Of a DNA stretch of 64,000 nt, positions 1 through 64,000 are shown piece by piece. The notes beneath the pieces were generated by a model. It was given only the letters and a program-made list of their open reading frames with translations, made no database searches and was not told the DNA's origin. Source of the DNA: Fodinibius sp. Rm-B-1B1-1 (lineage in GTDB: Bacteria > Bacteroidota > Rhodothermia > Balneolales > Balneolaceae); assembly GCF_038594945.1 (NCBI RefSeq), contig NZ_JBCFYD010000002.1, positions 496,001 through 560,000 on the forward strand. Direction: 5' to 3'. Every line of letters starts with the position of its first letter. Positions within the stretch are counted from its first letter, which is position 1. Made by a program: the position numbers and the translations under genes.

Positions 1-473
1 AGCAAAAAGGTATAAACGGGAATTAAGCCGACGGTAAGAACAGTATTGGCTGTACCGGTAAAAAATTGAGCAACATATTCTCCCGATCCTTTTATACTTT
101 CTACAATGGAATCGAGCTGTTCGGCGGTAACCCCAAACGTACGTCCTAATGCCCAGCGAAATCGGGTTATATTTGTATCAACCTGATCTTTTATTGCCGG
201 CAAATTGTCGGTAAAAGTAGTGATAAGTAGAATAACTCCATAAGCAGAACCGACTACAATTATTATTGATCCTATAATGAGGATAAAATTGGTGGCAATT
301 CGGGGAATGCTTTTTTGCTCAAGTTTTTGAGCAGCGGGATATAAGAGGTAGGCAAAGAGAACGGCCAGCGCAAGGGGAACCAAAAGTTGCCTGGTAATAA
401 TCAGTGCAGCAACTATTGTAAAAGCCAGTAATAATCTAACCAAGTATCGTAATGCCAAGGGATATTTTTCCAT
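1..473 (-). CDS. AI-2E family permease, C-terminus off the window
   Basis: An open minus-strand frame runs from an ATG at 471-473 off the left edge, giving 157 codons of N-terminal sequence. It shows hydrophobic segments near the start, a loop reading LPAIKDQ, and FTGTANTVLTVGLIPVYTFL near the edge, which is typical of the AI-2E/PerM family of multi-pass inner-membrane exporters. It starts 13 bases after the stop of the flavoprotein gene at 487 and is probably the last visible gene of that operon. A second, complete member of the family lies at 42475-43554. The substrate is not predictable; the AI-2E name does not prove autoinducer transport. Confidence 0.8.
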   Translation of the reverse strand, partial: MEKYPLALRYLVRLLLAFTIVAALIITRQLLVPLALAVLFAYLLYPAAQKLEQKSIPRIATNFILIIGSIIIVVGSAYGVILLITTFTDNLPAIKDQVDTNITRFRWALGRTFGVTAEQLDSIVESIKGSGEYVAQFFTGTANTVLTVGLIPVYTFL

Positions 474-486
474 GTTGTAGTGGGTA

Positions 487-1662
487 TTAAATCAGATGCT
501 CAAGATCGCTCTCTTTTATTTTTTGTAGTAATTGTTCTTGTATCTCTGTTGTTTGCCCCCCTGTTAACTGTTGGGCAATTTGCAAGGCCGCGCCCCACGA
601 AAGGGTAACACCTGCGCCTCCATGTCCATAATTATGATAGACCGTTTTACCCGAAATTGTTTCCTGATCGAGGCGTAATCCGTTGTTGGTACTTCGGATG
701 TACCGGTAGCCTACGGATGGGGTCAGCTCCTTGGAATATTCGAGTGATAACCCGAAAGTATGGTTTAGGATTTCGTTATTGAGATCAATAATGGGTTTTG
801 GAAATGTGATGTTATTGATCTCATAATGATCGGTATCACTTTTTTGGGACCATTTTTGCTGACTTAACTGACCCGCTTGACGGCTGCCCCCCAATACCCA
901 TCCATCTTTCCGTGGATAACAGTACACATCGCAGGCCTCACCCTGTTGATCGGCATAGAGTGATGCTTGGGGCGTATAATTGTAGGAGATAATTTCATTT
1001 TGGTTATTTGTAATCAGATCAGCATTTGGCTTATGGAGCAGGTGTCCCTGCATGATGAGCTGTTCTTCAATGGGATCATCAAAAAGTTCCGGACTTCCAG
1101 TACCGCTGCAATTAATAATAATATCCGCCGGAAGCTCGTCAAGATCTGACTCCTCAACTTTCTGTTGGATGATTTGTCCACCACTTTCTTTATAGACCTG
1201 AATCAAAGCAGGAAAATAGAGTGGCCAATCGGTAAAAATGCAATCAAATACCCACCCATGCAGGTTGGAGCTGTGTTTTCTTTTGGGGATAGTTTCAGGC
1301 TCTAAATCATAAATAGGACGCGGGTTCATCATCCAGTGCCGGTATTTGGGATCACCGGGATCTTCTTCAAAAACTTCAAAGTGCTTGTGCATCACTAAGC
1401 CCGGAAAGGTGAGCTTGCGAAGTTCATAGAAAAAGGCCTGGGATGTTTTAAAAATAGATTCCAGTTGGTCAGAATACACCGAATGTGGAATGACCGAGGC
1501 CGAAGGGTACAGACTTGCAAATTCGGGATGGGCATTTTTATTAGCAATGTCTGTGGGTACTTTTTCTGTGATGATCTCTGTTTTGTATCCCAAAAGCTGT
1601 AGCGTAAGAGCCGTGGTTACCCCCGAAATTCCGCTACCAATCACAATAATTTTATCCGACAT
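487..1662 (-). CDS. D-amino-acid-oxidase-like FAD-dependent oxidoreductase
   Basis: 391 residues. The N-terminus carries the FAD-binding Rossmann motif GSGISG (about residues 9-14). The C-terminus carries HNYGHGGAGVTLSWG (about 343-357), which fits the D-amino-acid oxidase signature, preceded by GGSRQAG (about 258-264). Enzymes of this family oxidise D-amino acids to 2-oxo acids with release of ammonia and hydrogen peroxide, or act as related deaminating oxidases. There is no signal peptide, so it is cytoplasmic. It is 27 bases downstream of a PLP-dependent serine/threonine dehydratase or racemase, suggesting one amino-acid pathway, possibly D-serine or D-aspartate turnover. The substrate is inference. 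Confidence 0.85.
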   Translation of the reverse strand: MSDKIIVIGSGISGVTTALTLQLLGYKTEIITEKVPTDIANKNAHPEFASLYPSASVIPHSVYSDQLESIFKTSQAFFYELRKLTFPGLVMHKHFEVFEEDPGDPKYRHWMMNPRPIYDLEPETIPKRKHSSNLHGWVFDCIFTDWPLYFPALIQVYKESGGQIIQQKVEESDLDELPADIIINCSGTGSPELFDDPIEEQLIMQGHLLHKPNADLITNNQNEIISYNYTPQASLYADQQGEACDVYCYPRKDGWVLGGSRQAGQLSQQKWSQKSDTDHYEINNITFPKPIIDLNNEILNHTFGLSLEYSKELTPSVGYRYIRSTNNGLRLDQETISGKTVYHNYGHGGAGVTLSWGAALQIAQQLTGGQTTEIQEQLLQKIKESDLEHLI

Positions 1663-1689
1663 GAAATCTTAAATCCTAATTTCCAATTT

Positions 1690-2661
1690 TTAGTTCTCTT
1701 GCCAGGGCAGAGTATTTAAATCCATATTTCCTCCACTGATAATTATTCCGGCTTTTTTATTTTCGACATCAACGTTACCGTTAAATACTGCAGCTAAGGG
1801 CACAGCACTTGAAGGCTCAATAATAATTTTCATGCGTTCCCAGATAAATTGCATGGCATCAATGATTTCATCTTCCGTTACAGTCACTACATCATCGACA
1901 TGTTTTTGGATACAGTTGAATGTTAGATCACTGAGGGAGGTCCGAAGCCCATCGGCAACAGTATCGGTACTTTGCACGGGGTGACGTTCGCCGGTTTTAA
2001 AAGACAAGTAGGCATCATTCGCTACTTCGGGTTCGGTACCGATAACGTTGGTATCAGGGGCAAATCCTGATGCGGCAATAGCCGTTCCGCTAATGAGTCC
2101 GCCTCCACCAATAGGAACCAGAATTATGTCTAAATTTGGTTGATCTTCCAACAACTCAATGGCTGCACTTCCCTGACCCATAATGATGTCAGGATTGTCA
2201 TAAGGGTGAATGAATGTTGCTCCTGTTTCTTGGATCACTTCGTTAAGCGTTGCTTCCCGGCTTTCTTGTGTTGATTTGCTAAAGGTGACATTGGCCCCAT
2301 AATCGCGAACGGCATTAACCTTAACTTTTGGGGCATTTTCGGGCATCACAATATGAGCAGCTATTCCCCGCTGTTTAGCAGCAAGCGCTACTGCCTGGGC
2401 ATGATTCCCCGATGAATGTGTCGCCACTCCATTCCTGGCATCTTCATCGGCAAGGTTACCAATAGCGTGGGTTGCTCCACGGAATTTAAAAGCTCCTACT
2501 TTTTGAAAGTTTTCACATTTGAAAAATAACTCACCGCCCGCACGGTCGTTAACTTTTTGACTACTTAAAACGGGTGTGCGATGTACCTTTTCACGAATTT
2601 TAAGGTAGGCTTTTTGAACTTCTTTAAACGTCGGGATTTTCATTTTTAAAGATTCCGTCAT
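1690..2661 (-). CDS. PLP-dependent threonine/serine dehydratase or serine racemase
   Basis: 323 residues of fold-type II PLP enzyme. The Schiff-base lysine sits in GAFKFRGA (about residues 57-64), the substrate loop is SSGNHAQ (about 83-89) and the phosphate-binding glycine loop is PIGGGGLISG (about 183-192). There is no C-terminal ACT domain, so this is the short catabolic, hydroxyaspartate-lyase or serine-racemase type and not biosynthetic IlvA. These enzymes eliminate ammonia from L-threonine or L-serine, or racemise serine. The gene lies 10 bases after the AsmA-like gene and just before a D-amino-acid-oxidase-like gene. Sequence alone does not separate dehydratase from racemase. Confidence 0.85.
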   Translation of the reverse strand: MTESLKMKIPTFKEVQKAYLKIREKVHRTPVLSSQKVNDRAGGELFFKCENFQKVGAFKFRGATHAIGNLADEDARNGVATHSSGNHAQAVALAAKQRGIAAHIVMPENAPKVKVNAVRDYGANVTFSKSTQESREATLNEVIQETGATFIHPYDNPDIIMGQGSAAIELLEDQPNLDIILVPIGGGGLISGTAIAASGFAPDTNVIGTEPEVANDAYLSFKTGERHPVQSTDTVADGLRTSLSDLTFNCIQKHVDDVVTVTEDEIIDAMQFIWERMKIIIEPSSAVPLAAVFNGNVDVENKKAGIIISGGNMDLNTLPWQEN

Positions 2662-2671
2662 TAAAAATTGG

Positions 2672-4288
2672 TTAAAGACCGATACTTGATTTTAGGCCTG
2701 AGAGTAAAGATTTCCACCAATAATTAAAAACGGATTTATGTTCCACTCGTTCAAAGTCAACTTTGGCTGAGCGAAGATCATCGTTCTTATTATCTGATTT
2801 TAATTTAAAAGTATTGGCAACAAAAGATTTTGCTTTATTGCCGAATGACTCTTCACTTAAACCCTCATCAAGTAGAGAAATTTTTAGATTTTCATATTCT
2901 AACGTAAGACTGCCCCCGGCGTTTTTTGCGGAAAGATTCATTTCAAAATCGAGCCCAAGAATGTTACCCTCCTCAATACGTACAAAAGCAATGGGTTCTA
3001 AAGCGTCATTCAATGGTTGCATATCCATCGATTGCAAGCTTCCCTTAATTTCCTGTCGGTTATCACTCGTCATCATAAAGGTGAACTGTGCCTCGAGCTG
3101 ACCCTTATTCATAACATTAGTGGTAGCGTGCAACGTAGGAGTTCTTCCATTGTCCCAATGGGCTTCAACATTCGTTAGGTCGGTAAAATCTGCTGATAAA
3201 TGAGCGAATTCGATATATCCTGCTTTTTCAGTATTTGGTTTCCGTTCGGTATATCGGATGTTACTATTGCTAATATGGATACTGTCAATGGTAGTTGGAA
3301 AAGGGATATCCCGAATCATTTCCTGTGGCAGGGGTTTGTATTTTTTTGGAGATTCGGGGGGGCGTTTGTCACGATATATATTGATATCGGCATTCGTAAT
3401 ATTGATAAGACGGGTAGTAATACTTTCTGCTTTATTTAACATTTCGATATCAATTCCATCCCATTTGATTTCTTTGATATCCATATTCAGCCGATCTATC
3501 TGGTGACCTACGTTATCCGAAAACGCTTGTTTGTCGAATTGTGGAATCAGGGAAAACTCACGCAATACTAATTGGGAATCAGTAGTCGAAAAATCCACAT
3601 CACCGGTAGTAATCTTGTAGAGTTCGTTTGGCGTTTGAAACTGGACATTTCGAAAAGCTATAGTGATATCATCAGCAGGAATTACACGTTCATCTTTAAG
3701 TGAGGTAGAATCAATTGTGATGTTGTGAAGTTTGATATCACTATTAGATAATGATAAGAGGGGGGCAACTGGTAAATTGGCGCGATTGTAATATAGAGAA
3801 AGTCCGGTAATATTAAGGTTGGGAACTGAAATTTGATCAACAACTTTTAGAACCATTTTAGAAAGTTGTTGAGAGGGGCGATGCCAGGGTGTTTTTTGTG
3901 TTGAGGATTCTTTTTTGGGAGCTGTTACATATATATCGGGATTGATAATCTCAATATTATTGAGGGAAAGTTCGTGCTGTAATAGCAGTTTAATTACCCC
4001 AATTCCCGATACATTGAATTCATCAAGTGTTAGCTGTATATCGCTTCCTGAAGAGGCTTCTTTTTTTGATAGTTGAATACCGGAAAGGGAAAGTTGTCGC
4101 CCCAATATTTGTAGATCAAAATCTTTAATCTCAAGCTCATAAGCATCATCAGTTGCTTCATGAAAACGTTCAACAGCTGTCTCCTTTAGCTGCTCATCCA
4201 GAAAAAAGCTAATATAAATTTGGATGCTGCCAATGAGTACAATTGCACTGATGAGTACCCCAACCACAATTTTTTGATAGCGCTTCAT
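2672..4288 (-). CDS. Membrane-anchored AsmA/DUF748-like envelope protein
   Basis: 538 residues from the ATG at 4286-4288. I prefer this start to an upstream one at 4327 because MKRYQKIVVGVLISAIVLIGS forms a clean N-terminal membrane anchor. The rest is a long periplasmic region of alternating beta-type repeats with many IxI and LxL patterns (for example FDLQILGRQLSLSGIQL), as in AsmA/DUF748 proteins thought to shuttle lipids or modulate outer-membrane assembly. It is the first gene of a tight minus-strand operon with the dehydratase. Family assignment rests on architecture and not on a catalytic motif, so the role is uncertain. Confidence 0.6.
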   Translation of the reverse strand: MKRYQKIVVGVLISAIVLIGSIQIYISFFLDEQLKETAVERFHEATDDAYELEIKDFDLQILGRQLSLSGIQLSKKEASSGSDIQLTLDEFNVSGIGVIKLLLQHELSLNNIEIINPDIYVTAPKKESSTQKTPWHRPSQQLSKMVLKVVDQISVPNLNITGLSLYYNRANLPVAPLLSLSNSDIKLHNITIDSTSLKDERVIPADDITIAFRNVQFQTPNELYKITTGDVDFSTTDSQLVLREFSLIPQFDKQAFSDNVGHQIDRLNMDIKEIKWDGIDIEMLNKAESITTRLINITNADINIYRDKRPPESPKKYKPLPQEMIRDIPFPTTIDSIHISNSNIRYTERKPNTEKAGYIEFAHLSADFTDLTNVEAHWDNGRTPTLHATTNVMNKGQLEAQFTFMMTSDNRQEIKGSLQSMDMQPLNDALEPIAFVRIEEGNILGLDFEMNLSAKNAGGSLTLEYENLKISLLDEGLSEESFGNKAKSFVANTFKLKSDNKNDDLRSAKVDFERVEHKSVFNYWWKSLLSGLKSSIGL

Positions 4289-4392
4289 CTGGCATCGGGT
4301 GAAATTGAGTAATAAGATTACCAACAAAATATTTGCTGGGAAAGCACAAATTACAGAAGCTAAGGATGAATAAAAATTTTAAAAAGTTACTG

Positions 4393-4770
4393 TTAACCTT
4401 CTTCAGGTGGGAGTAATGGCTGTTCGGCAAACATGTACTTTTTAACCAGATTTCCGTTAATGAGATGTTCTTGAATGATTTGTTCCAGCACTTTCGGTTT
4501 ACAGGAGTGATACCAGATTCCCTCGGGGTATACAACAGCGACGGGGCCTTTTTTGCAGATGCGTAGGCAATTGGCTTTGGTTCGATAAATACCGCCGGCA
4601 CCATCAAGATTGAGTTCACTTAGCCGTTTTTTAAGATATTCCCAAGCCTCAAGACTAATCTCTTTTTTACAGCACTTGGGTTTAGTCTGATCAGCACAGA
4701 GGAAAATATGTCGTTCAATTTTATCAACGTGGAGCTCTTCTGCTTTCTTTCGGACGCGATTATTCATCAA
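4393..4770 (-). CDS. Thioredoxin-fold [2Fe-2S] ferredoxin
   Basis: 125 residues. The core reads [14 protein letters not shown] near residue 22 and, about 40 residues later, [22 protein letters not shown], then ends in a [11 protein letters not shown] helix. This cysteine layout (Cys near the first strand, then Cys-x3-Cys around NCLRIC) is the thioredoxin-like 2Fe-2S ferredoxin pattern also found as a domain in bidirectional hydrogenases and cobalamin-related proteins. It is probably a small soluble electron carrier. It stands alone, with a gap of about 100 bases before the AsmA-like operon. The partner enzyme is not visible. Confidence 0.8.
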
Positions 4771-5404
4771 TATGATTGATTCTTAATAGAGTTATTAGAA
4801 GTTAACAGTGTTATTTAAAGGTAAGTTTTAAAACGGACATTTTCTTACTTAGAAGTGTAAGATTACAAGCGGGATACCAGTCTTTTTATAATTGTGTTTT
4901 AAGTTGATTCAGTAGATAAAAAATCTTCCAACCTGGGAGTTGCTGCATATTCTGAATTCGGAGCAGTATAAAGTATTACGGTTGTTTGTATATCAAGTAA
5001 AGAAGGAGTGGTTATACGAACGATTTCAGAATCGGAAAATGGCATATAGTCCCGTTTAATTATTGGACCGTACATTCATAGAGGATTTATAGAAACCTAT
5101 GTCACCCTGATTTTATTTGAAGATCTTTAGCAAAAAATGGGGTTTAGCAGTGTTAAACGGTTTATGGCAAGAGGTACTGGTCGGGACAGTATGACATGGT
5201 ATGGTTTTGCAAAGTTCCCTTCATATTATTTTTTGCAGAAAACGCCTATTTCCAATTTAGGTCTTTTGTGCTATTTCTAACTCGGATTTAATCGCTTACT
5301 TTTATTAAGTAATTATAGTTATTGGGAATACACGAATTATAGTGGTACCTATTAAATGTGTGTTAGTTTTTTAGCTCCAGTATTAAAAAATTTCTCATCA
5401 ATTT
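4771..5404. other. Gene-free stretch between divergent units
   Basis: About 630 A+T-rich bases separate the ferredoxin gene (minus) from the KaiC-like gene (plus). I find no convincing coding frame and no tRNA-like fold. The only recognisable element is a partial copy of a dispersed palindromic repeat at 5100-5120. Promoters for both flanking genes should lie here, but I could not find a confident TTTG/TAnnTTTG pair. Confidence 0.5.
5100..5120. repeat. Half copy of dispersed palindromic repeat
   Basis: TGTCACCCTGATTTTATTTG here matches the left arm of the fuller repeat at 28134-28195 (TGTCACCCTGAATTTATTTT) with about two differences. The right arm is absent. Confidence 0.4.
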
Positions 5405-6841
5405 ATGAATAGCTTACAAAAAAAATCATTTGGACTATCTGGATTAGATGAAATTTTATATGGAGGATTGATACCTCAAAAATCTTATTTGATTCAGGGA
5501 GGGCCGGGTTCTGGTAAATCCACTATGGGTCTTCATTTTCTCAGTCAGGTAAGCAAAAACAATGCAAGTGGTTTATATATCACGCTGGGTGAATCCGAGA
5601 AGAGTATCAAAGAAAATGCTTCGCAGTTGGATATTGATCTTTCGGGGGTATCCTTTTTGGATTTGAGTCCGAAAGAAAATTTAAATGAAGATTCCAATTC
5701 ATACAGCGTATTTTCGGCTGCAGAAGTTGAGCAGCAGCCAATGATGGATGCCATAATTGAGGCTGTTGAGAAGTATGAACCTAATCGTGTTGTGCTTGAT
5801 TCTATAACCATGTTGCGGATGTTGAACAAAGATCCGTTCAAGATGCGAAAGTTGGCGCTGTCGTTTATTAAGTTTATTACCGAGCGTGAAGCTACGTTGT
5901 TGATGATTTCAGAGTCAATGGATGATTCTTCTGAACAAGATGCTACGTTTTGGGTAGATGGAATCATTAAGCTGGAAAGTGATACAACATGGCGCAGGCT
6001 AAAAGTTACTAAGCTTCGGGGATCAGATTACCAATCGGGTGATCATGCATTTAAAATTACCGGGCAGGGAGTAACGGTGTTTCCCCGATTGCGGGCGAAT
6101 AATTATGATCGAAAATTCCAACCAGAATCATTATCAACTGGAATTGATGAGTTGGATGTAATGCTACATGGTGGCATAGAAAAGGGAACGGTGAGTCTTT
6201 TAGTAGGAGCCACAGGTGTTGGTAAAACAAACCTGGGCCTGCAGTTATTAAAAGAATCGGCCTCCCGGAATGAACGAGCGGCACTTTATACTTTTGAAGA
6301 GTCGAAAGAGCTTATTCTCGAGCGCTCTAAAAATGTGAATATCCCCATTGAGGATATGATCGAATCTGGGAATCTGAATATTATGCCGATTGAGCCGTTG
6401 TCTTATTCCCCAGATGAGTTTACGAAAATGGTACGGACTGATGTGGAGGAAAATGGAACTCAAATAGTGATGATTGATTCTATAGGAGGATACAGGCTGG
6501 CTGTTCAGGAGGAAGATATTCTTGAACGGCTGCATGAGCTCACAGTCTATCTACAGAACATGGGGGTTACTTCTTTGCTTATCAACGAAGCCCAGACTGT
6601 AACGGGAGAGTTTAAAGCTACTAATATGAATGCCAGCTACTTGGCCGATAATATTTTATTCCTGCGTTACCTCGAAATAAATGGACAACTTCGAAAGTCT
6701 ATAGGAGTATTAAAAAAACGATTAAGTGATTTTGAGAAATTCATTCGTGAATTCAAAATTACTTCTGAAGGTATTAAGATAGGTCAGCCGTTGGAAAATA
6801 TGCGCGGTATTTTAAGTGGTAATCCCGAGCTATTAGATTAG
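5405..6841 (+). CDS. Two-domain KaiC-like RecA-superfamily ATPase
   Basis: 478 residues with two tandem KaiC/RadA-type domains. The first has Walker A GGPGSGKS (about residues 31-38) and a Walker B-like VVLDSITM (about 133-140). The second starts with STGIDELDVMLHGGIEKG and has Walker A GATGVGKTN (about 267-275) and IVMIDSIGG. This is the double-ATPase layout of the circadian protein KaiC, but no kaiA or kaiB is visible. Many non-cyanobacterial relatives act in stress or light signalling with histidine kinases. Consistent with that, a PAS/HisKA_2 kinase starts 24 bases downstream, probably in the same transcript. Confidence 0.88.
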   Translation: MNSLQKKSFGLSGLDEILYGGLIPQKSYLIQGGPGSGKSTMGLHFLSQVSKNNASGLYITLGESEKSIKENASQLDIDLSGVSFLDLSPKENLNEDSNSYSVFSAAEVEQQPMMDAIIEAVEKYEPNRVVLDSITMLRMLNKDPFKMRKLALSFIKFITEREATLLMISESMDDSSEQDATFWVDGIIKLESDTTWRRLKVTKLRGSDYQSGDHAFKITGQGVTVFPRLRANNYDRKFQPESLSTGIDELDVMLHGGIEKGTVSLLVGATGVGKTNLGLQLLKESASRNERAALYTFEESKELILERSKNVNIPIEDMIESGNLNIMPIEPLSYSPDEFTKMVRTDVEENGTQIVMIDSIGGYRLAVQEEDILERLHELTVYLQNMGVTSLLINEAQTVTGEFKATNMNASYLADNILFLRYLEINGQLRKSIGVLKKRLSDFEKFIREFKITSEGIKIGQPLENMRGILSGNPELLD

Positions 6842-6865
6842 CATTGACTATGCGGATATAAATGT

Positions 6866-9088
6866 ATGGAAAACTTAACTTTAAATATTGATGGCAACCA
6901 TTCCGCCCAGAAGGATAAGTTTACTGTATTACTGTCGTTGAGCAATCCCAAAGATCGCCAGTTAATACAAAACTTTTTGCCGGGCCCGCAGTATATAGAT
7001 ATTCGATTTGTTGATGATTTAATTGACCGTCATGCATATGATCTCTGCATTGTAGACGAGCAGACCTTACCGATCTACAGAAATGTGCTTCAAAAGCTTA
7101 AGAATCAGTCGACTCCGGTGTTCCTGCCAATGTTATTGCTTTCTCAAAATAAGGATCAGGTTAGAAGTGATTCTGCACTTCTGGAATTTGCCGATGATGT
7201 CATATATATCCCCGCCTCTAAAAAAGTGATGAAATCGCGGATCGAATTACTTTTACAGCAGCGGAAATACTCTTTGAAGCTGGAAGAAAAAAATCGACAG
7301 CTCGAACAGAAAAACAAAGAGTTGGCAGAAGAAAAACGCAAATACCAGTTGCTGGCCGACAATTCGACCGACATGATATCGCTTCACAAGCCTGATGGGA
7401 CGTATTTATATGCTTCTCCAGCCAGTAAGGAGTTAACAGGTTATACACCCGAAGAGTTGATCGGACAGAATGTGTTTGAGAATATTCATCCCGATGATAA
7501 AGAAAGGCTGCAGGATGAAGTAAAGGATTTTGAAGACTCAAAAATAGAGCGCTGGGAATTCAGAAAGCAGACAAAAGATGGGAACTTTAAGTGGGTTGAG
7601 GCAGCATTAAGACCTATCGGAGATGAAGAAACTGGCGAAATTATAGAAGTACAGGCCAGTACCCGTGATATTTCGGAACGCAAAGAGTTTGAGAAAAAAC
7701 TCCAGGAAGAGAAGGAGTTTATTGACAAATCGATACAAAGTCTGCCCGAACTTTTCTACCTGATTGATGAGGAACAGAATTTTATCAAATGGAATAATAT
7801 TGAGCAGGAGTTAGGTTATACCGATGAGGAAGTGCAAGATATGGATCCCCTGGATTTTTATCGGGAAGAAGACCGGGAATTTATAACCTCCAAAATTCTG
7901 GAAGCTTTCAAAGAGGGTAGTGCTGAAACGGAAATACAGATGGTATCGAAGAGTGGCGATCTCAAACCTTATTATATTACGGCAAAAAGATTTAGCAGAG
8001 GGGACAACAATTATATTGTCGGTTTCTGTATGAATTTATCTGCGATCAAAGAAGCGCAGTATGAGCTCGAACAGCAGCGTGAACTTCTTGATGCCGTGGT
8101 GAATCAAACGAAATCACTGATCTATATTAAAGATCAAAGTGGGGAATACAGGTTAGTTAATGATAGTTATTTAGCGTTTTACAACTTAAAAAGAGAGAAT
8201 GTTATAGGAAAAAAAGATCGTGAGGTTCATGGACAAAAAATTGCTGATCAGACATTAGGTCAGGATTATAAGGTGTTAGAGGATCAGCAAACCATAGAGG
8301 TGGAAGAAGAAAGGACAAATGGCTACGAAAGCAGATTATATCATACTATAAAATATCCTCTCAGGGGAATACCAGGTTTGGAAAACTGCATGTGTGGAAT
8401 TTGTACAGATGTCTCTGACCGTGTGAAATACGAACAAGAATTAGAAGATTCACTTAAAGAGAAGGAAACCCTGTTGCAGGAAATTCATCACCGGGTAAAA
8501 AACAATCTGGCGGTGGTATCGGGTATGATGGAACTGCAGACATTTAATACGGACAATGAAGAGGTGAAAGGGCTATTGGACGACAGTAAAAACCGAATTA
8601 AAACGATGGCATTGATACACGAAAAGCTGTATGAATCCTCTTCGCTTTCCAGAATTGATTTCGGTTCATACGTTGAAGACCTGCTTGGGAATATTGGAAA
8701 AGTTTCAGCAATTGATAAGCAGATTAAGATCGATTTGAATTATGATTCTTTTAATCTAAATGTTAATCAGGCCGTACCCAGTGCGCTTATCATTAACGAA
8801 GTAGTAGCCAATGCTTTTGAGCATGCTTTTGTGGATAAAAAAGAGGGATTAATCGAAGTTACACTAAAGCAAAATGGCGAAAATATTACCGTCAATATAA
8901 AAGATAACGGTCGCGGATTGCCCGATGATTCCGACTATCGGAGTGAAAAATCGATAGGAATTACTATTATCGAAACACTTATTAAGCAACTTGAAGCTGA
9001 GCAAAAAATAGAAAATAATAACGGCCTTTCGTTTACCTTCACCTTTGCAAAGCAAGATATAAAAGGGTCGTCAAGCTCACTGGTTTAG
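6866..9088 (+). CDS. Multi-PAS sensor histidine kinase (HisKA_2/HWE type)
   Basis: 740 residues without membrane segments. Order: a receiver-like N-terminal region (about 15-130; FTVLLSLSNPKDRQLI, VDEQTLP), a coiled coil (about 130-160), three PAS domains (about 160-275, 285-400 and 405-525; SPASKELTGYTPEELIGQNVFENIHPDD is the clearest), then the phospho-acceptor motif EIHHRVKNN at about 538 and a HATPase domain with NEVVANAFEHAF and DNGRGLPDD. HisKA_2 kinases sense soluble or light signals and phosphorylate response regulators or receiver-only proteins. Its place directly behind a KaiC-like ATPase suggests one signalling pair. No response regulator is adjacent. Confidence 0.9.
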   Translation: MENLTLNIDGNHSAQKDKFTVLLSLSNPKDRQLIQNFLPGPQYIDIRFVDDLIDRHAYDLCIVDEQTLPIYRNVLQKLKNQSTPVFLPMLLLSQNKDQVRSDSALLEFADDVIYIPASKKVMKSRIELLLQQRKYSLKLEEKNRQLEQKNKELAEEKRKYQLLADNSTDMISLHKPDGTYLYASPASKELTGYTPEELIGQNVFENIHPDDKERLQDEVKDFEDSKIERWEFRKQTKDGNFKWVEAALRPIGDEETGEIIEVQASTRDISERKEFEKKLQEEKEFIDKSIQSLPELFYLIDEEQNFIKWNNIEQELGYTDEEVQDMDPLDFYREEDREFITSKILEAFKEGSAETEIQMVSKSGDLKPYYITAKRFSRGDNNYIVGFCMNLSAIKEAQYELEQQRELLDAVVNQTKSLIYIKDQSGEYRLVNDSYLAFYNLKRENVIGKKDREVHGQKIADQTLGQDYKVLEDQQTIEVEEERTNGYESRLYHTIKYPLRGIPGLENCMCGICTDVSDRVKYEQELEDSLKEKETLLQEIHHRVKNNLAVVSGMMELQTFNTDNEEVKGLLDDSKNRIKTMALIHEKLYESSSLSRIDFGSYVEDLLGNIGKVSAIDKQIKIDLNYDSFNLNVNQAVPSALIINEVVANAFEHAFVDKKEGLIEVTLKQNGENITVNIKDNGRGLPDDSDYRSEKSIGITIIETLIKQLEAEQKIENNNGLSFTFTFAKQDIKGSSSSLV

Positions 9089-9100
9089 TTTCTGTGGTCG

Positions 9101-10699
9101 TTAATAATCCAGTCCCGGTTGCGTGATTTTATAATCTTTTTCTTCTTTCGACTTCTGCACCATCTCTTCTACATCCTTGAGAAGCTCTTGTGCATCATAG
9201 ATAATACCATCTTTGATGGTGTATCTGATGCCGCCTATTCGAACGGGTTTGTTATCGTCATTAAGATGGACTGCTCCGGTACCATAGAGCGTTTTTAGAT
9301 TTTTAAGTGGGTTAGCATCTACGAGCACCATATCAGCCAGTTTGCCAACTTCGATAGTACCAAGCTGATTATCCATATTGAGAACTTCTGCTGCTTTTAA
9401 GGATGCTGACTGGAATATTTCCAATGGATGAAAACCTGCTTCGCGCAGCATCTCCATTTCCTGGATATAGCCAAATCCGTACAGCTTGTAGATATAGCCT
9501 GCATCGGAACCCAGTGTCACACGACCACCACGGTTTTTAAACTCATTGACAAACTTGAACCACAGGTTAAAATTTTCTTTCCAGGCTATTTCTTGTTCGG
9601 TGCCCCAGTTGAGCCAGTATGAACCATGAGAGATACGGTTGGGTTTGTAGAATTCCCAAAGCGAGGGTAGGGTATATTTTTCGTGCCACTCTGCGCGACG
9701 CTGGGCACTCAGGTCGCGACTGGCCTCATAAATGGTAAAGGTAGGGTTAAGCGTAATGTCTAATTCCAGCATCTCATTCATTACGCTGTTCCATTTGTCG
9801 CTATATGGTTCAGCGGCTTGTTCCCAGAGTTTTCCGGCTTCTTCAAATCGGTGCTGTTCATTATTGTAATTGTAGTCCATCGGGTAGTCTTGAATTTGCT
9901 GATCGGTAAAAAGTGCCTCAGGAATACCATACCAGTGGGTGATGCTTGTGAGCCCCAGTCGAGCTGATTCCAGGGCGTTATTATATACCACACGTGTTTG
10001 AGCGTGATGAGTCATAGTGCCGAGTCCCAGTTTATTGGCTTCTTCAATGGCAGCGGCATAGATGGGACGCGAAGCCCCAAAAAATTTAATGCCGTCGGCT
10101 CCTTCATCAGCAATCATTTGCACCCATTCACGGGCTTCATCTGGGGATGTTATTTCACTGTCATGGCCCATTCCAAAACCGATGTAGGGAAAAATTCGGG
10201 GAGCAGTGATTTCATTATCAGCACTTCGGTCGCGCTGTCGTAAGGTCCAGTTCATCCCATTAAAAGAACCGGGTTCACGGATGGTGGTGATACCATGAGC
10301 CATCCAGAGCTTATAGACATATTCGGCAGGCGTGCCTTGGGCTTCACCACCGGTATGTGCGTGCATGTCAATAAACCCGGGGAGCAGATACATACCTTCA
10401 GCGTCAATTTCTTTGGTATTTTCATCAGCTTTTGGGCGACGATTTTCGTTGATCGGGATCCCGGGATATCCCACTGATTGTACGGAAGTAATACGGTTTT
10501 CTTCAACGACCACGTCAACCGGTCCGCGGGGAGGAGAGCCGGTACCATCCACAAGGGTAACGCCTCGGATAATAAGGCGATCAAAAGGGCCTTCGCCTTC
10601 GGTTCGATCGGGGGCTTCTTGTACCTGGGCATGGGTAGCACTGATTCCAATGATAAAGAGTAAGAAGAGAGATGCTATGGAAGCTACGTATTTGATCAT
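9101..10699 (-). CDS. Secreted imidazolonepropionase-like amidohydrolase
   Basis: 532 residues from the ATG at 10697-10699. The upstream extension to 10744 would bury the signal peptide MIKYVASIASLFLLFIIG...THAQ. The metal-binding HxH sits in GFIDMHAHTGG, followed by HGITTIREPG, THHAQTR and GSDAGYIY, and the C-terminus has the GTIEVGKLADMVLVDANPL dock typical of the amidohydrolase superfamily. It is probably a periplasmic metallo-hydrolase acting on cyclic amides or dipeptides. Convergent with the kinase gene, 12 bases apart. The substrate is unknown. Confidence 0.85.
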   Translation of the reverse strand: MIKYVASIASLFLLFIIGISATHAQVQEAPDRTEGEGPFDRLIIRGVTLVDGTGSPPRGPVDVVVEENRITSVQSVGYPGIPINENRRPKADENTKEIDAEGMYLLPGFIDMHAHTGGEAQGTPAEYVYKLWMAHGITTIREPGSFNGMNWTLRQRDRSADNEITAPRIFPYIGFGMGHDSEITSPDEAREWVQMIADEGADGIKFFGASRPIYAAAIEEANKLGLGTMTHHAQTRVVYNNALESARLGLTSITHWYGIPEALFTDQQIQDYPMDYNYNNEQHRFEEAGKLWEQAAEPYSDKWNSVMNEMLELDITLNPTFTIYEASRDLSAQRRAEWHEKYTLPSLWEFYKPNRISHGSYWLNWGTEQEIAWKENFNLWFKFVNEFKNRGGRVTLGSDAGYIYKLYGFGYIQEMEMLREAGFHPLEIFQSASLKAAEVLNMDNQLGTIEVGKLADMVLVDANPLKNLKTLYGTGAVHLNDDNKPVRIGGIRYTIKDGIIYDAQELLKDVEEMVQKSKEEKDYKITQPGLDY

Positions 10700-10819
10700 G
10701 TTTTCGGTATCGGTAATTGATATTTGATGGAATGTAATAATCAAATGCTGGGGATGATAGTAAAAGATTTTAAATGTTATTAATGGGGTGTCATTTTCCC
10801 TGCTATACAGCTCATGGAG

Positions 10820-10918
10820 TATGTAGTTATAAGGTCAAACAGCTTGAGGTTATAACTACATACACTGTTTCCTTATAACTTCAAACAGTCTGAGTAGGTT
10901 ACTCAAGCACCTTGAGTA
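10820..10918. repeat. Cluster of inverted and direct repeats
   Basis: TATGTAGTTATAA (10820-10832) and TTATAACTACATA (10850-10862) form a perfect 13-bp inverted repeat. An imperfect direct repeat follows: TTATAAGGTCAAACAGCTTGAG, then TTATAACTTCAAACAGTCTGAG. TACTCAAG-CAC-CTTGAGTA (10900-10918) is an 8-bp hairpin. The cluster lies between the repair methyltransferase stop and the amidohydrolase start, both minus strand. It could be an operator or a transcript-processing or terminator region. Confidence 0.6.
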
Positions 10919-11022
10919 GTCTGCTCAAGATGCTTGGATAGAGGAGTTTATGCAGATCTATTCTCTATGTTGCTTGGTTAGGTAAAGAGATGAGGGTAGA
11001 ACTGTATATTCGTTTTAGAAAA

Positions 11023-11493
11023 TTAAAGAAGTAAAGCTCCTTCATGTTTCAGGAGAAACTCTTTGCGTTCGATGCCGCCACTGTACCCAACCAAATTGTT
11101 ATTTGCACCGATAACACGATGACAGGGAATGATAATGGGAATGGGATTTTGTCCATTGGCACTACCTACGGCACGTACTTTATTGGGATCACCAAGCTTG
11201 TCAGCTAAGGCCCCATAGGTGATGGTTTGCCCGTATGGAACATCTTGCAATTGCTCCCATATGGATTGTTGAAAGTCGGACCCTTCGGGAGATAATGGCA
11301 GAGAAAAGGAGGTTCGCTGACCTTCAAAATATTCGGAGAGTTGCTTGATGGCTATATCTAAAATTTCGTTTGATGAGGTGGAATTAGCTTCGGATTGGTC
11401 ATCTCCAAAGGTAATGGACTGCAGGGAATTAGCCGAAGCTGTAAGTGTTAACCCGCCGATGGGAGATTCGTAATAGGTTTTCATAAGTGCCAT
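11023..11493 (-). CDS. ogt: Methylated-DNA-protein-cysteine methyltransferase
   Basis: 156 residues. The acceptor cysteine lies in IIIPCHRVIGANN (about residues 122-134), preceded by the DNA-binding helix ADKLGDPNKVRAVGSANGQNP and followed by LVGYSGGIERKEFLLKHEG. This suicide enzyme removes O6-alkyl groups from guanine. The N-terminal half is short, as in Ogt, with no Ada regulatory domain. Two starts (11493 and 11484) are possible and differ by three residues. Confidence 0.92.
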   Translation of the reverse strand: MALMKTYYESPIGGLTLTASANSLQSITFGDDQSEANSTSSNEILDIAIKQLSEYFEGQRTSFSLPLSPEGSDFQQSIWEQLQDVPYGQTITYGALADKLGDPNKVRAVGSANGQNPIPIIIPCHRVIGANNNLVGYSGGIERKEFLLKHEGALLL

Positions 11494-11524
11494 AATAATA
11501 AGTTCATCAGGATAAATAAATTTA

Positions 11525-11555
11525 TTTGTAACAAAAGGGCCGCGCCATACTCTTG
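11525..11555 (+). promoter_or_regulatory. Bacteroidota-type promoter for small RNA
   Basis: TTTG at 11525-11528, a 19-base spacer, and TACTCTTG at 11548-11555 match the TTTG-N19-TAnnTTTG consensus with one mismatch. The start point would be near 11562. There is no reading frame directly downstream but a structured, terminator-ended segment, so it probably drives the RNA at 11562-11686. Confidence 0.55.
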
Positions 11556-11561
11556 CAAACA

Positions 11562-11686
11562 GAACGCACTATTTATTGTCTCTCTAGACCCCATCTGGTT
11601 AGCCAACCAGATACTCTAGTCACTCCTAAATGCTGAAACCTAAAGCACAGAGCCCCGGGACTGATACTCTCGGGGTTCTTTTTTTT
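11562..11686 (+). ncRNA. Candidate small RNA of about 125 nt
   Basis: A promoter-like pair lies upstream (11525-11555) and a strong terminator closes the segment (11650-11686). Inside is a long hairpin: CTAGA (11584-11588) pairs with TCTAG (11615-11619), enclosing the perfect stem ATCTGGTT (11593-11600) / AACCAGAT (11605-11612) with loop AGCC. There is no open frame of useful length. It is divergent from ogt and ends well before the next kinase gene. It lacks the conserved loops of SRP RNA, RNase P, tmRNA or 6S RNA as far as I can judge. Function unknown; a trans-acting regulator is the simplest guess. Confidence 0.5.
11650..11686 (+). terminator. Rho-independent terminator
   Basis: GAGCCCCG and CGGGGTTC form a G+C-rich stem around a 13-base loop, followed by an uninterrupted run of eight T at 11679-11686. 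It points along the plus strand and has no upstream plus-strand gene other than the proposed small RNA. Confidence 0.75.
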
Positions 11687-11921
11687 ATATATAGCGAGTG
11701 AGCAATTTCAATTCTACATAAAGGCTTTTATAGAAGTAATCAAGATCGAACAATAGTGCATTTATTTTTAAATAATAACTCACTTCTAATAATTTTGTTG
11801 TCATTTTCCAGCTCATATAGATCAGAATTCATTTAGAGTGTTAAAAAATATATGAGGGTAGAAATGATTTATGTCTTATTACTGTTTTAATGTGCCGAAT
11901 ATAGGTGAAAAAAAACTATGT

Positions 11922-11954
11922 TTTGGTAGAAACAATTATGGGATCTTAGTCTTG
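11922..11954 (+). promoter_or_regulatory. Bacteroidota-type promoter for PAS kinase
   Basis: TTTG (11922-11925), 21 bases, then TAGTCTTG (11947-11954), one mismatch from TAnnTTTG. The start point near 11961 leaves a leader of about 110 bases before the ATG at 12071. Confidence 0.4.
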
Positions 11955-12070
11955 TATCTCGAATAAAATATTAGTTGCTAATAGAAATTAGCTATCAACG
12001 TAATACATCGGGATTTATAGGTTTCAAAAAGGTTAATGTGGATGGCTCATCCGTAAATACAGGGGTAATT

Positions 12071-14638
12071 ATGGATATACCTACGCTATTTTTCGAGGAT
12101 CATCCAAGTCCTATGTTTATTTTTGATACTGATACGCTGGAGATATTGGAAGTCAATAAAAGTGCAGCAAAAAAGTATGGGTTTTCAAGAGATGAGTTCA
12201 GGCAGTTAACGATCGAGGATATTCGGCCGCCAGAGGATATTCCAATGTTGCATAAAAAACTTAAAGAGCAGGGTAACAAATCCAGGACTTATGATATTGG
12301 CACGTTGCGCCACCGGACAAAAGAGGGAGAAATATTATATGTGCAAATTGCCACCCAGGTTTTTCCAATGGATGAGAGAAATGCCAAGATTGTACACATC
12401 CATGACATTTCAGAAACAATACGGCTGAAAAAAGAAATTGAGGAATCATATCGTGACCAACGCCAGCATATTGAGAACAATCCCTTGGGGATGGTGAAGT
12501 ACGATAATAATTTTAGGATCCTTGAGTGGTCACAGCGAGCGGAGGAAAAAACTGGTTATACGAAAGATGAAATGCTGGGGGCTTCTCTTGTTGAAAAGGA
12601 TTTGTTTGCTGAAGGTGAAAATGAGGAGATAAAACGTCGCCTGGAAAAACTTTCATCAGGTAAGAAGAGCAAAGATCGCTTTGAGACTGCCATAGATCTT
12701 AAGGATGGGAGTAAAATGGATGTATTGATTCATGCTTCGGCACTTCGGAGTAAAAAAGGGACCCTGAAATCGGTACTGGCCTTTATTGAAAATATTAGTG
12801 ATCGCAAGGAGTACGAGCGGGAGTTGATAAGGAGAGAAAAGAAATATCATCGATTATTTGAAGATGCAAATGATGGTATTTTTCTGATGGATGGAATGAC
12901 GATCATTGACTGTAATCGACGAGTCTCTGAAATGGTTGGTTATGATAAAGACGAAATCATTGGTAAAACACCATTGTCTTTTTCCCCCGAATATCAGCCG
13001 GATGGCGTATTATCAAAAGAAAAGGCTGAAGAGAAAATCACCGAGACTATCGAAGGGGCATCCCAGAAATTTGAATGGACGCATGAAAAGAAAAGCGGGG
13101 ATATCGTTAAGACGGAGGTAAGCCTGAATGCTATTTCGTTAGATGAGAATATTTTTATCCAGGCTATTCTAAGAGATTTAACACAGCGTAAAAAAGTACA
13201 AGCAGAGTTAGAAGACGAGAGACAGCGTCTTGAGCGTGCTCAGAGCCTGGCTCGAATCGGTTGGTGGAGCTACGAGGCCGAGGAAAATAAGGTAATATGG
13301 TCGGATGCGCTATTTGATATCCTGGATGTAGATAAAAAAGACTTTGGGAATACCTTTGAAGCTTTTTATGAGTTAGTGCATCCGGACGACCGGTCAACGT
13401 TCGAAGATGTGATGAGCCAGGCCGGTAAAACCGAAGAGCCCCTCGATTATATGCTTCGAATTGGGAAACCCGGAGATGAAGATATCCTTTATGCAAAATG
13501 CCGGGCCGAGAGCAGGTTTGACAGTGAAGGAAATATGATACGCATGTCAGGGGTCTTGCAGGATGTAACCGAACAGCAGAAAGCACAGCAGGAGTTAAAG
13601 CGTCGTGAACGATTATTTACAAGCCTGTTTGAAGATTCTCCCGTTGCAATTGTGATGATTGATACTGACGGGAAAGTGCAACAGCTTAATAAGAGTTTCG
13701 AAGACTTATTTGGTTACTCAGAGGAGCAACTCCGTGGGGAGGATCTGCTTAAGCATCAATTGCCCGAAGAACGACATGACGAGATTGATAAAATTTATGG
13801 AAACGTATTTTCGGCTGAAGGCAGCTCAAAGTATTATGAAGATACGCGGGTAACTAAAGCGGGGGAAGCGAAACATCTTCTTGTGGGAGCATTGCCGGTT
13901 AAAATTAATGGGGAGGCTATTGGGGCATTTGGTATCTATACTGATATTACCAAGCTGCGAAGGACAGAGAGTAATCTAAAAAAGTCACTTAAAGAAAAGG
14001 AAATACTGTTGTCAGAAATTCATCACCGGGTGAAAAATAACCTGGCTATTATTTCGGGGTTATTGCTTCTTGAAGCAATGAACTGGGATGAGGATACGGC
14101 TGTACACGAGGTGCTGATGCAGAGCAAGTTGCGTATTCATTCCATGGCAAAAATCCACGAAAAGCTTTATAAATCTGAGGATTTTGCCAATTTAAACCTG
14201 GAAAATTATGTAGAAGAGCTCGTAGAAACTATTTCAACGAATATGAATGGGGATGGAAAAGATGTTGAAATCAATATTGATTGTGATGAGATATATCTGA
14301 ATATAAATCAGGCCTTACCGTCTGCTCTTATTATCAACGAACTCGTTACCAATTCATTTAAGTATGCATTTCATGAGGGAGAGGATAATAAATTGGAGGT
14401 TAAGTTTAAGCAGCAAGGGGAGAATATAAATATTTTGGTAGCTGATAACGGCTCGGGTCTGCCCAAAGATTTTGAAGTAATGGCGGAGCATTCATTGGGT
14501 TACCAGTTAGTAAATCAACTGGTTAAACAGCTTGATGCAGAAATTAATGTAAAAACAGCTGAAAATGAGGGCGTTTGCTATGAGATTGTATTTGAACGAG
14601 CAGAAAAATCAGGTTCTGCAAGCAGTTATTTTGTTTAG
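12071..14638 (+). CDS. Multi-PAS sensor histidine kinase (HisKA_2/HWE type)
   Basis: 855 residues from ATG 12071. A TTG at 11975 in the same frame would add 32 residues lacking domain character, so I prefer the ATG. Five PAS-like domains follow one another (roughly 1-120, 135-245, 255-370, 380-500, 515-630; for example VNKSAAKKYGFSRDEF and SEMVGYDKDEIIGKTPLSF). Then come EIHHRVKNN at about 648 and a HATPase domain with NELVTNSFKYAF and DNGSGLPKD. It is soluble. Its kinase core and serine-rich tail closely resemble the kinase at 6866-9088, so the two are probably paralogues. No adjacent response regulator. Confidence 0.9.
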   Translation: MDIPTLFFEDHPSPMFIFDTDTLEILEVNKSAAKKYGFSRDEFRQLTIEDIRPPEDIPMLHKKLKEQGNKSRTYDIGTLRHRTKEGEILYVQIATQVFPMDERNAKIVHIHDISETIRLKKEIEESYRDQRQHIENNPLGMVKYDNNFRILEWSQRAEEKTGYTKDEMLGASLVEKDLFAEGENEEIKRRLEKLSSGKKSKDRFETAIDLKDGSKMDVLIHASALRSKKGTLKSVLAFIENISDRKEYERELIRREKKYHRLFEDANDGIFLMDGMTIIDCNRRVSEMVGYDKDEIIGKTPLSFSPEYQPDGVLSKEKAEEKITETIEGASQKFEWTHEKKSGDIVKTEVSLNAISLDENIFIQAILRDLTQRKKVQAELEDERQRLERAQSLARIGWWSYEAEENKVIWSDALFDILDVDKKDFGNTFEAFYELVHPDDRSTFEDVMSQAGKTEEPLDYMLRIGKPGDEDILYAKCRAESRFDSEGNMIRMSGVLQDVTEQQKAQQELKRRERLFTSLFEDSPVAIVMIDTDGKVQQLNKSFEDLFGYSEEQLRGEDLLKHQLPEERHDEIDKIYGNVFSAEGSSKYYEDTRVTKAGEAKHLLVGALPVKINGEAIGAFGIYTDITKLRRTESNLKKSLKEKEILLSEIHHRVKNNLAIISGLLLLEAMNWDEDTAVHEVLMQSKLRIHSMAKIHEKLYKSEDFANLNLENYVEELVETISTNMNGDGKDVEINIDCDEIYLNINQALPSALIINELVTNSFKYAFHEGEDNKLEVKFKQQGENINILVADNGSGLPKDFEVMAEHSLGYQLVNQLVKQLDAEINVKTAENEGVCYEIVFERAEKSGSASSYFV

Positions 14639-14656
14639 CAGTTAAAGGTCAAAAAA

Positions 14657-15754
14657 TTACTTTTTGATCAACAAACCAGCCACACCGATAAAACACAATG
14701 CGGCAATCGCCGAAGCCCAAAAGGTTCCGTGCAGTCCTACCGCAGCATATACTAATCCCAATATAAATGGCCCTATAGCTTGTCCGCTGCGAATGACTGT
14801 CCAGTTAACAGAGAGAAAAGCTGCACGATATTCTTTGGGTGCTTGGTGGGTTAGTAAATTAAGTATGCTGGGTATGTTGATGCCTTGTGCAAACCCGAAA
14901 ACAATAATGGGCAAGGCAAAAAGCCAGATATTTTCAATGAATGGCAGACTAATAAAAACGCCCAAGTATAAAATGGCTGCCAATATAATGAGACTCGATT
15001 CTGCAAAACGTTTTGTTAAATTGCCAAGTTGTGATGAAGCAATAGCTGTAACAAGGGAAGAACCGGAAAGCATAATGCCGATGGAGAGGGATGATTTGCC
15101 AAACTGTTCATCTAATAGGATAGGAAAGAACGTTAAATATCCTCCGTATAACAGGATGAATGTGAAGAAGTTTGCGGCAAAGAGTCCAATAACCTGTTTC
15201 TTTTTGAGAGCGTTTAAGATATCGCCCAGATAGGATTTTATGTTTTTGTGATTATCAGGGTCAGGATTGTCGAGTTTGAACAGTACAATAAGGCCGACAG
15301 GGATGGCGATTAGTGTAAGAAAAAAGGGATAAAACCATCCCAATAGAGCCAGCCCACCACCGATGGCGGGATAAGCTGCAGTACCCACACTAAGGATACT
15401 ACCGTTGTATCCCATGGCTGTGGCCCGTCGGTTACCACTGTAAAGGTCGCCAATGAGTGTAACGTTGAGAGCACCGAGCGAAGCCCCACCGATGCCCTGG
15501 ATAAAACGCAGGATGAGAAGCCAGGTGAAATCGGTTGCAAAAGCACAGGCTGAGCCGGCTATCCCAAAAATAAACAGGGAGGGTACTAAAATAGTTTTGC
15601 GTCCCAGCCGGTCGGCAAATACACCTAAAAAGGGGGTTAAAAACATGCCCGGGATGGTGAAAGCGGTAATCAACAGGCCTATACGCTCATTCGATACGTC
15701 GAGTACGTTCGCCATCTTGGGCAGGGCAGGGGCGATACTGGACACGCCCATCAC
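14657..15754 (-). CDS. MFS transporter with a suspect start
   Basis: 365 residues of a 12-helix major facilitator, with the loop 2-3 motif GVFADRLGRKTILV (about 42-55). It is probably a drug or metabolite exporter. The first usable codon in frame is GTG at 15752-15754, which cuts into the first membrane helix. In-frame sequence upstream still encodes LNLYLIFGITLSAV, the expected first half of helix 1, but contains no ATG, GTG or TTG back to a TAA at 15851-15853. An ATG lies two codons before that TAA. Either a rare start such as ATT is used or the gene carries a nonsense mutation near its start. Confidence 0.8.
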   Translation of the reverse strand: MMGVSSIAPALPKMANVLDVSNERIGLLITAFTIPGMFLTPFLGVFADRLGRKTILVPSLFIFGIAGSACAFATDFTWLLILRFIQGIGGASLGALNVTLIGDLYSGNRRATAMGYNGSILSVGTAAYPAIGGGLALLGWFYPFFLTLIAIPVGLIVLFKLDNPDPDNHKNIKSYLGDILNALKKKQVIGLFAANFFTFILLYGGYLTFFPILLDEQFGKSSLSIGIMLSGSSLVTAIASSQLGNLTKRFAESSLIILAAILYLGVFISLPFIENIWLFALPIIVFGFAQGINIPSILNLLTHQAPKEYRAAFLSVNWTVIRSGQAIGPFILGLVYAAVGLHGTFWASAIAALCFIGVAGLLIKK

Positions 15755-15973
15755 CGCCGATAGGGTGATTCCAAAAATGAGATAGAGGTTTAGATCTGAA
15801 AGGAGGGATTGGTTGCTGTTAGAAATTATTTTGCTATGTTGGTTAATGGTTTAGTGCATGGCATGTAAATAAAATGTGTGGAGATAGCGTTCCGATTAAA
15901 TAGAAATGAGGTGTAACTTATTTCTTAGCTTGCAGTAGAAACTCAATATTCATCACAACAAACGTACGTTATT

Positions 15974-16498
15974 ATGAAAGTAAAAGTATTTTACGGAGCA
16001 ATTTTTGTTTTTCTATTTACCTTGAGCAGCGTTACATATGGACAGCGGGCTAATGCTGATGATGTCGATAATATTGATGGTATTATTACGGCTATGTATG
16101 ATGTTATTTCCGGTCCGGCTGGTGAGCGCGATTGGCAACGATTTGGGAACTTGTTTAAAGATGGGGTATCTATGGCAGCGATAACCCAAACAGAAGATGG
16201 AGAGCTACGGTATGTATCAATGACGCCTGATCAATATATAGAACGCAATGATGAATATTTTACCAATAATGATTTTTGGGAAGAAGAGATGGATCGCGAA
16301 GTGTTCCAGTTTGGAGAAATAGCTACAGTTCAGACATCCTATATAATTAAATCTGGTAAGGATGGGGAAGTGACACACCGTGGGGTGAATAGTGTACAGT
16401 TGGTGTATGATCAAAGTCGATGGTGGATTACCAATATTACCTGGAACAGCGAACGGGAAGATAACCCCATTCCTGATGAGCTGTTATCGGATGGATAA
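15974..16498 (+). CDS. Secreted SnoaL/NTF2-like protein
   Basis: 174 residues. A signal peptide (MKVKVFYGAIFVFLFTLSSVTYG) is followed by a compact cone-fold-like domain: DDVDNIDGIITAMYDVISGPAGERDWQRF, then DGVSMAAI, and strands ending HRGVNSVQLVYDQSRWWITNITW. This matches NTF2/SnoaL-like proteins, which can be small enzymes or ligand binders. It is probably periplasmic. Substrate unknown and no operon partner. Confidence 0.65.
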   Translation: MKVKVFYGAIFVFLFTLSSVTYGQRANADDVDNIDGIITAMYDVISGPAGERDWQRFGNLFKDGVSMAAITQTEDGELRYVSMTPDQYIERNDEYFTNNDFWEEEMDREVFQFGEIATVQTSYIIKSGKDGEVTHRGVNSVQLVYDQSRWWITNITWNSEREDNPIPDELLSDG

Positions 16499-16553
16499 CA
16501 GTTTAAAGAAGTTTATTTTACTCAAAATATTGAAGGGGTTCTGAAATAAAAAA

Positions 16554-16578
16554 AGTCCGCTGTTTGGCACAGCGGACT
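16554..16578 (-). terminator. Terminator of the DUF4168 gene
   Basis: AGTCCGCTG (from 16554) pairs with CAGCGGACT (to 16578). On the minus strand the stem is followed by a T-rich tract, so it terminates the minus-strand gene at 16604-17164. It may also block the convergent plus-strand gene. Confidence 0.75.
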
Positions 16579-16603
16579 GTATATAACTAATTCGTTTTAT
16601 TGA

Positions 16604-17164
16604 TTAGTTCTGGGGTGGGGTACCTTGTTGCATTTGTCCACCCATTTTATTTTGGATTTGCTGCTGAATTTGTTGTTGCAAAGCTGAATCTTGTTGAGCA
16701 GCCCGACTGATGTCTTGGAAACGTTGCATTTCCATTCCAGCATCTTCAATAGCCTTAGTTACACTATCTCGAATTTCAGTTTGTAGCTCTTCAATCCCAG
16801 ATGTTGCTGCCTCAAATTTTTTCATCTCATCTTCGCTAAACTGGGTAGAGTCTCCTTGTCCCATTTGTTGCGATTGAGCAATTTTTTGATAAGTCTGGAT
16901 GTCAAGACCTTCTTCCTGAATAATTCCCATCATTTTCTTTTGTGCCTGCATTTGTACTTGCTGAGCACTCATAGCAGCATCGGCAAAAGTAGCAGCTTCT
17001 TCATCAGAAACATCAACATCAGGAGCTTGTTGCTGCATTTGTTCCAACTGGCCTTGTTGCTGAGACTGTTGTTGGGAAGTATTTTCTTCGGTTGAATCAT
17101 TTTGGCACCCGATAAGTGCGACTGCCAAAAGAATAGCGGAAAGATATTTTATGGTATTAGTCAT
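16604..17164 (-). CDS. Gln-rich DUF4168-like lipoprotein
   Basis: 186 residues. Lipoprotein signal with lipobox LIGC (Cys about 20), a Gln/Ser linker, then two similar helical segments (DEEAATFADAAMSAQQVQMQAQ... and EDEMKKFEAATSGIEELQTEIRDSV...), each ending in QTYQKIAQ or MQRFQDISRAAQ, the pattern of DUF4168 proteins. The tail is rich in Gln and Met. It should be anchored in the envelope. Function unknown; related proteins are often stress-associated. Confidence 0.65.
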   Translation of the reverse strand: MTNTIKYLSAILLAVALIGCQNDSTEENTSQQQSQQQGQLEQMQQQAPDVDVSDEEAATFADAAMSAQQVQMQAQKKMMGIIQEEGLDIQTYQKIAQSQQMGQGDSTQFSEDEMKKFEAATSGIEELQTEIRDSVTKAIEDAGMEMQRFQDISRAAQQDSALQQQIQQQIQNKMGGQMQQGTPPQN

Positions 17165-17284
17165 GTGAAGTATTATAAAAAATTGGTATTTGCTTTAGAT
17201 GATTTAACAGTTCGTCAACGACTGCTAAACCCAATTATTTCTTTATGCAATTAGTGAAGCTAAAGAAAGTGTTTCAATGGCAGA

Positions 17285-17313
17285 AATTAAAACCCTATTA
17301 TGGGGTTTTTAAT
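17285..17313 (-). terminator. Probable terminator of the Ser/Thr kinase gene
   Basis: ATTAAAACCC and GGGGTTTTTAAT form an inverted repeat about 70 bases after the kinase stop, with A/T-rich flanks on both sides. Confidence 0.45.
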
Positions 17314-17380
17314 TGATTTACATAACTACAGGGCAAAGTTGGAGATATATTCAAACAGCTTTGTTGAAGAAATAAGCAAA

Positions 17381-19825
17381 TCAGGTCTCTTCCCAAAAGT
17401 CATTAAGAAATTTTGTCCAACGCGTTTTATTTGTTTCAAAAACGCGTTCCAGATCAGTTAATATTTCTTTGAATTCTTGATTGTTATGGAGTGGTTTCCA
17501 AATAGGATTTTCTTTGATCCAGGGATAATTTTCATAACCGAGGTAGATGGCCTTACGCAACCAATGCAGGGCTTCGATGTGATTGCCGTCCACAGCAAAA
17601 TAAGAAGCTAACCGAAATGCCATCTCACAATCTGTGGCAGCAATGGTAAGCAGCTCGTCGGTAATTAATGAGTGTGCTTTTTTGGGCTGATTATTCTTAA
17701 CGTAGCACATTGCTAATGTCGGATATGTTACCCGACGATTGGGATCGTCTTCAATGACGGATTCCAAGATGGGTATAGCCTTTTCATATGCTTCTTCACT
17801 AAAAAACAGGTATCCTTTTGTTGTTTTTAACAGTGAGTGCTGGGGTTCGAGGGTAAGTCCTTTGTCAACTTCGAGCCATGCCAAGTCCAGCTGTCCCAAA
17901 TAATGATTAAGCCGTGCCCGGCGATTGTAGATTTGTATAGCTGCAGCAGGATTTTTTTGCAGCGCTTTTCCGAGGAGCCGAAGTGCTTCGCGATGTAGCC
18001 CATCAAGTTGAACAATAATACCGGCTCCAAGTAACACCTCCGTATTACGTCCATTATGTTTTAACAGGTATTGGATGTCTCGTCGTGCCCGGTCTTTTTC
18101 GCCCCGCCAAAGAAAGGTATAGGCACGTTGCAGCTTGGCTTCTACATTATCGGGGTCGAGCTCAAGGGCTTTCTCCAAGTGCTGTTGAGCCTTCATAAAA
18201 TAGGTGGGGCCCCCATATCCGTTCATTACATAATTTAAGTGCGTGCGCCCGAGTCCTGCGTGGGCTGCAGCAAAGTTAGGCGCTTTTTCCAACACCTCTT
18301 CAAATTTTTCTTTTCCCTCAATTAGGTCTTTAGGATTATTTGATCCCCATAAAAATCGAGAGAGCAAAGCCTGTGCTTCAAGATATTGTTCAGAGAGATC
18401 AATAGGCAGATCATCAAAAGGGGTTTTCTGTTGTCTTTGTTCGAGCTTGCCAAGACTAAACAGGGCATCGAAGATTGCTTCGGTAATGTCGTTCTGCACT
18501 TTCAGCAAATCAAAAGAAGGTATCGAAATGGTATCACCGGCTTGTATAGCCTTTGTGTTGACTTCAACAAGTTGCCAGTTTAAGGTGAAACCTTCATCGG
18601 TGCTGAAAAAGGATCCCGTAAGTACATATTCAGCCTCTAATTTTTCTCCGGCTTCAATATCGTCAATGGATTGGTCGGACAGCGACAGAAAGGTGCTTGG
18701 GGGACGAATGACTGCCGAGGCGTTTTGAGAGAGCCGTGTGGCGATGGCATCGGCTATTGCCAATCCAAAATACTGTGTTTTGCCATTCTCTTGCACCTGT
18801 TTAAATGGGAGTACTGCAATAGAGTTTTCAGGAATATCTTGTGTATCCTTTTGCAGAAAAAACTCGGTAAGCATGGAAAGGAATCCCTTGTGTTCCCGCG
18901 TATCTTGTTTTTGAGATGGGGAGGGAAGGAGTGCCGAACGTTCACCGGGGATAATGCCCTGTTCAAAATCCATGCTTTTCATCAACGTTTTAAGCGCACC
19001 ATGGAGATTTGAAACAGATTCAAAACGATTGCTGGGTTGTTTATCCAGCGCTTTCATTATCAAATTACTAAGGGATTCTGGAATATCAGAATGCAGCTTG
19101 TGAGGCGGTGTGGGGTTGACTGATCGAATAACCCTGATGAGATCTGTTTCCTCTGTATTTCTGGATAACAGAAATGGGTGTTGGCCAGTGACAATCTCAT
19201 ACAGGATGATGCCCAGCGAGAAAATATCTGTTTGTTTACTGCTGCGCAGTGTAATAAACTGCTCGGGGGCCATGTAAGCGGTGGTACCAAACCGGGAGGA
19301 CTGCATTTTGTTATTATCACCGGCTTGTTTTTCATCCGTTATTGTATCTATTTCAGACGCTTCGCGTCGCTTGGCCAGTCCAAAATCGAGGATCTTAACG
19401 AGTCCACCATCGGTAACCATGATGTTGGCAGGCTTTAGATCGCGGTGCAATATTTCCAGCTTGTGAGCTTCCGCCAGACCGTCGGCAATCTGAATACTTA
19501 AAGAAAGAGCAAACTGTAGATTAAGGGCTCCATCCTCCAGCAATTCGGCCAGTGTACGTCCGGGAACATATTGCATAACAATGTAAGGGCGCTCCTCATA
19601 TTGACCGACTTCGTATATGGCACTCACGTTGGGATGCTGAATAGCCGAGGCAATACGGGCTTCTTCAAGAATATGTTCCCGAATCTTTTTCTCTTTTGCC
19701 CGGCTGGGATGTACAATTTTAATAACTACGGGGCGCTTCAAATTAGTATCGATGGCATAATAAACCGTCCCGTGTTGTCCCGATCCCAGTTCGTGCTTGA
19801 TTTCGTAATGGTGGATGTTGTCCAT
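17381..19825 (-). CDS. Ser/Thr protein kinase with FlgO-like and TPR regions
   Basis: 814 residues. The N-terminal Hanks-type kinase has the Gly loop GSGQHGTVYYA (about 14-24), catalytic Lys in VIKIVHP, HRDLKPANIM, DFGLAK and MAPEQF. Next is a domain beginning NSIAVLPFKQVQENGKTQYFGLAIADAIATRL (about 338-470), common behind such kinases and resembling FlgO-type proteins. At least five TPR repeats fill about 500-800. No membrane segment is seen. It probably senses and phosphorylates cytoplasmic targets; targets unknown. It stands alone. Confidence 0.9.
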   Translation of the reverse strand: MDNIHHYEIKHELGSGQHGTVYYAIDTNLKRPVVIKIVHPSRAKEKKIREHILEEARIASAIQHPNVSAIYEVGQYEERPYIVMQYVPGRTLAELLEDGALNLQFALSLSIQIADGLAEAHKLEILHRDLKPANIMVTDGGLVKILDFGLAKRREASEIDTITDEKQAGDNNKMQSSRFGTTAYMAPEQFITLRSSKQTDIFSLGIILYEIVTGQHPFLLSRNTEETDLIRVIRSVNPTPPHKLHSDIPESLSNLIMKALDKQPSNRFESVSNLHGALKTLMKSMDFEQGIIPGERSALLPSPSQKQDTREHKGFLSMLTEFFLQKDTQDIPENSIAVLPFKQVQENGKTQYFGLAIADAIATRLSQNASAVIRPPSTFLSLSDQSIDDIEAGEKLEAEYVLTGSFFSTDEGFTLNWQLVEVNTKAIQAGDTISIPSFDLLKVQNDITEAIFDALFSLGKLEQRQQKTPFDDLPIDLSEQYLEAQALLSRFLWGSNNPKDLIEGKEKFEEVLEKAPNFAAAHAGLGRTHLNYVMNGYGGPTYFMKAQQHLEKALELDPDNVEAKLQRAYTFLWRGEKDRARRDIQYLLKHNGRNTEVLLGAGIIVQLDGLHREALRLLGKALQKNPAAAIQIYNRRARLNHYLGQLDLAWLEVDKGLTLEPQHSLLKTTKGYLFFSEEAYEKAIPILESVIEDDPNRRVTYPTLAMCYVKNNQPKKAHSLITDELLTIAATDCEMAFRLASYFAVDGNHIEALHWLRKAIYLGYENYPWIKENPIWKPLHNNQEFKEILTDLERVFETNKTRWTKFLNDFWEET

Positions 19826-20025
19826 TGCAGCTTCTGTTTACTTTTAATGAGTCAAAAATTACGGACAAACAGTTCGAAGTGCTAATTTTAACCGATAAAA
19901 TAATAGGAAACTATATTGCTTTACCGGTTCAGTTTTGATGGAGGAGGTGAGGGTTTTATTAAGTATTACATTAATACTGAAATGTAGGTATTAAACAGCC
20001 GATAATGTAAACTAAAATAAAAAAA

Positions 20026-20055
20026 TGGGAGCACCCTGCAGATTAGATGCTCCCA
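20026..20055 (-). terminator. Terminator of the TonB receptor gene
   Basis: TGGGAGCA (20026-20033) and TGCTCCCA (20048-20055) form a perfect stem just after the receptor stop. On the minus strand it is followed by TTTTTATTTTAG. Confidence 0.8.
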
Positions 20056-20065
20056 ATTTTGGTTA

Positions 20066-22480
20066 TTACAGAATACTGAAGGGAATTTTAACCCGGAAGC
20101 TGACATTGCGACCGGGACTTAACGCATATCCTTTATAGGTATCGAGGAAGTCGCGATATGCTTCATTAAGTAAATTATTGGCTGAAATTTGAAGAGAAAT
20201 TGGACGATTCCATAGAGGGATCTCTCCGCCAACAGTAGCATTAACCAAGGTATAGGCATCGGTTGATGCTACTCCAAAATTACTGAACTTGGGGGCGTTC
20301 CCAAATTGCCAAAATGGCTCATAGCGACCGGCTGCATCTTTTGACGCGACATGTTCAACACCAATAGTCAGGAAGGTGTTTTGAAAAGCGGCAAGCTCGC
20401 GTTTAACAAATTTTATGCTTCCGCTTACTTTGGTGGGGGGAAGTAGTGGAAGGTCATCTACCTGGGAGATATCCTGATCCACGTTTTCGCCCTGAACCGT
20501 TTCAAAGGTACCTGAGAGTTGCAGCCATGGTAATACTTGTGCGGTAATATTTGCATTGGCACCAACTAAGTGGGCATTACCCTGGACGGTCTCAAGGATA
20601 GGGGGACCATCGTTATTGGGGCCTGCAAATTCCCCGGTGTTGACTAAAAAGATGTAATTATCGATTGCATTTCGATAAACAGTGGCTTTTACTTTTAGGT
20701 TTGTTGATCTCCAACGTAATGATAAATCAGTATTCAGTGAGTGTTCAGAATCCAAGTAGGGATTTCCAACCTGGTAGGCGGCGATGCCCCCGTGCACACC
20801 ATCAACGTGGAGGTTGAAAAGGCTGGGAGCTCGAAAGCCACGCCCAACATTTCCGGCTAAAGCCAATGATTCCGTAAACTGGTAGGTAGCTCCCACAGAG
20901 CCGCTGAATTCCAAATAGGATTGATCCAGAACATCACTGGTTTCACCGGCAGACTGGTCTGGAAGATTAAGATCACTATTCGGCTCGGCTTCCTGCGAAC
21001 GAGCATCAACTCGAGCTCCGAAAGAGAGTGTGAGATCATTGATTTCAGCTTTTTCAAAGACAAAGGCCGCAACGTTTTGTACTGTTGCGCTGGGTACCAG
21101 TGGTTCTACACCGCGGGTAGCCTGATCTTGGTATTTATATTCCAGCCCGATAGTACCTGAAAAAGGTCCGATTTCGGGATGTTCAAGCCCCATCTTGGCA
21201 TTGTAATTCTTCAGAAGTATATCGAGATGCGCATATCCTTCGTCGGGCAGCTCATTACGGGGAACTGCATTTCCACCTCCCGGACTTGATTGTCGTAAGT
21301 TACTGGAATAGGTGAGGTTAGGTTTGAGGATAAAATTATTTCCGAGATTTAAATTCCCCTCAAGTTGAACAGTATTATTTTCCAGGTTTTGTCCCAATCC
21401 TTTTCCATTGGGAAGTAAAAAGTTATGATTGTTTTGCCAGCGGGTGTATTCGGCAGAAATTTGACCTAATCCGGTTTGATATCCAATGCCTAAACTACCA
21501 TTAAGCTGGTCATAGTCGGTGTGATCAAGTTCTCCCGAAAATTTTGGGGCTGAGGTGTTATTTGATTCCTGGAAAGTGGCTACTTCAGGAGCTTTCATAT
21601 TACCGGAGGAGCGCCGAATAATGGTACTGGTAAAACCAAACCGGCCAGAGGCTCCGTTGAGATGCAGTCCGCCCACAAGTTCATCATTGTTGGTAGCAAA
21701 TTCACCAAGCGTCTGCCCCTGCAAGAAGGGCTGCTCATCCACCGCATCGGGTAGTGAGTTTGATATTACATTTACAGCACCGCCCAAAGCATCAGAACCA
21801 TATTGTACACTGGCTGCTCCACGTACCACTTCAATACGTTCAGAAGTGAAGGGATCAACGTTGGGACCATGACGAACCCCGTACTGCTGATAGTCCATGG
21901 CTACGCCGTCGTCAAGGACACGGACGCGGCTACCGCTTAGCCCGCGAATGACGGGCTTGCCCATCTGGCTTCCGGTGGAGATGCTGGAGACGCCAGCCAA
22001 CTCATCAAGAGAGGCACCCAGTGAGGTTTGCTGTTTAGAAAACTTGGTGTCACCGGTTAAGATATCTACATCGGCCGGGGTCGTAAGCGGATCCGAGGCA
22101 TAAGGCGTGCCGGTAACGGTTATGGTTTCTTCTTGAATAAGTGTTCGCTGCAGCGAGATATCAAGCGTTAAGGGTTCTCCTTTTTTAAGTCTTACCTCTT
22201 TGTTTTGGTTTTCATAACCAACGAATGAGAATACCAAGGTGTAGGTTCCGCTGGGTAAACCTTTAATAGTATAAGAACCGTCTGCTTTTGTGTAGGTACC
22301 ACGATTCAACTGTGGAAAGGCAACATTTACGCCGGCAACGGCTTCATTGTTGTCATCGGTAACGGTTCCTTTAATGACGGTGTTTGATTTTGTTTGAGCA
22401 TAAGTGGTTTGCACTCCGAGCAATGTCGAGAGACAAAACAGTACAACAAAAAGTAGTGATTTAGTAAATGAATAATTCAT
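20066..22480 (-). CDS. TonB-dependent outer-membrane receptor
   Basis: 804 residues. Signal peptide, a CarboxypepD-like domain (about 35-115; GTVTDDNNEAVAGVNVAFP...GSYTIKGLPSGTYTLVFSFVGYE), a plug (about 130-245) with PVIRGLSGSRVRVLDDGVAMD and RIEVVRGAASVQYGSDALGGAVNV, then a barrel ending in an aromatic-rich tail. The plug resembles siderophore and zinc receptors. It lies 55 bases downstream of a small His/Cys protein, and the same pairing recurs at 22884-26119. I infer metal or metallophore uptake. Confidence 0.85.
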   Translation of the reverse strand: MNYSFTKSLLFVVLFCLSTLLGVQTTYAQTKSNTVIKGTVTDDNNEAVAGVNVAFPQLNRGTYTKADGSYTIKGLPSGTYTLVFSFVGYENQNKEVRLKKGEPLTLDISLQRTLIQEETITVTGTPYASDPLTTPADVDILTGDTKFSKQQTSLGASLDELAGVSSISTGSQMGKPVIRGLSGSRVRVLDDGVAMDYQQYGVRHGPNVDPFTSERIEVVRGAASVQYGSDALGGAVNVISNSLPDAVDEQPFLQGQTLGEFATNNDELVGGLHLNGASGRFGFTSTIIRRSSGNMKAPEVATFQESNNTSAPKFSGELDHTDYDQLNGSLGIGYQTGLGQISAEYTRWQNNHNFLLPNGKGLGQNLENNTVQLEGNLNLGNNFILKPNLTYSSNLRQSSPGGGNAVPRNELPDEGYAHLDILLKNYNAKMGLEHPEIGPFSGTIGLEYKYQDQATRGVEPLVPSATVQNVAAFVFEKAEINDLTLSFGARVDARSQEAEPNSDLNLPDQSAGETSDVLDQSYLEFSGSVGATYQFTESLALAGNVGRGFRAPSLFNLHVDGVHGGIAAYQVGNPYLDSEHSLNTDLSLRWRSTNLKVKATVYRNAIDNYIFLVNTGEFAGPNNDGPPILETVQGNAHLVGANANITAQVLPWLQLSGTFETVQGENVDQDISQVDDLPLLPPTKVSGSIKFVKRELAAFQNTFLTIGVEHVASKDAAGRYEPFWQFGNAPKFSNFGVASTDAYTLVNATVGGEIPLWNRPISLQISANNLLNEAYRDFLDTYKGYALSPGRNVSFRVKIPFSIL

Positions 22481-22535
22481 AATTACTGAATAAATATCTT
22501 TTTAGTGTTTTAATCTTTGAAAGGTAAGTCAGTAA

Positions 22536-22847
22536 TTAGACAGGCGGAGATTTGTTATTGAGATCAGAAACAAACTCAAGGATTAAAATCTGATCAGATA
22601 GTAACGAAATGGAGATAAAATCATCGCGAATAGTATTGCCAGTGTCGTGCACATCGGCAAGGGCCTGCATTAGATTCATGCACGCAACGCAATCCGGCTG
22701 ATCAACGCTCAGATGATGAGGATTATTTGAATCTTGAAGCGTGTAATCCGGATGCAGCTGATGGATATGAAAAGCAGTACCAATCAGACATACTCCAACC
22801 AGCAGCGTGAGGATCTTGCTAAATCTGCTGGTCAAATGGTTGAACAT
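22536..22847 (-). CDS. Small envelope protein with CxxC and His pairs
   Basis: 103 residues. An N-terminal hydrophobic anchor (LTLLVGVCLIGTAF) is followed by HIHQLHP, HHLSVDQPDCVACMNLMQA and a D/E-containing tail. The His and Cys-x2-Cys arrangement suggests metal binding and resembles the protein at 25796-26119 (HSHH..., LCPICAHL). Both sit next to TonB receptor genes on the same strand. I do not recognise a named family with certainty; a DUF2946-like affinity is possible. Metal capture is inference. Confidence 0.6.
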   Translation of the reverse strand: MFNHLTSRFSKILTLLVGVCLIGTAFHIHQLHPDYTLQDSNNPHHLSVDQPDCVACMNLMQALADVHDTGNTIRDDFISISLLSDQILILEFVSDLNNKSPPV

Positions 22848-22883
22848 TAGATATCTGCTTTTGTACTTGGTTATTTTGAAGTC

Positions 22884-25133
22884 TTAAAAGTACATGCGGT
22901 ATAACAAAGAGATATTGCGGCCCGGTTCGGGATAGATTTCTTTTATACGTGATAAATGATTGCGGTAGGTAGTATTGAATATATTGTTGGCATTAAGAGA
23001 GAGCGTATGCATCAGATCCCATTTTTGAAACCTATACTGACCGAAGAGGTTAAAAATGGCATAACTGTCGGTGGATGTTTCAAATTCACCAGTGCGGTTT
23101 TGTTCGGCTGCCCATTTACTTTTAGCACCAATTTTAAGTCCGCTGTTATTATAACTTACTTCTACATTTCCCTTAAGGGGAGGAATCATGGGGAGAGGAT
23201 TCCACTCACTATCGGAATTTTGTTGCTCGGTATCGAATAATTTGCGCTTTCCGTGTGTGTAACTCATTGAGGTAGATAGCGCCCAGTTCTCAAAAACTTT
23301 GAGTTGAGAGCTAAATTCAATGCCTTGTAATACTGCCTGGGTGCCGGTAAACTGATAGATATACAGCGACCGATCTTGTGGGGATGGTTCCCCTGTATTG
23401 CGGGCATAATTGTAATTGTTAAATCCATTGTGGAAAAAGGTCAGTTCCGCCCGGGCATTAGAGCTGCGATACCGGAAATAAAGTTCTTTTCCGAGTCCGC
23501 GTTCGGGATCTAAATCGGGATTACCCACTTCATAAGAATAGGAGGCTAAATGGGGACCTTGCGAAAAAAGTTCTTCTTGGGATGGAGGACGGAAGGAGTG
23601 AATAATGTTGGCACCGGTAAAAAATCCACCTCCCAAATCATAAACAATATTGGCCGAACTGGCCAGTGCCGTAAAGTTACGATCTCTAATGGGGCGTCCC
23701 TGTATGGATTCATTCTCGACATCCGGTATAGCAGTGGTGTGATCCAGCCGCGCTCCGACTTCAAGGTGTAACGAACCAATATCTTTTTCTTCAATAAAGA
23801 ACCCGGAAAAACTATAGGAGTCTGAATCTGGGGTACGCGTGCCATTAACAGCGTAGTTTTTTCGTTCAGCCCAAAGCCCCACTTTTCCTTCATCGAAGAG
23901 TGTAAATTCATTATGGTTAGCTTTGACGGAGGTATTTGTGGTAAGCACACCAAACTCTGTCCCTACAAATCCACTGGACTCAATTTCCTGGTGGAAGTAA
24001 CTTTTGTGTGAGAGATCCACTTCAAGGTTTTGCCAAAATGGACGATCCAAAATGATTTCTGTCGTGCCTTTGACCTGGAGTTTTTCCATTTCAATATTGA
24101 CGCCATTCGGATGGCCTCCCAAGGAATCGGGTGGAATGCCGTAGTTGTTTAGGTAAATATTGGCAGAAAGGCCGGCATGTCCCCAGGGGCGAACATATCC
24201 TAAGCCGACCGTATTATTGGTGGATAATATTCCAGAGTTAGTAAGTTTGCTGTTGGGAGTTTGGGTGTTTAATGCTGAACGGAAATTACCATTTACTTTA
24301 AGAGCAAAGCTATTGCTAATTGGGGTTGCAAATTCCACGCCTCCGGCTCCACCGGTATTTACAGATTCACCTTGCAAACTGGCTGTTCCGTGCGTATGAT
24401 CAGGAATACTCGATGGAACCTGGTTTTGCACCACATTGATAACCCCGCCAATAGCGTTGGATCCAAATTCTAATGCAGAGGGGCCGCGTGCAATTTCAAT
24501 TTCTTCTGCCGACATCGGATCAACAGTAACAGCATGATCGGACGATTGGGATGATACATCGCCCGACCGTTCGCCATCTTGTAGAATCATCAGTCGTTCA
24601 CCACCCAGACCGCGCATCACTGGTCGGCCGGGAGCGGTTCCCATTGATCGGGTACTAACTCCGGGCATATCTTCAAGCGTACCCGAAAGCGTGGTACTCA
24701 AATTCTGTCGCAGCGTTTCACCGGAAATAGTTTGCGTAGCATTTTCCAGATGACCATTCCCTCCACGTTCAGATTGGCCAATGACCTCAACACCTACATT
24801 ATCTAAAATGGTGGGAGTTATCCGAAACGTAATTCGCAGGGTATCATTGGACGGGACTTCTATACTCTGCGAACGCGTTTTGTAACCGATGCGCTGCATT
24901 TTGATAGAGTAGGTACCAGCAGGTACGTCTTTAAAGGTAAAGGAGCCATCGCTATGTGTCGTTTGTCCCCGGTTGATACCTTCCATGAAGAGGTAGGCAT
25001 AACTGACTGGCTCGTCCGTTTCATCGTCCACCACTGTTCCTGTAACAGTACTATTTTGGGCAAATCCAGCGATGGGCTGTAACATCCCCAGAAGCAATAA
25101 AAAAAGTAGAAAGTTTTTGGCAACAAACATCAT
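22884..25133 (-). CDS. TonB-dependent receptor, ZnuD-like
   Basis: About 749 residues from the ATG at 25131-25133, chosen so that the signal peptide (KNFLLFLLLLGMLQPIAGFAQ) is N-terminal. CarboxypepD-like domain, then a plug with PVMRGLGGERLMILQDGERSGDVSSQSSDHAVTVDP (read in parts), close to the zinc/haem receptor ZnuD pattern with its SxDHAVxxDP segment, then a C-terminal barrel ending RNISLLYRMYF. It is probably for zinc or a zinc complex. A His-rich lipoprotein gene lies directly upstream. Zinc as substrate is inference from family likeness. Confidence 0.82.
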   Translation of the reverse strand: MMFVAKNFLLFLLLLGMLQPIAGFAQNSTVTGTVVDDETDEPVSYAYLFMEGINRGQTTHSDGSFTFKDVPAGTYSIKMQRIGYKTRSQSIEVPSNDTLRITFRITPTILDNVGVEVIGQSERGGNGHLENATQTISGETLRQNLSTTLSGTLEDMPGVSTRSMGTAPGRPVMRGLGGERLMILQDGERSGDVSSQSSDHAVTVDPMSAEEIEIARGPSALEFGSNAIGGVINVVQNQVPSSIPDHTHGTASLQGESVNTGGAGGVEFATPISNSFALKVNGNFRSALNTQTPNSKLTNSGILSTNNTVGLGYVRPWGHAGLSANIYLNNYGIPPDSLGGHPNGVNIEMEKLQVKGTTEIILDRPFWQNLEVDLSHKSYFHQEIESSGFVGTEFGVLTTNTSVKANHNEFTLFDEGKVGLWAERKNYAVNGTRTPDSDSYSFSGFFIEEKDIGSLHLEVGARLDHTTAIPDVENESIQGRPIRDRNFTALASSANIVYDLGGGFFTGANIIHSFRPPSQEELFSQGPHLASYSYEVGNPDLDPERGLGKELYFRYRSSNARAELTFFHNGFNNYNYARNTGEPSPQDRSLYIYQFTGTQAVLQGIEFSSQLKVFENWALSTSMSYTHGKRKLFDTEQQNSDSEWNPLPMIPPLKGNVEVSYNNSGLKIGAKSKWAAEQNRTGEFETSTDSYAIFNLFGQYRFQKWDLMHTLSLNANNIFNTTYRNHLSRIKEIYPEPGRNISLLYRMYF

Positions 25134-25180
25134 GGTCGTAAATGGTGACATTCAAAGGATTATTAATTCCTGTTAAAGAA

Positions 25181-25210
25181 ATCGGAGGCGAATATAGACT
25201 CACCTCCGAT
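25181..25210 (-). terminator. Hairpin between lipoprotein and receptor genes
   Basis: ATCGGAGG (25181-25188) and CCTCCGAT (25203-25210) are perfect inverted repeats in the 73-base gap. On the minus strand a weak T-rich stretch follows, so it may be an intra-operon attenuator and not a full stop. Confidence 0.5.
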
Positions 25211-25224
25211 ATATGTCACTGCTA

Positions 25225-25707
25225 TTAGTTATTGTGTTCTTCTACGTGAATTTCAATGGAGTTAGTACTGAAGTCTGAGTGATCAGCACCATGCATGAGC
25301 TTGAAAATTACGGTTGTTTCTCCGGCCGATTTACCTACGATGTGGAAACTCCATTTGCCATCTTCATCATGCTGTTCGATATCTGCATGATCGGTATTGG
25401 CAATCTCCCAGCCTAAAGAATATTCGTCTCCGAGATCTTCACCATGGATTTCATTGCCATCTTCGTCGAAGAATTCAGCGGTTATCAACGAAGTTTCTTG
25501 TCCTGCCTCAAGATGGAAATGTCCACTGACCTCTCCATCCGCATAGGTAACGATCGTATCTCCGTTCATCACAAATTCTATGCTATGGGGATCAGAATGT
25601 TCTTCATGATCATCGTTACTGGCTGGATTGTTGCATCCTGCTAAAAGAAGTGCTGTCGCAAAAGTAAGGACAATTAATTTGTTCGGAAAATGTGTAGAAA
25701 TATTCAT
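25225..25707 (-). CDS. His/Asp-rich lipoprotein
   Basis: 160 residues. Signal with lipobox LLAGC, then NNPASNDDHEEHSDPHS and a beta-rich domain with VSGHFHLEAGQET and GNEIHGEDLGDEYSLGWE, ending in DHSDFSTNSIEIHVEEHNN. The many His and acidic residues suggest metal binding at the outer membrane. It precedes the ZnuD-like receptor and may hand metal to it. There is no catalytic motif. Confidence 0.65.
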   Translation of the reverse strand: MNISTHFPNKLIVLTFATALLLAGCNNPASNDDHEEHSDPHSIEFVMNGDTIVTYADGEVSGHFHLEAGQETSLITAEFFDEDGNEIHGEDLGDEYSLGWEIANTDHADIEQHDEDGKWSFHIVGKSAGETTVIFKLMHGADHSDFSTNSIEIHVEEHNN

Positions 25708-25795
25708 GGTTCTTGGCTCTTTAATGTGAAAATTGTGTATAGGGGCAAATATTACATGCCATTGTCAGGCAGTAATAGGTAGAAAAAATCCAAAG

Positions 25796-26119
25796 TTAGC
25801 CAAGAATAGGAGGTGAGCGTCCCTTATTAGGGAGATAGAAAAGAGGAGTCCAGATATTAGCTGGATCGAACGTAATCGTATTTACAACAGTAAATGATGG
25901 GCCCGAATAGTCATTCAAAAAATCATCATTCTGGATGAGGTGAGCACATATCGGGCAAAGCGTAGTATCAGCGGTAATACAGTGTCCGGTATTCGCAAAC
26001 TCTGATGAGTTATGTAATTCTAAGTTGTGGTGGGAGTGGAGGGTAGAAAAAGTAAGGGTTACACCAACAAGTGATGCAACAAAAATTCCCAGTGCGATAT
26101 GTAGCTTTTTTCGAACCAC
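25796..26119 (-). CDS. Small envelope protein with CPIC and His motifs
   Basis: 107 residues. N-terminal membrane anchor (IALGIFVASLVGVTLTF), then LHSHHNLELHN, GHCITADTTLCPICAHLIQ and a tail ending PNKGRSPPILG. The LCPICAH motif and clustered His point to metal or redox binding. It is the first gene of the minus-strand metal cluster (25796 down to 20066) and architecturally parallels the protein at 22536-22847. Function not established. Confidence 0.55.
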   Translation of the reverse strand: MVRKKLHIALGIFVASLVGVTLTFSTLHSHHNLELHNSSEFANTGHCITADTTLCPICAHLIQNDDFLNDYSGPSFTVVNTITFDPANIWTPLFYLPNKGRSPPILG

Positions 26120-26309
26120 TATTTTTTAAAATAACTGTAAACCCAAGATGGTGCAAAATTGTTTTTGTAAAAACACGTTAGACTTTTTACTCGGTAATAA
26201 CGGTAGTTGAATGTTATTTAGTGCGGATATTCGGGACGGTTATTTTCTTTACAAAACTCTTTGTAATGTATTCCTTTACTAACACCATTTGTAATTAAAG
26301 TCTATTGTA

Positions 26310-27845
26310 TTGAAACGATTCATTTTACTGTTATCAGCGTTTATTGTTTTTGGATCATGTTACATTTCTGAAGTACAGGCTCAGCAACAATGGGATTGGC
26401 ATATCGCTGGAGGTACAATTATTGATGGGACCGGAGGGAAGCCTTATCAGGCTGATATATTAGTTCGAGGTGATTCAATAGCATTTGTTGGGCCTCTTGA
26501 TCCTGATACTGTACGGGCCCAAAAGAACGTTGATGCCAGTGGCAAGGTAGTCACACCTGGGTTTATTGATCCGCATGCTCACGGCAATCCGCTGGAAACC
26601 CCAGGCTTTCATAACTTTTTGGCGATGGGTATTACTACTATTGTATTGGGGCAGGATGGTTCGTCACCGGCTGTTGGGGAGCTGGATGATTGGCTGGCAA
26701 AAGTTGAAGAAGCAAATCCAACCGTAAATATTGCAATGTTATCGGGACACGGAAGCATTCGTGCCAAGGTGAACGTTGGTAAACAAAATCCTACCCGCCA
26801 AGAGTTAAAGCGAATGCATAGATTGTTGAAAGCTGATTTGCAGGATGGAGCATTTGGAATGAGTACGGGATTGGAATACGTGCCGGGTATGTATGCTGCT
26901 GAAGAAGAATTAAAGCGGATGGCTGCGATCGTGGGCGAAAACGATGGAATTGTCATGAGTCATATGCGTAGTGAAGATGATTCGGATATGGAAGCTTCGC
27001 TGGACGAATTGGCTCAACAGGGGGAGTTTTCGAATGTACATGTTTCTCATCTAAAAGTGGTATATGGCGAAGGAGAAAAACGTGCCGAAGAAATCCTTAA
27101 TTATATCGATCGTTTTCGGGAACAAGGGATTACGATGACGGCAGATATTTATCCGTATTCAGCCAGCTTTACGGGAATTGGTATTGTGTTTCCGGATTGG
27201 GCTAAGACGGAGGATGAGTGGAAAAACGCTTTGCAGGAACGTCCTGAAGTGCTTCGGCGGTTTTTGAAGGATAAGGTAGAACAACGTAATGGTGCTGATG
27301 CAATTCTTTTTGGATCGGGTGATTATACCGGATTAAGCCTAAAGGAGGCCGCTGAACGGGAAAAGGTATCTCCTGTAGATCTGCTTATAAAAATGGGTCC
27401 CGAGGCGGCTTCAGCGGCTCATTTTGTAATGGATCAGGCGTTGCAGGATCGGCTTTTGATGGGAGGAAAAGTGATGGTAAGCTCGGATGGGAGTCCTACG
27501 ATGCGCCATCCGCGGGGGTATGGGAGTTTTGCTAAAATTATTCGGTACTATGTGAACGAAAAAGAGTTGCTGAGTCTTGAAGAAGCTATCTATAAAATGA
27601 GTGGTCTGCCAGCAAAAACGCTTGGATTGAACGACCGAGGGTTTATCCGGGAAGGGCAAAAAGCTGACCTGTTAATTTTTGATCGGGAGGAAATTGAGGA
27701 TCGGGCAACGTTTGAACATCCCCATAAATTAGCCGAAGGTTTTAACTGGATTATGGTGAACGGGACTCATGTTCGCGGGGATGGAGAGTTTAATAAAGTA
27801 ACGAGTGGTCGGCTCTTAAAGGGGAAAGGGGCATCAAAAAAATAG
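26310..27845 (+). CDS. N-acyl-D-amino-acid deacylase family amidohydrolase
   Basis: 511 residues starting at TTG 26310, which gives a clean signal peptide (KRFILLLSAFIVFGS). The metal site HxH is in GFIDPHAHG, followed by GITTIVLGQDGSS, GMSTGLEYVPGMYA, MSHMRSEDD, HVSHLKV, SSDGSPTMRHPRGYGSFAKI and a C-terminal GQKADLLIFDREEIED, all matching D-aminoacylases. These hydrolyse N-acyl-D-amino acids to free D-amino acids, here probably in the periplasm. This could feed the D-amino-acid-oxidase-like enzyme at 487-1662, though the genes are far apart. Confidence 0.87.
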   Translation: MKRFILLLSAFIVFGSCYISEVQAQQQWDWHIAGGTIIDGTGGKPYQADILVRGDSIAFVGPLDPDTVRAQKNVDASGKVVTPGFIDPHAHGNPLETPGFHNFLAMGITTIVLGQDGSSPAVGELDDWLAKVEEANPTVNIAMLSGHGSIRAKVNVGKQNPTRQELKRMHRLLKADLQDGAFGMSTGLEYVPGMYAAEEELKRMAAIVGENDGIVMSHMRSEDDSDMEASLDELAQQGEFSNVHVSHLKVVYGEGEKRAEEILNYIDRFREQGITMTADIYPYSASFTGIGIVFPDWAKTEDEWKNALQERPEVLRRFLKDKVEQRNGADAILFGSGDYTGLSLKEAAEREKVSPVDLLIKMGPEAASAAHFVMDQALQDRLLMGGKVMVSSDGSPTMRHPRGYGSFAKIIRYYVNEKELLSLEEAIYKMSGLPAKTLGLNDRGFIREGQKADLLIFDREEIEDRATFEHPHKLAEGFNWIMVNGTHVRGDGEFNKVTSGRLLKGKGASKK

Positions 27846-28025
27846 GTTTTGAAATACCTGTTGGATTTGATGCCATTCGAGATAGATAAAAACCACGAAC
27901 AATAAACCACTGAGTAAAAAAAGATAACGTGGATTGATCCAGTTTGTAGCTTCGTTTTTATTAAATTTTTCAATTAATCCACTCACGAGAGTACCGACAG
28001 CAAAACCAAAAATAAGGTAACCCAT
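27834..28025 (-). CDS. Small two-helix membrane protein
   Basis: 63 residues from ATG 28023-28025: MGYLIFGFAVGTLVSGLIEKF, a short polar loop (NKNEATNWINPRY), then LFLLSGLLFVVFIYLEW. Its 3' end overlaps the convergent deacylase gene by 12 bases. Longer upstream starts would enter a terminator hairpin. Unknown function; could be spurious, but the two-helix pattern is regular. Confidence 0.4.
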   Translation of the reverse strand: MGYLIFGFAVGTLVSGLIEKFNKNEATNWINPRYLFLLSGLLFVVFIYLEWHQIQQVFQNLFF

Positions 28026-28081
28026 ATAACAACGTATATTTTTTAAGTCAATCTGATGATAAGCTGAAAATAGATAATAAA

Positions 28082-28113
28082 AAAGCCTTCTCTCCAAGTG
28101 GAAAGAAGGCTTT
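28082..28113 (-). terminator. Terminator of sucD
   Basis: AAAGCCTTCT and AGAAGGCTTT form a 10-bp stem. On the minus strand it is followed by TTTTATTATC. It lies about 130 bases after the sucD stop, beyond the dispersed repeat. Confidence 0.7.
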
Positions 28114-28133
28114 AGAGATTCTTGAAAAACCTG

Positions 28134-28195
28134 TGTCACCCTGAATTTATTTTAGGGTCTATTGCAATAGATGCTGAAGCAAGTTCAGCATGACA
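28134..28195. repeat. Dispersed palindromic repeat
   Basis: A nested palindrome: outer TGTCA...TGACA, arms ACCCT...AGGGT and CTGAA...TTCAG, with CTATTGCAATAG in the centre. A degenerate half copy occurs at 5100-5120. REP-like elements of this look are common in intergenic DNA of this group. It could fold in the sucD 3' UTR. Confidence 0.55.
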
Positions 28196-28241
28196 TGATA
28201 GGATTTGCAATGGTTCTTCCTATATTTCTTTATCGATCGAT

Positions 28242-29117
28242 TTAGGCTGTTTTTAACAATTCTTTAAGCGTGCTCCCAATTTCAGCGGGACTATCAACAA
28301 CGGTAACACCCGCATCACGGAGGGCCTTTTTCTTGGCGTCGGCACCGCCTTCGCCACCGGAAATAATAGCGCCGGCATGTCCCATACGACGGCCGGGAGG
28401 AGCTGTGCTACCTGCAATAAATGCGACAACCGGTTTGTCGATATTTTCTTGGATATAGGCTGCTGCTTCTTCCTCAGCGGTTCCGCCGATCTCACCAATC
28501 AGTACAATTGCTTCGGTGTCGTCATCTTTTTCAAAAAGTTTTACCGCGTCGGTGTGTGTCGTTCCAATCACAGGGTCGCCGCCAATTCCAATAGCCGTGC
28601 TTTGTCCGAGGCCGGCTTTCGTAAGCTGGTCAACAGCTTCGTAAGTTAGTGTTCCGGAACGGGAGATGAGTCCTACCTTGCCAGCGGTGAAAATGCTGCC
28701 GGGCATAATTCCTATTTTGGCTTCGCCAGGTGTAATAACACCGGGGCAATTTGGACCAATGAGCGTAGCTCCGTGGCTGTTAACAATTTGTTTAGCCGTA
28801 ACCATATCTTTAACCGGTATGCCTTCGGTGATACAGATAATGGTTTTAATGCCGGAAAACGCAGCTTCCGAAATAGCATCTCCGGCAAAAGCTGGAGGCA
28901 CAAAAATAACCGACGTATTGGCATTTTCTTCTTGAACAGCATCAGCTACCGTATTGTAAACGGGTAAATCAAGATGTTTTTGTCCACCTTTTCCAGGTGT
29001 TACACCGGCTACAACATTGGTGCCGTATTCAATCATTTGTTCGGTGTGAAAGCTTCCTTCACTACCGGTAATTCCTTGTACAACTAATCGAGTGTCGTTA
29101 CCTACAAGTACGCTCAT
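28242..29117 (-). CDS. sucD: Succinate-CoA ligase alpha subunit
   Basis: 291 residues. CoA-binding Rossmann domain ([34 protein letters not shown]), [20 protein letters not shown], the phosphohistidine loop [16 protein letters not shown] (His about 248) and the [15 protein letters not shown] motif. It makes succinate and ATP or GTP from succinyl-CoA in the TCA cycle, together with a beta subunit not present in this window. Single-gene unit with its own terminator. Confidence 0.97.
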
Positions 29118-29318
29118 GAACTTTGAAATTAGGTTAAATAGTTTCTTTAAGTCGGTCGGAATATACCCACATCATCGTGATTTGGCAAAGATCACAGTTG
29201 ATAATTATGAATCAGGAAATAAGATATTATAATATTGGATAATTCCTGCTTATCAATTCTAAATTCATCATTAAAAAGGGATGATTATCATCGTCATTTC
29301 TGTTATTATTTCGGTGCT

Positions 29319-31391
29319 ATGGCAACCATGATTCCCGATGAAAAAAAAGAAGAAGTTCGAGGTGCGGCGGATATCGTCGAGGTGGTAGAGGACTATGTAA
29401 AACTGAAGCGATCGGGCCGGAGTTGGAAAGGACTTTGTCCGTTTCATGATGAAAAAACTCCTTCTTTTCATGTTACGCCAGACTTGGGAATCTACAAGTG
29501 TTTTGGCTGTGGAGAGTCTGGGGATGTGTTTAATTTTATGATGGAAATGGAGGGGGTCGGTTTTGTGGAGGCGTTGCGTTCTTTGGCCGACCGGTATGGC
29601 GTATCGCTACCCGAAGAAGATGCTGAGGAATTTGATGAAGAACACAACCTCCGTGAAGGTATTTATCACGCTCTCAAATATGCTGGGGTATTCTTTTTTC
29701 GTCATTTAATGGAAACGAAGGAAGCCCAGAAAGCCCGGGATTATCTGCAAAGTAGGGGGTACGACCGCTCGATCATAAAAAAATATGGGTTGGGTTATGC
29801 GCCATCGGATGGGGAAAAACTCTATCGCACAGCAATTGATTCCGGTCTTAATGAAGAGTATTTGCTCGAGGCCGGCCTTGTCAAACCCAGTAATCATGGT
29901 GATGGTTTTTATGATGCATTTCGGGGACGGTTGATGTTCCCGATTTTTAATCCCTCAGGTAAGGTTATTGCATATGCCGGACGTGTGCTGAGCGATAATA
30001 AGAAAACGGCCAAATATATAAATTCGCCACAGACCAAGGTTTATAATAAGAGCAAAGTATTGTATGGAATAAACTTTGCTAAAAATGATATCCGCAAGAA
30101 CGATGAGGTTATTCTTGTCGAGGGATATACCGATGTGATTTCTCTGCAGCAATACGGGATTAATAATGTGGCCGCCTCCAGTGGTACTTCATTGACGCCT
30201 GACCAAATGAAGTTGCTGCACCGCTATGGTGATACTATTACTATGATTTATGATTCGGATTCCGCCGGCGAACGGGCAATGAAGCGGGGTATCAATATTG
30301 CGCTGCGAGAAGGGATGGATGTAAAGCTGTTGGAGTTGCCTGAAGGAGAAGATCCGGATTCGTTTGTTCGACAGTTTGGGAAGGATTCATTTCTGGAGAT
30401 GAAGGACGAAGAGTCGGAAGATTTTTTGAGTTACCAAATTATCAAAGCCAAAGAGGAAGGACGCTGGGAAGAGCCTGCTGAAAAGAAGAAAGTTATCTCT
30501 GAGATTTTGGAAAGCATTGCCCATATGCCGGATCAGGTATCCCGAGAAACATATGTGCAGCATTTGAACAGCAAGGCTAAAATCGGGGATCGGGCGCTGT
30601 TTGAAGAGTTGGGGAAAATCCGAAAAAGAGTAAAAGAGGAGCGCCAGAAAGCTAAACAGCGTGAAAAACGACGTCGAGAGCGTGAAGCTCGAGAACGGCG
30701 CGAAAACCGTCAGCAGGATGTGGATATGGATCAACGCCCCCAGGCAACGACGCCCCACTCGGTTGGGTTTGAAGAGCAGGGAAATACCTCTCAAAGGCAA
30801 AGCGAACCTTTACCCCCTAAGAAACGACCCAATTATGAAAAAGAGCTGATTCGCTTAATGCTGATGTATGACCGCGATATGATTGACTACATCGGCTCGC
30901 AATGTAATGAGAAACAGTTTGAAGATCCGCAACTCCGGGCGTTTTACGAGGATATTATCGAACGGTATAAAGCTGAGAAAAAGGTGTCAGTTGAGGCTTA
31001 TGCCGAGCGTGAACATCCTTATCCTGAACTCGTCGGGGAAGTGGTGCTCGAAGAACATACAGTGAGCGAACGGCATCACGAGAAAATAGGCGTACAGTAT
31101 AAGCGGGATAAAAATCCCTATCGTACAGCAAAAGGAGCACTTAAGGCTTTAAAGATTCACTATTTAGAGCGGTTGCAAGAAGATTTATACAAGCGATATA
31201 ATGCTTCTGATGATGAAGAGGAGCGGCGAAAAGTGATGAAAGCAATGAAAGAAGCAGGTCGCCAGCGAACACTATTGCAGGAGTCACCTATTGATGAGTT
31301 ATTCCCCGAACCTGATTCTGATGCTGCCAAAAAGGTATCCGATAAGGTGTTTGAGTATAAGATGAAGCATGAACGGGAGTCCGAAGAATAA
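29319..31391 (+). CDS. dnaG: DNA primase
   Basis: 690 residues from ATG 29319 (or 29328). The in-frame TTG at 29235 adds an unrelated leader. N-terminal CHC2 zinc ribbon with CPFHDEKTPSFHV and KCFGCGESGD, the catalytic TOPRIM core with VEGYTDVISLQQYG, ASSGTSLTPDQ and YDSDSAGERA, then a highly charged Arg/Glu coiled linker (about 440-520) and a C-terminal helicase-binding domain. It synthesises RNA primers for replication. The charged linker is longer than in E. coli. It stands apart from rpoD and rpsU, unlike the classical macromolecular synthesis operon. Confidence 0.96.
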   Translation: MATMIPDEKKEEVRGAADIVEVVEDYVKLKRSGRSWKGLCPFHDEKTPSFHVTPDLGIYKCFGCGESGDVFNFMMEMEGVGFVEALRSLADRYGVSLPEEDAEEFDEEHNLREGIYHALKYAGVFFFRHLMETKEAQKARDYLQSRGYDRSIIKKYGLGYAPSDGEKLYRTAIDSGLNEEYLLEAGLVKPSNHGDGFYDAFRGRLMFPIFNPSGKVIAYAGRVLSDNKKTAKYINSPQTKVYNKSKVLYGINFAKNDIRKNDEVILVEGYTDVISLQQYGINNVAASSGTSLTPDQMKLLHRYGDTITMIYDSDSAGERAMKRGINIALREGMDVKLLELPEGEDPDSFVRQFGKDSFLEMKDEESEDFLSYQIIKAKEEGRWEEPAEKKKVISEILESIAHMPDQVSRETYVQHLNSKAKIGDRALFEELGKIRKRVKEERQKAKQREKRRREREARERRENRQQDVDMDQRPQATTPHSVGFEEQGNTSQRQSEPLPPKKRPNYEKELIRLMLMYDRDMIDYIGSQCNEKQFEDPQLRAFYEDIIERYKAEKKVSVEAYAEREHPYPELVGEVVLEEHTVSERHHEKIGVQYKRDKNPYRTAKGALKALKIHYLERLQEDLYKRYNASDDEEERRKVMKAMKEAGRQRTLLQESPIDELFPEPDSDAAKKVSDKVFEYKMKHERESEE

Positions 31392-31434
31392 GAGCTATAC
31401 CATTTCTTTAATGTTAGTCTAATCTATATTTCGA

Positions 31435-32259
31435 ATGTCAGATTTTACGATAGAACTGAATGTTGCAAAGAAGGCAGCACGAAAAGCTGCACAAATTATT
31501 AAGGATTTCCGAAATAAAAATTCGTTTTCAGTCGATTTTAAAGGAAAGAATGATCTGGTTACGGAGGCAGATGTCAAAGCGGAAAAAACAATTCTTTCAG
31601 TAATCGAAGAAAACTTCCCCGAAGATCATATTTTGGCTGAAGAGTCATCAGATACACTGGAGTTGCCTGATGGTCGAACGTGGTTAATTGACCCCATCGA
31701 TGGGACGACTAATTTTGCACATGGTTTTCCGGTATATTGTGTTTCCATTGGTTTATGGGAAGATGGGATTCCCAAGATGGGACTGGTGTTAGAGGTTTCA
31801 CGCGATGAATATTTTACAGCCATTGAGGGGAAAGGTGCTTTTTTAAATGGCAATCCAATAACAGTATCAAACCAAGATAATCCTTCAAATGCGCTGGTTG
31901 GTACGGGCTTTCCTTATAATGATTTGAGTCTGATAGACCACTATATGGCATACTTTCGTATGTTAATGACAACGGTACAGGGTGTTCGTCGTCCTGGTGC
32001 TGCGTCGTATGATTTGTGCTCTGTAGCTTGTGGGCGTTTCGAAGGGTTCTACGAGTATTCTCTTAATCCATGGGATGTAGGAGCCGCTGCGCTTATTGTG
32101 CAAGAAGCTGGTGGAAAGGTTACCGATTGGTCTGGCGGGGACGATTGGTTATTCGGTAAGCGAATTGTAGCCGGAAATTCTGCAGTGCATACCTTTTTAC
32201 TGGATGAGATTGCAAACTATTTTGATGAGGATGAGATAAAAGCAAGAAGTAAAAAATGA
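31435..32259 (+). CDS. Inositol monophosphatase family protein
   Basis: 274 residues. Metal site residues are in LAEESSD (about 61-67), WLIDPIDGTTNFAHGFP (about 82-98) and NPWDVGAAALIVQEAGG (about 207-223), the three hallmark motifs. The enzyme dephosphorylates inositol phosphate or related sugar phosphates. SuhB-like function in rRNA antitermination is possible, so I give no symbol. It follows dnaG by 43 bases and could be cotranscribed. Confidence 0.92.
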   Translation: MSDFTIELNVAKKAARKAAQIIKDFRNKNSFSVDFKGKNDLVTEADVKAEKTILSVIEENFPEDHILAEESSDTLELPDGRTWLIDPIDGTTNFAHGFPVYCVSIGLWEDGIPKMGLVLEVSRDEYFTAIEGKGAFLNGNPITVSNQDNPSNALVGTGFPYNDLSLIDHYMAYFRMLMTTVQGVRRPGAASYDLCSVACGRFEGFYEYSLNPWDVGAAALIVQEAGGKVTDWSGGDDWLFGKRIVAGNSAVHTFLLDEIANYFDEDEIKARSKK

Positions 32260-32285
32260 GATGAAAGATAATGTACTTCTCGCTT

Positions 32286-33029
32286 TTACCTCTGCGGCTC
32301 CGTCTCAAATAATGAATCAAATGAAGCCATCGGCATCGGTCCATTCTGATATATAAACGGTTCGCCGTAGGTGGCGCCAATCAGGTGACCATAGTGACGA
32401 GCTCTTGCTTCAATGCCATCAAAAAAGTTGGTATTAGAAATGTAAGTCTCTGGTTCGTCCCCCGGGTTTTCTACGTTAAATTGCGTTTCGAAAGCCAAGA
32501 TTGCCTCTTTCTTTGTTTCAAACGTATCAGAAATATCAAAAACGATATCCGGATCGAAGGGACGGTCTTGCATAAAATGCAACACGTGAGAAGGTCGCCA
32601 TCGCTCTTGTGGATCCCCCTGTTCGTCAAAAGTTTCAATCTTTGTTAATCCGCTAAAGAAAATAGCATCTAAAGCCAGCCGGGTACCATTTCCATGATCG
32701 GGATGCCGATCAGAAGGCGCACCAACAAAACAAATATGAGGGCGATATTTTCGAATTTGCTGGATGATTTTCTTCTGATATTCACGCGTACTTTCGAGTT
32801 GTGTATCCGGTAACCCTAAATTTTTGCGGACTTCAAGTCCAATAATTTCAGAAGCATGCTGGGCTTCTTTAAGTCGCTGTTCGGGCGTGCCGCGACTTCC
32901 CATCTCTCCACGGGTAAAATCAACTACGCCCACTTTTTTTCCTTGATTTACCAAAGCAGCAAGGGTTCCGCCGCAACAGAGTTCAGTATCATCAGGATGA
33001 GCAGATAGAGCTAAAAGATCCAGTTTCAT
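32286..33029 (-). CDS. bshB1: Bacillithiol deacetylase BshB1
   Basis: 247 residues from ATG 33029 (an ATG at 33038 adds three residues). The zinc site AHPDDTELCCGG (about 10-21) and GAPSDRHPDHGNG, plus DFTRGEMGSRGTPEQRLKEA, are the signature of the LmbE/PIG-L family subgroup that removes acetate from GlcNAc-malate in bacillithiol synthesis. Bacillithiol is the main low-molecular-weight thiol in many Bacteroidota-related lineages. bshA and bshC are not in the window. A second PIG-L enzyme is at 41750-42463. Confidence 0.9.
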   Translation of the reverse strand: MKLDLLALSAHPDDTELCCGGTLAALVNQGKKVGVVDFTRGEMGSRGTPEQRLKEAQHASEIIGLEVRKNLGLPDTQLESTREYQKKIIQQIRKYRPHICFVGAPSDRHPDHGNGTRLALDAIFFSGLTKIETFDEQGDPQERWRPSHVLHFMQDRPFDPDIVFDISDTFETKKEAILAFETQFNVENPGDEPETYISNTNFFDGIEARARHYGHLIGATYGEPFIYQNGPMPMASFDSLFETEPQR

Positions 33030-33173
33030 GACATGCATTTTCTATAAAATTTACCGTATAATATAGCCGAATTTTGCAGGATCGCTAAACTTCGAATTTT
33101 TTAAAAAAAGATGTAACGATTTTTCTATTAATCCGTATAGGTCGTCGTTACAATTTAAACCTGAAGATAGGGC

Positions 33174-34415
33174 ATGTCTAAAATTAGTCGATTTTTGAAC
33201 AGCAGTTGGGAGGGACTCAAAATTTCTCTCAGTGCACTCGGTATTAATAAAACCCGATCCTTTCTTACAACGCTATGTATTATCATCGGTATTGTAATGG
33301 TTACGCTGATGAATGCGGTTAGCAATGGTATGGATGCCGAATTTGATAAAAGCATGGCCATGATGGGACAGAACGTTGTGTATGTTGAGAAACAACCCTG
33401 GAATCGCGGACCAAACTATAAGTGGTGGGAGTATCGCAGTCGTCGTGATATCAAATTAGAATATGTTGATGATATTCGGGAATACAGTCAACTGTCATCG
33501 GCAGTATCAGCAGTGGCGGCACGGGGTACCTCAATCAGGTATAACGATGTAAGTGCCGATGGCGTTTTTATGGCTGGGGTAACGGACCAATATTTTGAAA
33601 CGGCTGGACTTGATATAGAAATCGGTCGTGCTTTTACGCCAGAAGAAATTCAACGTGGAGCAAAAGTAACGGTACTTGGGGCCTCATTGGCCGAAAATCT
33701 ATTTGATCGGAGTAATCCATTAGATAAAGAGATTCGTATTGGTGGGCAGCGATTTCGAGTGATTGGTGTGTTGGAAAAACAGGGAAAATTTTTGGGTCTT
33801 GCGGATATGGATCGTCGAGCTATGACGCCCATAAAAGCGTATGGACAGATTTTTAGCACGCGAGGCAATATCCAGATCGCTGTGAAATACCCAAATGAGA
33901 AAATACTGGAGGAAGGAGAATACGAACTTGAAGGAATTATGCGGCGTATTCGTGGATTAGATGCTGCTGAAAAAAATGATTTTGAGCTCAATAAACCCCA
34001 GGCGTTTGAGGCTCAGCTTTCGTCATTCAAAACCGGATTATATTTGGTGGGTGGGGCATTAACGGCTCTTTCGCTAATTATTGGTGGTATCGGTGTGATG
34101 AATATCATGTTTGTATCCGTCAGAGAGCGAACAAAAGAGATTGGTATTCGAAAAGCCGTTGGGGCGAAAGCGTGGGAGATTCTTTACCAATTTTTAATAG
34201 AGGCGGTAATCATGTGTTTGCTGGGAGGATTAATTGGTCTATTACTTTCCTATCCGTTAAGCATGTTGCTGAACCAAATATTTGTAGCCAGTATTGACTT
34301 GAGTGTTGTTCTTGCAGCCATCATACTCTGTTCTGTAGTGGGCGTGTTTTTTGGATTCGTTCCGGCTTATCGAGCAGCTAAATCAGATCCTATCGAATCA
34401 TTGAGATACGAATAA
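33174..34415 (+). CDS. MacB-type ABC permease
   Basis: 413 residues. N-terminal helix (RSFLTTLCIIIGIVMVTLMNAV), a large MacB periplasmic domain, then three helices with the FtsX signature GGALTALSLIIGGIGVMNIMFVSVRERTKEIGIRKAVGA and the terminal AAKSDPIESLRYE. It probably pairs with the next gene as a heterodimeric mechanotransmission-type exporter using the ATPase at 40903. Substrate unknown (antibiotic, lipid or peptide). The gap to the next gene is one base. Confidence 0.9.
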   Translation: MSKISRFLNSSWEGLKISLSALGINKTRSFLTTLCIIIGIVMVTLMNAVSNGMDAEFDKSMAMMGQNVVYVEKQPWNRGPNYKWWEYRSRRDIKLEYVDDIREYSQLSSAVSAVAARGTSIRYNDVSADGVFMAGVTDQYFETAGLDIEIGRAFTPEEIQRGAKVTVLGASLAENLFDRSNPLDKEIRIGGQRFRVIGVLEKQGKFLGLADMDRRAMTPIKAYGQIFSTRGNIQIAVKYPNEKILEEGEYELEGIMRRIRGLDAAEKNDFELNKPQAFEAQLSSFKTGLYLVGGALTALSLIIGGIGVMNIMFVSVRERTKEIGIRKAVGAKAWEILYQFLIEAVIMCLLGGLIGLLLSYPLSMLLNQIFVASIDLSVVLAAIILCSVVGVFFGFVPAYRAAKSDPIESLRYE

Positions 34416-34416
34416 G

Positions 34417-35640
34417 ATGAACCTTAAAGAAATTTTCAAACAGGCATTCGATTCCCTTTGGGCTAACAAATTGCGTTCATCGTTGACGTTATTGGCATTG
34501 GTAGTGGGGGTGTTCTCAGTGATTGTTTCTACTACTGCAGTTGCTGTGCTGGATAACTTTTTCCAGAATACGATGAGTATGATGGGAGGCGATGTTATTA
34601 ATGTTTCTAAGACACCGTCGATGCAGATGGGGGGTAGAGCCGATAATGTGAGAAATCGGCAGGATATTACTTTTGAGACCGCTGAACGATTGCAGGATAT
34701 GCTTCGGATGGCCGAGGATGTAAGTCCCGATGAAACCTTTGACTATACCAAAGTTATTTATGGGAATGAGGAAACAGATCCAACAGTTCGGGTTATAGGC
34801 AGCAACCAGTATTATCTTGATAATAATGCCTATGAATTGAGTGAAGGGCGTAATTTTAGTTCAGAAGATATACAGTATGGACGTCTATATGCTATTATCG
34901 GTTATGATGTACAGCAAGAGCTCTTTTTAAATGAAAATCCACTGGGTAAAAGTATTCGAGTCGCGGGACATCAATACCGAGTGATTGGTGTATTGGATCA
35001 AAAGGGAAGTGTGTTTGGCCAATCTCAAGATGAGTTCGTACTTATTCCCTATACGGCGGGACTTATGGTTTATGGCGGAGATCGTAATATCGATATCCAG
35101 GTGAAGGCACCGGCCATGGAATTTATTGATATGGCGATGGATGAAATTACTGGAGTACTGCGGGTGATCCGCAAAGTAGCACCCGGTGCTGAAAATGATT
35201 TTGAAATCGAAACCAATGATTCACTGGGCGGCACTTTCGATCAGTTCACCTTTATTTTGTATGCCGTGGGATTTGTGATTGGCGGCATCACGTTGTTTGG
35301 TGCCGGTATTGGGGTAATGAATATTATGCTCGTATCAGTATCGGAACGCACCCGCGAAATTGGACTCCGGAAAGCCGTAGGCGCTACAAAAAAAGCGATT
35401 GTTTCCCAATTTTTGACTGAGACAATTTTCATTTGTCAGCTGGGCGGACTTATTGGCATAGCCCTTGGTGTATTAGCAGGTAATGGTATGGCTTTATGGA
35501 TTGAAACAGAACCGGTTATTCCCATTTGGGCTGTGCTGTCTGGCTTTTTTGGGATGTTTGTTATTGCTCTTCTTTTTGGAGTTTACCCCGCTTACAAAGC
35601 TGCACAGTTAGATCCTATTGAAAGTCTACGTTACGAATAA
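34417..35640 (+). CDS. MacB-type ABC permease
   Basis: 407 residues. Same architecture as the gene just upstream, with which it shares a promoter: helix 1 (LRSSLTLLALVVGVFSVIVSTTAVAV), a MacB-like periplasmic domain, then GITLFGAGIGVMNIMLVSVSERTREIGLRKAVGAT and the final AAQLDPIESLRYE. The shared C-terminal motif suggests duplication. ATPase, adaptor and TolC genes follow at 38138-41640. Confidence 0.9.
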   Translation: MNLKEIFKQAFDSLWANKLRSSLTLLALVVGVFSVIVSTTAVAVLDNFFQNTMSMMGGDVINVSKTPSMQMGGRADNVRNRQDITFETAERLQDMLRMAEDVSPDETFDYTKVIYGNEETDPTVRVIGSNQYYLDNNAYELSEGRNFSSEDIQYGRLYAIIGYDVQQELFLNENPLGKSIRVAGHQYRVIGVLDQKGSVFGQSQDEFVLIPYTAGLMVYGGDRNIDIQVKAPAMEFIDMAMDEITGVLRVIRKVAPGAENDFEIETNDSLGGTFDQFTFILYAVGFVIGGITLFGAGIGVMNIMLVSVSERTREIGLRKAVGATKKAIVSQFLTETIFICQLGGLIGIALGVLAGNGMALWIETEPVIPIWAVLSGFFGMFVIALLFGVYPAYKAAQLDPIESLRYE

Positions 35641-35652
35641 CGTATTTGTATA

Positions 35653-36906
35653 ATGGCACCAACAATAAAGCAGCACGTACTTATTATAGGCTTTGTTTGG
35701 CCCGAACCCAGCTCTTCAGCTGCGGGTAAACGGATGGTACAACTTATAGAACTTTTTCAAGCCCAAGGTTGGCAAGTAACGTTTGCCAGCTCAGCTGCTA
35801 AAACTGAGCACATGGTCAATTTGGAATCGTTAGGGGTTAATACCAGATCAATAGAGATCAATAGTTCAACATTTGATACTTTTGTGGCAGACTTACGTCC
35901 ATCGATTGTTCTTTTTGATCGATTCGTGGTCGAAGAACAATTTGGATGGCGGGTTGCTGAGCAGTGCCCCAATGCCGTGCGGGTGCTGGATACCGAAGAC
36001 TTACACTTTTTGAGGAGAGCACGTAAAAAAGCAGTAAATGAGAGCCGCTCGTGTACCGAGGCCGATTTACGATCATCAAAAGATGCCAAACGTGAGATTG
36101 CCAGTATCTACCGCTCCGATTTATCGCTTATTATTTCGGATACGGAACAGGATCTGCTCGAAAATACATTTGGTGTGCAATCAGATTTGTTACAGTATCT
36201 GCCGTTTGTTCTGGAGGCTATAACCCCCTCAACAGCATCAAATTGGCGTGATTATGGTCAACGAAAAGACTTTATGACGATTGGTAATTTTCGTCATGCC
36301 CCAAATATGGATGCTGTTCGATATTTAAAGAAACAGATGTGGCCTTTGATACGAAAACAACTGCCTGATGCTCAGCTGCATATTTATGGAGCGTATGTAT
36401 CCCAAGAAGCCGAACAGATGCATGATCCGGATTCTGGATTTATTATTGAGGGAAGGGCACCGAATGCTGCGGATGTTATATCAGAAGCAAAAGTGATGTT
36501 AGCTCCGCTTCGATTTGGAGCCGGACTTAAAGGGAAATTGATCGAAGCAATGCAATGCGGCACCCCGAGTATTACCACAACTATTGGAGCAGAAGGTATT
36601 CAGGGAAATCTTTCGTGGGGGGGCGTTATTGCTGATGAGCCCGAAAAATTTGCTGATGCTGCTGTTCGTTTATATAACGATGAAGAGGTTTGGAAAGCTT
36701 CTCAGGAACAGGGAGCTCTTATAATCAATAAGCGTTTTGCACAAGTCGACTTTAAAAGGGCTTTGATTGATCAGATAACACACATTCAAAGGAATCTTGA
36801 TCAACATCGTCGGCAGAACTTTACCGGGCAAATGTTGATGCATCATACCGCGGCCAGTTCCAAGTATATGGGCCGGTGGATTGAAGCCAAAAATAGAAAT
36901 CGATGA
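35653..36906 (+). CDS. GT4-like glycosyltransferase
   Basis: 417 residues. GT-B fold: an N-terminal half with GFVWPEPSSSAAGKRMVQLIELF and a C-terminal half with MTIGNFRHAPNMDAVRYL, HIYGAYV, APLRFGAGLKGKLIEAMQCGTPSITTTIGAEGI, the donor-binding motif of family 1/4 glycosyltransferases. It should transfer a sugar from a nucleotide sugar to an envelope or soluble acceptor. It starts 12 bases after the permease gene, so is probably cotranscribed. Acceptor unknown. Confidence 0.8.
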   Translation: MAPTIKQHVLIIGFVWPEPSSSAAGKRMVQLIELFQAQGWQVTFASSAAKTEHMVNLESLGVNTRSIEINSSTFDTFVADLRPSIVLFDRFVVEEQFGWRVAEQCPNAVRVLDTEDLHFLRRARKKAVNESRSCTEADLRSSKDAKREIASIYRSDLSLIISDTEQDLLENTFGVQSDLLQYLPFVLEAITPSTASNWRDYGQRKDFMTIGNFRHAPNMDAVRYLKKQMWPLIRKQLPDAQLHIYGAYVSQEAEQMHDPDSGFIIEGRAPNAADVISEAKVMLAPLRFGAGLKGKLIEAMQCGTPSITTTIGAEGIQGNLSWGGVIADEPEKFADAAVRLYNDEEVWKASQEQGALIINKRFAQVDFKRALIDQITHIQRNLDQHRRQNFTGQMLMHHTAASSKYMGRWIEAKNRNR

Positions 36907-36976
36907 TATTTAATGTCTACATATTTCCTTATAATTAAGCGGATGTCGCATATGAACTTAACAAGATTATGAAGCT

Positions 36977-37189
36977 ATGGACGAAGAAATTTTAGAGAAT
37001 TTAAATGAAGAGCTTGACAGTGCACTTGATCGTGGACGTAAAATCGTTGAGGATGAAGAGCTGGCCAAGCGTATTGAGGAGTTAAAGTTACGAGCAGAAA
37101 ACTTAGTTCGAAAACACCCGGTTAAGAGTGTAGCCGGCGGATTATTAATTGGATATATCGTAGGCAAACTTTTGAGTTCCGAAGATTAA
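36977..37189 (+). CDS. Small DUF883/YtxH-like protein
   Basis: 70 residues. A long charged amphipathic helix (ENLNEELDSALDRGRKIVEDEELAKRIEELKLRAENLVRKHP) ends in a short hydrophobic segment (SVAGGLLIGYIVGKLL). This layout is typical of ribosome- or membrane-associated stress proteins (ElaB/YqjD or YtxH type). First of three small genes with one-to-nine-base gaps. Confidence 0.6.
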   Translation: MDEEILENLNEELDSALDRGRKIVEDEELAKRIEELKLRAENLVRKHPVKSVAGGLLIGYIVGKLLSSED

Positions 37190-37190
37190 T

Positions 37191-37628
37191 ATGAGCAGTG
37201 AAAAAAAATCCGATCAGTTAGGTAATCGTCTTAGAACCATTACCGCTGATTTAAAATTATATCTTGAAAAACGCATTGAGCTGACGATGCTCAATCTTGG
37301 AGAATTAGTTTCGGGATTAATGGCTGCTTCCGTGCAGCGTGGTATTGGCGTCTTTTTATTATTGGGTGGCGTCTGTTTTTTACTATTTGCGTTGGCTATT
37401 TACCTTGGAGATGTATTAAGTAGTCGTAGTTTGGGGTATGTACTGGTTTCACTTCCTTTATTGCTGGTGGGACTTATGTTTTTATACCTAAAGCCGAACA
37501 GTGTTTTTGAGCAGATCCAACAGCGTTTTGAGGATGAAGTATTAAAATCAATTGAACAAAATGGGGAAAGTTCTAAAGAGCCGCTTCAAATTGAAAAAGA
37601 TGTTCGTTCACAATCTAAAGAAGATTAA
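37191..37628 (+). CDS. Phage-holin-family (DUF1469-like) membrane protein
   Basis: 145 residues. Cytoplasmic helix, then two membrane spans (IGVFLLLGGVCFLLFALAIYL and LGYVLVSLPLLLVGLMFLYL), then a Glu-rich tail (FEQIQQRFEDEVLKSIEQNGESSKEP). This matches Holin-X/DUF1469 proteins such as YqjE, which are envelope-stress proteins and not phage genes. It starts one base after its upstream neighbour. Confidence 0.65.
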   Translation: MSSEKKSDQLGNRLRTITADLKLYLEKRIELTMLNLGELVSGLMAASVQRGIGVFLLLGGVCFLLFALAIYLGDVLSSRSLGYVLVSLPLLLVGLMFLYLKPNSVFEQIQQRFEDEVLKSIEQNGESSKEPLQIEKDVRSQSKED

Positions 37629-37637
37629 GACATTATT

Positions 37638-38033
37638 ATGGCAGCAAAGAAAGTAGATGAGTTAGAGAAAAAGAAGCAGGAGCTGGAAAAGGAATTGAAT
37701 AAAATTCAGGGTGAGCTGGATGATTCAATTGACAGGGTAAAAGAGGATGTGAGTTCCAACTTGGACCCCAAAAATATAATTCGGAAATATCCCCTGCCCA
37801 TCGTAGGAGGTTCTGCTTTGTTAGGTTTTCTTCTCGGTCATAAAAACAAAAATTCATCCACATCATCTGATTCTGGCACGGGGAACGATTTTTCAGGAGC
37901 ACTTTTATCAGAGTTGAAAAGACTTGCTACTCGTAAAGCTATTAACTTTGCCACCGATTATGTTGAGCGCACGTTGGAGCAAAAAGTTGATGAACACCTT
38001 CCTTCAGATCATGATGAGGATTCGGCAAGTTAG
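37638..38033 (+). CDS. Coiled-coil membrane-anchored protein
   Basis: 131 residues. A Lys/Glu coiled coil (DELEKKKQELEKELNKIQGELDDSIDRVKED) leads to a short membrane segment (PLPIVGGSALLGFLLGHKN), then a helical tail with LKRLATRKAINFATDYVERTLEQKVDEHLP. It appears to be a third member of the DUF883/YqjD-like set, probably operonic with the two genes upstream. Confidence 0.6.
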   Translation: MAAKKVDELEKKKQELEKELNKIQGELDDSIDRVKEDVSSNLDPKNIIRKYPLPIVGGSALLGFLLGHKNKNSSTSSDSGTGNDFSGALLSELKRLATRKAINFATDYVERTLEQKVDEHLPSDHDEDSAS

Positions 38034-38137
38034 ATAGATTTTTAAATTTTTTACGTAAAATTATCTAATTGCCTTGTAACAATTCGTATCATAGTTCGTG
38101 TAACCATCCCAATTATAAATCACAAAACAAGTAAGAC

Positions 38138-39508
38138 ATGCGTAAAGGCATAAGTTTAATTGTAGTATTCGTGTTGTTGAGTTTTACAGCTCACGCCCAG
38201 GAAGTGCAAAAAATCTCGTTGCAAGAAGCAATAGATATTGCACTGGAAAATAGCATTGAATTACAACAGGCTTCGAATGATTTAGATCTTGCCAAAGAGC
38301 AAGAGTTTAGTGCAAAAGCGAACTTTTTACCTTCGCTGAATGCTTCACTAAGTGGCCGCCAAACAGTAGGTCAACAGTTTATTGAAAGTGAAGTTAGTTT
38401 CGAAGAGGTTACCAGTAATTCTATAAGCGGTTCTATAAATACCAGTATCCCAATATTTCAAGGGTTTAGAAACATTCTTACGCTCCAAAACAGTCGGAAA
38501 GATGTAGATCGTCAAAAAAACTCATTAGAACGTACCCGCGAACGTGTTATTTTTAATGCTGCAAGTAGTTATTTGCAAGTTTTGCTGGACAAACAGTTAG
38601 TAGAAATTGCTAAAGAAAATTTGGAGGCTTCTCGTCAACAGCTTGAGCAAGTGGAGGCTCAGGTTGAAGTTGGCTCTCGACCCTCTGTTGATCTGTATGA
38701 TCAAGAGTCGCAGGTAGCAAGTAATGAGCTTGAACTGATTAATAGAGAAAATGCATTAGAGATCAGTCGAACTCAGTTAATTAGAACTTTACAGCTTGAG
38801 CCTCTTGAAACCTATGAGTTTGCCACTCCAGAGGTTGATGTTGAAGATGTTTCAACAACTGAGTTAGATCTACAAAGTCTTACTGAACGTGCTCTTAATA
38901 ACAGGAAAGATTTGCGATCCCAGGAACTGTTAATTGAGACATTGCGGAATGATTTAAGACAAACAAAATATGATCTGTATCCCTCAGTTACGGCAAGTGC
39001 GGGTATTTCTACTTCGTATCAAGACTTGTATCGTGCTGTTGATCCGGAGACAAATCAAATTGGTCCGATAGATTTTGGTGACCAATTTTTTGACCAGCGG
39101 ATTTCTCGTTTTGCTGGTTTTTCAATAAGCATTCCCATTTTCAACAACTGGAACCAACGGTTAAGTGTTCAGCAAGCGCAAGTTAATTTTAAGAATGCAC
39201 AACTTGACCTTCGGGATCAAGAGTATGCAGTTCGTGAAGAGGTGCGTCAAGCTTATAATGATTACCGTTCATATGTCAAACGATTAGAATCATCACAAAA
39301 AGCATTACGGGCAGCTGAACGTAGTTATGAAACTCAAAAACAGCGTTACGAAGTTGGTTCAAGCACTCTTATTGAACTTAGTGATGCCAGTGCCCGGTAT
39401 ACTGAGGCGCAATCGAATCTGGCAAGTGCATTATATAATCTCATTTTCCAGGAGAAACTATTGGACTATTACATCGGTAAAATGGATCAAGAAATGACGT
39501 TAAATTAA
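38138..39508 (+). CDS. TolC-family outer-membrane channel
   Basis: 456 residues. Signal peptide MRKGISLIVVFVLLSFTAHAQ, then two coiled-coil OEP repeats: LQEAIDIALENSIELQQASNDLDLAKEQ... and the second half with LYPSVTASAGISTS and ...RYEVGSSTLIELSDASARYTEAQSNLASALYNL. It forms the outer-membrane exit duct for the adjacent adaptor and ABC transporter. 15 bases to the next gene. Confidence 0.92.
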   Translation: MRKGISLIVVFVLLSFTAHAQEVQKISLQEAIDIALENSIELQQASNDLDLAKEQEFSAKANFLPSLNASLSGRQTVGQQFIESEVSFEEVTSNSISGSINTSIPIFQGFRNILTLQNSRKDVDRQKNSLERTRERVIFNAASSYLQVLLDKQLVEIAKENLEASRQQLEQVEAQVEVGSRPSVDLYDQESQVASNELELINRENALEISRTQLIRTLQLEPLETYEFATPEVDVEDVSTTELDLQSLTERALNNRKDLRSQELLIETLRNDLRQTKYDLYPSVTASAGISTSYQDLYRAVDPETNQIGPIDFGDQFFDQRISRFAGFSISIPIFNNWNQRLSVQQAQVNFKNAQLDLRDQEYAVREEVRQAYNDYRSYVKRLESSQKALRAAERSYETQKQRYEVGSSTLIELSDASARYTEAQSNLASALYNLIFQEKLLDYYIGKMDQEMTLN

Positions 39509-39523
39509 GGGTAATATTCTTCT

Positions 39524-40891
39524 ATGAGTAAAAGTAAATCAAGTACAAAAAAATTACTGTATGTGGTTGCCGGTCTTGTTATTCTAATTGGACTCGGTGC
39601 TGTTGTTGGCAAGTCAATGGGATGGATGGGCGGCGGAACGGCTGCCAAAGATGTTGAAACGACGGAAGTAAAGCTAAAAACGATAACCGAAATTGTTTCA
39701 GCATCGGGCAAATTACAGCCCGAGGTAGAGATCACAATGCGGCCGGAGGTATCAGGAGAAATTATAGAGCTCCCGGTTAAAGAAGGAGATTATGTTAAAG
39801 AGGGAGAGCTTTTGGTTCGTATAAAACCGGACATCTATCAAGCTCGAATTGATGAAACCAATGCGATGTTATTGACCCAAAAAGCACGACTTGAACAGGC
39901 CCGTGCTTCCTTGTTAGAAGCAGAATCGGTGTATGAGCAGAATAAAAAGCTGTACGAAAGGGAAGCTATTTCAAAAACAGAATTTGTTCAGTCTGAGACT
40001 AATTATGAAGCACAAAAGGCTAATTTCAACGCGGCCAAATACCAGGTACAAAGTAGTGAGGCCCAACTGGAACAGGCCAAAGAAGAACTTCAGAAGACGA
40101 TCATTCGCTCTCCGCGTGATGGTACCATTAGCAAGTTAGCAGTTGAAGTAGGGGAACGTGTTCTTGGTAATACGCAATCCATCGGAACGGAGCTGTTGCG
40201 AATTGCAAAAATGGACCAGATGGAAGTACAGGTTGAGGTTAATGAAAATGATATTGTAAATGTGTCGGTAGGAGATACCTCGAATATTGAAGTTGATGCC
40301 TATCCCGAACGTGTTTTTAAGGGCGTAGTAACAGAAATTGCCAACTCTGCTGAAATTTCTGGAGAAGGAACTAACGAACAGGTTACAAATTACGAAGTGA
40401 AAATCAGGGTGGCTACTCCACATAATCTTGATATGGTGGGGGACGGAGAAATGGTTCGGGAAGAATCATCCGAGATGACCGAAGATGAGTTTGTGCCTTC
40501 GTTTAAACCAGGTATGTCGGCTGCGGTGGATGTACAAACTGAAACGGCACGAAATGTGATTTCAGTACCCATACAAGCTGTTACAGTTCGTGATTTTGCC
40601 GGGGAAACACCTGCGGATACTACCCAAAGTGATACCACGGACGTTGATCAAGATTTAGTAGTACCGGAAGAAGATATGCGAAAGGTTGTATTTGTTGTGG
40701 AAGATGGTAAAGCCGTGCGTAAGGAAGTAAAAACGGGCATTAGTGATAATACACATATACAAATATTATCAGGTATTGAAGCAGGTGAAGAAGTAGTTAC
40801 GGGTAGTTATCGTATGTTATCACAGGGATTGTCAGATGGCGATGAGGTGAATGTAAATAATAATCGGTTTGGACAGATGGCTTCAAACTAA
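39524..40891 (+). CDS. Periplasmic adaptor (MacA/HlyD family)
   Basis: 455 residues. N-terminal anchor ([20 protein letters not shown]), split lipoyl domain with [38 protein letters not shown], a coiled-coil hairpin ([33 protein letters not shown]), the second lipoyl half ([21 protein letters not shown]) and a beta-barrel domain ([15 protein letters not shown]). It bridges the inner-membrane ABC transporter to TolC. 11 bases to the ATPase gene. Confidence 0.92.
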
Positions 40892-40902
40892 TCTGTAGTA
40901 GT

Positions 40903-41640
40903 ATGAAAAAATCTGTAATTCAGGTTCAGGATTTAACAAAGATTTATACGATGGGTTCGCAAGAAGTGCGAGCCCTCGACGGTGTTTCATTTGAGGTGCA
41001 GGAGAATGAATATATCGCGATTATGGGTCCGTCCGGATCTGGGAAATCGACATTGATGAATCTAATCGGATGTTTGGATACTCCTACCTCGGGAACCTAT
41101 ATTTTAAATGGGGAAGATGTAAGTAAATTTGATGATTCCGATTTAGCCGAAGTACGGAACCGAGAAATTGGTTTTGTTTTTCAAACGTTTAATCTGCTAC
41201 CACGCACCGATTGTCTGTCAAATGTAGAATTGCCTTTAATCTATTCTGGGGTAAAAACAGCTGAACGACACGAGCGTGCAGCAAAAACGTTGGAACGCGT
41301 CGGGTTAGGGGATCGCATAGATCACAAACCTAATGAACTTTCCGGTGGACAACGTCAGCGTGTTGCTATTGCCCGGGCTCTGGTCAACAATCCCTCTATT
41401 CTATTGGCTGATGAGCCAACGGGGAATCTCGATACACAGACCGGTGATGAGATTATGATGCTTTTTGAAGAGCTTTACCGGATGGGCAATACCATTATTG
41501 TGGTTACGCACGAGCCTGAAATTGCTCAGCATGCCCGCCGAATTATTCGCTTGCGTGATGGTAAGATTGAAAGTGATGAACCCGTTGAAAACCCCGCTCT
41601 GGATGAAGAGGAGATTATGATTGAGTCTGCAGCAGGTTAA
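40903..41640 (+). CDS. MacB/LolD-type ABC transporter ATPase
   Basis: 245 residues. Walker [10 protein letters not shown] (about 42-50), Q-loop region [12 protein letters not shown], signature [15 protein letters not shown] and Walker [13 protein letters not shown]. It is the small stand-alone ATPase of a type VII exporter, and its permeases are most likely the two genes at 33174-35640 despite the 5-kb gap. Last gene of the TolC-adaptor-ATPase operon. Confidence 0.94.
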
Positions 41641-41749
41641 GCAATTCTCGGTTTGGTTCTCTTAAACTGTAAGGAGAGATTCAGGTTTTGTGATAGCAAA
41701 ATTATGATTAACATCATGCAAGTGATTTGAATCTCTAAATGATTTTGCT

Positions 41750-42463
41750 ATGAAGATATTGTATGTATTTCCCCATCCCGATGATGAATCATTTGGTCCT
41801 GCACCGGCCATTGCTACACAGCGAAGAAAAGGGCATGAGGTATACTTGTTTACCCTTACCAGGGGTGAGGCAACGAAACAGCGATTTCGGCTGGGCATCA
41901 GCAAAAAAGAGATGGGAGAAATCCGTTATAAGGAGATGCAGTGCGTTGAAAAAGTGTTGGATTTAAACGGTATGACTGTTTTTGACCTGCCAGATAGTGG
42001 GTTAAAGGAGATGGATCCTGCTGATATCCAGGAAGTAATTCGAAGCCAAGTAGAAAAAATTCAACCGGATGTGCTCGTGACCTACGCAGTACATGGAATT
42101 AGTGGTTTTGAAGATCATTTGGTAAGTCATGCCGTGGTAAAGAGCGTGTATTGTGATATGAAAAGAGAAGGGTACGATTATCCCAAAAGATTAGCCTTTT
42201 TTACCCATTTTAGCGATAAGCAGGGAGAGGGAAAGTTTAACCTCACATCATCCAAACAGGAAGATATCGATTGCTGGGTGGAAGCAAATGAAGAAGATTA
42301 CAATAAGTTTTTAGCGGCCCTTGATTGTTATGAAACCTATCAGGAGGTAATCGAGGATAGTAATGTTAAGGAAGAGGTTGGGAACCGCGTTCCTTTTGAA
42401 ATCTTTCAAGAAGATTATGATCCACCGCTTAAAGATATTACCGATCAATTATCCGATAAATAA
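41750..42463 (+). CDS. PIG-L/LmbE zinc deacetylase (BshB2-like)
   Basis: 237 residues. The zinc motif FPHPDDESFG (about 6-15) and GFEDHLVSHAVVKS (about 117-130) define an N-acetyl-sugar deacetylase. Length and LTRGEATKQRFRLG suggest the BshB2-like branch, which can act on bacillithiol precursors or S-conjugates. It is 11 bases before the AI-2E permease gene. Confidence 0.8.
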   Translation: MKILYVFPHPDDESFGPAPAIATQRRKGHEVYLFTLTRGEATKQRFRLGISKKEMGEIRYKEMQCVEKVLDLNGMTVFDLPDSGLKEMDPADIQEVIRSQVEKIQPDVLVTYAVHGISGFEDHLVSHAVVKSVYCDMKREGYDYPKRLAFFTHFSDKQGEGKFNLTSSKQEDIDCWVEANEEDYNKFLAALDCYETYQEVIEDSNVKEEVGNRVPFEIFQEDYDPPLKDITDQLSDK

Positions 42464-42474
42464 CGAGTTCATTT

Positions 42475-43554
42475 ATGAGTGATACATATCCTATCTGGCT
42501 AAAAGGAACGGCTATATTGATTGGGCTGGTCTTAATAGTTGTAGTATTTTTGTATGGTAAATTTATTTTAATGCCGCTCGCTTTTGCTGCACTCATTGCT
42601 ATGTTACTGGAACCCATTAGCGCTTGGTTGCAAAAGTATAAGGTTAATCGTGTGGTAGCTATTATCACCAGTATGGTACTTATGACCATTGTATTAGGTG
42701 GAATTTTGTCACTGCTTTCCATTCAGCTGGTACAATTTGCTGATCGTTTGCCGGAAGCAAATACTAAACTTCAATCTTTGAGCAATGATGTTATCCAGTT
42801 TTTTGAGACAACGTTTAATCTTGCTCCCGAGCGACAAGTTCAATTCTTGGAGCGTGGTTTAGAAACAGGCATCAATAAAAGTGGGGAATATATAAGCAGT
42901 ATCTTGGGAACTACGACAAGCGTATTCACTACCGTAGGGCTTTTACCGTTCTTTGTCTTTTTTATGATGTACTACAAAAAAATGTATCGCACTTTTCTGC
43001 ATCGCTCTGTTGAAGGACAAAATGATGCTATTGATTCTGTGATGGATAGCATTCAAAGTGTGACTCAAAATTATATTGTAGGGATGATAACGGTTATTTC
43101 TATACTGGCCATGTTAAATGCAATTGGATTATGGATTGTTGGTATTGAGCATGTGCTGTTTTTTGCAACTTTTGCGGCTATATTGGCTGTTATTCCTTAC
43201 ATTGGGATTATTATAGGAAGTTTGCCGGCTATTATTTTTGCTCTCCTGTTTACTGATTCGTTACTAAATCCAGTTGGCGTAATAGCCGTATTTGCGGTAG
43301 TGCAATTTTTGGAAGGGAATTTTATCACTCCCAACATTATTGGTTCAAAAGTGAGTATTAACCCCTTTATGGCCTTAGTTGCGTTGGTAATTGGGGGACA
43401 ATTATGGGGAATTGCGGGAATGATTTTATTCGTACCATTTTTAGGGATTCTAAAATGTGTATTTGACCAGGTTGATGGACTTAAACCATACGGGTATTTG
43501 CTTGGGAACCGCATGGCGTATGAGGTCGCTGACTCTCCTGAAGATGATACCTAA
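42475..43554 (+). CDS. AI-2E family membrane transporter
   Basis: 359 residues with about eight membrane helices. The family core is visible in VGLLPFFVFFMMYYKKMYRTFLH, IQSVTQNYIVGMITVISILAMLNAIGLWIVGIEH and a late PYIGIIIGSLPAIIFALL...GNFITPNIIGSKVSINPFMALVALVIGGQLWGIAGMILFVPFLGIL (read in parts). It overlaps the convergent lycopene cyclase gene by four bases. Substrate unknown. Confidence 0.92.
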   Translation: MSDTYPIWLKGTAILIGLVLIVVVFLYGKFILMPLAFAALIAMLLEPISAWLQKYKVNRVVAIITSMVLMTIVLGGILSLLSIQLVQFADRLPEANTKLQSLSNDVIQFFETTFNLAPERQVQFLERGLETGINKSGEYISSILGTTTSVFTTVGLLPFFVFFMMYYKKMYRTFLHRSVEGQNDAIDSVMDSIQSVTQNYIVGMITVISILAMLNAIGLWIVGIEHVLFFATFAAILAVIPYIGIIIGSLPAIIFALLFTDSLLNPVGVIAVFAVVQFLEGNFITPNIIGSKVSINPFMALVALVIGGQLWGIAGMILFVPFLGILKCVFDQVDGLKPYGYLLGNRMAYEVADSPEDDT

Positions 43555-44717
43555 ATTTCCAAGAGGCGTTCTTTTGTTTGCCAGATGGCTCTAAAAAAAG
43601 GAGTGTATGGAACGCTACTCATGATCTTAAAATCATCTGTAATAGCAGATTCTTCAGCTAAAAAGCTGAAAATGGCATCCATCGAATTGTTTTTAAATAG
43701 TTGATTAAACACATGGTATGCTTCTGATGGGTGGTCATGAATGATTTGTAGAAGCCATAAATCATAAGCTTTAAATCTTGTTTTTGATGGAGAATGTGCG
43801 TTGGGTTTTTCGTCTGTTTGTAAATCTCGAATGATTTGGTCGGTCTGCTTTTGAATTCGGGAAAAGGTATATCCCGTGGATGGTTTGGTGACCCCACCTA
43901 CGGTGCCTATGTTTAATATTCGGGTATCATACCAAGGTTTATGAGGACGATCTTTCATTGGGATTTCCCCAAATTCTGTACGTGTTATCTTATAATCAAT
44001 GGGTTTAAGATTGTATCTATTGTTGAGGTAGATAGAAATTTTTTCTTCATACTTTTCTCTTGATAGCAATTCATCGGAAAAAATAGTGTATTCAATAAGG
44101 GCAGAGGTCTTGGACCAGGGTAGCAAGTAGATAAAGGCGATACCTTCGTCGAAGGTGTCGTCAAAATCCATCAATGTAAAAAAAGCATCATCAAAGACGG
44201 GTTTTGTGGTTTTTACTTCCCATCCTAAAAAGTGTTGTAGCAATGGATAATCAGGTTGGTCGGTACTACTATTCCAGGGGCTAAAGCAGCTTTGGAAGAT
44301 AAATTCTGCTTGATATGAATTGGATTTGGTCTGTAAAATAGGGATTCCGTAGGAAACCGAAAGGTCTTCTATAGTACTTTCAAGGAAATCAAAGCGTGAC
44401 TCTTTCTTTAATCTGCGGAGTATCTGTTCTTGGAAGTCTATGCTGCGCAGGCAATAATAGGTATATTCGTTGAGAGGGCTTTTGATCCGTTTGCCTGAAA
44501 TGCTAACTTCTGCGTTGTTCCATTGGCGGTACATTAAATCAGCAAAGGGAGGCGTTTTATTATCCCAAAAGCACCATGTTTTGTTGTGAGAAGGATTCAG
44601 CGACTCATCTACAACAAGGATGCGCTTATCATCAAAAAAAGGGTGGAGCATTTTGTAGGCCAAGGAAAGGCCTGCTGCACCGGCTCCCGCAATGATATAA
44701 TCATACTCTTGGTTCAA
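43551..44717 (-). CDS. crtY: Lycopene beta-cyclase (CrtY type)
   Basis: 388 residues. Dinucleotide-binding GAGAAGLSLAYKML (about 11-24), then VDESLNPSHNKTWCFWD and a GEIPMKD motif (about 250-256), and GTVGGVTKPSTGYTFSRIQ, all hallmarks of CrtY/CrtL cyclases. It turns lycopene into beta-carotene. The other carotenoid genes are not here, but TspO directly upstream fits a pigment or tetrapyrrole setting. 17 bases separate them. Confidence 0.9.
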   Translation of the reverse strand: MNQEYDYIIAGAGAAGLSLAYKMLHPFFDDKRILVVDESLNPSHNKTWCFWDNKTPPFADLMYRQWNNAEVSISGKRIKSPLNEYTYYCLRSIDFQEQILRRLKKESRFDFLESTIEDLSVSYGIPILQTKSNSYQAEFIFQSCFSPWNSSTDQPDYPLLQHFLGWEVKTTKPVFDDAFFTLMDFDDTFDEGIAFIYLLPWSKTSALIEYTIFSDELLSREKYEEKISIYLNNRYNLKPIDYKITRTEFGEIPMKDRPHKPWYDTRILNIGTVGGVTKPSTGYTFSRIQKQTDQIIRDLQTDEKPNAHSPSKTRFKAYDLWLLQIIHDHPSEAYHVFNQLFKNNSMDAIFSFLAEESAITDDFKIMSSVPYTPFFRAIWQTKERLLEI

Positions 44718-44734
44718 AATTTTTATAGCTGAAT

Positions 44735-45193
44735 TTAATTAAGTTGCCAGATCGCAAAGTTTAGCGCTGAGGCGTAGCTTATCCATAGAAAATACGGAAT
44801 GAGTAATAGTCCGGCGGATCGCCTTTTCTTTCCAAATAAAAGTATGGTAAAAGCAATGGCGATCCAAAGTAATAAAATCTCAGCTAATCCCGTCGAAATA
44901 TATTGTTTACCGAAAAAGAGCCAGGACCAAAGTGCGTTCAAAATGAGCTGGATAAAAAACCATTTAAACTCATAGTCGGTCAGAGATACAGAATCCATTC
45001 GCCAAATGAGCCAGGCAGAAGTTCCCATCATGATATAAAGGATGGGCCAGACAACAGGAAAAACCCAATTCGGTGGGGTCCAGACAGGTTTTTGTAGAGC
45101 TTCGTACCATACCCCCGGCTCAAATTGAGCAGCAAAGATTCCAGCAAGGCTGCAGACTAAAATCCATATTAAAAGGCTAACTATGTTTTTCAT
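44735..45193 (-). CDS. tspO: TspO/MBR family protein
   Basis: 152 residues, five membrane helices. Signature residues are in WYEALQKPVWTPPNWVFPVVWPILYIMMGTSAWLIWR (read in parts) and QLILNALWSWLFFG. TspO proteins bind porphyrins and influence tetrapyrrole or carotenoid regulation. It is the upstream gene of a two-gene unit with crtY. Confidence 0.94.
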   Translation of the reverse strand: MKNIVSLLIWILVCSLAGIFAAQFEPGVWYEALQKPVWTPPNWVFPVVWPILYIMMGTSAWLIWRMDSVSLTDYEFKWFFIQLILNALWSWLFFGKQYISTGLAEILLLWIAIAFTILLFGKKRRSAGLLLIPYFLWISYASALNFAIWQLN

Positions 45194-45503
45194 AAGCTGT
45201 TATAGGTGTTTGATTATATACCGTAAACATGGATTTGGCATGTAACATTTGGTTTACTTTGCGATATGGGGAGGCCGGAAGCAGGGTATTTTATGTGCTA
45301 TGTATGAAGAGTTAAACTGTTGCAATATTTTTGAGGTAAGATTTATAATCTTAGTGGAAATTATAAATGTGATGTAGCTGATATAAGAAATTTGGTTTGG
45401 TGATTGTTGGTTTAGGAGTTTTTTAGTTCTTCGGAGTTGGGTACTTCCAAATATTTTTGCGAAGCCTTTTCTCAACAGTTTGAAGTAAGTTACATTTCTA
45501 AAA
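45194..45503. other. Gene-free boundary between chromosome and cassette array
   Basis: About 310 A+T-rich bases between tspO and the barrel-protein gene. I see no attC arm here and no credible gene; a 90-residue minus frame (45254-45526) lacks domain character and overlaps the neighbour. Confidence 0.4.
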
Positions 45504-46118
45504 TTATAATTGGTAGGTAAATCCAAATCGAATGGCGGATTCTGTTAATCGTTGATGCATTGACCCTTCTTGTGAAAAGGGAATAATTGAGTGCATTTTA
45601 AAATAAGGATTTATAAATATGGAAGCCCCAAAACCCAAATCATATTTAGCACCAACGCCAAATGTGCCACCTATTCCAGATTGATCGTCAATAGCATTGG
45701 AATTACTAACATCGATATCTAATAAAACACCACTGTTAGCATAGAAATACTCCAAAAAATTAGCTCGCAAAGTGACAGGAATATCTAAAAGAGCGACTTC
45801 TGTATTGTAAGATTCATTATTAATACCAGGATAGAATGGAGGATTTACTTCCATCGTAAACTCAGAATATTCTACTGCTGTCTCAACTTCTAACCAATTT
45901 TTCAATGGATGAATATAATTAAGTCCAATTGAGAAAAAGTTTTTCCCATTATAACCGGCTGATCCCACAACATCTTTAAAATATGTAACGTCATTGTTAC
46001 TTAAAGATGAAATGGTGATTCCAACTTTGCCGATATTTGATGCCTCATGGGCCGATTGTCCGTTTGCAACATTATGGAAAGTAAAAAGAAGGATGATTAG
46101 TATTGTTTTGAGCTTCAT
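45504..46118 (-). CDS. Outer-membrane beta-barrel protein
   Basis: 204 residues from ATG 46116-46118, which makes MKLKTILIILLFTFHNVANGQS the signal peptide. Alternating strands follow (GKNFFSIGLNYIHPLKNWLEVETAVEYSEF, GVGAKYDLGFGASIFINPYFKM), and the C-terminus ends in RFGFTYQL, a terminal barrel strand with aromatic pattern. It is a small porin-like barrel. It lies just beyond the leftmost attC and lacks one of its own, so it is either the last cassette after loss of its attC or resident chromosome. It resembles the barrel gene at 46308. Confidence 0.7.
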   Translation of the reverse strand: MKLKTILIILLFTFHNVANGQSAHEASNIGKVGITISSLSNNDVTYFKDVVGSAGYNGKNFFSIGLNYIHPLKNWLEVETAVEYSEFTMEVNPPFYPGINNESYNTEVALLDIPVTLRANFLEYFYANSGVLLDIDVSNSNAIDDQSGIGGTFGVGAKYDLGFGASIFINPYFKMHSIIPFSQEGSMHQRLTESAIRFGFTYQL

Positions 46119-46160
46119 CTGGTTCTTTAGTTGTTTTTTTGTTGTCAAATTCTAAGAGTC

Positions 46161-46290
46161 CTATAACGATCTGACTACTAAATTACACACGTATAGATGT
46201 TAAATTAGCAACTAACGAAAGAAGAGACTTAAAACCAAGGGGGATAGAGAGAATTGGCGAGGTGTGTCCGCGTAAATGCGCAGGTTATAT
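46161..46290 (-). repeat. attC site 1 (family B, degenerate)
   Basis: Boxes CTATAAC (46161-46167) and GTTATAT (46284-46290). The right arm is recognisable (GGCGAGGTGTGTCCGCG) but the left arm has lost the GCGCATAA L box, so activity is doubtful. The module to its right has matching ends GTTATATGGC / GCCATATAAC. Confidence 0.75.
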
Positions 46291-46307
46291 GGCGCTGATG
46301 ACTAACT

Positions 46308-46964
46308 TTATAATTCAATAGAGAGATCAAGCTGAATACCCAAAGTTTTATATGAATAATCTGCGTCTTCAAAAATTTGTGTTAATCCATTTGCATAATT
46401 TGTTGATAGTGCGGTCGAAAAAGCACCGCCGAACTTATACTCTATTCCAGCTCCTAAGATTCCACTCAAGGAATAAGAGTTAGTTTCTAATTCATAAAAT
46501 TCATTATTATTTGGTTCTTCGATCACAAGCTGAGTAAGGACACCTATTTTCCCAAAGAAACCAAGATTGTTGAAATAATTTGAATATCGGAGTGCAGTAG
46601 GAACTTGTATGAATCGAAGATTTATTTCTTCCTGTTGGGGAGGCGTCATAAAATCACAAACATTACAATAATACGTTCCCGAAAAATCTCTGTTAGAATA
46701 ACTCATCCCGGACTGCAAAGCCAAACTTTTAATGATCGAATACTGCAAGTCTAATCCAGCAGTAAAGTTATTTCTATTATATTTAGTTCTATATCCAATC
46801 TCATCACTTAATTCAATATCTCCGCTTAAATTGGTGTTTATTGAATAGAATAAACCTACCTGAAAGTTATTTTTTTGTTCATTTTCAGATACACCATTTT
46901 GGGCATATGAATTCGTAGAAAGCATTAAAACTGTAGCAAGAAGAAAGTATTTAATAACACGCAT
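46308..46964 (-). CDS. Outer-membrane beta-barrel protein (cassette)
   Basis: 218 residues. Signal peptide MRVIKYFLLATVLMLSTNSYAQ, then repeated amphipathic strands (NNFQVGLFYSINTNLSGDIEL, LDLQYSIIKSLALQSGMSYSNR, LGAGIEYKFGGAFSTALSTNYANG) and a C-terminal TLGIQLDLSIEL. A CNVCDF pair of Cys lies in one loop. It is a small barrel like its left neighbour. It lies between attC 1 and 2 and ends 17 bases before attC 1. Confidence 0.75.
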   Translation of the reverse strand: MRVIKYFLLATVLMLSTNSYAQNGVSENEQKNNFQVGLFYSINTNLSGDIELSDEIGYRTKYNRNNFTAGLDLQYSIIKSLALQSGMSYSNRDFSGTYYCNVCDFMTPPQQEEINLRFIQVPTALRYSNYFNNLGFFGKIGVLTQLVIEEPNNNEFYELETNSYSLSGILGAGIEYKFGGAFSTALSTNYANGLTQIFEDADYSYKTLGIQLDLSIEL

Positions 46965-47041
46965 TTGCTGAATTTTTAATAATAATTCCTTTTATAGGCT
47001 TACACGTTGATCCGAATAGATGATTACTTAGAAATTGAGCC

Positions 47042-47171
47042 ATATAACGACGACGCGCATAAGGGGCAGACGCTAGAATGTAGAATTAGTTAACAAACTA
47101 AAGATTAACTAATAAATGGAAGGGGAGCAAGGAGATGGCTAGGCCTGTCCGAGTTAATGCGCGGGTTATAT
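47042..47171 (-). repeat. attC site 2 (family C)
   Basis: Boxes ATATAAC (47042-47048) and GTTATAT (47165-47171). The central part contains the family C block GATTAACTAATAAATG and the arm GGCCTGTCCGAGTTAATG. The ends of the sigma-operon module on its right do not match, unlike most others. Confidence 0.88.
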
Positions 47172-47253
47172 GGTGATATCAGCTTTAGTAAGGTGCTCTT
47201 TTAAACTGTGTTAGTGTTCAAAACCGTGTTAATTAGTTCCATGATTTGTCTGA

Positions 47254-47625
47254 TTACGTTTTTCTTCGGAGTTGATTGACAAGGTTTATATTGGTGTAAC
47301 GGAATGTGGCTCTTAACAGCGTATCCAGTTGCATGATCACAAATAGAATAAGCAGGAAGTCAAACACCGTCTTTGCCATGCTCGGGGAGATACCCAGGGC
47401 AAACGTCTGCATCTGATGCAGTAGCAGGGAGTTGACCACACCAAGAATGACGGTAAGTGTGAAAAGCACCCATGACATCTTGATCCCACTCGGTATGGAT
47501 TCCTGCTGGGTGGCCTTGGCCTCCTGAATATGCATCATCACCTTGTCCTCAAAGTCGGAGTCGGGTACCGTAAGCTTGCTTTGGGAAATCAGATCCTGAA
47601 AAAAATCTTCTTCTGTTTGTTTCAT
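47254..47625 (-). CDS. Two-helix protein, probable anti-sigma partner
   Basis: 123 residues. The first 45 residues are cytoplasmic (EEDFFQDLISQSKLTVPDSDFEDKVMMHIQEA), then two helices (WVLFTLTVILGVVNSLLLHQM and TVFDFLLILFVIMQLDTLL). Its ATG overlaps the sigma-factor stop by one base (TGATG), the usual coupling of ECF sigma and anti-sigma genes. It lacks a zinc HxxxCxxC motif. Role as anti-sigma factor is inference from position. Confidence 0.6.
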   Translation of the reverse strand: MKQTEEDFFQDLISQSKLTVPDSDFEDKVMMHIQEAKATQQESIPSGIKMSWVLFTLTVILGVVNSLLLHQMQTFALGISPSMAKTVFDFLLILFVIMQLDTLLRATFRYTNINLVNQLRRKT

Positions 47626-48188
47626 CAGTATAGATCCTCTTTTTTTAACTTTAACAATTCGGTCAGCACACTTTTCATTTCTTTTCGCGCTCTGTGCAAT
47701 AGCACACGGGTATTGACATTGGTCCAGCCGGTTGTTTCGCTAATTTCCTTCAGGTTGAACTCCTCCAGGTAAAAAAGGCGCAACGCCAAGCTGTAATCGG
47801 CCGGAAGCTTCATCAGGGCCTCATTTATAAAATACCGCTGGTTGTCTTTTTCTATCTTTGAAAAGATTTCATTGAGCTCTTCTGTCGGTATACTATCTTG
47901 GGATATACTCTCCAGGGGCTGAGCTTTTTTCTTCTGCTTCTTTTGTCGATTATAAGCCTCATTAATAACAATCCGATAGAACCACGTGGAGAATTTGGAC
48001 TCCCCTCTGAATGTATCCAGCTTGTCATAGGCTTTGATAAAAGCAACCTGAACCACATCCTGGGCCAATGTCTCATTTTTTACAACCGACATGGCGAGGG
48101 TAAAAGCATCATCTTTATGCTTTCTGATGATAAGGCGAAACGCCTCATAATCCCCCTCCAGAACTTTTTTTAAATTGCCTTTTGACAT
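47625..48188 (-). CDS. ECF-type RNA polymerase sigma factor
   Basis: 187 residues. Region 2 (AFRLIIRKHKDDAFTLAMSVVKNETLAQDVVQVAFIKAYDKLDTFRGESKFSTWFYRIVINEAYNRQKK, read in parts) and region 4 (LPADYSLALRLFYLEEFNLKEISETTGWTNVNTRVLLHRARKEM) are both intact. It recruits RNA polymerase to a stress or envelope regulon. It is translationally coupled to the small membrane protein downstream and three bases after a DUF6249-like gene. The trio sits between attC 2 and a remnant attC, a rare multi-gene load. Confidence 0.92.
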   Translation of the reverse strand: MSKGNLKKVLEGDYEAFRLIIRKHKDDAFTLAMSVVKNETLAQDVVQVAFIKAYDKLDTFRGESKFSTWFYRIVINEAYNRQKKQKKKAQPLESISQDSIPTEELNEIFSKIEKDNQRYFINEALMKLPADYSLALRLFYLEEFNLKEISETTGWTNVNTRVLLHRARKEMKSVLTELLKLKKEDLY

Positions 48189-48190
48189 GT

Positions 48191-48535
48191 TCAGGATTTG
48201 CCATTTGACTTGTCCACATTATGGGCAATTATTAATCCGATTCCTCCAAACAGGAACATGCCAATTACAGGAGCAGCTTCAAATACTTCTTCAAGGAATA
48301 GGCCTATCGTCAAGCCGATAACCATGCTGGTTACTACATATCCCATTTTTAACCCGGAAAAATTGGTCATATTCCGGTCCGGTATATCCTTGGGATCATA
48401 TCCCTTTTCCAGCAGAACAATCCGCTCTTTTTCCTTGGATTTATGAATGGTATACCACACAAAAAATCCCAGGGTTAGAAAAGCGGTAAGCAGAAAAGCG
48501 ATAAAAATAAGGGTGACGGTTATATGGGGGTCCAT
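48191..48535 (-). CDS. DUF6249-like membrane protein
   Basis: 114 residues. Helix 1 (ITVTLIFIAFLLTAFLTLGFFVWYTIH), a cytoplasmic KSKEKERIVLLEKGYDPKDIPDR segment, then two further helices (GYVVTSMVIGLTIGLFLEEVF and PVIGMFLFGGIGLIIAHNVD). This layout matches DUF6249 proteins often found before sigma/anti-sigma pairs in Bacteroidota. First gene of the three-gene unit. Confidence 0.65.
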   Translation of the reverse strand: MDPHITVTLIFIAFLLTAFLTLGFFVWYTIHKSKEKERIVLLEKGYDPKDIPDRNMTNFSGLKMGYVVTSMVIGLTIGLFLEEVFEAAPVIGMFLFGGIGLIIAHNVDKSNGKS

Positions 48536-48660
48536 AAGTATTCGGGTTTGGTTTTAGTTAATGACGAATGCTATACTTTAGACAAGCGCCAAGGGAAAAA
48601 TGTTACAGGCCTATGAAATATTTTTGAATATTATATAGAAAAGGGGCTTTGGAAGGCTCT

Positions 48661-48753
48661 TCTAAACGAACTGACATCGATATCTACGAAGTAACCAATA
48701 AAACCAAGAGGGGCGTCTTGACGAGGTGTGTCCGCTTAATACGCGGATTAGGT
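48661..48753 (-). repeat. attC site 3 (eroded remnant)
   Basis: The right arm (GACGAGGTGTGTCCGCTTAATACGCGG) is clear, but the final box has mutated to ATTAGGT (48747-48753) and the left arm is largely unrecognisable (a TCTAAAC near 48661 may be its box). Even so, the bases after the box (AGCT) still match the far end of its module near 49382. Confidence 0.6.
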
Positions 48754-48865
48754 AGCTGTAGAGTTCAAATAGAAAAATATAAATAGGTTTTATCTTTAGG
48801 TTTGTTTTCAGATAAAGAACCTAGTTGGAATGGATTGCAATAAAAAGTAGACCGTAAGTTAAGGT

Positions 48866-49306
48866 TCAATCTTTATTTTCTTTCGGTCTTTGATTTCTTC
48901 TGCTAAGGTGAGCTAGCCTGGGAATAATACCTGAAATAACAGTGGCAATGATTCCAATAACGTGATATCCAAACCCAAAGGTCATGCCGATTGCTCCCGC
49001 GAACCATATACTGGCTGCCGTGGTTAGATTTTTTACTGTTGCACCTTCTTTGAGTATTAATCCCGCACCCAAAAAGCCAATGCCCGTTACAACTTGTGCT
49101 GCTATACGGGATTGTGAGGAAGGATCTACTCTCATCGATAAAAAAGTAAAAAGCATAGCACCTGTAATGACCAAGCTGTGGGTACTTATTCCTGCATCTT
49201 TGCCCCTGGATTCTCGTTCAGCTCCAATACTAAAACCCGCCAGGAGAGATAAGGCGACATCGATAAGGAATACTAATTCATATCCCGATAAGATATTTGG
49301 CATCAT
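48866..49306 (-). CDS. MgtC/SapB family membrane protein (cassette)
   Basis: 146 residues from the ATG at 49304-49306. A longer frame to 49372 would run toward the attC. Helices include FLIDVALSLLAGFSIGAERE, THSLVITGAMLFTFLSM, VTGIGFLGAGLILKEGATVKNLTTAASIWFAGAIGMTFGFG, which carries the family signature with conserved R-E and GAG. MgtC-like proteins modulate ATP synthase or magnesium adaptation. Between attC 3 and 4. Confidence 0.9.
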   Translation of the reverse strand: MMPNILSGYELVFLIDVALSLLAGFSIGAERESRGKDAGISTHSLVITGAMLFTFLSMRVDPSSQSRIAAQVVTGIGFLGAGLILKEGATVKNLTTAASIWFAGAIGMTFGFGYHVIGIIATVISGIIPRLAHLSRRNQRPKENKD

Positions 49307-49387
49307 AAAGAGGTAACATTTTTGGTTATGGTGAAACAGAGTAATTAATAAAAGCAGATAGATGTCTGGCAATTATAAAATCGAGCT

Positions 49388-49516
49388 GCCTAACGACATT
49401 GTATATAACCGGCACACGCAATTTCTATTTATTTTGCAACTAACGAAAGATGAGTTTTAAAACCAAGGGCGGCAACCAATAGGCGAGGTATGTCCGAGTT
49501 AATGCGCGGGTTAGCC
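49388..49516 (-). repeat. attC site 4 (family B variant)
   Basis: Boxes GCCTAAC (49388-49394) and GTTAGCC (49510-49516), which are not fully complementary to one another. The left L box is altered to GTATATAA. The module to its right has poor end matching. Confidence 0.82.
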
Positions 49517-49539
49517 TACTGGTAAAGTTAATTGTTTTA

Positions 49540-49998
49540 TTACTCTTTGAGATATTTAGCAGGATCAATAGGGTTTCCATCTTTTCTTATCTCAAAATGA
49601 AAACCTGCAGTTATAGCTTTTCCTGATTTACCTGAGTAACCTATGAGTTCTGATGCTTTTACTTTTTGACCTGATGACAATCCTTCCAATGGTTTTGATA
49701 AATTACAATAGTAAGTTTGATAACTATTTGGGTGTTCAATAATGATCATATTACCATAGAAATCTTTTATGCCTACAAATTTGATTATACCTTCTGTAGA
49801 GGCAAAAATTTTTGTACCAACAGGAACAAGATAATCAATGCCTGAATGAAATCTTTGTTCTCCTGAATTAAGATGTGTTCTTGGACCGAATGGAGAAGCA
49901 ATTTCTTCATCCTCTTGAATTGGGTGGTGAAAAACTACTTCTTGATTCAATAGGCTTAAAGAGAACAAAAGAAAAAGTGAGCTAACAAATATTTTCAT
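49540..49998 (-). CDS. Secreted M23 metallopeptidase (cassette)
   Basis: 152 residues. Signal peptide (MKIFVSSLFLLFSLSLLNQEVVF), then a LytM domain: SPFGPRTHLNSGEQRFHSGIDYLVPVG (zinc ligands H and D), IIIEHPNSYQTYYCNLSKP, and AGFHFEIRKDGNPIDPAKYL with the final His. The usual HLHFE is FHFE here, so the first His of that motif is missing and activity may be changed. It would cut peptidoglycan cross-bridges. Confidence 0.85.
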   Translation of the reverse strand: MKIFVSSLFLLFSLSLLNQEVVFHHPIQEDEEIASPFGPRTHLNSGEQRFHSGIDYLVPVGTKIFASTEGIIKFVGIKDFYGNMIIIEHPNSYQTYYCNLSKPLEGLSSGQKVKASELIGYSGKSGKAITAGFHFEIRKDGNPIDPAKYLKE

Positions 49999-50133
49999 AA
50001 CAAAATTAATTGTGGTTTAATATTGCACCATTAGATAAAAAGATTACTCAGAAACACATCAATTTTAATTTTAAAAGCGATAGTAAGTATATCAGATTAA
50101 GTTGGGAGCTACTGTTAATACAATCCCTAAGCA

Positions 50134-50199
50134 GCCTAACGATATTGCGCATAAGGTGAAGTTTTGGCGAGGCGTGTCCGCTTAATGCGCAGGTTAGGC
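50134..50199 (-). repeat. attC site 5 (66 bp, minimal)
   Basis: Boxes GCCTAAC (50134-50140) and GTTAGGC (50193-50199), with both L boxes (GCGCATAA, TTAATGCGC) intact, but the whole variable terminal part is gone. The stop codon of the gene at right lies inside the right box. Confidence 0.9.
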
Positions 50200-50427
50200 A
50201 TTTTCTTGTTCGTTAGTCTGAAAGAGGGAAATATTTTTGCCCAAAAATTCAATGAGCATTATACCACCAAATGCAAAAAAACTCATGATCAAAATTTCCA
50301 CGAAAAAGCTTGTCCAATAGCTTTGGAATAGGTCAGAAAAATCAAATAACAATTGATAGATAATTATTCCAATGAAAGGTCCGAAACAATTTCCGACAAA
50401 TTTCTTATCCTTCATAGATGATTGCAA
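50194..50427 (-). CDS. Small two-helix membrane protein (cassette)
   Basis: 77 residues: KFVGNCFGPFIGIIIYQLLFDFSDLF, then WTSFFVEILIMSFFAFGGIMLIEFLGKN. Its TAA is formed by the R box of attC 5, the classic compact cassette design. The module ends match over 10 bp (GTTAGGCATT / AATGCCTAAC). No known family recognised. Confidence 0.6.
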   Translation of the reverse strand: MQSSMKDKKFVGNCFGPFIGIIIYQLLFDFSDLFQSYWTSFFVEILIMSFFAFGGIMLIEFLGKNISLFQTNEQENA

Positions 50428-50461
50428 ATTTTATAAAAAAAAGTTCATTATTTAGAATAAT

Positions 50462-50576
50462 GCCTAACGACCTTGCGTATAAGCTTCACACGAACGAATG
50501 TTGAGTTGATAAATAATGAATGATGAGCTAAAAAGCCAGAAGTTGGCAAGCTCTGGCGAGGCGTCGCGGGTTATAC
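50462..50576 (-). repeat. attC site 6 (family A, 12-bp deletion)
   Basis: Boxes GCCTAAC (50462-50468) and GTTATAC (50570-50576). Compared with site 7, the right arm lacks 12 bases covering the L box, including the extra A, so integrase recognition should be lost. Confidence 0.85.
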
Positions 50577-50661
50577 ACCCGATTTGCCCAAACCTTATTT
50601 ATGGGACAATCCTCTCAGACGTTTATGCAGGGATTCGGAAAAATCGGCTATTGTATGTTAG

Positions 50662-50692
50662 TTTGGAAGTTTAATTTTATACACTACTTTTG
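50662..50692 (+). promoter_or_regulatory. Perfect Bacteroidota-type promoter
   Basis: TTTG (50662-50665), exactly 19 bases, then TACTTTTG (50685-50692), a full match to TTTG-N19-TAnnTTTG. It faces the plus-strand gene at 50789, about 97 bases downstream, and would free it from array transcription running the other way. Confidence 0.65.
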
Positions 50693-50788
50693 TAAAAGTG
50701 ATTATAGCTTCAAGAGAAAAAAATACAATTAACAATTAACCATAGTTAACCAGCTGATTACCTGTTCATTTTAAAAAAGAGGCTTCAA

Positions 50789-51391
50789 ATGATGTATCGA
50801 CACTATTCACCGTTCCGATCAATTTTGAATACCGCACTGCTCCTACCAATCCTGGTCTTGCTTACGTTCTGTTGTAAAGAGGCTGAAAACAAGGTTCAAT
50901 ATCCGGAGACAACTTACAGTAATGTTGAACTTCATTTGGACGGCAAGCGTGATAAAAAACTTGAGAAGCCTTTAGGTACTCATTACACTTCCTCCGGAGA
51001 GCCCTTCATGGGAACGCGAAAGATTTATTACTCCGATACAGACAGTCTGCATATGAAGCAGTTTTTTGAAGATGGGATACAAACGGGATCTGTCATTTAC
51101 TATGATGACGGAGATATTGTTCGACAAAAGCATGGTATATATCTAAATAAGCCTCACCTTAAGGAAATGTATGAAAATGGGATTTTAGTTTATGAAAATG
51201 TCCCACCTACGCAAAGCAAAGACGGAATGGGTCATGTTCGCTTGTGGTACAAGAATGGGCAGCTTTCAGTTGAACATTCTTACACTGGAGACCAGGTAAA
51301 GCAAGGACTTTTGACGGAATATGATGAAGAGGGCAATATTACCATGCAAGAACGATATGAAGATGGGGAATTGGTAGAAACGATAAAATAA
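50789..51391 (+). CDS. YwqK/MORN-like lipoprotein in an inverted cassette
   Basis: 200 residues. N-terminal hydrophobic signal with a Cys pair (LTFCCKEAENK), then repeats of the MORN-variant/YwqK type (KQFFEDGIQTGSVIYYDDGDIVRQKHG, LWYKNGQLSVEHSYTG, LLTEYDEEGNITMQERYEDGELVET). Databases often call these toxin-antitoxin-like, but it is a secreted repeat protein here. It runs against the attC direction and has its own promoter at 50662. The attC on its left (site 6) is broken. Confidence 0.75.
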   Translation: MMYRHYSPFRSILNTALLLPILVLLTFCCKEAENKVQYPETTYSNVELHLDGKRDKKLEKPLGTHYTSSGEPFMGTRKIYYSDTDSLHMKQFFEDGIQTGSVIYYDDGDIVRQKHGIYLNKPHLKEMYENGILVYENVPPTQSKDGMGHVRLWYKNGQLSVEHSYTGDQVKQGLLTEYDEEGNITMQERYEDGELVETIK

Positions 51392-51413
51392 CGAAGGTTT
51401 GTTGCAGTAGGGG

Positions 51414-51542
51414 GTATAACGACATTGCGCATAAGCTGCACGCGAATGAATGTTGAGTTGATAAATAATGAACGGAAAGCTAAAAAGCCAGAAAAGGGCA
51501 AGACCTGGCGAGGCGTGTCCGCTTAATGCACGCTGGTTAGGT
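51414..51542 (-). repeat. attC site 7 (family A)
   Basis: Boxes GTATAAC (51414-51420) and GTTAGGT (51536-51542). Arms GCTGCACGC and GGCGTGTCC covary. Orientation matches the other sites although genes on both sides are on the plus strand. Confidence 0.92.
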
Positions 51543-51638
51543 GTATTTTTATGACAGGACCAATTAATGAATATAATTGCAGGTTATTCTTAATTTTTGT
51601 AAATATTTTTAAATGGGAGGGGTTAAAAAATCATTGTT

Positions 51639-52625
51639 ATGAAATATTACTATCAAGGAGTACTCTTAGGTATACTATTAATAGGCTTTCTATCCTGTAC
51701 CAATAAGCAAGATAGTAATGATACATCAAAAGCAAAGCAAGAGAGTAGTAATACATCAGTAAATGGACCAGCATTAGTGGAAGTAAGTGCTATTTACGAA
51801 CCCGAAAGTGATCGCCATTTATTTAAAACCGATACGGATACGATATCAGCAGGTTGGACTACTTTTAAGTTTGCGAATCTAAGTCCGATGGTACATTTTC
51901 TGTTTTTTGACTACTTACCTGAAGGTAAGATGAGCGAGGACCTTTTGGCAGAAGTGAGTCCGGTATTTCAGGAATCTTCTTATTTGCTAATGGAGGGTAA
52001 AAATGATTCGGCTCAGGCAGTCTTTTCAAAACTTCCTGACTGGTTTAACGATATCGTTTTTCGCGGGGGTCCAGGATTTGTTTCGCCCGGCAAAACTACC
52101 GAAGCCACACTTTTTATGAGACCCGGCAACTACGTGATGGAATGTTATATAAAAACGGCTGACGGTACCTTTCATTGGAAGAAAGGAATGACCAAAGATC
52201 TACATGTCACTTCTGATACAACGGATGCCAACCCACCGCAATCACCCACAATTGAAATAACAACAAACGACAACGGGTTAGATATTACTGGTGAGGTTAC
52301 CCCCGGTAACCATTTGGTTAAAGTAAATTTTGATGAAGAGAATCCTGGGATGATTGCCCGAGATGTACATATTGCTAAGTTGGACAAAAATGATGATCTG
52401 CAGGACATTATATATTGGCTTGACTTTAACAATGCTGAAGGACTCGTTTCAACAGCGGAGGATCCAGCTCCGGCTACGTTCATAGGTGGTACACATGAAA
52501 TGCCAAGAGGTAATACTGCCTATTTTACTGTAGAGTTAGAACCAGGGCGATATGCTTGGATATCAGAGCAACCTACCAGTAAATCGACTGTCAGGGAATT
52601 TACCGTATCTTCCCAATCTGAGTAA
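51639..52625 (+). CDS. Cupredoxin-like lipoprotein in an inverted cassette
   Basis: 328 residues. Lipobox LIGFLSC, then two similar beta-rich halves: ...TDTISAGWTTFKFANLSPMVHFLFFDYLP...GPGFVSPGKTTEATLFMRPGNYVMECYIKTADG and ...GEVTPGNHLVKVNFDEENPGM...AYFTVELEPGRYAWISEQ (read in parts). The PGxYxxxC-type end of each half is cupredoxin-like, but the copper ligands are not clear. Its stop lies inside the 12-bp module end repeat. It runs opposite to the attC direction. Confidence 0.6.
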   Translation: MKYYYQGVLLGILLIGFLSCTNKQDSNDTSKAKQESSNTSVNGPALVEVSAIYEPESDRHLFKTDTDTISAGWTTFKFANLSPMVHFLFFDYLPEGKMSEDLLAEVSPVFQESSYLLMEGKNDSAQAVFSKLPDWFNDIVFRGGPGFVSPGKTTEATLFMRPGNYVMECYIKTADGTFHWKKGMTKDLHVTSDTTDANPPQSPTIEITTNDNGLDITGEVTPGNHLVKVNFDEENPGMIARDVHIAKLDKNDDLQDIIYWLDFNNAEGLVSTAEDPAPATFIGGTHEMPRGNTAYFTVELEPGRYAWISEQPTSKSTVREFTVSSQSE

Positions 52626-52628
52626 TAC

Positions 52629-52756
52629 ACCTAACGACATTGCGCATAACCTGCGCACGAATTAATGTTGAATTAGCAACTAACGAAAGAGGAGACTTAA
52701 AACCAAGAGCAGCAACGAATAGGCGAGGTGCGTCCGCGTTAATGCGCGGGTTATAC
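52629..52756 (-). repeat. attC site 8 (family B)
   Basis: Boxes ACCTAAC (52629-52635) and GTTATAC (52750-52756). Contains the family B block GCAACTAACGAAAG. The left module pairs GTTAGGTGTATT with AATACACCTAAC. Confidence 0.92.
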
Positions 52757-52801
52757 CGACTTATATTTATACAAGGATTTAAGTAAACATGACATATAAA
52801 C

Positions 52802-53299
52802 TTAATCGAAGAATGTAATAAGTAGACGATGGTGGAATAAAGAAGATGTAGAATCTAGTGCAGAGTGATTAATGCTGAATGATTTAAATTTAAGACATTC
52901 AAAACATCCACCGTAACTCAGATAATCTTCAGATGTAGTATCAACTTTCCAAGAACCAAATGAAATACTATAATTTTTGTCTACTTCGAGATCTATCTTT
53001 GCATTCCCTTGGCTAATAGGTTTGGTGGTATCATACTTTGAAAAGCTAAATGCAAAGGAAAAAGTCCCAGATGGTACGGTTTTGTTTTGTGATTTAGGCT
53101 GATTATCAGTTAATGTAATCTCTTGGCTACTTTCGCCAACTTGTATTTTAATTCTACCTTCATTCAATAGTTTGTCATGTTGAGGAGAAGAGGAAAATTG
53201 AACAGTAGGATTTTCTTCTTCCGCACTGAATACGGAGCAGCTACTGGTCAAAACTGAGAAAGCTAAAAATAAGATTGCAAAATTAGGTATTGGTTTCAT
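52802..53299 (-). CDS. Small lipoprotein (cassette)
   Basis: 165 residues. Signal and lipobox LTSSC near residue 20, then a short beta domain (GRIKIQVGESSQEITLTDNQPKSQNKTVPSGTFSFAFSFSKYD) and a tail with DYLSYGGCFECLKF. Family unknown to me. Between attC 8 and 9, whose module ends match over 13 bp (GTTATACCGACTT / AAGTCGGTATAAC). Confidence 0.6.
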   Translation of the reverse strand: MKPIPNFAILFLAFSVLTSSCSVFSAEEENPTVQFSSSPQHDKLLNEGRIKIQVGESSQEITLTDNQPKSQNKTVPSGTFSFAFSFSKYDTTKPISQGNAKIDLEVDKNYSISFGSWKVDTTSEDYLSYGGCFECLKFKSFSINHSALDSTSSLFHHRLLITFFD

Positions 53300-53331
53300 A
53301 ACACTTCTTGATTTATTGGATTAAAAAGTCG

Positions 53332-53458
53332 GTATAACGACCTTGCGCATAAGGTGCGCACATAATAAAGTTGAGTTGATAAATAATGAACGAAGAGCTA
53401 AAAAGCCAAAAGCTGGCAATCCCTGGCGAGGTGCGTCCCCTTAATGCGCGGGTTATAC
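53332..53458 (-). repeat. attC site 9 (family A)
   Basis: Boxes GTATAAC (53332-53338) and GTTATAC (53452-53458). Arms AAGGTGCGCAC and GTGCGTCCCCTT covary. Central part contains AGCTAAAAAGCC. Confidence 0.93.
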
Positions 53459-53465
53459 CCACTAA

Positions 53466-54119
53466 TTACCGTAATTTATTCTTAAGTAACTTTTGAATTT
53501 TTTCCATCGCTTCTCTCATTTTTTCTAATTGATATCGCTTGTCTCGAGTAACAACTTTATCTGAGTATAAATAATTATGCACGTGAATTTCATAATCATG
53601 CGAATACTCGTTGTTCTCTAAATCTTCATATTCAACAGACACATTAATTTCTCTATTTTCCTTTTCTGTTTTCATGGTATCAAATGATATACCAATCATA
53701 TCATTTGCAGAAAAACCTGGCGGCATAAATTTCTGTGTTATCATGTTTTTATAAGATTCCCGATAGGATTCTGTAAACATTGCTGACAAATCTGGATCAA
53801 AAGAAATGGAGACATTTTTTGCTGGCCTATTTCCAATATTCTTCACTTTTAAATCAAGTCTGTGATTTATGTAAGGGAAACTAACCACAATGTATGGTCG
53901 ATTTTGTTCTTTTATAGATTGATTATTAGATCTTAAAATCAGATATGTCAGAAATACATACACAAGCGTTAAGCCAGCAAGTATTACATTTGAATAGGAT
54001 CCAATATTAGAAACAAATTGACTTCCAGGTTTAGCATAAGACTGATAAATGAGAAGAACACCCAAGCCAGCAAAAAATATCAGAGAGATAGCTATGAGTG
54101 TTTTTTGAGTTTTTGACAT
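53466..54119 (-). CDS. Two-helix membrane protein with beta domain (cassette)
   Basis: 217 residues. Helices LIAISLIFFAGLGVLLIYQSY and NVILAGLTLVYVFLTYLIL, so both ends face the cytoplasm. Then a beta-sandwich (PYIVVSFPYINHRLDLKVKNIGNRPAKNVSISFDPDL) and a C-terminal coiled coil (YQLEKMREAMEKIQKLLKNKL). The cassette at 60972-61649 has the same architecture, including the N-x-G-x-x-x-A-K-N motif. No catalytic residues seen. Its module ends are GTTATACCCAC / GTGGGTATAAC. Confidence 0.7.
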   Translation of the reverse strand: MSKTQKTLIAISLIFFAGLGVLLIYQSYAKPGSQFVSNIGSYSNVILAGLTLVYVFLTYLILRSNNQSIKEQNRPYIVVSFPYINHRLDLKVKNIGNRPAKNVSISFDPDLSAMFTESYRESYKNMITQKFMPPGFSANDMIGISFDTMKTEKENREINVSVEYEDLENNEYSHDYEIHVHNYLYSDKVVTRDKRYQLEKMREAMEKIQKLLKNKLR

Positions 54120-54139
54120 TTATCTAGCTAATTTTGTGG

Positions 54140-54267
54140 GTATAACGACCTTGCGCATAACCGGCGCACGTTTTACTGTTGAATTAGCAACTAACGAAAG
54201 ATGAGTTTTAAAACCAAAGGCGGCAAAGAATTGGCGAGGTGCGTCCGCGTTAATGCGCGGGTTATAC
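54140..54267 (-). repeat. attC site 10 (family B)
   Basis: Boxes GTATAAC (54140-54146) and GTTATAC (54261-54267). Left arm AACCGGCGCAC, right arm GTGCGTCCGCGTT. Confidence 0.93.
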
Positions 54268-54287
54268 GGTATAATATTTATTGTACT

Positions 54288-54620
54288 TCATTTTGGCCAA
54301 TTGTTACCATCATCTCTAGATTCTTCACGTCTTTTCCAACCTTCTTCAAGTGAATCTATTCGTTCCTTTAAACCTTCGATTCTACTTTTAAGAGATTGCA
54401 AAACCGATTTAAGTTCATCTTCTGAATCAATTAAGAAATAACCATTACTATTACTTCCTATTGGTATATTATTATCGAGAATAGCTTCTCTAATTAGATT
54501 TCGAGTAGGTTCTGCTGTTCTTCCTGAATCTAATCCGAGTGACGCTTCTATATCATCAGCATTTTGAGAATTTTGTGAACCATCGTTGAGTTGTTGAATT
54601 AAATCTTGAATAGTTGCCAT
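54288..54620 (-). CDS. Small winged-helix-like protein (cassette)
   Basis: 110 residues. After a polar start, the segment RNLIREAILDNNIPIGSNSNGYFLIDSEDELKSVLQSLKSRIEGLKERIDSLEEG resembles phage and plasmid regulators with a short winged helix (...IPIxSxxxGYFLxxxxEEL...) followed by a coiled coil. It may bind DNA. Which gene it controls is unknown. Module ends are GTTATACGGT / ACCGTATAAC. Confidence 0.55.
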   Translation of the reverse strand: MATIQDLIQQLNDGSQNSQNADDIEASLGLDSGRTAEPTRNLIREAILDNNIPIGSNSNGYFLIDSEDELKSVLQSLKSRIEGLKERIDSLEEGWKRREESRDDGNNWPK

Positions 54621-54657
54621 AATGATTAATTAAAATGATTGAAAAGATTATTAGACC

Positions 54658-54787
54658 GTATAACGACATTGCGCATAACCGGCAGGCGCCGGGATGTTGA
54701 ATTAGCTTTAAAACGATAGATTAACTAATAAATGAAAGGGAGGCAAGGAGATGGCGAGGCCTGTCCGAGTTAATGCGCGGGTTAGCC
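54658..54787 (-). repeat. attC site 11 (family C)
   Basis: Boxes GTATAAC (54658-54664) and GTTAGCC (54781-54787). Arms CCGGCAGGCG and GGCCTGTCC differ together from families A and B. Central block GATTAACTAATAAATG. Confidence 0.93.
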
Positions 54788-54796
54788 ATACTTGTT

Positions 54797-55531
54797 TTAA
54801 GACATTCTTATGATATGCTTCATAAATGACGATGTTATCTCAAATATAAATTCAATTTCCTCTTCAATTACAGCATCATCATGCTTGACATATGAATTTT
54901 GATAATGAGTATAATAATTAATTAGTCTGACGAACATATTTCTTAGCTCAGGAGAACCACCTTTTGTTTTAAGATGGTTACCTACATTAGAAATCTGGTT
55001 CTCCAAGGATTTATTATTATTAAAGATACTCTTTAGTAATATTTCGAGTGATAAACGTAAATCATCTAGGGTATTTCTCTCAAAAGCATCATTCTCAAAC
55101 TTTGTCAGCGCACGCTCATAAATTTTTAATGCTTTGGGATAATCTTTGAGCCAATGGGTTGTTTCTTCAATAAGTATCTCATTAACACTTGAATCATCTA
55201 ATCCATCGGAAAAATGAGAATACCTAGAGATGAGTTTTATTTTTAGATCTTTAGCTTTTGAATTGTTTTGAAACTTTTCTAATTCACAAATATCCTTGAT
55301 TATTTTAAACTGTTGGGCAGGCGTAAAGCATTCAAGGTTGTCTTTTAAGGCTGTTCTTTTATTAATGATCCCTTTAAATGGATAGTCAGAATGGGGCAAT
55401 TCGACATTATATTCAAATGCATATTTGGAAGTCTTATCTACTATTTCTGAACCACTTAAGCCAGAGTGTGTTTCTCCAAGAATACTAGCTGCATGAGTTA
55501 AAAAAGTCTTATCAATTTCTTCTTTTTGCAT
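54797..55531 (-). CDS. AbiJ-like abortive-infection protein (cassette)
   Basis: 244 residues. The N-terminal half (HAASILGETHSGLSGSEIVDKTSKYAFEYNVELP and NKRTALKDNLECFTPAQQFKIIKDICE) matches the AbiJ N-terminal domain pattern. The C-terminal half (NTLDDLRLSLEILLKSIFNNNKSLENQISNVGNHLK...MFVRLINYYTHYQNSYVKHDDAVIEEEIEFIFEIT) is the helical Abi C-terminal domain type. Such proteins are proposed to stop growth of phage-infected cells. Family name from pattern memory; a profile search is needed. Module ends GTTAGCCATACTT / AAGTATGGCTAAC. Confidence 0.75.
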   Translation of the reverse strand: MQKEEIDKTFLTHAASILGETHSGLSGSEIVDKTSKYAFEYNVELPHSDYPFKGIINKRTALKDNLECFTPAQQFKIIKDICELEKFQNNSKAKDLKIKLISRYSHFSDGLDDSSVNEILIEETTHWLKDYPKALKIYERALTKFENDAFERNTLDDLRLSLEILLKSIFNNNKSLENQISNVGNHLKTKGGSPELRNMFVRLINYYTHYQNSYVKHDDAVIEEEIEFIFEITSSFMKHIIRMS

Positions 55532-55559
55532 TAGGACAAATTTAGTGTTTGAGAAGTAT

Positions 55560-55686
55560 GGCTAACGACATTGCGCATAAGCTGCGCACGAAAAAATGTT
55601 GAGTTGATAAATAATGAACGAAAAGCTAAAAAGCCAGAGGTCGGCAGGGTAGGGCGAGGTGCGTCCGCTTAATGCGCTGGTTAGGC
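55560..55686 (-). repeat. attC site 12 (family A)
   Basis: Boxes GGCTAAC (55560-55566) and GTTAGGC (55680-55686). Right arm has GTGCGTCCGCTTAATGCG. Central AGCTAAAAAGCC. Confidence 0.93.
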
Positions 55687-55688
55687 CA

Positions 55689-56402
55689 CTAGCTCTTTGT
55701 TTTTAGGGATGTTCTTATAATATCATAGTCTGGCTCTTCATTAATTTTTTTAAAAAACACATCGGTAAATTCTAAAGAAGATTTTACGCTCCATTCAGCG
55801 CATCCATGACCTAGACATTTATCAGGGTAGAAGGGATTTCCATCTCCTGTAAATGGATTTTCATTAAACTTACCCTTCAAATACTTCTCAAATTTGTGCT
55901 TGTCTTTGGGATCGGAAGGAGGAGTTACATCTGCTAGAATACTTTCTGGTTCAAAATGAATTAAAGCATTTCTTAAAATAATTAAGAATTTAGCGTTGCT
56001 ATAAAATTCTACTCCTCGATTGAACTCATCTTTATCCAGTAAATCCAAAAATATTTCATATTTCTGTAAAATTGGATAGCTAGCAGTTCTTGGGATTCCT
56101 TTGTCCCATAATCTAGATATAAGTTCCAACTTTGATTTATTAACATTATCAAATTTATCGACATTCTCATTTATGTCGCAATAGATTTCATTAATTAAAG
56201 CCTCTAAAAATGTTACTGACTTAAATATAGAACCAAGCACAAATGATTTATGCTCCGCTAAAAAATCAACTTTTTGTTTAGGATTTGTTGGTTTGTCTGA
56301 CTGCTCATATTCATGAGCTTTTCTAGCAAAGAAGGCTGCTGATTTTATTAAGTCGAGGGACAAATATGTCCTCAAATGCATTTGATATGAAGTACTAACC
56401 AT
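55689..56402 (-). CDS. HEPN-motif protein (cassette)
   Basis: 237 residues, mostly helical. It carries LIILRNALIHFEPE (about 142-155), that is R-x4-H, the HEPN ribonuclease signature. An earlier helix pair is SAAFFARKAHEYEQ and GSIFKSVTFLEALINEIYCDIN, which fits HEPN-like scaffolds. A Cys-rich insert (PDKCLGHGCAEWS) follows. HEPN RNases act in toxin-antitoxin and phage-defence systems; no antitoxin partner is adjacent, though the AbiJ-like cassette is next to it. Activity is inference. Confidence 0.65.
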   Translation of the reverse strand: MVSTSYQMHLRTYLSLDLIKSAAFFARKAHEYEQSDKPTNPKQKVDFLAEHKSFVLGSIFKSVTFLEALINEIYCDINENVDKFDNVNKSKLELISRLWDKGIPRTASYPILQKYEIFLDLLDKDEFNRGVEFYSNAKFLIILRNALIHFEPESILADVTPPSDPKDKHKFEKYLKGKFNENPFTGDGNPFYPDKCLGHGCAEWSVKSSLEFTDVFFKKINEEPDYDIIRTSLKTKS

Positions 56403-56430
56403 GAGAATATTTTTTCCTTGTTAGTAAGTG

Positions 56431-56561
56431 GCCTAACGACCTTGCGCATAAGGGGCGTGCAAAGTCGCGTTGAAATTATTTTAAAATGTACTGTTGAAAC
56501 GGATTAAATCGAAACCAGCAGCCAACGGCGAGGCACGTCCCACTTAATGCGCGGGTTAGGT
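56431..56561 (-). repeat. attC site 13 (family D)
   Basis: Boxes GCCTAAC (56431-56437) and GTTAGGT (56555-56561). Arms GGGGCGTGC and GGCACGTCCCAC covary. Central part TTTTAAAATGTACTG is nearly identical in site 18. Confidence 0.93.
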
Positions 56562-57248
56562 GGCATTATTATTTACTTGGTCAATAAATTCTATGGTGTT
56601 ATCAACATACTTTCTTGCTTCACCAGATACTTGCTCATAAAGTTTTCTTTGAATAGAATTGTTTATTCGATCAGCACCTTCAATAAGAGAAAAAAACTTC
56701 GTCCAATTTATTGCGAAATGAGAAATATTTCCGGACTTAGTAGGTACTTTTGTCTTTGTAATTATATCTGATAATTGTTTTCTATTTTTATTAATCTTTT
56801 TCTCCGCTTTGTGGTCAAAAATAACACCATACATAAAAAGCTCATCTTGAAGTTGATAGGCATCTATTAAGCTTTTCCCAAAAAATAGTGATTTATCAAA
56901 ATCTGCAGTGATTTGACCATAAGAAATAGCACCCTTGATGGGAATACGATTGACCATGCATCGAGCCATTATATATCCGCTTGTAAGAACTATCGAAAAT
57001 AATGAATCACTACTTTTGTTTTTAGTTGTCAAAAGTATGGAGTCAGAAAAGATTAAAGTTTTAATTAAATCTCTTGGAGGTTTTCCTTGAGATAATGGTT
57101 CGTCAAGTTCTTCAACACTATTGATGATTTCGTGGAGTTTTACCATCCGCTTTTTCACATAGCTATGTTTATTTCTAAAAACATAGTTTTTGAATCCCAT
57201 CAGATCAAAGAATGCTGTAAACCTATATTCAGTTTCAGTCCAATTCAT
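56556..57248 (-). CDS. Nucleotidyl-cyclase-fold protein (cassette)
   Basis: 230 residues. Motifs YRFTAFFDLMGFKNYV, LIFSDSILLTTKN and PIKGAISYGQITADFDKSLFFGKSLIDAYQLQDELF resemble a degenerate class III cyclase domain: the metal Asp of FxDLxGF and the SD in FSD are present. Proteins of this shape include Pycsar-type cyclases in anti-phage systems, but no effector gene is next to it. Its TAA is part of attC 13. Cyclase activity is inference. Confidence 0.55.
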   Translation of the reverse strand: MNWTETEYRFTAFFDLMGFKNYVFRNKHSYVKKRMVKLHEIINSVEELDEPLSQGKPPRDLIKTLIFSDSILLTTKNKSSDSLFSIVLTSGYIMARCMVNRIPIKGAISYGQITADFDKSLFFGKSLIDAYQLQDELFMYGVIFDHKAEKKINKNRKQLSDIITKTKVPTKSGNISHFAINWTKFFSLIEGADRINNSIQRKLYEQVSGEARKYVDNTIEFIDQVNNNAT

Positions 57249-57283
57249 TTTTTTAATTCAATAAGTAAATGATTAATGAAGCC

Positions 57284-57412
57284 ACCTAACGACCTTGCGC
57301 ATAAGCTGCGTGCAGACCAACGTGGTTTTAAGACAAAATGTACTACAGAAATTGAGGAACTAAAAATCGGCAGCCAAGGGCGAGGCACGTCCGCTTAATG
57401 CGCGGGTTAGGT
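57284..57412 (-). repeat. attC site 14 (family D-like)
   Basis: Boxes ACCTAAC (57284-57290) and GTTAGGT (57406-57412). Arms GCTGCGTGC and GGCACGTCC. Central part contains AAAATGTACTACAG. Confidence 0.92.
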
Positions 57413-57895
57413 TGCAACTTCATTTCCTGAAGGTTTTAATGATGAAATAATAAATCTTGGTAGCAGTATTCCAGCCCAAGCACTAATTAATACCCAAGGA
57501 AGTGCTGAAAACCCATCTGACCATGAAAAACCTAAATTTCCAGTTGGTAATACGTATGAAAAGAAAACAACCAAGGTGAAAGGTAGGGCTAAAAGAAATG
57601 AGGTTAGGACAACTTGTTTTTTATAAAAATCAATGGAGGGTTTTTTGCTAGCTAATTTTAAAAAGCCATAAAAAAGCAAGGAATACGGAATGACTGTAAT
57701 TAGAGCGATAAACCCTCCAAAATATACTCCTGAAATGAGGCTGTATACAATAAGACTCAAAATTTGATCAATGGTTTCTCCCCGAAGTAGTGGCTCAAAA
57801 ATTGAAATAACTGTGGCCCAAACCATCGTACCCAATATTGCAGCCGAAATGGCCCAGATGAAAGAAGTTTTGAGTGGTGCTTTGTTTGTTTTCAT
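57407..57895 (-). CDS. Four-helix membrane protein (cassette)
   Basis: 162 residues from ATG 57893-57895. The longer frame to 57943 would run through attC 15 and is rejected. Helices: TSFIWAISAAILGTMVWATVISIF, IYSLISGVYFGGFIALITVIPYSLLFYGF, VLTSFLLALPFTLVVFFSYVL and PWVLISAWAGILLPRFI. Unknown function. TAA is built from attC 14. Module ends match over 13 bp (GTTAGGTTGCAAC / GTTGCAACCTAAC). Confidence 0.75.
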   Translation of the reverse strand: MKTNKAPLKTSFIWAISAAILGTMVWATVISIFEPLLRGETIDQILSLIVYSLISGVYFGGFIALITVIPYSLLFYGFLKLASKKPSIDFYKKQVVLTSFLLALPFTLVVFFSYVLPTGNLGFSWSDGFSALPWVLISAWAGILLPRFIISSLKPSGNEVAT

Positions 57896-57913
57896 AGGTT
57901 TAAAACTGTTGCA

Positions 57914-58040
57914 ACCTAACGACATTGCGCATAAGGTGCGCACGAAAAAATGTTGAATTGTTAAATAATGAACGATGGGCTAAAAAGCCAAAAGTGGGCA
58001 AGACCAGGCGAGGTGCGTCCCCTTAATGCGCGGGTTAGCC
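57914..58040 (-). repeat. attC site 15 (family A)
   Basis: Boxes ACCTAAC (57914-57920) and GTTAGCC (58034-58040). Arms AAGGTGCGCAC and GTGCGTCCCCTT. Central GGCTAAAAAGCC. Confidence 0.93.
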
Positions 58041-58043
58041 GTA

Positions 58044-58961
58044 CTACTCCTCTTGATCGGAAGGTTTATTTCCATGTTTTTCGTCAATTCCAGAAAGTTT
58101 AGGAATATTATTTAATCCATTTTCTGATACTTTAGGCACAGAAACTGATTTACTTGAGATATATTCAAATGCCGTTTTCGCATTTTGTAATGCCTCATCA
58201 CAATTAGCAGCTATTGTTACTACGGCTGCAAGTACAATAACTGTTTGAGATAGTGTTGAAAAAACTTTATTCCATGAGGTTTTATCACTTTCTAGTTCAT
58301 CTACAACGTTGTCTAATTCAGTAGTTAGTTTCTTGACAACACCGGCTGGAATTTGTTCGTCTTCGTTTAAGGAGGACTTTATTTTTCCGACAAGTATCTT
58401 TAAATAATTTTTAGATATATGACGGGGATCATAAAAATCCTCAATTACAAAAACATCTTCATTTGTTAACCACCATTTTTTAGCTTCTCTTGAAGCTGCC
58501 CCACACATTCCAGCCAATCTTTCTAGTGCTGTCTTAAGGTCTAGCAATAATTGAGAATTTAATTTTTTGTATCCACTTTCAGGAATTTGAAGCTCAATGT
58601 CTTGGCTCTGAATTTTACGAAATAGGACAAATCTAGTTGGGCTTAAACTTTCTCTCATCATTCCAAGACGAACTATATTTTGAGAAAGGTTTAATTTAGA
58701 TTCAATATCTGAAATTCTTTCATTTAGCTCTTTGCTGAATATTTCAACTATACTTTGAATTGCATAAAAAACTTCTTCAAAACGTCTAAGTAAACCCAAT
58801 TCATCGTTTATAATAATCTTATTGGGATAGATAGAATTAGAACAGTAATGCATGAAGTTTTGGGCTATCTTTAACTGAGGATGTAATTCATAGCTGGAGC
58901 GATCTGGATTAAGCAATTTTTCTAAATTATCCTCAAGTTCTTCAGAATTAATTTCTTTCAT
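58044..58961 (-). CDS. Unknown helical protein with one membrane segment (cassette)
   Basis: 305 residues, the longest minus-strand cassette gene. Helical N-terminal two-thirds with HYCSNSIYP, RRFEEVFYAIQSIVEIFSKELNERISDIE and TALERLAGMCGAASREAKKWW, then a hydrophobic segment (STLSQTVIVLAAVVTIAANC, about 242-261) and a polar tail. I recognise no domain. The long helical body with a late membrane segment recalls effector-like proteins, but nothing confirms it. Module ends GTTAGCCGTAC / GTACGGCTAAC. Confidence 0.65.
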   Translation of the reverse strand: MKEINSEELEDNLEKLLNPDRSSYELHPQLKIAQNFMHYCSNSIYPNKIIINDELGLLRRFEEVFYAIQSIVEIFSKELNERISDIESKLNLSQNIVRLGMMRESLSPTRFVLFRKIQSQDIELQIPESGYKKLNSQLLLDLKTALERLAGMCGAASREAKKWWLTNEDVFVIEDFYDPRHISKNYLKILVGKIKSSLNEDEQIPAGVVKKLTTELDNVVDELESDKTSWNKVFSTLSQTVIVLAAVVTIAANCDEALQNAKTAFEYISSKSVSVPKVSENGLNNIPKLSGIDEKHGNKPSDQEE

Positions 58962-58986
58962 ATAAAGGATTGTTGTTAAGTTGTAC

Positions 58987-59114
58987 GGCTAACGACCTTG
59001 CGCATAAGCTGCGTGCGCCAACGTGTTGAAATTGTTTACAGATGAAAGGGTAACTATAAAAAGAGAGGTTGGCAAAAATTGGCGAGGCACGTCCCCTTAA
59101 TGCGCGGGTTAGGT
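58987..59114 (-). repeat. attC site 16 (family D-like)
   Basis: Boxes GGCTAAC (58987-58993) and GTTAGGT (59108-59114). Arms GCTGCGTGC and GGCACGTCCCCTT. Its central part (ATGAAAGGGTAAC) is unlike other sites. Confidence 0.92.
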
Positions 59115-59118
59115 AAAC

Positions 59119-59928
59119 TTACCCAAGAAGCTTAAAATTTAGATTGACTAGTAATTCTGATAATTCAATTTCTTCTTTTTTACAGAATTCAAAAAGTTGG
59201 ATTGGTATGTCCCAGTCATTAAAATCCTTTATTTCAACTTCTGGCTTTTCATCCATGTTCAAGTAATAATCTGTAGTCAAATCATATTTTTCTAAAATTC
59301 TTATATGTTTTTTTAATTTCTCCGCTCTTGTTTGTGTTACTTCCTCTAACTCTTCCGGATTTATAACATTATCGAAGAAATTTTTCTCGTGCCTTTCAAT
59401 CATAATGGTATAAACTCTCCTTGAATTTTCAGGTACTTTACTTAAGACATCCAAATATTCTTGAATATCCTTTGCAGTTTCTTCAAGTTCATCTTCTTTT
59501 AGATTCCAACTGAGGCTTTTACTTATTTTTGAAAGTTTTGCAGGAGGGGCAACTTTAATCTCTTTTGTCTTATCTGTGATACTATTGAATATTTTATCAA
59601 CTGCTGAAGTATATCTATCCTCATGCTGATATTTTATCATTTTAAGACGACCAACAGGAAATTTTTCTACATCGTTAGTTTTTGTGTGATGTATTTGACA
59701 CAATAGCATCAGGTTATCAAAACTTCTTCTTTCTTCATTTGTTTGGTCAGGATTAAATCTTTCGCCACCAGGCATGGCAGCCTCAATATGACATACTTCT
59801 CCAACATAATCTCCATCTTCGTCCATGATTACATTTTGGCATTTCGGAAAGGCACATTGATTACCTGATTTAAGATATAATTCTCTCAGAGTGTCTTTTT
59901 CTGGGGTGAGCCTTTTTGGTTCTTCCAA
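59119..59928 (-). CDS. HNH endonuclease-like protein (cassette)
   Basis: 269 residues. The N-terminal domain reads LYLKSGNQCAFPKCQNVIM...GEVCHIEAAMPGGERFNP...SFDNLMLLCQIHHTKTNDVE (in parts): CxxxC, CHIEA with the catalytic His, N, and CQIHH, the His-Asn-His metal nuclease pattern. The C-terminal 180 residues are helical and unfamiliar and may recognise a target. A role in nicking foreign DNA is possible. Module ends match over 14 bp (GTTAGGTAAACTTA / TAAGTTTACCTAAC) and include the stop codon. Confidence 0.8.
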   Translation of the reverse strand: MEEPKRLTPEKDTLRELYLKSGNQCAFPKCQNVIMDEDGDYVGEVCHIEAAMPGGERFNPDQTNEERRSFDNLMLLCQIHHTKTNDVEKFPVGRLKMIKYQHEDRYTSAVDKIFNSITDKTKEIKVAPPAKLSKISKSLSWNLKEDELEETAKDIQEYLDVLSKVPENSRRVYTIMIERHEKNFFDNVINPEELEEVTQTRAEKLKKHIRILEKYDLTTDYYLNMDEKPEVEIKDFNDWDIPIQLFEFCKKEEIELSELLVNLNFKLLG

Positions 59929-59962
59929 TCTGGAATGAAAATTTAGATTACAATTTAAGTTT

Positions 59963-60089
59963 ACCTAACGACATTGCGCATAAGGTGCGCACGAAAAAAT
60001 GTTGAGTTGATAAATAATGAACGGAGAGCTAAAAAGCCAAAAGTTGGCAAGGCCTGGCGAGGTGCGTCCCCTTAATGCGCGGGTTAGGT
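59963..60089 (-). repeat. attC site 17 (family A)
   Basis: Boxes ACCTAAC (59963-59969) and GTTAGGT (60083-60089). Arms AAGGTGCGCAC and GTGCGTCCCCTT. Central AGCTAAAAAGCC. Confidence 0.93.
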
Positions 60090-60096
60090 GTAGAGA

Positions 60097-60804
60097 TTAT
60101 TCTTGCCAACTATCTAACACTCCATCTTCGAAGTAAAGATATTTTCCATTTGGATAAACCCATTGTTCTCTTACGCTATACGAAGTAGTTGTTCTATTTA
60201 CATCATTTGGTCTGCCAAGAGCTTCTCTGGCCATTTCGTCTGTCATTCCGATCCAAATTTCCCCATCTATTAATCTTTTAGCAGTTGATTCACCATATTT
60301 TTTAATTAATCGAGCTAGTTTAGGATTATTTTCTTGAATTTTCTGAAGTTCTTTCTGCTTAATTTGGGATTTAATCTGCCGAACAAATTTATTCTCTTTT
60401 AAAGCCCCATAAGAAATGTAACCAACTTCACCATTATAAGATGCTTTCACATAAGGTTTTTGGAACCAATCATAAATTAATACTTCGTCATTTTCTTCAA
60501 GTTCGACAATTACATTACCATTGCTTGATGGTTTATCTCTTAATCTACCACCAATCATAGATATTCTTGTAGGAACTCCTTTTTCTCTCTCACTTTCTAA
60601 TTTAATTTTATTGACTTGACCTCTTAATTCCGAAATTTTGTTAACTAATTGCTCTCTTTCGGTTTCCAGAGAATCAATTTGTGACTCAATCAAATTTTTG
60701 TTCTGATTGAGTTGATTAATTTCTGAATTTAAAGAATCAACTTCTTGAGCCAATAAAATTCCAGGAAGTAGAATCAGAAATATTAGAAAACTGATGTATC
60801 TCAT
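60097..60804 (-). CDS. Secreted coiled-coil/SH3-like protein (cassette)
   Basis: 235 residues. Signal peptide MRYISFLIFLILLPGILLAQ, a coiled coil (about 22-75; LNSEINQLNQNKNLIESQIDSLETEREQL), a bacterial SH3-like region (LRDKPSSNGNVIVELEENDEVLIYDWFQKPYVKASYNGEVGYIS) and a C-terminal SmpA-like repeat domain (IWIGMTDEMAREALGRPNDVNRTTTSYSVREQWVYPNGKYLYFEDGVL). Probably periplasmic, perhaps peptidoglycan-associated. Module ends are GTTAGGTGTAGAG / CTCTACACCTAAC. Confidence 0.8.
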   Translation of the reverse strand: MRYISFLIFLILLPGILLAQEVDSLNSEINQLNQNKNLIESQIDSLETEREQLVNKISELRGQVNKIKLESEREKGVPTRISMIGGRLRDKPSSNGNVIVELEENDEVLIYDWFQKPYVKASYNGEVGYISYGALKENKFVRQIKSQIKQKELQKIQENNPKLARLIKKYGESTAKRLIDGEIWIGMTDEMAREALGRPNDVNRTTTSYSVREQWVYPNGKYLYFEDGVLDSWQE

Positions 60805-60835
60805 GATGGTTTAGTTGATTTTAAAATTACTCTAC

Positions 60836-60966
60836 ACCTAACGACATTGCGCATAAGGGGCGTGCAAAACAACGCTGAAATTGTTTTAAAATGTACTGCA
60901 GAAACTGATCAAATCGAAACCAGCAGCCAACGGCGAGGCACGTCCCACTTAATGCGCGGGTTAGGC
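60836..60966 (-). repeat. attC site 18 (family D)
   Basis: Boxes ACCTAAC (60836-60842) and GTTAGGC (60960-60966). Nearly identical to site 13 across the centre (TTTTAAAATGTACTG, ACCAGCAGCCAACGG), suggesting recent copying of one attC onto two cassettes. Confidence 0.93.
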
Positions 60967-60971
60967 AAAGT

Positions 60972-61649
60972 TTACGTTTGTTCGTCTTCTTGGAAGCTGT
61001 CAAGTTTCCTGTTTAGCTGCTTAAGTTCTCTGATAATTTTTTTAAAAAGCTTTGGTAATTTCTGCATCTCGTAGTGAGTTTTGATTTCTTCTCTATCGTA
61101 AACTAAAGTGCCTTTATAGTGTTCTGCACTCAAGCGGAATGGTTGCTCATAATCTTTTCCACTCAAATCAGAATATTTTAAAACTCCAGTAAATACTACA
61201 GGATCATTCTTTTCAAAAAAACTGAAGTGAACATCTACTTTCTTCAATATTTCTTCTCCCTGAGAAAGTTTAAGAATATCGTAGTCTTCAGATGAGCTAT
61301 TAAAAGTTACAACTTCGTCTTTATTATTTACGATATTATTGTCCCATTCAATTTTGATATTTTTTGCTGCAGAACCACCTTTATTGGCTAATGACAATTG
61401 AATTAGGCTATAACGACTCCTGAAATCAAAACTCAATTCCAAATCTGGTTTCAGTGCTTCCTTTTGTAAAACAACATTTTCAAAACTTGACCAAGCAGAA
61501 ATTACGGAAGCTAAAACTGCTAAAACAGCGACAAGAGTTGCCCATGTAGAGACATTAGAAACACCAAGAATATTTATAGCAGCAATAAATATTGTAATGC
61601 TAAATACAAATACTGCAAATAGTAAAATTCGAGGGAGATACTTGAACAT
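60972..61649 (-). CDS. Two-helix membrane protein with beta domain (cassette)
   Basis: 225 residues. Helices ILLFAVFVFSITIFIAAINIL and WATLVAVLAVLASVISAW, then a beta-sandwich (LELSFDFRSRYSLIQLSLANKGGSAAKNIKIEWD) and a C-terminal coiled coil (LPKLFKKIIRELKQLNRKLDSFQED). Same architecture and NxGxxxAKN motif as the cassette at 53466. The start codon is 14 bases from attC 19. Module ends match over 13 bp (GTTAGGCAAAGTT / AACTTTGCCTAAC). Role unknown. Confidence 0.7.
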   Translation of the reverse strand: MFKYLPRILLFAVFVFSITIFIAAINILGVSNVSTWATLVAVLAVLASVISAWSSFENVVLQKEALKPDLELSFDFRSRYSLIQLSLANKGGSAAKNIKIEWDNNIVNNKDEVVTFNSSSEDYDILKLSQGEEILKKVDVHFSFFEKNDPVVFTGVLKYSDLSGKDYEQPFRLSAEHYKGTLVYDREEIKTHYEMQKLPKLFKKIIRELKQLNRKLDSFQEDEQT

Positions 61650-61662
61650 GTTTTCTAACTTT

Positions 61663-61790
61663 GCCTAACGACATTGCGCATAAGCTGCACGCGATGGAAT
61701 GTTGATTAGTTAAATAACAAACGGAAAGGGAAAAAGCCAGAGAGTTGGCAAGCCCTGGCGAGGCGTGTCCCCTTAATGCGCGGGTTAGGC
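61663..61790 (-). repeat. attC site 19 (family A variant)
   Basis: Boxes GCCTAAC (61663-61669) and GTTAGGC (61784-61790). Arms GCTGCACGC and GGCGTGTCC, as in site 7. Confidence 0.93.
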
Positions 61791-61791
61791 A

Positions 61792-62238
61792 TTAACTATC
61801 TATCTGTGTATTGACTTTTAAGCCCTGTACATAATAGATATTTGATGCAAAGAAAAGAGAAAGAACAAATAAGAAAGCGAAAAAACCTTTTATGCCTTCT
61901 GGTGTATTTAATACTAAAAGACCTAAAGTTGTCAAAAAGAATGCAAAAAAATATAAAGCAATGCTCCAGTAACTCAATTTTTCAGACCACCTGAGAAATT
62001 TTAAAGTTAAGGGGCTGGGTTCTTTTGGATGCCTATTAGCTTTTAAGAACCATTCTCCAATTTTTATAGCTTTTTCTTTGCATGCTTTTATTACTTTCTT
62101 GCTTGACTCAAGTTGAAGGGTTTTTGTAATGAATGATAAGACTTTGACCGAAATAGCTACAGTTAAAATTAGTTGGATAAAAGATGAATATTCTCCTTCT
62201 ATAAGGATATGAGCAATACTCTCAAGTAATTTATTCAT
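61792..62238 (-). CDS. Three-helix membrane protein (cassette)
   Basis: 148 residues. Helix 1 (FIQLILTVAISVKVLSFIT), a basic cytoplasmic linker (SSKKVIKACKEKAIKIGEWFLKANRHPKEPS), then YWSIALYFFAFFLTTLGLLVL and GFFAFLFVLSLFFASNIYYV. Unknown family. Module ends are GTTAGGCATTAACT / AGTTAATGCCTAAC (14 bp), reaching into the stop codon. Confidence 0.65.
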   Translation of the reverse strand: MNKLLESIAHILIEGEYSSFIQLILTVAISVKVLSFITKTLQLESSKKVIKACKEKAIKIGEWFLKANRHPKEPSPLTLKFLRWSEKLSYWSIALYFFAFFLTTLGLLVLNTPEGIKGFFAFLFVLSLFFASNIYYVQGLKVNTQIDS

Positions 62239-62263
62239 AATCTATTTTGGTTTTAAAGTTAAT

Positions 62264-62393
62264 GCCTAACGACCTGGCGCATAACTGGCAGGCGCAACAG
62301 TCTTGAATTAGTTTTAAAACGATAGATTAACTAATAAATGAAAGGGAGGCAAGGAGATGGCGAGGCCTGTCCGCGTTAATGCGCGGGTTATGC
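62264..62393 (-). repeat. attC site 20 (family C)
   Basis: Boxes GCCTAAC (62264-62270) and GTTATGC (62387-62393). Arms CTGGCAGGCG and GGCCTGTCCGCGTT. Central block GATTAACTAATAAATG matches sites 2 and 11. Confidence 0.93.
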
Positions 62394-62400
62394 CCACTTT

Positions 62401-62754
62401 TCATTGAAGACCATTATCTGATTTGAAATTCACAACCTCTGAGATAATAATTTCATAACCGCTATACCATTTGTTATAATTCTGCTTGGCTTTTTGATGA
62501 TTTGGGTTGTTAGAAAATTGTTTTAATGATTCTAAGCTATCCCAATAATAAACTACTGCCCTTTTGTTTTCTTCTTCATTAGACCAGCTCTCCTTGCCTA
62601 AAAAACCAGAATTAGAGTTCGCCACTTCATCTATAATGCTATTTAAACTTTCGAACTCCGAATCGTAATTTTTAATACGGAAAACAAAAGTTGCTGAGTA
62701 AACAGAGGATCCATTGTTAAGAAGTTTGCTAATCTGTTCTGTACATCTTTTCAT
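62401..62754 (-). CDS. Antibiotic-biosynthesis-monooxygenase-like protein (cassette)
   Basis: 117 residues. Pattern SATFVFRIKNYDSEFESLNSIIDEVANSNSGFLGKESWSNEEENKRAVVYYWDSLESLKQFSNNPNHQKAKQNY (in parts) fits the dimeric alpha/beta-barrel ABM fold, with a conserved YWDSLESLKQF and the following His. These small enzymes oxidise quinones or bind haem; others are ligand sensors. Module ends are GTTATGCCCACTTT and AAAGTGGGTATAAC, one mismatch. Confidence 0.75.
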   Translation of the reverse strand: MKRCTEQISKLLNNGSSVYSATFVFRIKNYDSEFESLNSIIDEVANSNSGFLGKESWSNEEENKRAVVYYWDSLESLKQFSNNPNHQKAKQNYNKWYSGYEIIISEVVNFKSDNGLQ

Positions 62755-62784
62755 AATCTCGATTTATTGCTGAGAATAAAGTGG

Positions 62785-62911
62785 GTATAACGACCTTGCG
62801 CATAACGGGCGCACGGATTACTGTTGAATTAGCAACTAACGAAAGAAGAGACTTAAAACCAAGAGGGGCAAGAATTGGCGAGGTGCGTCCACGTTAATGC
62901 GCTGGTTAGGC
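62785..62911 (-). repeat. attC site 21 (family B)
   Basis: Boxes GTATAAC (62785-62791) and GTTAGGC (62905-62911). Arms AACGGGCGCAC and GTGCGTCCACGTT. Confidence 0.93.
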
Positions 62912-63210
62912 TGAGGCCCGAAACCAGTGCCACCAAAACCTGAGGAATGTGAAAGAAGCAGGGCGGGAGAAGAAGTTGGAAGCGGCGCCAGTGCGGGACG
63001 AGAGAAAGGAGCGAGGAGGCAAAACCTGGGAAACAGCAATAAACGTTGTAAAGTCACTCGTTAAAAGAGGCGATAGGCTGTAATTTTGCAGCCAGCCAGG
63101 CAGGAGCAATCGTTAACCAATGACCGAAAACCGTAACCGATTAATAGCCAAATTTATAGCAGAAATTGTGGCCGCACTTTTTGACAAACCGAGATGGCCT
63201 TAGCCGCGCA
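62912..63210. other. Cassette without a convincing gene
   Basis: About 300 bases, visibly richer in G and C than neighbouring cassettes. Minus-strand frames (67 residues ending in attC 21; 73 residues crossing it) are low-complexity and full of Ser/Pro/Phe, so I do not accept them. A short plus-strand ORF (63120-63203, 27 residues, MTENRNRLIAKFIAEIVAALF then DKPRWP) has an AGGAG 14 bases upstream and may be a small amphipathic peptide. It could also be a promoter or RNA cassette. Confidence 0.5.
63120..63203 (+). CDS. Possible 27-residue peptide (uncertain)
   Basis: ATG 63120 to TAG 63201-63203 encodes a cationic start and a LIAKFIAEIVAALF amphipathic helix ending DKPRWP. It stops eight bases before attC 22. 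It runs against the array. Too short for confidence; I list it because the cassette has no better candidate. Confidence 0.2.
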   Translation: MTENRNRLIAKFIAEIVAALFDKPRWP

Positions 63211-63338
63211 GCCTAACGACATTGCGCATAACCTGCGCACGAATTAGTGTTGTATTAGCAACTAACGAAAGAAGAGTCGTAAAACCAAGAGGGGCAAAGA
63301 ATTGGCGAGGTGCGTCCGCGTTAATGCGCTGGTTAGCG
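63211..63338 (-). repeat. attC site 22 (family B)
   Basis: Boxes GCCTAAC (63211-63217) and GTTAGCG (63332-63338). Arms AACCTGCGCAC and GTGCGTCCGCGTT. Confidence 0.92.
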
Positions 63339-63351
63339 GAAAACCCTTACA

Positions 63352-63921
63352 TTATGAAGAGCTGACTATAAAATATAACAAGTAAGCAACCAATATTATC
63401 ACAACCCATAAACCAAGCATATTGTAGTCATAACTTACATCGCTATCTGCAATTTTTTGGGCACTTTCTGATAAGTGTTGTTTGGGTCTATTTTTAGATT
63501 CTTGTTTTTCATTTGGCAAATATTCTCTCTGAGAACTCTTCTTAAGGAGTTCAGTAACATCTTCCAAAGTGGAGATTTCTCTTTGTATTTTTTGCTCATT
63601 TAGAAGTATAGCATATTCATTTTCCCCATCTGTCTTTAAAGCAAGAATTTTTTCATTTAAAAACCCATGATTAAATAAGAAACTACTATTACCCTGATCA
63701 ATTAGTAGGGAACTATTGCCTAAATACTCCCAGCTCCCTTTTTCAACCTTACCATTTTTTGAGATTAGTAACTCATTATTATCTCGAAATATGTAAACTA
63801 CTCTTTTAGACGAATTCTCATTGAATATAAGCCAATGTTGATTAGTTAGAAGGGTTACATCATCTAACTTCTGACTATATTTTTTAAACTTTGGAATTAT
63901 GTCTGAAAAATAAGTTCTCAT
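63352..63921 (-). CDS. Tail-anchored protein of unknown family (cassette)
   Basis: 189 residues. Beta-rich N-terminal half (HWLIFNENSSKRVVYIFRDNNELLISKNGKVEKGSWEYLGNSSLLIDQG), a helical middle (EISTLEDVTELLKKSSQRE), a polar linker, and one C-terminal membrane helix (MLGLWVVIILVAYLLYFIV), so the body is cytoplasmic. The first domain resembles small beta-barrel lipid- or nucleotide-sensing folds but I cannot name it. Module ends are GTTAGCGGAAAACC and GGTTTTGCGCTAAC (one mismatch). Confidence 0.65.
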   Translation of the reverse strand: MRTYFSDIIPKFKKYSQKLDDVTLLTNQHWLIFNENSSKRVVYIFRDNNELLISKNGKVEKGSWEYLGNSSLLIDQGNSSFLFNHGFLNEKILALKTDGENEYAILLNEQKIQREISTLEDVTELLKKSSQREYLPNEKQESKNRPKQHLSESAQKIADSDVSYDYNMLGLWVVIILVAYLLYFIVSSS

Positions 63922-63952
63922 AGATCAACTGTGAATAGTTATTTTGGTTTTG

Positions 63953-64000
63953 CGCTAACGACCTGGCGCATAACCGGCGCACAGATTACTGTTTGAATTA
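63953..64000 (-). repeat. attC site 23 (left half only)
   Basis: Box CGCTAAC (63953-63959), L box GCGCATAA and arm AACCGGCGCAC look like family B. The right half lies beyond the window edge, so the array continues. Confidence 0.85.

Follow-up and report, generated by a model that had tools for sequence, protein, structure and literature searches.

RybB and MicA are sigma-E-dependent small RNAs (sRNAs) of gammaproteobacteria. VrrA of Vibrio cholerae is described as a sigma-E-dependent sRNA of 140 nt with no strict need for Hfq (PMC2628432). The RNA reported here resembles these three in being intergenic, in its similar size and in its apparent transcription by an ECF sigma factor, the last judged from sequence. 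It differs from them in having no relation to an Rfam family and another promoter motif. Further differences are that its genome has no detectable Hfq, that the candidate sigma factor is associated with a CHAT-TPR protein and that searches for targets were negative.

Csx30 has a role in sigma factor control. Together with the TPR-CHAT protease Csx29 and a sigma factor, it is described as part of Craspase, the type III-E CRISPR system (PMC10028731, PMC9729208). The locus considered below likewise connects a TPR-CHAT protein with a sigma factor, a likeness that serves for comparison only; unlike Craspase, its output includes a conserved sRNA, and inspection of the ORFs at the ECF locus by eye brought no Cas gene to light. 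GibS and other intergenic sRNAs of Bacteroides thetaiotaomicron are, like the present RNA, sRNAs of Bacteroidetes, but the portions of that account available to us do not describe them as ECF driven (PMC7366714). According to the same portions, neither Hfq nor ProQ has an obvious homologue in Bacteroides, the housekeeping consensus is TTTG/TAnnTTTG and no motif was known for any ECF factor of B. thetaiotaomicron (PMC7366714).

Elements and conservation of the sRNA gene

We analysed a 64,000-nt window of the genome of Fodinibius sp. Rm-B-1B1-1, in which a preliminary description had proposed an unannotated sRNA gene. The elements that it named were confirmed on reading the sequence. A promoter-like TTTG (11525–11528) is followed after 19 nt by TACTCTTG (11548–11555). 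A 5′ hairpin of 8 bp plus 5 bp (11584–11619, plus strand) is predicted, in which CTAGA/TCTAG (11584–11588/11615–11619) encloses ATCTGGTT/AACCAGAT (11593–11600/11605–11612). An intrinsic terminator (11649–11687, plus strand) has a 12-bp stem (11649–11679), a loop with a conserved GA and eight T residues. As claimed, there is no credible ORF in 11525–11690; just two ORFs of at least 20 codons are present on the sRNA strand, of 27 and 23 codons. The predicted sRNA of approximately 125 nt would extend over 11562–11687 on the plus strand, with a putative transcription start at about 11560–11563. Promoter-like and terminator-like matches occur in the region at chance level (8 versus 7.1 and 2 versus 1.9 expected, respectively), and the fold is moderately better than those of shuffled sequences (z −2.79 for the whole stretch and −3.34 for the fold taken from the predicted transcription start). 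Taken without relatives, the single-sequence evidence for an RNA gene is modest; it is conservation in relatives that raises the gene well above chance.

A blastn search with a 166-base query hit 33 of 97 genomes, own genome included, at E ≤ 0.1, with near full-length matches in seven of the 11 same-genus relatives. Before alignment, L030 and L032 were rejected as false homologues on reading (coding DNA; terminator-only similarity), and the alignment does not include second copies from G006 and G057. Among the 29 aligned homologues, ACTCCT (11622–11627, plus strand; unpaired in the predicted fold of the own RNA) and AACCTAA are invariant, the agreement of L035 in the core being by construction since this sequence was found by a pattern search for the core itself. 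AACCTAA lies within GAAACCTAAAG (11635–11645, plus strand), the most conserved element and a candidate seed, and GAAACCUAAAG is mostly unpaired in the predicted folds of 12 sequences. The terminator stem covaries, with compensatory changes on both sides at all 11 consensus pairs in some sequences. The 5′ part of the sRNA varies among homologues. Its hairpin shows one paired change, from G-C to A-T on both sides, in the closest relatives (L004–L006) and is not retained beyond them, the 3′ arm being deleted in some; a long-range CAGCAU/AUGCUG-type pairing is predicted in its place in other genera.

A covariance model built on the 68-nt core scored at least 38 bits in 49 of 92 Balneolaceae genomes, representing 17 of 21 genera. 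This cut-off was our own choice, set just above the best match outside the family in a phylum sample of 296 genomes, where no genome exceeded 34.3 bits. A threshold of E ≤ 0.01 was rejected, as 134 of the 296 phylum genomes then matched, many by terminator only. The conserved structure that the preliminary description proposed to seek is thus present as a covarying terminator stem and a core model that finds homologues family-wide; conservation in close relatives, whose lack would have counted against the claim, was found as well, and the claim is not refuted on that ground.

Divergent versions of the RNA lie directly behind the same promoter in six genomes. Four of these, members of genus g17 (G097, G045, G037 and G099), keep GAAACCTAAA and have lost ACTCCT. 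In G005 and G007, ACTCCT is lost and the core is changed. The core of L138 (G007) and L143 (G005) reads ...CTGAGCCCTGAAGCA where others have GAAACCTAAAGC, possibly a changed seed. Tandem sRNA copies were also seen, two in G006 (G006:C1:888129 and 888566) and three in a row in G057 (G057:C11:160219, 160591 and 160945).

The comparison with Rfam that had been put forward as a check was run, and no Rfam family matches. At the gathering threshold Rfam 15 gave no match in the whole window, and at E 10 there were just weak sub-threshold hits at the sRNA, far below the cut-offs. Nor did literature searches turn up any sRNA family described for the Balneolaceae. The sRNA apparently belongs to an unnamed family conserved across the Balneolaceae: a real sRNA family of a known functional kind, absent from Rfam and from the literature searched.

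Promoter class, regulon and the ECF sigma factor locus

The preliminary description implied a housekeeping-type promoter (TTTG/TAnnTTTG). We correct this to TGTAACA-N15-ACTCTTG, which has the look of an ECF-type promoter, with a −35-type element at 11527–11533 and a −10-type element at 11549–11555, both on the plus strand. TGTAAC is present in 29/29 homologues, partly by construction because extraction was anchored on GTAAC, and CTCTT is found at fixed spacing in 26/29. The similar promoter ascribed to the sensor kinase does not hold for the relevant motif, since TGTAACAN{13,18}CTCTTG occurs once in the window, at the sRNA. In the whole own genome this pattern has eight sites compared with one for the reversed pattern, and across 92 family genomes TGTAACAN{13,15}ACTCTTG has 194 sites compared with two.

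The own-genome sites precede a small lipoprotein-like ORF (two sites) and the genes for a TPR membrane protein, an export adaptor, an Hpt protein, a response regulator and an HU-like/DUF4469 protein, in addition to the sRNA. In 32 further stretches from G003, G005, G010 and G101, Hpt, response regulator, HU-like and export/RND ORFs recur, as do secreted protease-like and pilin-like ORFs, ParA and AraC-type proteins; the names in these stretches were given by eye because domain tests covered the own-genome copies only. A single-domain response regulator and an Hpt protein lie behind the same ECF-type promoter (G000:C2:283743 and G000:C1:1563187), and this sharing suggests that the regulon may include a phosphorelay. 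The best NCBIfam match of the response regulator is the PhyR family, below the cut-off.

Two promoter sites stand beside an own-genome gene (G000:C1:207108-207671) for a 188-residue protein with sigma-70-ECF similarity. Its Pfam sigma-70 matches are below the cut-off, and among four orthologs scored against NCBIfam TIGR02937 (sigma70-ECF; 39.4, 45.3, 37.1 and 41.0 bits) one passes the cut-off of 42.9. With orthology defined as at least 180 bits, a threshold of our own, the ECF gene is present in 53 of the 92 family genomes, and these hold 188 of the 194 promoter sites. Both sRNA and ECF gene occur in 46 genomes, the sRNA only in three, the ECF gene only in seven and neither in 36, so that 10 genomes are discordant (Fisher's p 4e-15, a value that ignores phylogeny). 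For genomes at least 90% complete, the corresponding counts are 39, one, six and 21. The presence of the pair is patchy within g19 and g20, and two genomes of the host's own genus (G001 and G011) are without sRNA, promoter sites and ECF ortholog alike. Of the genomes with the ECF gene only, five (G007, G097, G045, G037 and G099) hold a divergent RNA behind the promoter, the other two being G027 and G036. In the sRNA-only genomes (G102, G110 and G022) the ECF hit is weaker, partial or interrupted, and G102 and G110 are incomplete.

In all nine ECF loci that were read, promoters of the sRNA type flank the ECF gene and precede a TPR gene, with a CHAT-TPR gene between; no such promoter was seen in front of the ECF gene itself. 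For the CHAT and TPR domains, the Pfam test covered the own-genome copy. Conserved at this locus (G000:C1:207000-213100, that is L051, 6106-12020, and L111–L118) are the ECF gene, a small lipoprotein-like ORF and genes for a CHAT-TPR protein (about 1000 aa) and for a membrane TPR protein that shows weak anti-sigma similarity; TGTAACA promoters lie on either side. It is possible that the locus encodes a protease-controlled sigma factor. The promoter common to the sRNA and the ECF locus suggests a regulatory role for the sRNA, with activation by that stress-type sigma factor. In the genome comparison, the sRNA family has an unusually clear link to an ECF factor that is itself coupled to a CHAT protein.

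Target searches, neighbouring genes and alternative explanations

Our target searches were partial, consisting of pattern searches rather than prediction over all genes, and their negative outcome is the chief weakness of the mechanism proposed below. Complements of GAAACCTAA, sought as TTTRGGTTTYR, were not enriched over the control in five genomes (163 matches on both strands, compared with 215 for the reversed pattern). None of the 20 exact TTTAGGTTTC places that were read is conserved at a gene start, although in the own genome an ORF begins 30 nt downstream of one of them (G000:C1:816105). Anti-SD-type sites of the form TAGGAGTGN{0,12}ATG showed no enrichment in seven genomes (50, compared with 111 for a control that is unfair because the pattern can hold a stop codon), and the contexts of 30 fetched TAGGAGTGN-type loci revealed no conserved target. 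Duplex energies with the ECF, CHAT and TPR mRNAs of seven of the nine ECF loci were no better than those of shuffled sequences (lowest p 0.12). With regard to RNA-binding proteins, there is no match to the Hfq family PF17209 in the genome, for a search whose control was positive in 5/14, and one RRM_1 protein is encoded (89.5 bits), which could be a partner of the sRNA.

The sRNA lies, as originally described, between ogt and a sensor kinase. The ogt gene (11023–11493, minus strand) encodes an O6-alkylguanine-DNA alkyltransferase, with Pfam DNA_binding_1 and Methyltransf_1N above the cut-off; it is the divergent neighbour here and, by tblastn, the upstream neighbour or nearby in most homologous loci. 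The kinase gene (11975–14638, plus strand; PAS-HisKA_2 by Pfam) lies outside the sRNA unit. It is one of two PAS-HisKA_2 kinases (window 6866–9088 and 11975–14638) that flank the ogt/sRNA region. Upstream ORFs, as called by a crude ORF caller (L015 has one overlapping ORF), are divergent in 27/29 homologous loci, and the next downstream ORF is convergent in 24/29 and on the same strand in 5/29. These orientations, together with terminator covariation, mark the sRNA as an independent transcription unit with an intrinsic terminator. The proposal of an independent RNA gene with promoter, hairpin and terminator accordingly gains support from the conserved core, the covarying terminator, the promoter at fixed spacing and the orientation of flanking genes.

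These data bear directly on whether the RNA might instead be a cis-acting leader or attenuator of the kinase. The kinase does lie downstream on the same strand in this genome, and TAGGTTTCA at 12018–12026, complementary over 9 nt to the conserved motif of the sRNA, is found about 50 nt before the likely ATG of the kinase (12071). However, the convergent downstream gene in 24 loci implies that the sRNA is no leader of the kinase, a strong terminator stands between the two, and in G002, G004 and G008 there is no kinase beside the sRNA, a convergent MFS gene being directly downstream; in this window the kinase separates the sRNA from the MFS gene. A leader is therefore highly improbable. The site at 12018–12026 was also rejected as a conserved target since the kinase is not there in relatives. 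A small protein gene is still harder to credit: a 23-codon ATG ORF exists (11630–11701), but many homologues have another sequence in place of its ATG (AAGCTG, CACTCTG), and its frame is broken by indels before the terminator. That the sRNA is driven by a housekeeping sigma factor is very unlikely. TTTG does precede TAAC here and in 17/29 homologues; against this, TAnnTTTG is found in 0/29, the 12/29 without TTTG nevertheless keep TGTAAC, and the sRNA co-occurs with one ECF gene.

The shape of 6S RNA is a long rod with a central bubble, and typical decoy RNAs carry repeated copies of a motif. A divergent 6S RNA might be supposed from the finding that the RF00013 covariance model has no match in the genome, yet the predicted folds consist of separate short hairpins, no sub-threshold 6S hit was obtained, and the sRNA is absent from most ECF-lacking relatives, unlike a housekeeping RNA; we consider this reading scarcely credible. 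An RNA of the ECF regulon could also act as a decoy for a protein, such as the RRM protein or another RNA-binding regulator, rather than by pairing with mRNAs. The lack of signal in target searches, the two short invariant and mostly single-stranded motifs, which would fit a protein site, and the RRM_1 protein encoded in the genome are all consistent with this. Nevertheless, inspection of the alignment revealed no repeated motif copies within one RNA, and we regard a decoy as unlikely.

Proposed mechanism and implications

We favour, with a probability of about 0.72, an independent trans-acting regulatory RNA of approximately 125 nt that is transcribed by an ECF sigma factor and pairs through GAAACCUAAAG to down-regulate mRNAs. 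The gene, its conservation, structure, promoter class and regulon, and its co-occurrence with the ECF gene are read from the genomes themselves. In the mechanism we propose, one ECF sigma factor, encoded beside CHAT-TPR (caspase-like) and membrane TPR proteins, would read the sRNA promoter. Once active, it would give rise to the sRNA along with the rest of the regulon, namely the small lipoprotein/CHAT locus, response regulator, Hpt protein, export adaptor and HU-like protein. The exposed GAAACCUAAAG would then pair with mRNAs, perhaps helped by ACUCCU, and lead to their down-regulation, so that the sRNA would constitute the repressing arm of an activator. Transcription of the sRNA and recognition of its promoter by the ECF protein are what we infer; pairing in trans is presumed, repression would be the expected outcome by analogy with VrrA, RybB and MicA, and control of the sigma factor by the CHAT/TPR pair is likewise conjectured. 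In a bolder scheme, the sRNA would be the RNA arm of a stress programme gated by a caspase-like protease: cleavage of the membrane TPR protein by the CHAT-TPR protein would free the ECF factor, and the sRNA made in response would silence mRNAs without Hfq. Such a lineage-wide protease–sigma–sRNA circuit in Balneolaceae is tentative and in our view rather doubtful.

If the pairing reading is true, targets would carry UUUAGGUUUC-like sites. With its promoter motif defined, a candidate sigma factor named and a regulon predicted, the sRNA allows a direct test of ECF control over an sRNA in a lineage where Hfq is not detected. How ECF sigma factors are coupled with CHAT-TPR proteins is little understood, and the sRNA also offers a readout for this pairing.

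Follow-up and report, generated by a model that had tools for sequence, protein, structure and literature searches.

Do two adjacent small genes in the genome of Fodinibius sp. Rm-B-1B1-1 (Balneolaceae) make up one defence system, or are they separate genes, and how could the product of each act? Both lie in the window, the 64,000-nucleotide stretch of contig NZ_JBCFYD010000002.1 analysed here (C2:496001-560000 of the organism's own genome, G000 in our set); positions without the prefix C2 are those of the window. A first-pass annotation had described two open reading frames, each with its own attC site, as a possible defence pair. The frames were found where it had put them, each with an attC site of its own, and are listed here with the evidence for each:

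54658-54787, minus strand: attC of the p1 cassette (strict pattern; covariance model, 111.8 bits)
54797-55531, minus strand: p1, 244 aa, a helical N-terminal domain and an HEPN-type C-terminal bundle (open reading frame; PDC-S32 match; model)
55560-55686, minus strand: attC of the p2 cassette (strict pattern; covariance model, 139.9 bits)
55689-56402, minus strand: p2, 237 aa, read as a solo HEPN protein (open reading frame; model; HEPN structures at ranks 1-12)
56431-56561, minus strand: attC of the cassette ahead of p2, marking the upstream boundary of the p2 cassette (pattern and covariance model)

The reading that we favour, with a probability of roughly 0.5, is that p1 and p2 are two independent one-gene abortive-infection cassettes with HEPN-fold effectors, in p1 apparently joined to a death-fold-like domain; the inferred parts of this reading are the death-fold assignment, the RNase activity, the trigger and the anti-phage role.

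The setting was established from the attC sites and the integrase. A strict local pattern finds 16 attC-like sites at 49388-62911 of the window, and a covariance model trained on 15 of these 16 recovers a conserved set of 42 genome-wide (36 + 6), 36 of them on the minus strand at C2:542161-574997. Just beyond this 36-site array, and divergent from it, lies an integron integrase gene (C2:576659-577597, plus strand) whose product scores 454 bits against TIGR02249, over the curated cut-off. The 36 sites and the divergent integrase together indicate an ordinary sedentary chromosomal integron, in which p2 and then p1 are consecutive cassettes, with some 24 kb between p2 and the integrase. As is expected of an integron gene cassette, each has a single open reading frame with an attC of its own behind it, in an array that comes with an integrase. 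Energy folding of the attC sites of the p1 and p2 cassettes adds nothing significant (z -0.4 to -1.3), and the attC call is based on copy number, conservation and the integrase. It is noted that six more attC sites of the same type lie about 430 kb off in the opposite orientation (C2:999880-1008771, plus strand), and that the sole integrase over the cut-off in this genome is not located at that cluster.

Both genes start about 30 bases after the preceding cassette, so that there is scant room for a promoter within either one. The p1 leader (window 55531-55560) carries TAAATTTG a few bases ahead of the ATG, a TAnnTTTG box that we take to resemble the Bacteroidota -7 box; it could give a leaderless transcript starting inside the p1 cassette.

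Two other cassettes of the array should be mentioned. The first approximately 120 residues of the product of 59119-59928 (minus strand) match PADLOC PDC-M68A (4.5e-25) as well as the PADLOC endonuclease 'Effector', SAVED-HNH and SduA models, with no Pfam match at 0.01. Counting this cassette with its HNH-type matches, there are at least three defence-like cassettes in the array. The cassette at 56556-57248 (minus strand) has no Pfam or PADLOC match at 0.01; the start of its product (FFDLMGF) presumably resembles nucleotidyl-cyclase-like proteins. Integron defence cassettes are reportedly the subject of two 2025 Science papers.

The first-pass annotation had read AbiJ-like and Abi-C-like regions in p1. 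These could not be confirmed, as no such Pfam model was matched at E<=1 by p1 or by nine relatives. By PADLOC, p1 is a full-length match to PDC-S32 (E 3.1e-82, residues 11-243, profile positions 5-232 of 237), with a weak match to the Cas13-ApeA model over residues 170-224 (0.0047). The PDCs are candidates from guilt-by-embedding and mostly await validation, according to the part of PMC12988326 that introduces them; a literature search for PDC-S32 by name returned no paper. PDC-S32 is thus a candidate family of which p1 matches nearly the whole profile, and the layout of a death-fold domain followed by HEPN is read from the model of p1. This model (pLDDT 86.6, pTM 0.52), resting on six sequences of which one has an unrelated N-terminus, shows two helical parts:

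54800-55180, minus strand: C-terminal HEPN-type bundle, p1 residues 118-244 (structural alignments)
54881-54901, minus strand: p1 residues 211-217 (Q-N-x3-K-H), at the place of the HEPN Rx4-6H motif with the arginine absent (11 sequences)
55196-55525, minus strand: N-terminal domain, p1 residues 3-112, CARD/PYD-like (structural alignments only)

By sequence, p1 finds nothing meaningful in the PDB. A Foldseek search with the model gave no match at E<=0.001 and nothing usable in BFVD, the first rank being 2hsb (E 0.42, prob 0.99). VIA-align superimposes p1 residues 126-244 on 2hsb with Z 10.3 (115 residues, 3.6 Å) and on 7ae6 with Z 7.6, on a scale where Z below 8, or for helical bundles below about 13, can reflect a common arrangement only; from Z 7.3 down, a designed bundle and rhodopsins are mixed with more HEPN chains. 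The four-helix HEPN fold is therefore found in the p1 C-terminus, with 2hsb at the head, and the Rx4-6H motif is not. Among 11 aligned sequences (p1, L007-L010, L017, L056, L057 and L063-L065), H217 is present in 11/11 and the arginine in 0/11, no arginine standing four to six residues ahead of the histidine.

The missing arginine would fit a bundle without catalytic activity that serves to bind RNA or a partner. However, N212, K216 and H217, as well as D156, R159 and E163 on an earlier helix, occur in 11/11 sequences, unlike a decayed site; K167 of that helix is replaced once, by Q in L017. Section 6 of the HEPN review (PMC3710099) also speaks against a dead bundle: it describes HEPN families that keep the histidine without the arginine, in which other conserved basic residues may substitute, and an Ex3[KR] motif. 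Since such families exist, p1 could act through a rearranged site, or its role could be limited to RNA binding.

The same rival reading takes the N-terminal part of p1 to be an ordinary helical domain, for example of the AbiJ-NTD type, with a death-fold likeness that reflects a common arrangement. All of the 10 VIA-align matches confined to residues 2-112 are death-fold structures, at Z 4.4-6.5, below the caution level of the program. The top match is the PYD of AIM2 (7k3r, Z 6.5), followed by the Azospirillum bacterial CARD/death-like structures 9cs7 (Z 6.1, rmsd 2.7 Å) and 8ss1 (Z 6.0, rmsd 2.6 Å), each over 82-83 residues; the others are ASC (two entries), NLRP4, cPOP1, AIM2 again, NLRP3 and the CARD of Apaf-1. 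None of the 10 sequences listed for the N-terminal profile against the PDB at E<=10 is a death-fold chain, and the Pfam death-fold models gave no match to p1 and nine relatives, so the death-fold call is a structural one. The low Z values and the lack of a sequence match to death-fold chains favour an ordinary domain, against which stands the agreement of 10/10 alignments. We consider this rival, a dead bundle with an ordinary N-terminus, less likely than the favoured reading, in which p1 residues 3-112 seem to form a death-fold-like domain, judged from the model.

Across 296 genomes of the phylum, this N-terminal domain occurs in four proteins only, all with the p1-type C-terminus, and no partner protein for a homotypic contact with it was seen there. 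Its constant association with the same C-terminus points to self-assembly over partner recruitment, or just to a private domain. For two relatives, the significant alignment with p1 is confined to p1 residues 118-244 (L010) and 115-243 (L057), whereas with one another they align further upstream than the part in common with p1. They thus share another N-terminus, and the front end of the HEPN family of p1 appears to be exchangeable, as in the AbiJ proteins.

Single-sequence queries with p1 or p2 returned nothing in the genome and viral scans, and the relatives there were found with alignment queries. For p1, 5/296 genomes of the phylum have a match (the organism itself, three close relatives and one C-terminal-only match). 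There are five loci in viral contigs, one Enterococcus phage among the phage records, and none in the plasmid records. At all five viral-collection loci, the p1 relative has phage genes around it: next to it is a repressor in L056 and a metalloprotease of phrog_87 in L057, in L063 it runs opposite to the tail tape-measure genes that surround it, and in L064 and L065 it comes shortly ahead of terminase and portal genes. Such places in prophages are common for cargo and immunity genes. The gene directly after the p1 relative in L064 (4697-6157) matches phrog_11745, a family with no assigned function (2.2e-94); its product begins like what we take to be a TIR/SEFIR protein.

Signs of mobility were also found around the p1 relatives of two genomes of two further families (G111 and G182). 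Over 772 bp the two share 93.7% identity, in a match bounded by GTTAGGC and GCCTAAC with unrelated flanks; L067 has a 130-base attC-like palindrome on one side of the match. As no integrase passes the cut-off in G111 or G182, these could be stray cassettes. The covariance model from the window found 0 sites across the loci of 53 relatives. A simple attC rule recovers only 6 window sites versus the 16 of the stricter local pattern, and its misses at other loci therefore mean little.

The model of p2 is confident (pLDDT 89.8, pTM 0.87). Foldseek gave no match at E<=0.001, and the p2 profile matched no chain among PDB sequences. When VIA-align was run on 988 of the top Foldseek chains, ranks 1-12 were all HEPN proteins (1ufb, MntA-HepT, 5yep, 1wol, 7ae6, 4nqf, 2q00, Csm6 and AbiV), with 116-137 residues aligned at Z 8.3-5.4, values that fall under the caution for helical bundles; after rank 12 come GPCRs and designed bundles, at Z 5.3 and lower. 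The structure check and the conservation of the motif uphold the HEPN fold that the first-pass annotation had supposed for the second protein, and the RNALIH that it had pointed out as an HEPN RNase motif is conserved beyond chance:

55956-55973, minus strand: RNALIH, p2 residues 144-149, the Rx4H motif, which closes helix 132-149 (model and conservation)
56202-56204, minus strand: Glu67 of p2, the invariant acid in helix 41-79 (36/37 relatives, one gap)

H149 is found in all of 37 relatives, R144 and N145 each in 36 (with Q for R144 in one relative), W204 in 35 and K114 in 34. This set omits L005 (partial, doubtful), L025 and L032 (duplicates of L002 and L004) and five viral-contig relatives, and retains the partial L046 and L014. 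It should be mentioned that the 30 genome_contigs loci had been found by two patterns, one of them containing the RNx3H motif; in nine relatives obtained free of these patterns (L002-L004 and L011-L016), the arginine is present in 8/9 and the histidine in 9/9. Thus p2 has the four-helix fold, the Rx4-6H motif with a polar residue after the arginine, and the acid in helix 2. In active HEPN enzymes, according to PMC3710099, helix 3 ends with the motif and helix 2 carries the acid, which is where R144/H149 and E67 sit in the model, and the p2 site appears complete. The p2 HEPN fold is supported by the model, and p2 is probably a stand-alone HEPN ribonuclease, its RNase activity being read from the modelled site.

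A nuclease of this kind could also serve another end. The two cassettes could be toxin-like or stress-dormancy cassettes, which stabilise the array or slow growth with no role against phages. PMC3710099, in its remarks on integron cassettes, proposes that HEPN proteins carried there are stress RNases, and 3jrt (Vpc_cass2), an HEPN protein carried as an integron cassette like p2, is among the Foldseek matches of p2, though a weak one (rank 21, E 1.3, prob 0.20). However, p1 belongs to a family of defence candidates, its relatives in the viral collection are placed among regulatory or structural genes of phages, and there is one gene per cassette with no adjoining antitoxin. We judge this explanation improbable.

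The first-pass annotation had been aware of no system that p2 matches, and this holds for the libraries searched: PADLOC, Pfam and NCBIfam returned nothing with p2 alone, nor did Pfam at E<=1. With aligned family members, Pfam PF18735 (HEPN_RiboL-PSP) was matched weakly by 10/30 (best E 2.2e-4) and PADLOC RTasHEPN by 5/30 (best 2.1e-4). Matches to p2 occur in 5/296 genomes of the phylum (the organism itself, three good matches and the partial L005), at 30 genome_contigs loci of many phyla and archaea, in five viral contigs, in 6 of 72,556 plasmid records (Streptomyces, haloarchaea, Proteobacteria) and in 0 of 50,697 phage records. The Piscinibacter relative (L044) has GTTAGGC on one side and a strongly folding attC (z -13.4) on the other; 11 and 10 core sites were counted in the array around it, and a near-perfect attC hairpin stands at the stop codon of the p2 relative. 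The p2 family is therefore a cassette in two integrons, that of the organism and that of L044.

The surroundings of the p2 relatives are varied. Single relatives adjoin a TIR, an HNH, a trypsin-like protease or a DUF6998 gene, and the neighbour in L060 is presumably DUF262-like. Among the loci surveyed, no antitoxin or conserved partner was seen, and no recurrent partner except in two Microcoleus genomes (L026 4228-5865 and L030 4227-5861), where 88% identical genes of 545 and 544 aa lie 55-59 bases upstream of the p2 relative. Three relatives have N-terminal extensions. L018 and L020 share one of about 290 residues and are 58% identical over 520 residues; that of L024 is shorter. In L018 (4031-6720) and L020 (5107-6705), the p2 relative is fused behind this approximately 290-residue region, which contains paired CxxC motifs; 36 bases separate the fused gene of L018 from the end of a trypsin-like protease gene upstream of it. 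PADLOC gave matches to 72 models over 129 proteins at <=1.5 kb from the p2 relatives, and to 17 models over 92 proteins at >=3.5 kb, as tallies that count models and not proteins, with several models per protein, unsure open reading frames in GC-rich loci, and lists that leave out L001-L005, L025, L030 and L032; for these reasons no rate is drawn from the neighbour survey. Overall, p2 looks like an HEPN effector complete in itself, to which a front end or a partner is added in some cases. From sequence comparison, both p1 and p2 look like defence genes, p1 by its family and both by their company, and this is a candidate role.

The wide spread over bacteria and archaea and the absence of a PADLOC entry would also agree with p2 as a housekeeping HEPN protein for RNA binding or processing, taken up into a cassette and not involved in defence. 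That is quite improbable in view of its patchy presence in the phylum, its occurrence on plasmids and viral contigs, its changing neighbours, and its place as a cassette in two integrons. Although p1 and p2 are adjacent, on the same strand and both of HEPN fold, the defence pair of the first-pass annotation, in which the two cassettes would act together as one system, is not supported and was rejected as highly improbable: each gene has its own attC, only the organism's own genome has both among the five p1 and five p2 matches in 296 genomes, no locus of 62 holds both besides two that cover the window itself, and the HEPN profiles of p1 and p2 are unrelated, giving no alignment. We therefore treat p1 and p2 as independent.

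For two independent abortive-infection cassettes, we propose the following course of events. p2 would be set free or activated on infection and would dimerise as HEPN enzymes do. It would cut RNA via the R144-N145-x3-H149 site with E67 in support, and this cutting would halt growth before phage release. In p1, the N-terminal death-fold-like bundle would sense an infection signal or self-assemble, bringing the C-terminal HEPN-type bundles together to act on RNA. Because the motif arginine is replaced, p1 would use H217 with K216 and N212 and the conserved R159/E163xxxK167 helix; alternatively, it would bind RNA and leave it uncut. A bolder proposal, which we put forward tentatively from the model, is that p1 may be a one-gene, cassette-borne counterpart of the inflammasome, with a polymerising death-fold domain fused to an HEPN domain with a rearranged site. 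Phage-triggered assembly alone would activate it, and neither an NTPase nor a protease nor a second gene would be needed; it would be traded by integrons and prophages, and its front ends would be pluggable.

Known systems resemble p1 and p2 in parts. In the model, residues 3-112 of p1 appear similar in fold to the bacterial CARDs (8ss1, 9cs7), to the bDLD/EAD domains (PMC8195603) and to the PYD/CARD-like domain of CoCoNuT CnuA (PMC11090510), to the extent that the relevant passages of these papers describe them. In the same passages, bacterial death-fold domains belong to multi-gene systems with NTPases, proteases or gasdermins; in contrast, p1 is a single gene, its domain is fused straight to HEPN, and no partner was seen in the 296 genomes. 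The AbiJ proteins of Lactococcus and relatives have the layout of a variable N-terminus and an HEPN domain, and the C-terminal family of p1 also swaps its N-terminus. However, AbiJ is listed in the portion of PMC3710099 used here with an intact HEPN motif, whereas p1 is without the arginine and matches no AbiJ model. p2 is like PF18735 and the HEPN superfamily, as outlined in that review, in its fold, the RN-x3-H at the end of helix 3 and the acid of helix 2, and differs from them by a long insert before helix 4, in which P193, C201 and W204 are conserved.

The p2 family is widely spread, in bacteria, archaea, plasmids and viral contigs, and none of the libraries searched has a model dedicated to it. 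p1 and p2 would be further cases of integrons storing defence-like genes. p1 also parallels animal proteins that pair death-superfamily adaptors with HEPN RNases, namely the CXorf38 relatives and the DED-TRADD-N-HEPN proteins of oyster and cnidarians, known here from descriptions in parts of PMC3710099 and PMC8195603; the pairing is the same, and the animal proteins are large. If the proposed inflammasome-like working of p1 is true, its 244 residues would offer a minimal example of assembly and killing united in a single chain, and one that would be easily testable.
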